This document shows positions 1-33,135 of a stretch of 33,135 nt of DNA, piece by piece. The notes under the pieces were generated by a model, which ran no database searches, was not told the origin of the DNA, and saw nothing but the letters and a program-made list of their open reading frames with translations. Made by a program: the position numbers and the translations under genes. Source of the DNA: Acidobacteriaceae bacterium (lineage in GTDB: Bacteria; Acidobacteriota; Terriglobia; Terriglobales; Acidobacteriaceae); contig PNAR01000223.1 of assembly GCA_003169715.1 (NCBI GenBank), positions 1 to 33,135 of the forward strand, read 5' to 3'. Each line of letters opens with the position of its first letter. Position 1 is the stretch's first letter.

Positions 1-2
1 CA

Positions 3-1943
3 TCTCCGTTGAGGGATGGCCTGCCGCCTACCGATGTGGTACACGGCTTTTTGGAGACAAATGTACCCGGCGCAAAGTGGCTGAGTGCTACGCCTCAGGG
101 AGACCGGCAGGATGCTGCGTTCATCACTGCGGATGGACGGTACCGCGCATGGGTCTGCAATAATGGTTCCCTGTTCATCAAAGGCTGCGCCTTCGTTGTC
201 GGAGTGTACAGCGTCGCTGCCAATCCTGGCGCCGATGAGCCTGTGTCTCCCTCCCCGGCAGTTTCTCCGGCCGCTCCGCTTCCGCAGATGACTCCAGCTC
301 CGCTGCCTGACGCTAACCCAAAAGCTACGCCGGCCCAAAACGAACGCACGGAAGCTTTGTCGCTTGAGCAACTGCTGGCTCCTGAGCAAGCCGAGTCGAC
401 GCAGCCCAGTTCTGCGGGACGACGGCTTTGGACTGAGCTTCTAAGCACGTTGGAGACATCAGATTACCCCCGCGCTACCGACGCCGCGACGCAGCTTCGA
501 AAAACGAACGAAATCATCGAACCATACCAGCACCTTTTCGCAGGCTTGGTTTTGGAAATATTGAAACCGAGCGCAAACGCGGCTGCTGAAGAGCTTCGCG
601 ACACCGAGACGCACAACGCCATAATTGCGCAGCTAACTGCTCGGATTGAGACCGAACGACGTAAGCGAGGCCCGATCGTGAAGCGCATAGCAGATAACCG
701 CGCCGGGGCGCAGATCGCTGCGATATTCACAGCGCTCGCAGGCGACATTGCGCGAGCCAATATCGCGAATGCGGAGCAAGAACTTGCGGAGATTGATCGC
801 AGGATTTCCGTCCTCGAGTCTCAGATCGAAACTGTTCAGAACGAGGTCGGTAATGCGAAACGGCAGGTGGAGCAGAGCGCAATCACAGGCCGCAAGCAGT
901 TGCAGGATCGAACGTTGGAGATGCTGGACCAGTTGAAGCAGGAACAGGACTTTCGGGCCGTTGCAGCGTTGTCCAACTGCTATCTGCGTCGAGTCGGTGA
1001 GGATGGGGCAATAGCGCAGATTGCCCAAGAGGCTGTTGATTTGCAGAAACGACAAGCCAAGGCGCTGGCGATTGCCACAGCCGCGCTACGTCCCGTCAAA
1101 GAGGCGATGAGCAATGGCAAGCTCTGGACTGCGAAGGCGGAACTCTCGCGAGTCAACGCGCTGATCGGCGACCGGTTGGCGGACGCTTTCCAGCGCAAGT
1201 TAGTCGATACGGAAATCGCGGGCACGAGGCGGGACCTTGATTCGCAAATCAGTGCAGCGACCACCAAGCGAGACTCCATCCTGCAAACAGGAATTACGGA
1301 TTCGGCAACCGCCGAATCTGAATTGAACAAATTCCTGGAGCAGCATCCCGATTATCCCGGTGGCGCGGAAGATAGACGCCGTCTGACGCAACTGAAGGAG
1401 GAGCAAATCGACGGAAAGTTGAAGCGCCGTATCGACGCTATAGAAACGACCCTCCAGAACAATCCTGAGGAAGCAAAAGTGATGATCAAGAGGCTGGAGA
1501 AGACACTAAGCGAAGACGAGATTTCCATCCTCAAGTCAAAGATCTTTTCACTGCAGAGTAGGATCGTGCAACGCGAACTGGACATCATCGACGCCAGAAT
1601 TGCGGAAGCGCAGTCCTATCTCACGCGATACAGCGTCACCTATGCCGAAGATCTCAAGCAGGGGAAGCATCCCATGGTGCAGTTCACGTCGGGTATAGAA
1701 AACCTGGTCCGCGCGAGAAGCATCCAGGCCGGTGTCGTAAAACAGCTGGAGACGTTGATTTCAGAAGAAATGCCGAATGTGACCAAGGCCCGCTTGGCCG
1801 GGCTCCTGGAGACGGAGAGAGTCGCTTTAGAGATCATGGATGAAGGCCTTGCGATGAGGCGGTATGTGCTTTGGGGATCCGCAGCAATTATTCTTGTGGC
1901 AGGAGCCGGAGGAGTGCTGTGGTTGCGCCGCCACCGCCGTTAG
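3..1943 (+). CDS. Large coiled-coil protein with C-terminal transmembrane helix, 5' end probably truncated by the window
   Basis: Long ORF; the track start is TTG at 9 and the frame stays open to the window edge. Heptad-like charged central region (RIETERRKRG, IDRRISVLESQIETVQNEVGNAKRQVEQ) and C-terminal YVLWGSAAIILVAGAGGVLWLRRHRR membrane anchor. Confidence 0.8.
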   Translation, partial: SPLRDGLPPTDVVHGFLETNVPGAKWLSATPQGDRQDAAFITADGRYRAWVCNNGSLFIKGCAFVVGVYSVAANPGADEPVSPSPAVSPAAPLPQMTPAPLPDANPKATPAQNERTEALSLEQLLAPEQAESTQPSSAGRRLWTELLSTLETSDYPRATDAATQLRKTNEIIEPYQHLFAGLVLEILKPSANAAAEELRDTETHNAIIAQLTARIETERRKRGPIVKRIADNRAGAQIAAIFTALAGDIARANIANAEQELAEIDRRISVLESQIETVQNEVGNAKRQVEQSAITGRKQLQDRTLEMLDQLKQEQDFRAVAALSNCYLRRVGEDGAIAQIAQEAVDLQKRQAKALAIATAALRPVKEAMSNGKLWTAKAELSRVNALIGDRLADAFQRKLVDTEIAGTRRDLDSQISAATTKRDSILQTGITDSATAESELNKFLEQHPDYPGGAEDRRRLTQLKEEQIDGKLKRRIDAIETTLQNNPEEAKVMIKRLEKTLSEDEISILKSKIFSLQSRIVQRELDIIDARIAEAQSYLTRYSVTYAEDLKQGKHPMVQFTSGIENLVRARSIQAGVVKQLETLISEEMPNVTKARLAGLLETERVALEIMDEGLAMRRYVLWGSAAIILVAGAGGVLWLRRHRR

Positions 1944-2194
1944 CTGCTTGCATCATGTCGAACGACGCGATCTTTCTAGTGCTTGATGAAGCTACGGCGC
2001 GAAATCTACAGATTTCATTCGGGAGCAAAGGCATCGCATCGGTACGTCATCGGCTGCATTGGAAACGGCCGGTTATATCGAGACAGATCCTCTCGCTCGC
2101 AGCATCGGCGGTAGCGCTAATTCACCCCCGCTTGCGCCAATGCAACCCATGGGCATGTCTTGCGCTTGCCTCGTAACTCATCAAGAATCCTCAG

Positions 2195-3475
2195 ATGAAC
2201 CCCCAATATTTCTTCGCGAAAATGGATGTGTGCACGAATGGCACGCGGAAACGGACTGGCCAGGTATTGACGATTGAAGTCGAAATGGACTCAGCGGCGA
2301 TCGACGCGGAGATACACGCGGTTCGCAAGGCTGTTCTGGACGCGGCCGACCAGTACACCCGCAAACACTTTACTGACCAGCTTGAGCATCTCAGCGATTG
2401 TACGTTTTTCCCGGTAAATGAGATTCCCAAGACATGGGAAAAACCTGTCGAAACCTCGATGACTGGCATCAGAATTTGGGGAGTGACGCATGAAGCGCCG
2501 TCGCTGCCCGAGCTGCCTAGGACGAACAAAGAGCGAATTCTGGGACTGCTGAAGGGAGGGGCTGTCTTGTGCGACGATTGCATCCAAAAAGAAGTAGGAA
2601 TCACCCGGCGCCAGACAGTCTACAGAATTTGTGAGGGGGAGACGAAGCGCCTCGAAAAACTAGAGAGAACTCATCATATCTGCCATCTCTGCAAAAAACG
2701 GAAGGTGCTCCGTCGACAGCGTGACCCAAATCCCGCTCCTGTTGAAGCGGCGCCATCTCTTGAGTTTCCTACTAAAGCGAAACCCACGGTTCAGCAAGAC
2801 TGCTACAGCCGAGAGCAGGATCTTAAAGGCCGTTTCAACGAGGGGCTCGCGAAGGTATTCCGAGTGGAGAAGACTGATTACTACTCTCTCCTGACGATTC
2901 CAGACCTGATGGACCTGAAGAGCGGCTATGCGCGGATCAATGACATTATTACGCTCCGCCTAACTATGGCTCTGGTTGACTGGCTGGCCGCGAGACTGCG
3001 GCTCGGAAACGAACAGCGCAACGGATTGCTGGATAGCGTGAATAGACAGCACCCCAACGCCGGGGGGTATGACGTTGATTGCGCCGAGCCGAACTTTATC
3101 GCCGAAGTTAAAGGGAACATACCGATGAACCAGGGAACGGTGTTCGGCTCTGGTCAAGTCGACGGCCTCACGAGCGACGTTCTTTGTATGATGGGCCTGC
3201 CCAGCATAGCGAAGCATGGCGGAAAGGTAAAGCAGAAGGCTGCAAGAAGTGATCGACCTAAGGCAATTAAGTTTCTCGCACTTTTCGACAGCGAACCCGT
3301 TCGCCAGGCGACTCAGAGGTGGAAGAGCGTTTTGCTAGCGGGGCAATCGCAGCAGTTCCCCGATGGATTCCTTATCGAAGAAACGCCAGCGGACGGTGAA
3401 CTTTCAGACAACGCCGTCTATCTGGTCTTTTTAAAATTAGATATTCCGCTCCTGCCAGCCCTGGAATCTTCTTAA
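2195..3475 (+). CDS. Putative DNA-binding/nuclease protein: Cys cluster (CDDC...CHLCKKRK) plus PD-(D/E)XK-like C-terminal region
   Basis: 426 aa ORF; GGYDVDCAEPNFIAEVKGNIP fits D-x(n)-ExK; CDDC and CHLC pairs flank an HTH-like segment (EVGITRRQTVYRICEGETKRLEKLER). Confidence 0.7.
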   Translation: MNPQYFFAKMDVCTNGTRKRTGQVLTIEVEMDSAAIDAEIHAVRKAVLDAADQYTRKHFTDQLEHLSDCTFFPVNEIPKTWEKPVETSMTGIRIWGVTHEAPSLPELPRTNKERILGLLKGGAVLCDDCIQKEVGITRRQTVYRICEGETKRLEKLERTHHICHLCKKRKVLRRQRDPNPAPVEAAPSLEFPTKAKPTVQQDCYSREQDLKGRFNEGLAKVFRVEKTDYYSLLTIPDLMDLKSGYARINDIITLRLTMALVDWLAARLRLGNEQRNGLLDSVNRQHPNAGGYDVDCAEPNFIAEVKGNIPMNQGTVFGSGQVDGLTSDVLCMMGLPSIAKHGGKVKQKAARSDRPKAIKFLALFDSEPVRQATQRWKSVLLAGQSQQFPDGFLIEETPADGELSDNAVYLVFLKLDIPLLPALESS

Positions 3476-3587
3476 ACCTTGGCGGCAATCCGAGGTTTCG
3501 CTGGACAGCGTATACTTTGAGCCAGCTTCATAGCGGACTGTGGTAGCGCTTCAAAATTGCTGGCTGGTTTTTAAACTGGCTGATCAC

Positions 3588-4379
3588 TCAGAGAATGCCT
3601 GCTTCTTTGAAGCTAAAATAGGCTTGGCGTCCCTCGGCGGGCGCGCCGATTATGATGTGGTCAAGCAGCTTGATCTGCAATAGTTCGGCTGCTTCTGCCA
3701 GGCGGCGAGTGAGGCTGTGGTCAGATTGACTCGGGCTCGGGTCACCAGATGGGTGATTGTGAGCGACAATAACGGCATACGCCGACGCGATGATAGCGGG
3801 TCGAAATACGTCGCGCGGATGGGCGATTGACTCATTTACGCTGCCCAGGGACACCTCCTCGGCCCAGAGAAGATGGTAGCGAGTGTCCAGCAAGATCACT
3901 CGAAGCGATTCCTTGTGCAGCTGTTGCATGTCGGATCCAAGTAGGTCATAGACCAGATCCGGGCTATCCAGCTTCTGACGCCTGTACCGCTCACGCGCCA
4001 TGCGCGGTGCCAGAGTGAACGCGGCCACTAGTCGCAACGCACGCCTGGCGCCGATGGTTGGAAAGGTAGCGAGTTCCTGCACTGTGCAGCGACTCAATGC
4101 CGCGAGCGAGCCGTATCGGGCCAAGAGTTCATTGGCCCTTGGCGCAGCGCTCCCGGGCAGATGCAGTACGGCCGCGAGCGCTTCGGCGTCCGTCATTGCC
4201 CGCGGGTTTGGCGAGCACCGTCGGGGTCGCCTGGGAGAGGCCGAAGGCGGCGGGATTGTTTCTGTTTTCGTGCTGGCCTGCGGGCCTCCGCCGAGCGCCT
4301 CAGTGCGACGGTCCTGAATGAGACGGTTTAGCTTCGCCAAGCGCGGCGGCAGTTCTTCGGAATGTTCAAGACACGACAT
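3588..4379 (-). CDS. radC: RadC family JAB/MPN domain protein
   Basis: EEVSLGSVNESIAHPRDVFRPAIIASAYAVIVAHNHPSGDPSPSQSD, the canonical RadC JAMM motif; upstream HhH-like segment. Confidence 0.93.
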   Translation of the reverse strand: MSCLEHSEELPPRLAKLNRLIQDRRTEALGGGPQASTKTETIPPPSASPRRPRRCSPNPRAMTDAEALAAVLHLPGSAAPRANELLARYGSLAALSRCTVQELATFPTIGARRALRLVAAFTLAPRMARERYRRQKLDSPDLVYDLLGSDMQQLHKESLRVILLDTRYHLLWAEEVSLGSVNESIAHPRDVFRPAIIASAYAVIVAHNHPSGDPSPSQSDHSLTRRLAEAAELLQIKLLDHIIIGAPAEGRQAYFSFKEAGIL

Positions 4380-4451
4380 AGCCGCGGAGTTGTGCTGAGA
4401 GGGCGCACACTAGGCCGGCCAGTGGCGCTCTCTCACGGTGATAGGCGGTGC

Positions 4452-4988
4452 TCAAGGTGCCGCGCCGTTGACTGCGGCGGAAGGGCGCCCCGAAGCCTTG
4501 CGGAAACGCGGCGGCCCAGCGATCGCCAGCAATTCAGCGATGAAGCCGCTGGTTTTCTTCCGGTCGAGTTGTTCCAACGGCAACTTGAACAGCCGCTGTG
4601 CGATCCCATCGAGATCCTCGGCCGTGAACTTCTGCTCCTTCGCCACCTTCGCGATCAGCGTGTTTTGCTTCTCGGACCTGTGTGAGGCGTCGGTCGCGGA
4701 AACGCGGGCCGTTGGTGTACGGTGAGCGTTGCTTACGGCCCCGTTCTGAGCAGCCTTGCTGTCAACCAGCAAGCCGTATTTGGTAGGGTCCGGCAGAAAG
4801 CCGACTGCCTTCAGCTGTTCATCGACGCTGCTTTGCAGCAGTGCGTAAACGCGTTTGGCTTCCGTTTCGAGTCTCCTCAGGCTGCTAACCTCGGCAGAAA
4901 CACTAACCATAAAGGAGTGGGAGCTGAAGTTTGGAAGCGAGAGCTTTTTTGCGTACGAAGCGTTAATTTGGATAGACATGCCACGCAT
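4452..4988 (-). CDS. Hypothetical protein
   Basis: 178 aa ORF, same strand and just upstream of radC, coherent composition. Confidence 0.6.
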   Translation of the reverse strand: MRGMSIQINASYAKKLSLPNFSSHSFMVSVSAEVSSLRRLETEAKRVYALLQSSVDEQLKAVGFLPDPTKYGLLVDSKAAQNGAVSNAHRTPTARVSATDASHRSEKQNTLIAKVAKEQKFTAEDLDGIAQRLFKLPLEQLDRKKTSGFIAELLAIAGPPRFRKASGRPSAAVNGAAP

Positions 4989-5022
4989 ATACGAAGGTCG
5001 AGCTCTCCCTCGTCCTACGGTA

Positions 5023-5934
5023 CTACAGCGTGATGCAATTCAGCCCTCCACCCAGCCGCGCCAGCGCAGTGGCGGATACAGGTCGTGTTGGAAGCCTGGT
5101 TAATTCGCTCAGCGCGGCTGCAACAGAGTCATCCAATTTATGATCAAAAATGGGATAGCTAATACCCCCCTTTGTTAGATTAAAATTAATATAACAGCCC
5201 ACCGCAGACCAGATGCCGTTCTGTTGGTACACTTCGCTAAACCAAGGAAAGGGTGCGATGCGCACGCAGGGAAGACTGGAGCGCAGGCGCCGTAAGAGCT
5301 CAGTGCTGTAGCGGCGGAACGCCGGGTCATTGTACTTGTTCACCAACAGAATGTCTGATTGCAAGAATCGGACGATTCCATCTGCGTGGCCAACTTTGTC
5401 GCCTGGCTCGACGGGGATTACGACGACCTGTTCGAAGCCTATGTTGATGATAGCGCGCTCTATCTCTCGCTTCGAAAAGTGACGGTTGTCCTGCCAGATT
5501 TTCTCCGTAACGATCGCGACTTTGCCGTTGTGCACGACGTTACCGCCGTCCATGGCGAGCGGGATTCTTCGCGGCGTGAAGGAGCGACGTCGATCGAGTT
5601 TACGCCGAGCCTTCGCGATTGAACGGGCAGAATACCAACCTGGTGCGTAAGACGGGCAAAAATCAAAGTAGCAACCCTCTATCGGTCCCCAATCACGGAC
5701 CCAAATGTCGAGGGGAGAATCCTCCTTTGTTAGAACGGTGTAACTGACTCCGAGATTGCGAAAAGCGTTCAATAACCTGTCATACACCGGCCGCAGATCA
5801 TGATGCCGGTTGCGGTAAACAGGCCAAATCGCTGGGTCGACCACAGTGACGTGGCTCTTGTCCCAATCGGGGAGGACTGTAGCCGTAATCCTCGCTGGCA
5901 CTGGGAGGGTTGCGTGTGCGGGCATATCAGACAT
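5023..5934 (-). CDS. Agmatine deiminase / peptidylarginine deiminase family protein (PAD_porph type)
   Basis: WVRDWGPI, MDGGNVVHNG, GHADGIVRF and C-terminal GGGLNCITL (catalytic Cys motif), all in order. Confidence 0.92.
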   Translation of the reverse strand: MSDMPAHATLPVPARITATVLPDWDKSHVTVVDPAIWPVYRNRHHDLRPVYDRLLNAFRNLGVSYTVLTKEDSPLDIWVRDWGPIEGCYFDFCPSYAPGWYSARSIAKARRKLDRRRSFTPRRIPLAMDGGNVVHNGKVAIVTEKIWQDNRHFSKREIERAIINIGFEQVVVIPVEPGDKVGHADGIVRFLQSDILLVNKYNDPAFRRYSTELLRRLRSSLPCVRIAPFPWFSEVYQQNGIWSAVGCYINFNLTKGGISYPIFDHKLDDSVAAALSELTRLPTRPVSATALARLGGGLNCITL

Positions 5935-6300
5935 CCTGTGCGCTTACCGGCGACCATGTAAAGTCGGCGTTGGCCGCGCTGTTGCTTGCCCAAGCAGCCC
6001 GACCAACGGAAACGTATACGAAAGCATCTGGGCGCACCCCAGGAACGCGCTGGGGGAGCAGACTGAAGCGCGAAAAAAGCTGCCGTGATGGTCGAACGTC
6101 GATTCCGAGCCAACAGCGTTGAGACCATTCCGATCCGTTCTGACGCGCAGGAGGTCTGGTCTTGGCGATAAGGAGGCGTGTATGCCTTCCAGGCCGTCAT
6201 CAACTTGTCTATGACCGTGGGAACAGCGAAGTGCCTGTGCTCAGTGAGACTTTAGCGATTGCTTTAGCCACCGTCGGTACGCTATATCACCTCCCAGCGA

Positions 6301-6585
6301 ATGAAAGTTCCCAAAACCAAGGGCGTTTTAGATCTAGTGAGCGAGGTGTTGCGATCATTTCCCGAGCCCCTCGGAGAAGATGTTATCGAGGATGTGTGCA
6401 TTGCGATCGAATCGAACCCAAGATGGCGACGCCGCTACGACGAACTCGTCGGCACTCTGGGCAAGTGGGTGGTCAACAGTTGGATTGGAAAGTACGTACG
6501 GGACATCGCAGCGATGAAAGGCCTCCGCCAGGTCGCCGCAACAAGGACTCGACTGGTGAAGAGTTATCGAAAACTCATGCGATAA
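6301..6585 (+). CDS. Small hypothetical protein
   Basis: 94 aa ORF with protein-like composition (MKVPKTKGVLDLVSEVLRSFPEPLGEDVIEDVCIAIESNPRW...). Confidence 0.5.
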   Translation: MKVPKTKGVLDLVSEVLRSFPEPLGEDVIEDVCIAIESNPRWRRRYDELVGTLGKWVVNSWIGKYVRDIAAMKGLRQVAATRTRLVKSYRKLMR

Positions 6586-6797
6586 CGCTCCTGCGGCGGG
6601 CACTCCGGCTAGCGCGTCCAGAGAGCCATCGCGACGCGCAGGAATTAGAGTGCGGTTTGGCTAATCTTGCGCACGATTTTGCTTTGCGCTTCGCTCCTGG
6701 GTAATGCAGGACAACGAATGTACAAATCTAGACGTCGTCAAAGCTATTTCGTCACTGACATTAGGCTCGACGGCTGGTCTCATTCCGGTGTTACAGT

Positions 6798-7217
6798 GTG
6801 GCTATGTTAACGAACGAGCAGTGGAGAAAGGAAATTGTCGAGTGCCAATTTCCAAAGTTCAAAAGGAGAGTGCGCGACCAAGGCATTGCCACCTCGTGTA
6901 AGGCGGATTTTGCCGTTGATAAAAAAGGGGGAAGGGTGGGTCGTGTAACGGTAGAAGCTTGGGAGATAGGAGACACTACAGACAGCTTCGTGCTGTCGTT
7001 TTTGTACGGTAAAGCAGGGCAGGCAGGCATCCTCATGACCCGGTTCAGGAAGCAAGCGAGCGGCCCTCCCCGCCGGAGGAGGCTCTTGCCACCGTTTTCG
7101 GAAACACTCTCCAGAGAGGCGGCGGCCAAGGCATTTACGCTTTTCGCGGGGACGATCCTGGAGCGCTTTATGGCGAAAGCCGACCGGCTAAGGAAGAAAC
7201 GCCGTCCCCCGAGGTGA
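6798..7217 (+). CDS. Hypothetical protein
   Basis: 139 aa ORF with protein-like composition and a basic C-terminus. Confidence 0.5.
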   Translation: MAMLTNEQWRKEIVECQFPKFKRRVRDQGIATSCKADFAVDKKGGRVGRVTVEAWEIGDTTDSFVLSFLYGKAGQAGILMTRFRKQASGPPRRRRLLPPFSETLSREAAAKAFTLFAGTILERFMAKADRLRKKRRPPR

Positions 7218-7393
7218 CTGGAAGAGGCGACGGATCGAGTAGTTGATGGCCTCCGAGCCGTCGGTGGAAAACGCCGACGAGCGAGGGAGCCAACAGCAAC
7301 CCGTTGCCAGGGCGTCATTGTGCCCTGGCCCAGGCAAGGCTGCCCGGTTTTATATATATGTACCTTTAACATGAGTACTAGTTATCGTCTTGC

Positions 7394-7456
7394 GTAGATA
7401 ATATTCAAAACAGTGGGGCTCCTATATATAAGAAACACTATGTGATGAATCATTAT
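7394..7456 (+). repeat. 63-bp direct repeat, copy 1
   Basis: gtagataatattcaaaacagtggggctcctatatataagaaacactatgtgatgaatcattat; matches 7941-8003 with one mismatch. Confidence 0.97.
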
Positions 7457-7769
7457 ACCCCGGGGGGCGTCAACCGCGCCTGGAGCCACCTTTGCTTCGT
7501 CGTGCTACCGCATCCTCCGTATGAGTCGCGGTGAGGAAGCTTCAGTGAAAAATCTGCCCCGTAGATCTCCATCCAGCACTGAACCGTGATTACCGTTGTG
7601 ACTGGGGCCCCCCATGATTAGGTAATGGCGCATTGAAGTGTACCGGGTGCCCGTTACGCGAACAAATTCGCCGCGGGAGGGGTCGGCACATTCCTGCATT
7701 GAAGCAGAGTGGCCCGCGTCATGATGCAGATACCCGCTGACTGAGCCACTTCAGGAGCTGTAATGAGAA

Positions 7770-7796
7770 ATGCGACGCCCTGAATGGGCATCGCAT
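7770..7796. other. Hairpin: 11-bp stem (one mismatch), 5-nt loop
   Basis: atgcgacgccc-tgaat-gggcatcgcat. Confidence 0.7.
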
Positions 7797-7805
7797 GCAC
7801 TCTGA

Positions 7806-7854
7806 TTATCCACCGATGGAATTTCGTACCTCCGTGCAGTCCATCGGTGGATAA
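7806..7854. other. Perfect 15-bp inverted repeat with 19-nt loop
   Basis: ttatccaccgatgga (7806-7820) is the exact reverse complement of tccatcggtggataa (7840-7854). Confidence 0.9.
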
Positions 7855-7940
7855 CCAATGAATACCACTATACCTGCAGACGGGGCCCCGTTGGCACGAG
7901 GAAGGTAGCCTTAATTATTAATAATAGCTATAGATTCTAG

Positions 7941-8003
7941 GTAGATAACATTCAAAACAGTGGGGCTCCTATATATAAGAAACACTATGTGATGAATCAT
8001 TAT
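7941..8003 (+). repeat. 63-bp direct repeat, copy 2
   Basis: gtagataacattcaaaacagtggggctcctatatataagaaacactatgtgatgaatcattat; one mismatch to copy 1. Confidence 0.97.
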
Positions 8004-8110
8004 CTTTGTTAGTTTTAATGGGTTTGAGCGTTCCGACCGTGATCGGCTATCAATGGATAATTTCCGCGTTGGTCTCCGCTGGGGGATGATACGTAACCAC
8101 CCTCGAAACG

Positions 8111-8133
8111 AATAATGGCCTAAGGCCGTTATT
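8111..8133. terminator. Candidate terminator hairpin downstream of the 8147-9079 gene
   Basis: aataatggcc-taa-ggccgttatt, 10-bp stem with one G-T pair, A/T-rich arms on both sides. Confidence 0.5.
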
Positions 8134-8146
8134 GTTATCTTGCCCC

Positions 8147-9079
8147 TCAGCCGAGGCGATGCTTTTCGAGTGCCCATTCCCGAACTTCAGGCAGCAAAGG
8201 CAATAGTCGAATCAAGTGTTGCCACGATAGCGCGCGGAAACGAAAACGAGAGCAAGTATTCTTTGTTGCGACTGTTTGCCGTAGGAGAGCCGGCCAACCT
8301 GGCCAAGCACCAGTGTGACGAAAGTATGGGTTGTTAGCGTCAAATAATAGAACGAAGACCGCTCGACGATGTCGCCCGGCAAGTTGGCGTGCTGCTGCTG
8401 CTGTGCGAATTGCCTGGTAAGCAGTGCTAATCGGGCAGGGGAGAAAGGGTAGGCGTTCGCCAAACAATCCGAATACCTTTTGTGCTGTTTGCCAGTATTT
8501 GGGTCGCACGATGACCCGGTCAGGGCAAAAGCCACCGACGCCCGGATTGCCCTCTCTTTCTCGCGTACAAGAGCAAATGCCAAATCCCGCCTCCGACCAT
8601 TTGCATTCAACAGCCGCAAGGTAGTGACTTGTTTCGGCAACGAAATCCAACTGCGAGGCACGCGGTTGTTCATTTAGATCCGGTGGACTAAGTGTTTGCT
8701 CGAATGTGTAGCGCGTAGCTTCTTTCGCTTGGTGTGGCAGACGCAGCGCCTTCCAGAACCAGCGGAGACTTGGATCGCGGTCCGCGGCACAGCCGAGCAG
8801 CGCCAAAGCCAGCGACTGGCTTGAGCGCGCGGAACGTGCGTGGATGTGGGTGGACCTCGGCGGAAGCAATTGGCGCAAAGCCGCATAACCGTCCGGTAGC
8901 GCAGCGCTGAGTGAACGCGCGGAATAGGCATGTCTCGCACAGCGGAGATTCGAATGCCTCTCGTAGTAGGCCGAATAATGTTTTATCAGCAGTTTTTCAT
9001 ATTTCCGATAGGACGACCGGCATTCGGCGTTGATTAACGCGCTCGTCCAGGAATCGATCAACCTCGTTGGATTTGACAC
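8147..9079 (-). CDS. PD-(D/E)XK-like nuclease, resembling the PGN_0703 family
   Basis: FEQTLSPP...SQLDFVAETSHYLAAVECKWSEAGFGICSC: D-x(n)-ExK core followed by a Cys motif. Confidence 0.7.
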   Translation of the reverse strand: MSNPTRLIDSWTSALINAECRSSYRKYEKLLIKHYSAYYERHSNLRCARHAYSARSLSAALPDGYAALRQLLPPRSTHIHARSARSSQSLALALLGCAADRDPSLRWFWKALRLPHQAKEATRYTFEQTLSPPDLNEQPRASQLDFVAETSHYLAAVECKWSEAGFGICSCTREREGNPGVGGFCPDRVIVRPKYWQTAQKVFGLFGERLPFLPCPISTAYQAIRTAAAARQLAGRHRRAVFVLLFDANNPYFRHTGAWPGWPALLRQTVATKNTCSRFRFRALSWQHLIRLLPLLPEVREWALEKHRLG

Positions 9080-9124
9080 TCATAGCGCGTATACGCGGCA
9101 CGACTGCGAGCTGGATTCTCCAGA

Positions 9125-9157
9125 ACCCTCTCAAAACGGGGGTGTTTTTTAGAGGGT
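9125..9157. other. Intergenic stem-loop
   Basis: accctct...agagggt outer arms with inner aaaac/gtttt, between two minus-strand genes. Confidence 0.55.
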
Positions 9158-9174
9158 ATAAGGGGCTCCGCAAA

Positions 9175-10032
9175 TTAATTGGTCTCGGTAGGTGTTCCCG
9201 GAACCTCACGTGCGTCCCGAGGTTCGCGAGATTGATCGGTTAGCGAAGCGGCTCCGTACGTGCGCGGATCAAAGCCAAATTGGATGTACATGTCCATGCT
9301 CTCAAGCGTAATATCGTCAGGCAAATGAAACGTGTCCGGGCGCGTATGCTCCGAGCATTCAGATGCAAACGCCAGGAAATGCAGGTCGGTCATCGTGCTA
9401 TTAAGAGGAAGTTCGTTCTCGATGTATTGCAAGACCGCCCTCTGGAAATGCCGGCGATATTGTCGGTTCTTCTGAAGGATCTTTCTATACCGCCAGCTAC
9501 CACTGACCTTTTCCGGTGCCTCGGTTTTGACCATCATGGTCATCAGCGCTGAGACCAATTGGGCATTGTTTGGCCTGGGGCGCAGCCGTTCATAATGACG
9601 GTAAACGGCGCCAAAGTTCTCGAACAAACATTCAAAGAGGTCCAAGACCGTTGAGTACTCGCAAGGCGGGTAAACCTTTGGAATGTTGGCAAGGGAATTC
9701 AATGCGCAAGCGTACTTGGCCTGGCACCAGAACCATTCGCCGTCCATGTCCCAAAGCTGCTGCAACTGATCTTCCGTGGCATCAAGTCCACGGGAAGCTA
9801 AAAAGCGCAGAAATCCCTCCTTCGAATCTAGCTGTATCTCGGCTGTCGAAATGATCTGGATGATCTGCTTTTCGGGATATGGTCGGAACGGGTCCTGTTC
9901 GTCGGCGACGATAATTCGGCCATCCGCGAGGAACGGGTAGTAAGGCGGCCGTACTACCCGCACCTGCGGAAATGCTATTGCGAGCAAACCGAGGTCGCTG
10001 CCACCGAAGCGATATTGAGCGATAACTGGCAT
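9175..10032 (-). CDS. Hypothetical protein of the ATPase/excisionase module
   Basis: 285 aa ORF directly downstream of the ATPase gene on the same strand. Confidence 0.7.
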   Translation of the reverse strand: MPVIAQYRFGGSDLGLLAIAFPQVRVVRPPYYPFLADGRIIVADEQDPFRPYPEKQIIQIISTAEIQLDSKEGFLRFLASRGLDATEDQLQQLWDMDGEWFWCQAKYACALNSLANIPKVYPPCEYSTVLDLFECLFENFGAVYRHYERLRPRPNNAQLVSALMTMMVKTEAPEKVSGSWRYRKILQKNRQYRRHFQRAVLQYIENELPLNSTMTDLHFLAFASECSEHTRPDTFHLPDDITLESMDMYIQFGFDPRTYGAASLTDQSREPRDAREVPGTPTETN

Positions 10033-10043
10033 AGCAATGAATG

Positions 10044-11498
10044 TTAGGCTTGGGTATCGTCTTCCTTCGCAAAGCCCAGGTATTCTCGCAAACTCGACGC
10101 GGAGCCGTTGCTCGGCGCATCATTATCGAGCAGTCGACCGAGTTTGTAGCCCTTGAACAAGTGCACCAAAATCCAGTCAGAGGTGCGCGCCCAATCACGA
10201 AAGAAGTGCCGGTGCTCGATCGTTTGAAGACTGCCTTGAGCGATCCATTCCCGCAGCACCGCATGGACACACCCGAGATAGTACGGCTGGCGTGCCCGAA
10301 CATGCGCGATCAAATCACCCTCGCCATACGATCCGAAATTGTATCCGGCCCGCTGCTTTCGTAAATTGATTGTGACAGTTCGATTCCAGAGATCCTGCGT
10401 CGTTTCGAAGCCATTGCTGGTTGCAAGAACGATGAAACGGGAAGGATCGACATCGACCGCGCTGCGATGGGGAGTCCGGGCGAGGAACGACTCATCTGCG
10501 GTCAGAAAACACTCGATATGCGTCGAGTTCAGGCGACCCCTGAGATTATCAAGGACCAAGAACGGATGGCCCTCGAATAATCGCGCGTTGCAATCCTCGT
10601 CGAACCCACCAACTCCACCATCACGCTGGGCGACAGGCTTCGGATTTTCGCCATGGATGGCCGTCACCAACCTCGTCAAGTATCCCTTTCCAGTCCCACT
10701 TTGATCAGCAGCAACGAGAAACATCGGAACCCGATTTTCACCAACTAGCTTGCCGAAGACTAAGGCAGGGGTCAGAATCATAGCAACCGCGCGCGCAAGA
10801 TCGCTCGGGGTAGCACACTTGAACTCGCGGAGCAGCCACAGAAGCTTTTCTTTGGCTTCAACGGGTGGCACATCAATCGGATCTTTGCCTTTCGTGACGA
10901 ACAGGCCTCCGAATACGGGATGGTAACCCCGTCCAAGGAGAGCGGCGTTCCGATTGCCTGTCGCGATCAACACTGGAGAGTTCACCAGCGAGCAGATTGG
11001 AGGCAAGTACCGTTTCGCCTCAAGCGTCTCGAGGAGTCTCTCGGCGGCACTCTTTGAGCAGCGGCTCGGACGAATGATATGCCGGCCCTTATTGTCCACC
11101 CCGTGTTTTACGATCTTTCCTATCATCTCCACTCGGCTGCAGAATGCCGCCGGGGAGACGACCTTGAGATCGTATTCCTCGCGCCGCTTTAGGCACAGCT
11201 CGACGACGAGACCGCCGTAAACGAACATAGTAAGCAGCTTTGCAAGAGCCCGAAAAATTCGGTAGGCCGCTTTGTGAACAGGAAAAGAATCCGAAGGCAC
11301 GAAGTAATATTTTTCGTTTTCGTGCTCAACCGGTAGAGCTGACGCTGCACCTGCAACTATCGGCGGTGAGTGGACGGACTCGTCGTCGGGTTTAGCAGCG
11401 TCGATTGGACGGCTTTGCGGAGAAGCGGCTCTTTCTGAGCCAGAGTTTTGGCCGTTCTCGTCAGCGCCGTCAGAGGGAGAGGAGATTATGGATGACAT
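10044..11498 (-). CDS. AAA+/SF3-like helicase-type ATPase, probable mobile-element replication protein
   Basis: Walker A-like FLVAADQSGTGKGYLTR, Walker B-like HPFLVLDNL, sensor-like FIVLATSNG. Confidence 0.75.
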   Translation of the reverse strand: MSSIISSPSDGADENGQNSGSERAASPQSRPIDAAKPDDESVHSPPIVAGAASALPVEHENEKYYFVPSDSFPVHKAAYRIFRALAKLLTMFVYGGLVVELCLKRREEYDLKVVSPAAFCSRVEMIGKIVKHGVDNKGRHIIRPSRCSKSAAERLLETLEAKRYLPPICSLVNSPVLIATGNRNAALLGRGYHPVFGGLFVTKGKDPIDVPPVEAKEKLLWLLREFKCATPSDLARAVAMILTPALVFGKLVGENRVPMFLVAADQSGTGKGYLTRLVTAIHGENPKPVAQRDGGVGGFDEDCNARLFEGHPFLVLDNLRGRLNSTHIECFLTADESFLARTPHRSAVDVDPSRFIVLATSNGFETTQDLWNRTVTINLRKQRAGYNFGSYGEGDLIAHVRARQPYYLGCVHAVLREWIAQGSLQTIEHRHFFRDWARTSDWILVHLFKGYKLGRLLDNDAPSNGSASSLREYLGFAKEDDTQA

Positions 11499-11502
11499 GA
11501 TC

Positions 11503-11772
11503 TTATGCCTCCTTTCTTGAGAGCGACGCCAGGTATTCGCGCACCGAGTCGGTTGACACGAGTCGAATGCCTCGTATGTTTCCTCGACGACAGAGACTGA
11601 CCGACTTGATCAACCGAAGTTGAAGCAGTTCGTAGAGTTTCGACCGCTTGATGCCGAAACGGCGGGTAATGTCTGGAATGCGCTCCCATTCCGGTGACGG
11701 GTTGATGGCTTGAGGGTTCCGCGGGATCTCTTGAACAGGTCCCGCCCAACTGGATATATGCTTTAATTGCAT
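11503..11772 (-). CDS. Excisionase/AlpA-like helix-turn-helix protein
   Basis: IPDITRRFGIKRSKLYELLQLRLIKSVSLCRRGNIRGIRLVSTDSVREYLASL, typical MerR/excisionase HTH-wing layout. Confidence 0.75.
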   Translation of the reverse strand: MQLKHISSWAGPVQEIPRNPQAINPSPEWERIPDITRRFGIKRSKLYELLQLRLIKSVSLCRRGNIRGIRLVSTDSVREYLASLSRKEA

Positions 11773-11901
11773 TCCGCTCTTACGGTAAAACTGCTTATAT
11801 CAACTGGAGAGTTGCAATACAAACAGGCGGAACCATTTGCGCATTGGATAAATATTTGATTATCCGGTAGGATATCAACCGCTTTGACTACCTAGGAAGC
11901 C

Positions 11902-12333
11902 GTGCAGCGAAAATCACGAAAACTAAAGCCTATCAAGCTATTACGTGGATTACTTGATTTGCTAGTATTGCAGGCGTTGGGAAACCGTCGGTTGCGCACA
12001 CGCGCGATCGCACGACGCATTCACGAAATTACGAACGAGACTTTTCTTGTGGAAACGGCTTCGTTGGTCCCATCGTTAAAAAGGCTGAAAGACGAGAAGT
12101 GCATATATCGGGACGAAGTGACTAAGGATAAGGTTGTCTACCATTTTCTAACGGTGAAAGGACGCCAGCGGCTCAAGGCGGAGCGCAGGCGGTGGGATCG
12201 AATCCGTGACGGCGTGGAAGCCGCTACGAATACGCCCCTAGGAATGGAGGGTGACTCTGACTTTTATCGCCGGGTGCCTACTGTCCTGCATCGACGCATG
12301 GCGTACAGAGATATTGACTTTCCAGCAGATTGA
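11902..12333 (+). CDS. PadR family transcriptional regulator
   Basis: LRGLLDLLVLQAL...LVETASLVPSLKRLKDEKCI...VVYHFLTVKGRQRLKAERRRWDR matches PadR winged-helix signatures; GTG start. Confidence 0.82.
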   Translation: MQRKSRKLKPIKLLRGLLDLLVLQALGNRRLRTRAIARRIHEITNETFLVETASLVPSLKRLKDEKCIYRDEVTKDKVVYHFLTVKGRQRLKAERRRWDRIRDGVEAATNTPLGMEGDSDFYRRVPTVLHRRMAYRDIDFPAD

Positions 12334-12889
12334 CCAGTTTTATCGGCCGGCAACATGCGCTTCACAAATGCTGGGCTGTGGACGACGATAAAATCGCCCG
12401 CGAATGCTGGATATTTGACCGCTCGACGAATTTGGCGTCCAAGTCGTAGATCGCGATCTTGATCGCCGGAACATGGGAGTTTTTTGCGAAAGCTGGGCGG
12501 AAGGCACCCGTTAGACTGGGTGGCAGCAAACGCCTTCACATTTGACACGGCGGCGCCGTCTCGGCCGGCACTTTCCGAGTGAATTTCTTCACAGGGCCGC
12601 AACCTTCGGCATCGCTACGCCAGGGCTCGAACCCCATCAAGCTCGGGTGCTCCGCCTGTAGATACCGTTGCTCGCGGGTGCGGTGCCCGGCTCTTCTCTA
12701 GCCGCCCAAGAGGTAGAGTGGCCGAGCGCGGTTTGGAGCCTTGGATGAAGAAACCGGAGATTTCCCCAAAATCATAGATTTTTGACAACTTCGCCCAGCC
12801 GTTGCCGTAGTTATTGATAAAGACGCTTCATACGAAGCAGAGCCAGACTCAATTCCGTAAAAGCCGTTTAAAGCAATAGGAGCATATCC

Positions 12890-13624
12890 ATGAAACGATC
12901 CCTGATAGCGCTGCTTGTCGTTGTCTTTTCTCTCAGCTCAACCGTTCACGCGCAGAAGCCGCAACCAACACCCTGTGCGCATGACATTAATGATTGCCCA
13001 AATGAAGGATGCGGTGGACAGCACGATTCAGAACTGAATAAACAGAAAAATATTCGATCCGACGATCAAGATCCCGTTCTGCAAAGCATTGCGTGGATGA
13101 AAGCTCTGCCCGATCCAACTCATTTCACCGCAGACAATAGAAATCGTGACGAGCTGGGACAAATAGGCGAAGGCAAGAAAATCACCGTGGTCGCCTGGGC
13201 GCTTGTCGCCAGAAAAGGAGGCAAGGAAACGTGCAATTGCAAACTAAGCGCCCCAAAGGACACCGATAATCACATAGTGTTGGTTGATCCCGCAGGGGAG
13301 GACCCCACTCTCGTCGCAGATGAAGACAATTCCGAGACGGCAGAATTTACGCCGCGCGTACGACTGGATCACCCGAACTTCACGAGAGACAACTTAGAAC
13401 CCTTGATTGATCCCGATTGGAAGGTTCACAAAAAGTCCGAAGGAAAACTGCTGGTGCGCGTAACCGGTCTGTTGCTGTTCGACTCAGAACATTTCCTGAA
13501 GAACCATCTACATCGACACAACAATTGGGAGATACATCCAGTTCTAAAGATGGAATATTGCCCATCGGGGGAGACCTGCCGAGCTGACAGCGACGCCAAC
13601 TGGAAGAATTTAGAAAACGAGTAA
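12890..13624 (+). CDS. Secreted hypothetical protein
   Basis: Signal peptide MKRSLIALLVVVFSLSSTVHAQ; mature part with HRHNNWEIHPVLKMEYC. Confidence 0.8.
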   Translation: MKRSLIALLVVVFSLSSTVHAQKPQPTPCAHDINDCPNEGCGGQHDSELNKQKNIRSDDQDPVLQSIAWMKALPDPTHFTADNRNRDELGQIGEGKKITVVAWALVARKGGKETCNCKLSAPKDTDNHIVLVDPAGEDPTLVADEDNSETAEFTPRVRLDHPNFTRDNLEPLIDPDWKVHKKSEGKLLVRVTGLLLFDSEHFLKNHLHRHNNWEIHPVLKMEYCPSGETCRADSDANWKNLENE

Positions 13625-13903
13625 AGTTGGGGCGTGACGAACTCGGCAAAAAATTGCCAGATGGCACCGTTAGGCCCACGCATCGAAACGGTCTATGACC
13701 CGTTCTTTGGGCGCAGAAATGCTCACATCCCCTGAAAACCACTGAGCCAAACCGACTGGGGTGATTTGTCTTTAAAAAAGCGTCTTGACGAAAGGCGTCC
13801 AATCGACGCACGATATCTTGTCTGTTCCCCAATGCCAAAGACGCGAATTTTGGTTGTTTGGATTGCGCCATCGTGATGGCTCTAACCCTGTCGGCCTGAC
13901 CAG

Positions 13904-15016
13904 ATGTCAAAGAATATCGTTCTCTGCTGTGACGGAACGAACAATCAGTTCGCCGGCTATCACACCAACGTTATCCGGACGTACAAGGTGGCACGCCGCC
14001 ATCCCGGACAGGTCACTTACTACCACCCGGGAGTCGGCACCATGCCGGAACCGTGGAACACGACAAATTTCGCCAAGCGCATGGACATGTTGAAAGGCCT
14101 GGTCTACGGCAATGGTTTTCTCGACAACATTTCCGACGCCTACCGGTTTCTTGTCGCAAACTACGAACCGGGCGACCAGGTCTTTCTCTTCGGCTTCAGC
14201 CGTGGCGCATATACTGCCCGCGCAGTCGCGGCAGTGCTTCACTCTATCGGACTTCTGCATCTAGCCACAGATGGCCTGTTGCCTTATGCACTCCGGTACT
14301 GGCGGAAGGATTATGGTGCGCAAAACCTAGGAAGAGCGGTCTGCGCCGAATTCAAGGCGACCCTCGCGCAACCGTGTCCGGTTCACTTTATCGGTGTATG
14401 GGACACGGTGAGTTCCGTGGGTTATTTTAATAATTTCCGCACTTTCCCACACACGGCGGAAAATCCCGAGGTAACACACGTGCGCCACGCCGTCTCGATC
14501 GACGAGCGCCGCTCATCTTTCCGACAAAATCTGATGTTGCCGATGCCTCCGAATCAGGATGTCAAAAATGTTTATTTCGCGGGCGTGCATTCGGATGTTG
14601 GTGGTGGTTATCCGCCGGAAGAGTCTGGCTTAGCGAAAATCCCGTTCGAGTGGATGATGCGGGAGGCGAGCACTTGTGGCCTGGACATCGACCCCGTCGC
14701 CTTCAGTCGAGAGCTTACCGGCACTGGAGCCTCGCCTAATCCTTCTGCGCCCCTCCATAAGTCACTTCACGGTTTCTGGTGGCTTGGGGAGTGCCTTCCG
14801 ATGAGGCGTTACTCTTTTGCGGATCACAAGAAGCATTTGCATTGGTTCATCGGTGCATTCAACCAGCCGCGCTATCCGGAGCGCACGGCTAAGGAATCTT
14901 ATGTCTTTCTTCATCAATCCGTTCTCGACCGCAGAAACCAATGCCCTGATTACCGTCCAAGAAACCTTCCAGCCGACGAGCAGAGCATCCGGGCAATGTT
15001 CAAAATCGAGAACTAA
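13904..15016 (+). CDS. DUF2235 family alpha/beta hydrolase (Tle1-like phospholipase fold)
   Basis: KNIVLCCDGTNNQF, FLFGFSRGAYTARAVA (GxSxG), VYFAGVHSDVGGGYP. Confidence 0.95.
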   Translation: MSKNIVLCCDGTNNQFAGYHTNVIRTYKVARRHPGQVTYYHPGVGTMPEPWNTTNFAKRMDMLKGLVYGNGFLDNISDAYRFLVANYEPGDQVFLFGFSRGAYTARAVAAVLHSIGLLHLATDGLLPYALRYWRKDYGAQNLGRAVCAEFKATLAQPCPVHFIGVWDTVSSVGYFNNFRTFPHTAENPEVTHVRHAVSIDERRSSFRQNLMLPMPPNQDVKNVYFAGVHSDVGGGYPPEESGLAKIPFEWMMREASTCGLDIDPVAFSRELTGTGASPNPSAPLHKSLHGFWWLGECLPMRRYSFADHKKHLHWFIGAFNQPRYPERTAKESYVFLHQSVLDRRNQCPDYRPRNLPADEQSIRAMFKIEN

Positions 15017-15054
15017 AGGAGGCATTAGCTAACCGCGAGCCAAACAAAAAGTTT

Positions 15055-16338
15055 ATGAATATCACCGCCGCGCGAATTGTTTTCTTCGGTTGTGTATTAT
15101 TTCTTGTCGTCTGTGGTGTGATTTACTTTGGCGAGAGTGATTTATATTCGACCACCGGTCCGCCAAATCGTGTCAAAAGTAACGGGACCGGACAGTTTGT
15201 CTCCGATATCCGACTTGGCTGGTGTAACAACGAGGGAAAAAAAATTGCAGGCAATCCATTCACAGATGCGTGGACTTTGACCGTTTTTTTACAGAATTTT
15301 GACGGTTGGCTCCTGGACGAAGGTCAAACCGAACCGCGGCTCCTGCCTCGAGATCTCACTCAAGAAGAGCTGAAAAATTATCTAGCGCTTGTTCAGCAAA
15401 AAAAGGCCGCGGCACTCCCCCAAGAGGGGGAGATGACCCTTCAGTCCCTCCAAATCAAGCTGAACCACTGGTTTATTCAAGAACGCTCCAATTTGCGATT
15501 GATGATCGCTGGCAATGTATTCGAAACCCTACCACCATTTGATGCTACGTCGCCGCCGACGCACGGCTCGGGAGAATTTGCCGGAGAAACATATAATCGA
15601 GTGGTGTTCCTTTTAGCAGCACCAAAGGATCCGAAGGAGCTGGAAAAGTGGCGTGCGATAATTCGAGCGGCTGGTGTGACATGCGGAGCTCAGATTTCGG
15701 TGGCGCGGCCAATTACAGGTGCTGCCGACGCTTTGCGTATGCCGACGCTTGTCAACGCAGATGCTATTTACAGTCTCGGCGCATCGCCAGTTTATCGGTC
15801 ATTGCCTCTGGTTCCACGAATTCGGCAGGTCGCCGCGGCATTTGCGGTTATTTTCACAATCACCCTTGTGTGGGCGACTGCTCGGGGAACATCTGTCTTA
15901 AGAAACGCGGCACCGCAAAATCTGGCAGCCAATCAGCAGGCATCATGGAGCATTTCGCGAGTAGTCCTTGCTTGGTGGTTGTCAATTTGCGTTCTTTCCT
16001 TTGGGTATTTATGGGCATTTATGGGAGAACATAGAAACATTCTCAGCGGGAGTGCACCCATTCTATTAGGAATTCAGGGTACAACCTTGGCACTTACCAC
16101 CAAATTCGGCCGTGACCCGAATCCGCCAGCGTCTAGAGGTTTCTTCCAGGACCTTATTTCTGAAAGCGGTGAGCCTGAAGTTTCTCGGCTACAAATGTTG
16201 GTGTGGAATGGAATCCTCGGCGTAATTTTTCTTTGGCAGTCGATATTTCAATGGTCAATGCCTGAGTTCGACGCAACACTAATGACTCTCCTCGGAATAA
16301 GCTCTGCCGCTTACGTCGGCTTCAAGCTCTCAAAGTAG
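15055..16338 (+). CDS. Multi-pass membrane protein, partner of the DUF2235 gene
   Basis: 427 aa, N-terminal TM, periplasmic-like middle, four hydrophobic C-terminal segments. Confidence 0.85.
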   Translation: MNITAARIVFFGCVLFLVVCGVIYFGESDLYSTTGPPNRVKSNGTGQFVSDIRLGWCNNEGKKIAGNPFTDAWTLTVFLQNFDGWLLDEGQTEPRLLPRDLTQEELKNYLALVQQKKAAALPQEGEMTLQSLQIKLNHWFIQERSNLRLMIAGNVFETLPPFDATSPPTHGSGEFAGETYNRVVFLLAAPKDPKELEKWRAIIRAAGVTCGAQISVARPITGAADALRMPTLVNADAIYSLGASPVYRSLPLVPRIRQVAAAFAVIFTITLVWATARGTSVLRNAAPQNLAANQQASWSISRVVLAWWLSICVLSFGYLWAFMGEHRNILSGSAPILLGIQGTTLALTTKFGRDPNPPASRGFFQDLISESGEPEVSRLQMLVWNGILGVIFLWQSIFQWSMPEFDATLMTLLGISSAAYVGFKLSK

Positions 16339-16382
16339 CGACGCCCGCCCGTTGCCAAGTTAAAGCTCTGAAGGGAATTTGT

Positions 16383-17702
16383 ATGGATGATAAGAAATCC
16401 TCCTATCGGAACGGAAAGACGTTTGGGGCCCGCTCGACAACTTTGAATGGCGGATTAATGCTGATCTCTGCGATTTCAGTACTTGTCTGCGGCTGTACGC
16501 ATCTTAGCCCACTGCATGAAAACAGCACCGCCAATCCCACACATTCACTGACTGCTGGCCCCGGTTACGAATTGGCATTCGTAGAGTTTGGTGAACAAGG
16601 TTCCTATCAGGACACGAGCCAACTGCAAAATGCTGTGAGCTTAATCAAACGCACACCACAGCCGTTCGTTATTACCTATGTCCACGGCTGGCACAACAAT
16701 GCGGGATCTGCGGATGTAAGGAGATTCACTGAGTGGCTCTCCGAGCTTAGCCAGACGCAACTTATTCGTGATAGTGGATTCCATTTGGTCGGCATGTATC
16801 TCGGCTGGCGAGGAGAGATCACCCAAGCTCCAATTGCAAGCCAACTAACGTTTTACAACAGAAAAGCAGCCGCGGAAAGATTGGCCAGCAATTTCGATTG
16901 TTATGACGCAATCGCTACTATTGCTGAAGCGGCGCGAAAATATCATCAAAGTGATCGGCAATACACAGTCCTGATCGGACATTCCTTTGGTGGCTTGGTG
17001 GTCGAGCGCGCCGTGGCACATGCCATTAACGCGGAGATGCATGGGCATTCGACTGCCGACAGAAGTCTGCCTGCGGACTTAATTCTTATGGTAAATCCGG
17101 CATCCGACTCTATCCTGACACGCCAGATGATTGCAGCGCTTTACGTGCGCAACACCGAGGCCACGAGGCCATTCCTTGTCTCGCTCACTTCGGTCACAGA
17201 CGATGCAACCGGAAAATGGTTTCATATTGGAACATCCCTCGCAGCAGCGAGTAAAGCCTTTAACGATGTGCCTGTGCCCGGGTCGACGGAAGCGCAGAGC
17301 GAAAGACAATTTTACACATCAACACCCGGTCACAATGAGCATCTAATCAATCACGAGACCGAAAAATTATCTAAAGAAATCGCGGCGCCGAACGGTTTAA
17401 ATGCCATTCAAACTAATCTCTCCCACAATCTAAGAGGAGATGTCTTTACTCTTGATGGCTCGGGTGGGCAGTTGGAACTCTGGCACATTAAGCGCATCGG
17501 CCCCGTGGATGTCCCATACTGGGACGTCAAAGTTGACACAAGCATCATCAAAAACCACGGCGATATTTGGAATCCCAGAGCCCGAGCGATGATGGCCGCT
17601 ATCTTCCGCATGACTAATCCGATCTTAAATCGCTCAGTACCGCCGAAAGCCAAGCTTCAGCAAACTCCAGACGCCAGCAAAATGAAGTCGCTGAGCCACT
17701 AG
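16383..17702 (+). CDS. Lipoprotein with alpha/beta-hydrolase fold
   Basis: Lipobox-like LVCGC; FVITYVHGWHNNAG and VLIGHSFGGLVVERAVA (GxSxG). Confidence 0.85.
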   Translation: MDDKKSSYRNGKTFGARSTTLNGGLMLISAISVLVCGCTHLSPLHENSTANPTHSLTAGPGYELAFVEFGEQGSYQDTSQLQNAVSLIKRTPQPFVITYVHGWHNNAGSADVRRFTEWLSELSQTQLIRDSGFHLVGMYLGWRGEITQAPIASQLTFYNRKAAAERLASNFDCYDAIATIAEAARKYHQSDRQYTVLIGHSFGGLVVERAVAHAINAEMHGHSTADRSLPADLILMVNPASDSILTRQMIAALYVRNTEATRPFLVSLTSVTDDATGKWFHIGTSLAAASKAFNDVPVPGSTEAQSERQFYTSTPGHNEHLINHETEKLSKEIAAPNGLNAIQTNLSHNLRGDVFTLDGSGGQLELWHIKRIGPVDVPYWDVKVDTSIIKNHGDIWNPRARAMMAAIFRMTNPILNRSVPPKAKLQQTPDASKMKSLSH

Positions 17703-17929
17703 CAATTCGGGTTCTTATGCGGTTCTAAATCCATCTAAGGCGTTAAATACGCGGCCGGATTCGCCAAAATATTTCGCGGCGGTCGATATCGCTGCCCGCG
17801 CCGATGACCGCTCCTGGTTATCTGAGACCATAAAAGCGCTTGGTAGACACTGGCTCCGAAAAAAGCAGCCGCGGCTAACGCAGCTCAGCCCACAGCCAAG
17901 GAGTTAGTGATGCGATTCTTGCCACTCGT

Positions 17930-19057
17930 TTACAGCGCTTCGAAGCGAATCCAGATAAAATTCTCATTATCGGGGATGTGTATGACCTCCAGAACACGGA
18001 CCATTTGGCTCTTGTTCACGACTCCGAGCTTAGGTGCGTTTATCCAGCCTTGGTCTGGGACATACTTGATAACGTCGGAACGGATATGCACCGAGTCGAG
18101 CGCGCGCACGGTAACGCCAACTGTAGGTTTCGCAGAGGGGGAAGAATCGGCCCGCTCGAAATGGCGTTCGTACCAACCGTCGTCATTTGCTATGCCGTAA
18201 AAAAGGTATCGGGCGGCACTCGACACGGGAACGTCGGGCGAAGACGTGACCTCAAAGTCTACGGACGTTATGGGTTTCCCGCCAAACGCACTGTTCCAAC
18301 CAAACTTCACACGCGTATTGGTCTTCACATCAAATGCGACAAGCGGTCCGGGGAAAGTTGAAAGTGGATATGGCTTCGATACACTATCCGCCACGGAAAA
18401 CTGAATTGCGGTCGCGTCCTCAGGGATCGGAACCTGAAGGCTTCCCTTCGCTGGTAAAGCGACCGTAAGCTTGGAATTCTTTGAACTGTCGAGAAAAGTT
18501 ATAGAAACATCAGTTTCGGAATTGAGCGACCGAACTGCGAGGGTCCGTTGGGGCTGCGCAAGATCGCTGGTTGGGAGAGGCTTCAACGCTGTCAAATCCG
18601 GGGCGGCATACGCAGACGACGAAAAACTAAACGCTGCCGACGTCCGCGGCGGACGGTTCCTCGTACGTTCGGCACCGTGTTGGAGGTCACTTAACGTTAG
18701 GCTTAGAAAGGCGGGGAGGCTCAATCCAAGTAGGATCGCTTTCTGTCGCTTCGTCTCGCGAAAACCCCATGCAACCCCTGCACCCAAAGCTCCGAGGATT
18801 ATGACACCGATCCAGTAGAGAAGATTGAAATCAAGTTCAACATTCTCCTGCTGCACAAAAGCGAGCGCAACTCGCAACAACGGAGCGAGCATACCACCGA
18901 AAGCTCCAGCGAGAATGATCTGCATCGGGCGGTCCGGTGTAAGGTCATCATCGTTTTCGAATAGGTTTGGCGTGGGCTGTGGCTTTCGCTTCACCTTTGG
19001 ATCTGCCTTTTGGGTTAGGTTTGGGGTTGGGTCTGGGTTTGGGGTTGAGTCGGCCAT
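17930..19057 (-). CDS. Membrane protein with Pro/Asn/Asp-rich N-terminus
   Basis: 375 aa; two or three TM segments (IILAGAFGGMLAPLLRVALAF, LYWIGVIILGALGAGVAWGF) then an extracytoplasmic domain. Confidence 0.8.
   Translation of the reverse strand: MADSTPNPDPTPNLTQKADPKVKRKPQPTPNLFENDDDLTPDRPMQIILAGAFGGMLAPLLRVALAFVQQENVELDFNLLYWIGVIILGALGAGVAWGFRETKRQKAILLGLSLPAFLSLTLSDLQHGAERTRNRPPRTSAAFSFSSSAYAAPDLTALKPLPTSDLAQPQRTLAVRSLNSETDVSITFLDSSKNSKLTVALPAKGSLQVPIPEDATAIQFSVADSVSKPYPLSTFPGPLVAFDVKTNTRVKFGWNSAFGGKPITSVDFEVTSSPDVPVSSAARYLFYGIANDDGWYERHFERADSSPSAKPTVGVTVRALDSVHIRSDVIKYVPDQGWINAPKLGVVNKSQMVRVLEVIHIPDNENFIWIRFEAL
19023..19044 (+). other. G-quadruplex-capable motif
   Basis: GGGGTTGGGTCTGGGTTTGGGG fits G3+N1-7 x4. 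Confidence 0.7.
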
Positions 19058-19080
19058 ATCAAGAGCGGGGTTAGAAGCGC

Positions 19081-19836
19081 CTAACTTGTGATTGTGCTGA
19101 GAAAAGTCCGGCTGGTCGAGCTTTTTTGCGAAGCAACGCCGGGAAGTCGTACATTCTCACCAGAGGAATTGTGAGTAACGGACGGGATCTCAACCAACTT
19201 AGCCGGCGACACGTGTTCGTATTCTTCTAAAGCTGGACATATCACCAAGGCGCTTCTGGCGTATGCCTCATGAACTGCGCCACTTCCATGACCTAAGGCC
19301 GCTTGGGCAAATCTCTGCGGATATCCGCAAGACTTCGCGCGGTGTGCCCAAGAATAGCGATAGGAATGCAAATTTACACCCTGAATACCGGCGACACGGC
19401 AGCGCCGTCTAAACTCGGCCGATCGATGCGCAGCGGAACGTCGTTTTATGTTCGGAAACAGATCGCCGAAACGGGGGAGCGAATCGAGCAAGGTCCGAAA
19501 TCTCGTCCCGATCGTTAATCGCGCCGGCTCACTGAACGGCCCAAGCTTTTTTCGGCGGTAAACGAGAACTCCGTGGCTCCAGTCGATATCCTCCTCCGTT
19601 AAATTCGCGCCTTCCGTCTGCGCAGCTCCGGTTTCGTAGAGGAGCTCGTAATATGCGCGGCGTTCATCGTTCCCTTCACAAGCGATGACTGCTGCATGTT
19701 CTTCTGCAGTGATCGCTCTCTTTTGTTGGCTTTGGATTTTGGGCCATGCTCGTTTGGCGAGGATGGGCCACGCGAGCCACCCCGAGATCAACGGCCAGGT
19801 TGTGCAGTCGGCGCAGATAATGACGACATCCTCCAT
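19081..19836 (-). pseudogene. Tyrosine recombinase/integrase remnant (C-terminal catalytic part, N-terminal DNA-binding part missing)
   Basis: HSYRYSWAHRAKSCG (HxxR) and LGHGSGAVHEAYAR (H...Y); box I region reads ETGAAQTEGANLTEEDID without the usual Arg. Confidence 0.7.
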
Positions 19837-20065
19837 GTCTACCGCCTGGATTTACTCCAATAAAAAATAGTCGCGTATTCCGGTGGAATGCTTTCTTCGG
19901 ACCAAACAAAAACCGCCACCCATGCTTATGCCCTATCCGAGTGTATGCGCGCCTAATGCTCCGAATAACGCTATCGAAACTTCGCACGGTATTATAATAG
20001 CAGAATAAAAAGCGACCCGTTGCCCTACCGGACTTGCAACCAGAAGACGTCGACGTCGCGTAATT

Positions 20066-20198
20066 GAGGATAGAAACCCAAGAAGATGCGGGAAAAGTGG
20101 GGGTTGCGCGGACGCTTTTGAATATGGGACATTACCGCCCGGCCAATGTTCTGCATGATGAGGCGCATCTCCGAGCAATGTTTCAAATCGAAAACTAG
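20066..20198 (+). pseudogene. Remnant C-terminus of a second DUF2235 gene
   Basis: Frame encodes ...LNMGHYRPANVLHDEAHLRAMFQIEN*, aligning with CPDYRPRNLPADEQSIRAMFKIEN* at the end of the 13904-15016 gene. Confidence 0.72.
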
Positions 20199-20221
20199 TT
20201 CCAACTGAGGGAGCCCTAAAC

Positions 20222-20950
20222 GTGCCAGAGTATTTTCAATTCTTGGAAGGGAAGGAAATCGTCGGAGCCCTCTTGGGCGCGATTGTCGGTGGAATATTGA
20301 CATATTTCGCGACGCTCCGCCAACAGCGGATTCAGCAAAAGAAGATGGACCTGTCGATGTGCAGCCTGGTGCTTTTAGAGCTACTAGAAAACCAGAATAT
20401 CTTCGGAAGGGATATCGATCGGATTCTACCAATTTGGTTGGTACGCGGGCGACCTATGTCGCGCGAGGCGCCCTCTGTAGCGGAATTAACCTCCCAATCC
20501 GCGGCCCCCGCTGACCGTATCTACACGCATTTCTTCCCTCAGCTCGCGGTTACAGCCATCGGTCCTGCTTTGATGAATTATTATGCGCGACTGAGCAATC
20601 ACAAGAAGATGCTGGCATCACATCCGAATGGTGTCCCAAAGGAATCTCTGCGTAACTAGGTCGAGCGACTATCAAAATCAATTGAGGATGGAGACGATCT
20701 GATCTCACGCATTAGGAAGATGCGTCGCATTGCGAGATTCTTTTCTCCTGAGCATAAGTCAGATCTTGCCTTTCATGACGATTTAAAACAGCGATATGTG
20801 TATATGGCAAAGTTGTACTACACGCGAGCTGAGGATCTGCGAGTTCTGGCTGAGGGAGGGCAAATCTCCCAAAGCATCCCGGAAATGATCCGCGAGGATA
20901 AGGAACTTCGCTGGAAAACTTGGTCAGCACCATACGATGCCTACCTTTAG
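20222..20950 (+). pseudogene. Membrane-anchored protein gene interrupted by an in-frame TAG (20657-20659)
   Basis: The 145 aa ORF (20222-20659) continues in the same frame as VERLSKSIEDGDDLISRIRKMRRIARFFSPEHKSDLAFHDDLKQRYVYMAKLYYTRAEDLRVLAEGG... to 20950. Confidence 0.6.
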
Positions 20951-21023
20951 TGCTACGACCCTTGCGTTGATGGGGATCAGCTCGGGCTGTTATCTTGGAT
21001 TCAAGCTCCCGAACGGGCCGTAA
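20946..21023 (+). pseudogene. Remnant C-terminus of a second copy of the 15055-16338 membrane protein
   Basis: FSATTLALMGISSGCYLGFKLPNGP* versus FDATLMTLLGISSAAYVGFKLSK*. Confidence 0.7.
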
Positions 21024-21068
21024 CCGAAACAGTCCCCCTGGCATATTGTCGATGTAATGAGAGTTTTT

Positions 21069-22511
21069 TCAATAAAGCATACTCAACCCGAGGGTGAAAG
21101 TTTCGACCTGCTGTTTGGTGAAGTCGAGCCCGCCGTTTAGGTATTGAGCAGTGAGAGACACTTTCCGGCCAGTTTCTTTGTCCTTATATAGGGTTAAAGC
21201 CGCCGCTAAGTTCAAAAGTGATTCATGGTCATCGCGGCCACGGATGGCCAGGATATCCGAGTATTGGCCGGTGATTGAGAAGCCCTTGTATAGTTGCGGA
21301 AAGTTAATCCGCAGCTGAACGACGGGCCCCATCCGGAGAAAGCTCCCTGTAACGGCGTTCCAGCTCTGGCCGGCGTCCTGGATATCTCCGCCCTCCATAT
21401 GCATCCAGAGCCGCAGTTGATAATCTAGAAGCGATTGGTCGCTGCCATCTTTGGAGGCCGGTTGCCTCGGCCAGAGGATATTGCGCTGGCCAAGAGATAA
21501 CCGATATCTCGCTAGAGCGAAGCTGCGCGGTTCTATATCAAGTTCATATCCCGGAAGGCGGGCGCTGAAACCTGTGTCGGTTCCGTAAACAAAGGCACCT
21601 CGCGCCTGAACATAATCTAAAATGTTCGGTGGACCACTCCACTCGCCGTAAGTGCCGAGTCTGAAAAAGAGTTGATCAGTTTCGCCTTTGGGATTCCCGC
21701 TCTTGGCGATACGATTTATGCTAACGCTTGGTGCAATTGCGAGGGTCTCTGGGTCCAAATCAACGTTATTTTCCTTGGAGTGATAGACCCAAGGCCAGAT
21801 TAGCGAGCCGATTGTCGACCAGGTATTCGCGTCTGCCTTCGCATCGTAGGAGTAAGAAAAAGTAGCCCCGACAAGGTCATCAACTTTTTTAGTCTCATTG
21901 CCAGGCTGACTCATGTCATCAGCGTAAAGAAGATCTGTCCAATCATGCCGAATCATCGGAGTCTGGAGCCTTGATTTAGGAGCAGCAGCTTCGGCTGCCT
22001 TAACAATTTCAGTTGGACGACGATCATCGCTGTAGACGTAGTCCTTTTTTTGGTCACCGAACTGGTCAACTAAGCGAACTTCTCGGGCGAGATACCAGGG
22101 ATGTGGGCCAAAGATGTCTCTGATAGCCGCGATGGAGCCTTTGCTCTTGGGATTGTGCGTGTGCTGAACCTCAAAATACTGCGTCACTTGGGCGAGAGAC
22201 ATCGCCCCCGGCGGCACTGGTAGGACCCGATCCTCTCCCTTCTCTGGAAAATCCACCATCGGATACTTATCCTTTGGCTCTAAAATAGCGGTAACCTCGT
22301 CGTCGCTGTAGGTCGGCTTTTTCCCAAACCGGGCGATTAACTTCGGGTAAAGATTGCTTTTGGTGTCGTCAAGAATTTGGACTGTTTCGAAATAATTTTG
22401 CAACTCTTGAGCAGGGTATTCTCGCGGAATCGTTGCTGCCGTCGCCGCTGGCGGGAAGACAAAAATAATCAGCGACAGGGAAACAAACAAAAATCGGCGG
22501 TTCATTGGCAA
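21069..22511 (-). CDS. Outer-membrane beta-barrel-like protein
   Basis: Signal peptide RRFLFVSLSLIIFVFPPAATAA; alternating amphipathic strands in the C-terminal half; terminal ...FTLGLSMLY with aromatic last residue. Confidence 0.75.
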   Translation of the reverse strand: MPMNRRFLFVSLSLIIFVFPPAATAATIPREYPAQELQNYFETVQILDDTKSNLYPKLIARFGKKPTYSDDEVTAILEPKDKYPMVDFPEKGEDRVLPVPPGAMSLAQVTQYFEVQHTHNPKSKGSIAAIRDIFGPHPWYLAREVRLVDQFGDQKKDYVYSDDRRPTEIVKAAEAAAPKSRLQTPMIRHDWTDLLYADDMSQPGNETKKVDDLVGATFSYSYDAKADANTWSTIGSLIWPWVYHSKENNVDLDPETLAIAPSVSINRIAKSGNPKGETDQLFFRLGTYGEWSGPPNILDYVQARGAFVYGTDTGFSARLPGYELDIEPRSFALARYRLSLGQRNILWPRQPASKDGSDQSLLDYQLRLWMHMEGGDIQDAGQSWNAVTGSFLRMGPVVQLRINFPQLYKGFSITGQYSDILAIRGRDDHESLLNLAAALTLYKDKETGRKVSLTAQYLNGGLDFTKQQVETFTLGLSMLY

Positions 22512-22520
22512 TTAGTGCAC

Positions 22521-22856
22521 TCAGCAGCTTCCCCGCGCTGCGGCCTCTGAACGAACTCTGCCGACCGACCAAGTACCTTTAATCTCCCCACCTGCGAATC
22601 TTTTCCCTGGGGGAATGTGACATCGCCTGTTAAGGCAATTCTCCAATACGGTTGTGTTTACACCGAGAGCCGCCATCGTAAACTCAGGCTTGATTACAAC
22701 GGTCGGTTGTTGATCGTGAATGCAGGAAGCAACGCAATCTTCCTTGCTTTTCGGCGCAAGAGCTTTTCCGACAGCTTTCTTTTTACCGCGAGCGGCAGGT
22801 TTTTCTTTCTTCGGCAGTGAAGAACGCTTTTTGGATGGAGTTTTGTTTGGGGCCAT
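22521..22856 (-). CDS. Small Lys/Arg-rich protein with Cys-containing C-terminal domain
   Basis: MAPNKTPSKKRSSLPKKEKPAARGKKKAVGKALAPKSKEDCVASCIHDQQ...CLNRRCHIPPGKRF. Confidence 0.6.
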   Translation of the reverse strand: MAPNKTPSKKRSSLPKKEKPAARGKKKAVGKALAPKSKEDCVASCIHDQQPTVVIKPEFTMAALGVNTTVLENCLNRRCHIPPGKRFAGGEIKGTWSVGRVRSEAAARGSC

Positions 22857-22913
22857 GGGGTGTTTGGGAACGACCTGTGGTCTTTTTGTTGGTTTGGTTT
22901 TAATCGCCTGATA

Positions 22914-23549
22914 TCAGGTTTTTGGCTCAAAAATGGGTTCGAGCAACGTCAGAAACGTTGAAATGAATAAGGCAAGAAACGCGGCAAGGACGCCTCCCAC
23001 TTCTCCGGTGAGATAGGGCGTCCCTGGAACCGCTAGAGCCCACACCCCGAAGGCTGTGGTTGAAGCGAACAATTTCCACCACGGCCATTGTACAAAAGAT
23101 GGCAAAGGGGGCAGCTCGGCACTACGTCGCTTGCCAATGAAAATAATCAGAAACAAGAGTGGGGTCAGGAGCACGAATGCCCAATAAGCCCAGTACGACG
23201 CTTTAGGCGGGAGTTTGCCTTGTAGAGCGGCCATGGCAGAACAAGCCGCTATGTAAAGAGTGATGGCTTCTGTCGGAATATAACGCGCGAGAGAGTCGAG
23301 TGCATTCGACCCTTTGGTCGGCTCAACTGGCGTTTCGGCCGCCAAAGGCAGCAAGCTCTCATTAAGCAGATTTAGCTTCGTTGATGGAATGTCAAGTTTA
23401 GCGAGCATCGAATTGGCGTACTCGGAAACTCGCGGTTTCATACGGTTCGCAATAAAAGTGGTCTCTCGATGACTAATCTCTTGGTCTGCTAGTGAACTAA
23501 GACTCATTTTCGTTCCTTGTGTTTTGCAAACGACTGCGCATGATGACAA
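22914..23549 (-). CDS. Membrane protein; start uncertain, MSLSSLADQ is a plausible internal start
   Basis: Four hydrophobic segments between AITLYIAACSAMAALQG and LAAFLALFISTFLTLLEPIF. Confidence 0.75.
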   Translation of the reverse strand: MSSCAVVCKTQGTKMSLSSLADQEISHRETTFIANRMKPRVSEYANSMLAKLDIPSTKLNLLNESLLPLAAETPVEPTKGSNALDSLARYIPTEAITLYIAACSAMAALQGKLPPKASYWAYWAFVLLTPLLFLIIFIGKRRSAELPPLPSFVQWPWWKLFASTTAFGVWALAVPGTPYLTGEVGGVLAAFLALFISTFLTLLEPIFEPKT

Positions 23550-23564
23550 GAACTAGCCATTTGC

Positions 23565-23621
23565 GTCTAGTGGGAGAATTCCGACGCTCAATTGAACATA
23601 AGGCAACCAGAACTTAGGCCG
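23565..23621. repeat. 57-bp direct repeat, copy 1 (upstream of 22914-23549)
   Basis: gtctagtgggagaattccgacgctcaattgaacataaggcaacc... ; first 44 bp match 25784-25827 with two mismatches, and similarity resumes at taggccg without indels. Confidence 0.95.
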
Positions 23622-23630
23622 AAGCAAAGC

Positions 23631-25604
23631 CTACCGCTTCTTCTTTCCCTTCTTGGAGGGGCTTTTGGCCACTAGCTTTATTGCTGCCTTCTTTTTCGCA
23701 CCCGGCCGCTCTTTCTTCGTGGTTCTCTTCTTCACAGGCGGCGTGGGCGAATCTTTTGATGAGACTGAACGTATCCTGTGCGACGACGGAGCGGGTGGCG
23801 ATACCCTCGCTACGGCTCCGCCGGCCGCCGCTAACACGTTGGCCGGCGCCGCCGTCGCCTGTCCCAGCCAGAATTTAGTCTCGGCCAATTCGTCACCGGT
23901 CAGATAGCTGGTTTGCCACGCGTCGTTATCCACCAAACCATGCCACACTTTTGGCTCTTGCCGGTGCGCCTCCACGTAACTGTTCCAGCGATAGGTTTGA
24001 TAGATGGCAATGATATTGATTGCATATGCCGCCGCCAGAGGGCCGTTGCCTTCAATGATGACCAGGTTGTCGTCATTCTCGGTCGATGCCTTGTAGCCGA
24101 GGTTGTGCGATCCGGTCATCAGCACGGGATGTGAACCGAACGGGTCGATCACAATCACCTTGCTGTGGATGTTGACCATGCTCGCGCCGAGCAGTTCCTG
24201 CTCCCATGTATGGAATTGCGACTTGATGTTATGCGGCACCATCACGCTTTGGCCGAGCGGTATGTGCTGCGCGTCTCCGCCGCCGTTAATCAAAGTCACC
24301 GGCGCGGGAGATGTGGGGTCCTGCAGCGGGTTGGACTGCTTAGCTCCGGCAACTGGAGCAACCGCGGGAGTGAGACCGGCGATGGTTTGGTTCACCACGC
24401 CGCGCATGTAGAGGTTGGAGTTGCAATTGGCATCCGCCGGGTTGTGGCGCTCCAAAATGTTCTGCAGCAACGTCCACTTGGTTGGATCCTGCTGGAATAT
24501 GCCCGGGTTAAAGAATAGAAACAGAATGCCGTCCTGCGCTGCGTCGATCAGCTTACGCGCGTAAGCCAAGTCTTGCGCCGCGGAGGTCGCCGCGAACCAT
24601 GGCGTGACCTTGCAGCCATCCACTTTATAACTCTTCGCGGTGGAATTACCCAGAATCAGCGACGACGGGTAAGCGTTGCCAGCGGCTTTTAGCCGGTTCC
24701 ACGCATCCAGAAAGTCCTGCGCGACGCCGGCATCTTCAATGATCAGTCCGTTGTTAGCTTGCGTGCAGAGACCGGACGAAGTCCAGTTCGTGCTGCCCGT
24801 GAGTACTTGTTGCGGCTTTCCGGTGGAGTCGCAGAAGACCACGAACTTGTTGTGGGCGAAGTGCGAGCCCGTTACCAGGCGGTCGATCACCGTCACTTTG
24901 GTCTTCAACGCCGCGCGCACGATCGCGTTCTCGTCGTTGGTTGGGGGTTTGAAGGCGCCGTTGGCCAGAATTAGGTTACAATTCTTGCCGAACGCTTCCA
25001 GCGCCGGAATCAACTCAAGATCGTTCAATTCGTAGAGGGCGGCGAAAATCTCGCCCTTGCTCTCCAGGGTCGCGGCCAGCAGGCCCAGAATCTGCGGCCG
25101 CAACAGCCCGCTGAGTGCGTTGCGGATGGGCGTGCCAGGCTTCTGCACCAACGGCGTAATGGCGGCCTTGGTGGGCGTGTTGTTGAGGGCCTTGGAGACC
25201 CACTGAGCGGCCACGATGCCCTTGTTGAAGTAGGCGGAAAGATGCGGCGTGCGCTGGCCCGTGATGGGCATGGATGGTGTGACCGAGCTGGCGTTCTTGG
25301 TGTCGAGCGATAGCTTGGATTGATTGGGTCCGACCACCGGTATCACCGAGTATTGAACGGTATCGCCCGGTTTGACCGAATAGTCCCACCAGAGATAACG
25401 CTGAACCGGGAAACTGCACGGGTTTGCCGGGGCGAGTTTATCCGTGTCGGAGAAGCCCACGGCACCGTGAAGGTAAGTATCATGACCATTGGAGGTGCGC
25501 TTGATCGCAAACCCGCGGCAGTCGAGGACGGGTTTTCCATCGGTTGGCAACCACACAAGGCAAGTGTGGTCGCCGTTGTCGTAAACCTTCAATTCGAGGC
25601 TCAT
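23631..25604 (-). CDS. Phospholipase D-like protein with two HKD motifs and Lys-rich C-terminal tail
   Basis: HFAHNKFVVFCDSTGKPQQVLTGSTNWTS and NIHSKVIVIDPFGSHPVLMTGSHNLGYKA. MSLELKVYDNGDH at 25604 is the likely start rather than 25646, because its ATG overlaps the stop of the upstream mini-ORF (ATGA). Confidence 0.92.
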   Translation of the reverse strand: MSLELKVYDNGDHTCLVWLPTDGKPVLDCRGFAIKRTSNGHDTYLHGAVGFSDTDKLAPANPCSFPVQRYLWWDYSVKPGDTVQYSVIPVVGPNQSKLSLDTKNASSVTPSMPITGQRTPHLSAYFNKGIVAAQWVSKALNNTPTKAAITPLVQKPGTPIRNALSGLLRPQILGLLAATLESKGEIFAALYELNDLELIPALEAFGKNCNLILANGAFKPPTNDENAIVRAALKTKVTVIDRLVTGSHFAHNKFVVFCDSTGKPQQVLTGSTNWTSSGLCTQANNGLIIEDAGVAQDFLDAWNRLKAAGNAYPSSLILGNSTAKSYKVDGCKVTPWFAATSAAQDLAYARKLIDAAQDGILFLFFNPGIFQQDPTKWTLLQNILERHNPADANCNSNLYMRGVVNQTIAGLTPAVAPVAGAKQSNPLQDPTSPAPVTLINGGGDAQHIPLGQSVMVPHNIKSQFHTWEQELLGASMVNIHSKVIVIDPFGSHPVLMTGSHNLGYKASTENDDNLVIIEGNGPLAAAYAINIIAIYQTYRWNSYVEAHRQEPKVWHGLVDNDAWQTSYLTGDELAETKFWLGQATAAPANVLAAAGGAVARVSPPAPSSHRIRSVSSKDSPTPPVKKRTTKKERPGAKKKAAIKLVAKSPSKKGKKKR

Positions 25605-25723
25605 GGATTCTCCTTGCGATACTCGTCGCCAATGAGCGGGTCCCACGGAACTTTCTTAGCTTCAACGCTCGCAAAAGCGGTCAAGAGCGTCGCAGTTATA
25701 ATGATGAAAGGCTTAGTTTTCAT
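25601..25723 (-). CDS. 40-aa signal-peptide-like protein, translationally coupled to the PLD gene
   Basis: MKTKPFIIITATLLTAFASVEAKKVPWDPLIGDEYRKENP*, stop overlapping the PLD start codon. Confidence 0.6.
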   Translation of the reverse strand: MKTKPFIIITATLLTAFASVEAKKVPWDPLIGDEYRKENP

Positions 25724-25783
25724 ATAATGGCTCGCATTCTTAGGTAACGAGTTGCGCCGATCATGAGGAAACACGACTTTTGT

Positions 25784-25840
25784 GTCTAGTGGGAGAATTC
25801 CGACACTCAATTGAACATAAGACAACCTGCCTCGTAGGCC
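25784..25840. repeat. 57-bp direct repeat, copy 2 (upstream of the mini-ORF/PLD unit)
   Basis: gtctagtgggagaattccgacactcaattgaacataagacaacc...taggccg. Confidence 0.95.
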
Positions 25841-26234
25841 GGGATTGGGTTTCACGGAAAGTGTTTGCCAACTTCCCAGAGCGTATCTCGTAGTAACTTG
25901 TTGGGGAAAAGCCTCATGAATTCAAAAACGACAAAGCTCTGGAATTTTGTTATTTCGTCGTTACGGCGTGATCAAGTACTGTGCCTTTTGAGACTGGGAC
26001 TGGAAGCGGATAACGATGGTGATGTGGCTTTGGACCTCGAAAGCGTGGAGTGAAGCGGCAAGCAACGGCCCCCCCGTGCTCTGGTGGACCAGGACTTCGG
26101 ATCACCTGCTATCTTCGGATCCAATGAGGACATCCGAAACGTCTACGCCAGTGTCCGCTCGGACGGAGAAATGAAAGCTTTTAAAGAAATTTGCCAACTT
26201 CTACCGGCGGATCCCGTAATCATTTTCTAGAGCC

Positions 26235-26771
26235 ATGTCCTTGGATCCATCCTTCGACCAAACCGACTCCGCCCCAGATCCGGCTGCTGCCCTGCAAGCG
26301 CTGCTTGTCGTGTCGCCGGACGGGCGGAGTCAGTTTGCGACGGCGCGAGCGGATCTTTGGATGAAGGATCTCTTCACGTCGACCTCTCACAAGCAGCGCC
26401 TCCCGGAGGCCCTAACTCGTTGGTTTTGCGACGGAATCTCCGGGGGGAAACCGTCGAGGTTCATCGTAGACCAACCGGGAAGACGACTCTGCATTCAGCT
26501 GCTTTGTCGTGAAGTGAATTCGGTCTGTCTATTGTTGGAACATTATCCGGGAAACCCCGCGAGCGATGGCAGGCGCTGCCCCTTGACGGAGCGGCAAGTA
26601 GAAGTGCTCTCCTGGGTGGCGCGCGGCAAGACAAACGCAGAGATCGGAAGAATTCTGAGTTTAAAAACGGGAACGATCGGCAAATATCTCGAGCGGATGT
26701 TCCCGAAACTCGGCGTCGAGAATCGCACCGCTGCCGCAAGTTTCGCCCTCGGAACCAACGGCGCCAGCTAA
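26235..26771 (+). CDS. LuxR/GerE-type HTH transcriptional regulator
   Basis: CPLTERQVEVLSWVARGKTNAEIGRILSLKTGTIGKYLERMFPKLGVENRTAAA. Confidence 0.88.
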   Translation: MSLDPSFDQTDSAPDPAAALQALLVVSPDGRSQFATARADLWMKDLFTSTSHKQRLPEALTRWFCDGISGGKPSRFIVDQPGRRLCIQLLCREVNSVCLLLEHYPGNPASDGRRCPLTERQVEVLSWVARGKTNAEIGRILSLKTGTIGKYLERMFPKLGVENRTAAASFALGTNGAS

Positions 26772-26885
26772 GTCGCGCCACACAATCAAGTCGTCTTTCT
26801 TACCCACGAATTCTGACAAACCGACAACCTGCTCCGTAGGAGCGGGTCTATTCCTGTTGCCTCGCATACGCCCTCACTACGCTTT

Positions 26886-27827
26886 ATGAACATCCACCGT
26901 CTCTTCATACTCTCATTCGTCCTATGCGGTTTTACTGTATGTAAAAGGGATAACGGAATATTAACCGCTCGCGTCGGCTATTTGCCGATGGTTTCGAGTC
27001 TTACGTATTTTGTTGCCGTCGAGAACAAATATTTCATTGAAGAGAAACTTGATATTCAAGCGAGCCCCATCAAGACCAGTAACGGAATTGCTCAAGACTT
27101 GGTAGCGGGTCATATTGATGCAGCGATCGAGCTTTCGATTGTCCCGTTGTTAAAGACGATCGCCGGAAAAGACCCGAAGTTTCGCATATTCTCAATCAGC
27201 TCTATTACCGAGGAAAACGGGTTTGATGGGATAATAGTATTGAAGGATAGCCCCATTCAGACTTTGGCCGATCTATCGGGTAAGAAAGTCGGGACTTTTC
27301 CAGGTACCACCGCAGCAGCAACCTTCGGCAGCGTTTTCGCGACAAAATTTCCGGGAAAGCCTCTTCCCGTTTTTCAACAAATAGATCCTTCGGTTCACCT
27401 TCAAAGTCTTGCCAGCGGTGATGTGGATGCCCTGCATGCTTACGAGCCAACAGTTACGATAGGAACGGTTGAGAAAGGGTATCGAAAGATAGCGGGTTCA
27501 ATCTACGGAATGCAGCTCACCCCAAGCCCCATCGGAGTGGCCGCGGTGAACTCCGATTGGCTAAACAAGAATGAGAAAGCCGCCAAAGCCCTGTTCCGCG
27601 CGTTGGATCGAGCGGTTCGCTTTATCAATTTGAATCCAGAAGAGGCGCGTAGAACGCTCGCTAAATATACCGGTGCTACGCCTCAGGTGACGCAAAAGAT
27701 GATGATAATGCCTATGTCGGAGTCAACCCGAATTGATCAGGACAATCTTCAAAAGTATTTGGATATTCTCGCGTCAATCAAAGAGACGGATGCCCCGGTT
27801 GCCTCGCACACAATTATTTTGAACTAA
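26886..27827 (+). CDS. ABC transporter substrate-binding protein, NMT1/SsuA-like
   Basis: Signal/lipobox-like N-terminus; GYLPMVSSLTYFVAVENKYFIEEKLDIQ..., DLVAGHIDAAIELSIVPLL, LADLSGKKVGTFPGTTAA. Confidence 0.88.
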   Translation: MNIHRLFILSFVLCGFTVCKRDNGILTARVGYLPMVSSLTYFVAVENKYFIEEKLDIQASPIKTSNGIAQDLVAGHIDAAIELSIVPLLKTIAGKDPKFRIFSISSITEENGFDGIIVLKDSPIQTLADLSGKKVGTFPGTTAAATFGSVFATKFPGKPLPVFQQIDPSVHLQSLASGDVDALHAYEPTVTIGTVEKGYRKIAGSIYGMQLTPSPIGVAAVNSDWLNKNEKAAKALFRALDRAVRFINLNPEEARRTLAKYTGATPQVTQKMMIMPMSESTRIDQDNLQKYLDILASIKETDAPVASHTIILN

Positions 27828-27843
27828 AAACAAGGAGGAGGCG

Positions 27844-28629
27844 ATGGTGTCTTTTGAAAATGCCTCTTTTCAGACAGCGGATGGTAAGAGCATTCTGCAC
27901 GGAATCAACTTGCGAATCGCGTCTGGCGAAAGAGTTGCCCTGATAGGGCCCAGTGGATGTGGTAAATCGACGCTCTTCGAAATGCTTGTCGGATTCGTGC
28001 GGCCTTCATCAGGCATAGCGCAGATTGAAGGCGACCAACTAGACGCCCAACGGTGCCCAGAGTCTGTGGGCTACATTCCTCAAGACTCGCAAGAAATTGT
28101 CCTGCCTTGGCTCACCTGCAGAAAGAATATCAATTTGGCTTGGAAGATACGCAAGGATCAAGGCGCGGCACCGTTCACTCCGGAACAGCTATTGGAGCGA
28201 ACTGGTCTTAGCAGCCGAGCGGATAGTTTCCCGGTGGTTCTTTCAGGCGGAGAGCAGCGAAGAGTGGCCTTGTCGATGGTTCTGTCGTTCAACCCCGCAT
28301 TGTTTTTGCTAGACGAGCCGTTCACTGGGGTTGATCTCGATTTGCGTTTCGATCTTTGGGACTTGCTTCACGACTATCAGCGCATGCGCGAACACAAGCC
28401 TGCCATGATCCTAATCACGCACAGTTTAGAAGAGGCGGCTATTCTCTGCGACTACGCTGTCTTCCTGAAACGCGCCACAACAGGAACATTTGTCAATAAT
28501 ACTGGAAAACGTCGGACAGAGTTTCCGGGAAATTGGTCTGGTTCACCGCGTAGCCTATACCGTGAGCGCGCCACTTTAAGAGCTTATCTTACAGAACTGG
28601 ACCGTGAATTCGCAGCAGCCATTGAATAA
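27844..28629 (+). CDS. ABC transporter ATP-binding protein
   Basis: Walker A GPSGCGKST, LSGGEQRRVALSM signature, Walker B LFLLDEPFTGVD. Confidence 0.96.
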   Translation: MVSFENASFQTADGKSILHGINLRIASGERVALIGPSGCGKSTLFEMLVGFVRPSSGIAQIEGDQLDAQRCPESVGYIPQDSQEIVLPWLTCRKNINLAWKIRKDQGAAPFTPEQLLERTGLSSRADSFPVVLSGGEQRRVALSMVLSFNPALFLLDEPFTGVDLDLRFDLWDLLHDYQRMREHKPAMILITHSLEEAAILCDYAVFLKRATTGTFVNNTGKRRTEFPGNWSGSPRSLYRERATLRAYLTELDREFAAAIE

Positions 28630-29440
28630 AATACGTCGCAAGACCAAGGATTGGATCCCGGCTTTTCTGGGCACTTTCGTGGTGTTGCCGGCGGTGCTCG
28701 TAGCGTTCGGCGTATTCATGCAATTTGTGACTTCCGGGAGGTTTCCGTCGCCGAGCGAAATCTTTCGAGCGTTTCCTCATCTTGGCGAACTCAATTTCCA
28801 GCAGCAGGTCTTTGCGGGCGCTGCGCTATGGACGACCCTGCGACGCGTTTTTTTGGCGACTCTTATCTCTGCTGTCTGCGGTGGATTGTTCGCCTTACTG
28901 CTGTCTTGGCGGCACTGGCTGTGGGGTACATCTCAAGCTACGATTGACCTTTTGCGTTCTGTTCCCGTCACTTTCTTTGTTCCCGTTGTCGTATTAGCGG
29001 TCGGCAATTCGCCTGCGTGTCTGCCTTGGCTTCTTGCCGCGGTACCCTGCAGCCTGATAATGCTGCTTCAGGTTCGGCAAGGAATTGTTGGTATCGATAA
29101 AGCTCGGATTCACACATTTCATGTCCTGGCAGGCTCATCTGGTGTCGTGGCCCGATTGCGGTACGTGATAATTCCCGAGATCGCACCGGAGTTCATCGCT
29201 GGAATGAGACTAGCGTGTTCATACGCTATCGTTGTTGTGTCCGTTCTCGAGTATTTTTACGTTGGATCACAAGAAGCTGGATTCGGGCTACTCGTCGCAC
29301 AGGTGGCGCAGAATACGCCAAACGATCCAAAGATGTTTGCCGGTATTCTCGTATTTGGTCTGATCGGACTGATGCTAAATAAGACGCTAGAGCTTATCGA
29401 GACATATGTGACAAGATGGAAATATGACCATGATTCCTAA
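28604..29440 (+). CDS. ABC transporter permease, SsuC/TauC-like
   Basis: Multi-TM protein overlapping the ATPase stop; EAA-like loop around VLAGSSGVVARLRYVIIPEIAPEFIAGMRLA. Confidence 0.9.
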   Translation: MNSQQPLNKIRRKTKDWIPAFLGTFVVLPAVLVAFGVFMQFVTSGRFPSPSEIFRAFPHLGELNFQQQVFAGAALWTTLRRVFLATLISAVCGGLFALLLSWRHWLWGTSQATIDLLRSVPVTFFVPVVVLAVGNSPACLPWLLAAVPCSLIMLLQVRQGIVGIDKARIHTFHVLAGSSGVVARLRYVIIPEIAPEFIAGMRLACSYAIVVVSVLEYFYVGSQEAGFGLLVAQVAQNTPNDPKMFAGILVFGLIGLMLNKTLELIETYVTRWKYDHDS

Positions 29441-29699
29441 GAATTACTGGACTCAATTTAGGAAGCTCAGCTTCTTGGACAGGCATGCTGTTGTGAACGC
29501 GTGGATGAGTGTCGTCTTCGCCATCCTTGGTTTGATCGTGAGCATAGTGGCACTTATGGCAACCGTTCAGCTGCAAATTCAGTCAAACGAGCTTCAAACG
29601 CAGGTGTTTATCCGCGATCAAAATGAACGGAACGCTGAACGGGTTAAGGAAGTGGTCCAGGCTTTCGCGCTAGCTAACGGTCAATCAAAGGCACCGTGA
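29424..29699 (+). CDS. Small single-TM hypothetical protein
   Basis: Overlaps the permease stop; SVVFAILGLIVSIVALMATVQL TM then coiled-coil-like tail. Confidence 0.65.
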   Translation: MTMIPKNYWTQFRKLSFLDRHAVVNAWMSVVFAILGLIVSIVALMATVQLQIQSNELQTQVFIRDQNERNAERVKEVVQAFALANGQSKAP

Positions 29700-29702
29700 C
29701 GT

Positions 29703-30275
29703 ATGAGAGCTGCCTTGCTTGTCGTTGATATCCAGAATGACTTTTGCGTCGGTGGCGTTCTACCCGCTTGCGAGACAGATTCGCTGATTAAGCCCGTCAA
29801 TGCATTCGTTGCGCAATGTGCTAGCAAAGGCATTCATCTGATCTTTACGCGAGATTGGCATCCTGCAAATCACACCTCGTTTGTGAACTATGGAGGGCCG
29901 TGGCCGACACATTGCGTGCAGGGAACAGATGGCGCGGCTTTCGTTTCCAATCTTAGGGTTCCAGCCGACGCCGAGATTGTGGACAAAGGTTTTAAGCCTG
30001 ACAGCATCGGTTACTCTGATTTCGAAAACACCTCGCTCCACCATACTCTGCAGGCGTGGGGCGTTGTTGATGTGGGTGTCTGTGGTATTGCTACGGAATA
30101 CTGCGTCCTAGCGAACGTCGAAGACGCTCTTACAAGAGGGTATGTTGTGACGGTGCTTAGTGATTTGATTCGCCCAATTGAAGAGCAAGCCGGTGATAGC
30201 GAGGCTGCCATGGAAAAAATGCGCAGGAGCGGAGCGTACTTGCGCACAAGTTCGGAATGGTTGGATCGCGTTTAG
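29703..30275 (+). CDS. pncA: Nicotinamidase/isochorismatase family hydrolase
   Basis: VVDIQNDFCVGG, FTRDWHPANHTSF, GPWPTHCVQGT, VCGIATEYCVLANVEDAL: PncA catalytic and metal-site motifs. Confidence 0.9.
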   Translation: MRAALLVVDIQNDFCVGGVLPACETDSLIKPVNAFVAQCASKGIHLIFTRDWHPANHTSFVNYGGPWPTHCVQGTDGAAFVSNLRVPADAEIVDKGFKPDSIGYSDFENTSLHHTLQAWGVVDVGVCGIATEYCVLANVEDALTRGYVVTVLSDLIRPIEEQAGDSEAAMEKMRRSGAYLRTSSEWLDRV

Positions 30276-30339
30276 TTGAGTAAACGCGGTTTGATTTAGA
30301 AACCCTCCCCGCGGTCGGCAAGCCGTTCTCCAGGACCGA

Positions 30340-31500
30340 TCACATTGGTTCCATCGTAATGTCCGGTAAAGAGGCCGCTGCTTTGCGAAGGGCCTCAGCG
30401 CCGACATGCGTGTAATGCTGGCTCATTGCTTCTGAGTCGTGACCGACTAATTCCATCACGACGGCAGCAGGGATTCCCGCCTCCTTCATGAGAGTGACTG
30501 CTGTATGCCGAAGACAATGGAAGCTCAGTCCGCCGGTGCTGCTGCCGCGCCCGCGGCCGTTCTTCCCGTCGACATTCGTTCGATGCTTCTTTTTCTCACG
30601 AAGCCCCGCTTCCGCGAGGAGATCAGCGAATTGGTTCGAGAGATGGCCAGATTTTCCTTGGGCACTGACGATGTCGAAAGCTCCTGGATGCAGAGGAGCG
30701 GCAGGATCATCCGAACTAGGCATAGCTTCGATATGTCGTTGCAGTGGGGCTGCGATCGGCAGGATTAGCGTTTTTCGAGTTTTGCGCGTTATCAATCGGA
30801 TCTCGCCGTGCTCTAGATCGATGTTCTGCCACGTGAGCGCCGCGATGTCGCCGAGACGCTGGCCTGTGTAGAGACCAAACATCACCATTGAGCGCCAGTT
30901 GGGATCGGCGACACCCAACACAGCCTTTATTTCACCGACCGTGAAAGGGCGTCGGGCGGCTGCGTCGCCCTTCCGGATGGTGTCCACAAACTCCGCGGGA
31001 TCGTCGGCGACTAGAGCGTCGCGTTTCGCGGCGCGAAACAACATGCGTAGAAATTTGACCTCGTGGTTCACTGTCTTCGGAGCGAATCGCTTAGCCTCCA
31101 GATTGCGAAACTTGGTGATGTGATCTCGCGTGATTTCGGTCAGGTCTTCGTCCGCCACCGTCCCGAGAAACCCGAGAAACTTGTCCGAAGCATTGCGATA
31201 ATGGGCGAGGGTGGTTTCTGCGACTTCCGGGGTTTTCCGGTCGATCCAATCGTTGAAAAACTGGCGAACAGACATTTGCGAGACTTGCTCACCGGTTATC
31301 TCCTGATGAAGGTGCGTGATTACGCGGCGCACTTGTAAAGCCGTTCGTTTCCGGCACGCGGCAGATTCAAACTCGTCGGCGATTTTCTGTGCCTTCTTCC
31401 GATTAGACGTGGCTGTTGACCGCTTCAGGCGGCGCCCATTGCGGTCGTTGAAACATGCGACCCAAAACTTTGATGTGGGACGTTTAGTGAGACTTGCCAC
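30340..31500 (-). CDS. Site-specific tyrosine recombinase (island integrase), probable GTG start at 31500
   Basis: TGQRLGDIAALTWQNID, SFHCLRHTAVTLM, LVGHDSEAMSQHYTHV. The track's longer N-terminus reads antisense through the tRNA-like 3' end and is rejected. Confidence 0.92.
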   Translation of the reverse strand: MASLTKRPTSKFWVACFNDRNGRRLKRSTATSNRKKAQKIADEFESAACRKRTALQVRRVITHLHQEITGEQVSQMSVRQFFNDWIDRKTPEVAETTLAHYRNASDKFLGFLGTVADEDLTEITRDHITKFRNLEAKRFAPKTVNHEVKFLRMLFRAAKRDALVADDPAEFVDTIRKGDAAARRPFTVGEIKAVLGVADPNWRSMVMFGLYTGQRLGDIAALTWQNIDLEHGEIRLITRKTRKTLILPIAAPLQRHIEAMPSSDDPAAPLHPGAFDIVSAQGKSGHLSNQFADLLAEAGLREKKKHRTNVDGKNGRGRGSSTGGLSFHCLRHTAVTLMKEAGIPAAVVMELVGHDSEAMSQHYTHVGAEALRKAAASLPDITMEPM

Positions 31501-31606
31501 ATAGGAACGATAGTAGGAACATCCGGGGGAGTCCAGACTAATCCGACAAGGTCCGTTTCCCTCGTGGGCGGACGTGCGCGAACAAGGGGGAACCGGCCTT
31601 AGCAAA

Positions 31607-31636
31607 ACAGGGGTTCGACTCCCCTCGCCTCCACCA
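31607..31636 (+). ncRNA. ssrA: 3' end of a tRNA-like gene, probably tmRNA (ssrA) fragment / attachment site
   Basis: T-arm aggggTTCGACTcccct followed by cgcctccaCCA; no complete tRNA or tmRNA body precedes it. Confidence 0.65.
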
Positions 31637-31749
31637 CAACGCACTTTGCTCCGAAACCGAGTCCGTGCGACGCACGGCGAGGTTAGTTTCAGATAGATTT
31701 CCCCAGGGAGATTTCCAAGAAACCCCAACTCAGGCGTCGCGAAATTGGA

Positions 31750-32093
31750 ATGTTAGAGGGCGCCGCCAAGGCTGGGACGGAGACTTCGCTCGCCATCCAG
31801 ACGGGTGCTCCCCTGGATTTCGTCGCCCTGCAATGCTTTCTTCGGGCCAATGAACATCCCTGCGGGATCGTGCTGATGGTTCTGTCCCCCCGCATACTCA
31901 CTATTTCAAAGCGCCGAATAAATTCGAAATCGAGAAACTGATCGCCATTACACCAGGCGCGTCGGGCGAATTGAAGAAGGCCATCACCCTCGGCATCCAC
32001 ACCGACGGTGGGCTGGATCGTGGAAGCAGCCATTTCTCGCCTTTGGACGGTAGTCGTTGTCGTTGGCCCGCACGGGTGTCCATCGCGCCGCCG
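31750..32093 (+). pseudogene. Frameshifted remnant coding region
   Basis: MLEGAAKAGTETSLAIQTGAPLDFVALQCFLRANEHPCGIVLMVLSP then, in another frame, HTHYFKAPNKFEIEKLIAITPGASGELKKAI. Confidence 0.35.
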
Positions 32094-32222
32094 TAGGTAG
32101 ATTCGGCGCATTCAACATTGGGTTCTCCCGGCCATTCGAGGTCTGGTTGGCTCGCGCGGGAGAGGTGGCACGGCTGCTGCTCTAATAATCATAATTAAGA
32201 TAGTAAGCAGAAATTCACCGCC

Positions 32223-32765
32223 ATGAAAAGGACCCTTCTCCTAACCGCCGCTCTTCTCTCAATCGCTGCGTCATCCTCGTTCGCCGATGCCCTTTTGTTC
32301 ACCGTCAATGCGACCCCCTACGACAACCAGATGGCTCGTATCTGGCCGGTGTTAACGGTCCGAAGTCGCACTTCAAACCGCGTCTCGTTAAATGTTGTGA
32401 ATCAATGGATACGAGACCTTCGCTCGATCCCCTACGGTTTCACCGCGCTGTGGAAAACTCCTGCCGAAGCACAGTCGGGTGCGCCCGCAGATTGCAAAGC
32501 CAAAGCGGTCGCTCTCTACGAGAAAATGCAGGCAAATGGTGCGACAAACGTTCGGCTCGTTATCGGCAAACGCACCTCCAGCAGCCGGCAGACACACGCC
32601 TGGCTGGCTTGGGACACGCAGGATGGCAATTATGTTCTCGACCCGACATTCAACTGGACTGCGTGCACAGCGATCCAGGCAGGAAAGAGAAATTATCAAC
32701 CTCTCTACGCCTACGCGGGAAAGAAGAAATTCCGTGCCGCTTCAACGCTCGTTGCTCAAAACTAG
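32223..32765 (+). CDS. Secreted transglutaminase-like cysteine peptidase/hydrolase
   Basis: Signal peptide MKRTLLLTAALLSIAASSSFA; C (PADCKAKAVALYEKM), H (THAWLAWDT), D (VLDPTFNW) triad. Confidence 0.7.
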   Translation: MKRTLLLTAALLSIAASSSFADALLFTVNATPYDNQMARIWPVLTVRSRTSNRVSLNVVNQWIRDLRSIPYGFTALWKTPAEAQSGAPADCKAKAVALYEKMQANGATNVRLVIGKRTSSSRQTHAWLAWDTQDGNYVLDPTFNWTACTAIQAGKRNYQPLYAYAGKKKFRAASTLVAQN

Positions 32766-33032
32766 CTGGTTCCACAGCTACTCTCTATTTCGAGAGCAGT
32801 TCCTCGTGTAGAGACCGCTCGCGTCTTTTTGTAGACCGGGCCTCGCATCGAGGCCGCGAAGAAGGTCGACGGGTACCGCGCAGTCTGCTCGTCCGCCAGT
32901 GTGCACGATGGCTTGTCGGGTGCGCCGCAATACTGACGCGCCTGATCGCTGCCGCTGCGGGAGGTAGCGACGGCGGTCTCGCGATTGCGCTTGCCGAATC
33001 GGCAGTTGATCGTATTCACCCTCTCCCCGCGA

Positions 33033-33135
33033 ATGAAAACCGTTCTTGCGCTTACGTTATGTCTGATGGCGTCGTGTGCCGGTTTGCGGTGGAGCTCCCC
33101 GAGCAGCCTTGTGGGAGAGTGGCGTTACGCCGACA
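33033..33135 (+). CDS. Putative lipoprotein, truncated by window end
   Basis: MKTVLALTLCLMASCAGLRWSSPSSLVGEWRYAD... with lipobox LMASC. Confidence 0.55.
   Translation, partial: MKTVLALTLCLMASCAGLRWSSPSSLVGEWRYAD

Follow-up and report, generated by a model that had tools for sequence, protein, structure and literature searches.

A non-coding iteron region of the Streptomyces plasmid pWTY27 holds direct repeats, AT-rich parts and a long inverted repeat of ~105 bp to which RepA binds (PMC3583192). In the phage satellite PLE, replication needs a non-coding region whose direct repeats are semi-palindromic and serve as the origin iteron (PMC7145576), and att direct repeats bound integrative elements that carry primase or helicase genes (PMC5862659). 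Here, we report a single 929-bp gap (positions 7218-8146) in a 33,135-nucleotide stretch of a metagenome-derived Acidobacteriaceae contig (PNAR01000223.1, assembly GCA_003169715.1; this whole stretch is called the window below), which we tentatively read as a putative replication origin or control region of a plasmid-like integrative element. Of the readings considered, the likeliest is an origin-like region of a known kind that is unusual in its pair of 63-bp repeats.

The likeness to pWTY27 lies in a distantly related Rep (27.5% over 46%) and in a non-coding region 3' of the rep genes (repAB) that contains AT-rich parts, direct repeats and a long inverted repeat; in pWTY27 the iteron region lies on the 3' side of repA, and the Rep of the window matches the gene at this position. 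However, the pWTY27 region has many iterons of 7-8 bp whereas the present one has a pair of 63-bp repeats plus a small number of degenerate motifs, and here two genes stand between Rep and the region, whose role as an origin is putative. With PLE the locus shares semi-palindromic direct repeats in a non-coding region and the setting of a mobile element that encodes its own initiator, but the RepA of PLE belongs to the RepA_N family, a relation that was not seen here, and the repeats differ in length and number. Integron attC sites are also imperfectly palindromic, ~60 bp long and directly oriented, with one strand folding better and a cassette between them; in contrast, inspection of the 63-mer ends found neither RYYYAAC nor GTTRRRY boxes, there is no array here, and the search of the genome (76% complete) for an integron integrase gave 25 weak matches, none over the cut-off. 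The att-bounded elements resemble the locus in having a replication gene in an integrated element and direct repeats that arise from tyrosine or serine recombinases, but their repeats enclose the whole element and not, as here, 484 non-coding bp inside it.

The region is directly 3' of a nuclease gene and closes a run of genes in the order HTH, plasmid-type Rep, 285 aa and nuclease, all on the - strand, with a PadR-like regulator divergent from the run. The small HTH-like gene (11503-11772) is followed by Rep (10044-11498), a P-loop protein with distant similarity to plasmid replication proteins: it is 25-28% identical to plasmid replication-type proteins of Legionella, Streptomyces and Methylobacterium and weakly matches a PHROG named DNA primase. 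Its AlphaFold model has a mean pLDDT of 38 and was left out of the analysis. Next come the 285-aa gene (9175-10032) and the gene of a PD-(D/E)XK-type nuclease of 310 aa (8147-9079; Pfam REase-ARP), in which D145 and E158-x-K160 are kept in five of five aligned homologues; we read these residues as the PD-(D/E)XK motif. The structural model of the nuclease (mean pLDDT 69, pTM 0.74) found no significant match in the PDB. On the other side of the gap, a 137-aa ORF on the + strand (6804-7217) converges with the nuclease gene; its relatives were searched for and none was found. Further along lies a 178-aa gene (4452-4988, - strand).

The repeats and the insert between them sit together in this gap, which extends between the stop codons of the two convergent genes. 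The two 63-bp copies (7394-7456 and 7941-8003, both + strand) were already recognized in the first-pass annotation, which had also described a one-mismatch, 547-bp-spaced pair; their coordinates are exact, 62 of 63 positions are identical, the sole mismatch being GATAAC in copy 2 for GATAAT in copy 1, and the start-to-start distance is 547 bp. The annotation had overlooked that the gap is a single convergent one of 929 bp, that hairpins lie beyond the repeats and that the 63-mer is itself palindromic. Each copy is an imperfect palindrome across almost its full length with TATATA at its centre; please note that this is a weak quasi-palindrome, its self-complementarity being equalled by 104 of 5000 shuffles. 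The - strand of the 63-mer folds better than the + strand. The 42-bp core occurs only twice in the window, where shuffles expect 0, and the DNA flanking the two copies is fully diverged. Outside the repeats, strong hairpins at about 7241-7340, behind the 137-aa ORF, are possibly its terminator, and a terminator-like hairpin (8111-8133) lies immediately past the nuclease stop codon.

The 484-bp insert (7457-7940) is non-coding and rich in hairpins. As had been stated before, no convincing ORF lies between the repeats: stop codons occur in all six frames of the insert and a six-frame Pfam scan gave no credible match. The palindromes named earlier at 7770-7796, 7806-7854 and 7881-7890 are all present, and so is the complementary pair agtggc (7708-7713) and gccact (7745-7750). 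The first is a hairpin with a stem of 11 bp and a loop of 5 nt, terminator-like on the - strand; the third is the perfect palindrome CGGGGCCCCG; the second extends to a long inverted repeat at 7803-7857 with 18-bp arms (17 of 18 paired) and a 19-nt loop. A stem scan of the 33-kb window (at least 11 pairs, at most one mismatch, loop up to 25) found two places only, 7803-7857 among them, and its stem is among the longest hairpin stems of the window. Measured against dinucleotide shuffles, folding of the 610-nt unit is in excess with z of -5.1 on the + and -5.2 on the - strand (20 shuffles per strand), and that of the insert alone with z of -3.4 and -4.2 on the two strands (100 shuffles each). 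No inverted repeat joins the ends of the insert, i.e., MITE-type termini were not found. Two other origins of the insert were considered and rejected. As a decayed gene, it gave short matches near 7461-7517 in relatives, none longer than about 55 nt, with a best E-value of 9e-4 per genome over 399 genomes; in our reading they resemble bits of common protein motifs (SHLGFVVLG-like, VNRVWSHL-like), and we treated them as chance matches against multi-copy genes. As an old tandem duplication of the left flank, it gave a local alignment score that 10 of 300 shuffles also attained, with a single 15-bp match.

Across the window, AT content is highest in the 150 bp at 7911-8060 (GC 0.327), which take in repeat copy 2, and a second AT-rich block (7311-7460, GC 0.413 per 150 bp) takes in copy 1; GC near both repeats goes down to 0.31 per 100 bp, with most of the insert at 0.53-0.6. 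When the flanks were joined in silico via one 63-mer, a single dip to a GC of 0.32 resulted, similar to that of the related loci described below. From composition, the 547-bp unit thus looks like an addition to, or a doubling inside, an AT-rich module whose version in the relatives is simple. Among short motifs, GATAAY has its density peak within the window at the gap (8 sites per 930 bp against a mean of 1.3), a motif that was chosen post hoc; an unbiased k-mer test of the gap was negative. K-mers common to the gap and the upstream region of the HTH gene were at chance level.

The DNA itself seems to be confined to one place. In its own MAG (4.37 Mb, 530 contigs, 75.8% complete) the repeats and insert have one locus. 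The comparison with relatives of the same phylum that the first-pass annotation had suggested was made at the DNA level, and nothing meaningful was found for the 63-mer or the insert in 60 near relatives or 398 other genomes of the class, two sets that overlap. Repeats and insert were also absent from 72,556 plasmid and 50,697 phage records, and no exact 26-mer was found in the GTDB representatives.

The neighbouring genes could be followed further. The nuclease, 137-aa and 178-aa genes were not found in the window's near relatives, where Rep matches are distant at most; the element is therefore an accessory one. A nuclease scan of a genome collection led to one MAG contig titled Verrucomicrobia (L061), and a search among relatives of that genome to three further loci (L079, L080 and L081); nuclease identity in the related gene sets of other MAGs is 42-53%. 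In L079, HTH (56% identical), Rep (40%), a 290-aa gene (41%), other genes, the nuclease (52%), an AT-rich gap, other genes and the 178-aa gene (52%) follow one another in this order. In L061, identities are 33% for Rep, 49% for the nuclease and 34% for the 178-aa gene. L080 combines HTH and nuclease with a different gene at the position of Rep, and the nuclease of L081 stands amid glutamine synthetase, DNA polymerase III alpha and ClpB-like genes. HTH, Rep, 285/290 aa, nuclease (REase-ARP) and 178 aa apparently make up an undescribed family of plasmid-like elements, judged from gene content and order. Variable genes separate these backbone genes: the space from the nuclease to the 178-aa gene is taken up in L061 by a 407-aa gene, in L079 by HTH (possibly transposase), AraC, glyoxalase, CAAX-protease-like and kelch genes, and in the window by the repeat region together with the 137-aa ORF and a deiminase-like gene. 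Tyrosine integrase genes are present in the window, with many more in the genome. The gene at 30340-31728 of the window is related, in two pieces of 36-49%, to a broken tyrosine integrase upstream of the HTH gene in L080 (2534-3033), a hint at integration of the element family by a tyrosine recombinase.

Intergenic DNA is generally AT-rich. In the window, in L079 and in L080, the 150 bp with the lowest GC of the locus fall in the non-coding DNA that directly follows the 3' end of the nuclease gene, and this junction ranks third lowest in L061. Assuming about 20 gaps per locus, three of three loci at the same gap would be expected by chance about once in 8000, by a post hoc estimate. An AT-rich stretch behind the nuclease gene is a conserved positional feature. 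Since other genes lie between Rep and nuclease in L079 and L061, the stretch goes with the nuclease and not with Rep. The sequence, repeats and hairpin of the window gap are not common to L079 or L080, and pairwise alignments among the gaps of the three elements are weak, being equalled by 8 to 55 of 300 shuffles in nuclease orientation.

The gap has the anatomy described above, a Rep-type gene lies in the same run, and relatives have an AT-rich stretch at the same place. On the basis of this gene run, the AT-rich position in relatives and the analogy to pWTY27 RepA, we tentatively read the region as an origin or control region. In this model, Rep, perhaps together with host DnaA, would bind at GATAAY motifs scattered over the gap and at the inverted repeat (7803-7857), melting would take place in the AT-rich blocks, and the 63-bp quasi-palindromes would serve as duplicated AT-rich binding modules flanking the hairpin core. 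The AT-rich core of the control region would have been split or doubled by the 547-bp unit. Binding by Rep, melting, replication from the gap and the role of the 63-mer are all inferred here, by analogy. Several features are those expected of an origin. The gene run points at the region and is kept as a set in L079 and partly in L061 and L080; the Rep-type gene offers a replicon its own initiator, by distant similarity only; and an unwinding element could be provided by DNA with the lowest GC of the window, as in two related loci. For tandem short iterons, there is the cluster of GATAAY / TCGGTGGATAAY in the gap, with the post hoc choice of motif and the negative unbiased test already mentioned. 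As for DnaA boxes, TCGGTGGATAAY occurs in each arm of the inverted repeat and matches the box at 8 of 9 positions, with DnaA-box-like 9-mers at chance across the window (5 against 4.6 expected). Against an origin, two 63-bp copies placed 547 bp apart are not typical iterons, and the repeats and hairpin do not recur in L079 or L080. If true, this would locate the control region for a family of plasmid-like integrative elements from poorly sampled bacteria, and replication could be tested directly on a short DNA segment.

The long and nearly identical direct repeats are better explained by a non-autonomous cassette of 547 bp (484 bp plus one 63-bp site) that a site-specific recombinase placed in a quasi-palindromic target within the AT-rich DNA behind the nuclease gene than by an origin; the repeats would then be two att-like sites, of which excision would leave one, and the 63-mer would be a ready recombination substrate. 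Several observations agree with this: the quasi-palindromic nature of the repeats, an insert with a GC of 0.55-0.6 in an AT-rich setting whose joined flanks give one dip, a gene slot next to it that differs between related elements, and the tyrosine integrase genes of the window and genome. However, there is a single locus, no natural empty site was found in the own genome or its relatives (the related elements are too diverged to serve as such), no integrase adjoins, and the insert ends have neither inverted termini nor boxes of integron type. Because neither a further copy nor a natural empty site nor a recombinase that matches was found, we regard the cassette as unlikely and rank it below an origin. 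The earlier suggestion of "a non-autonomous mobile cassette, or a recombination target" stands as a rival reading: the AT-rich position, the variable adjoining slot and the single dip speak for it, and a second copy, an empty site and terminal features of a known class were not found. That the region is part of a plasmid-like element with a Rep gene was out of sight for the first-pass annotation. That the 63-bp quasi-palindromes are sites of an undescribed cassette system, integron-like with unrelated sites, which loads small units into AT-rich DNA behind the nuclease gene of this element family, seems to us highly improbable.

It is rather improbable that an accident of repair or replication simply copied 63 bp of AT-rich intergenic DNA that is now functionless, with hairpins that are terminators of the convergent genes plus chance palindromes. 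Occurrence in the own genome only, absence from related elements and terminator-like hairpins behind both convergent genes are consistent with such an accident, but the long inverted repeat and the AT-rich position are unusual, and copies that are still 62/63 identical between fully diverged flanks do not fit unless the event was recent. Transcription of the insert into a structured non-coding RNA, with one promoter per repeat, had also been proposed before, and we now consider it very doubtful. Folding is indeed stronger than in shuffles, but the excess is equal on both strands, as from palindromic DNA, and is therefore no argument for RNA in particular; Rfam gave no match at gathering (one chance match, E 0.67, lies outside the cassette), promoter-like matches are at chance (1 found, 1.5 expected), and no homologue is available for covariation. 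Finally, the contig comes from a fragmented, incomplete draft genome, as the figures given above indicate, and an assembly artefact could be suspected; we judge this hardly credible, because the copies differ by one base, paired reads could reach across the 547-bp period, and both sides of the gap carry genes of a single element family, in the order seen in L079.

Other features of the window deserve a brief description. Two 58-bp repeats (23551-23608 and 25770-25827), 88% identical and 2219 bp apart, are each found a short distance upstream of a gene on the - strand (22914-23549 and 23631-25646), and their hairpin stems co-vary (GCGTC...GACGC against GTGTC...GACAC); they appear to be a shared promoter or a conserved structured 5' element. 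A gene at 13904-15016 has a Tle1-like phospholipase domain (Pfam E 2e-74) and is followed, up to 17702, by two large ORFs with no Pfam match, possibly an effector with its partner genes. A 36-bp family (TTTGCCAACTTC...) occupies three intergenic sites (12781-12816, 25864-25899 and 26190-26225) that are 67-72% alike.
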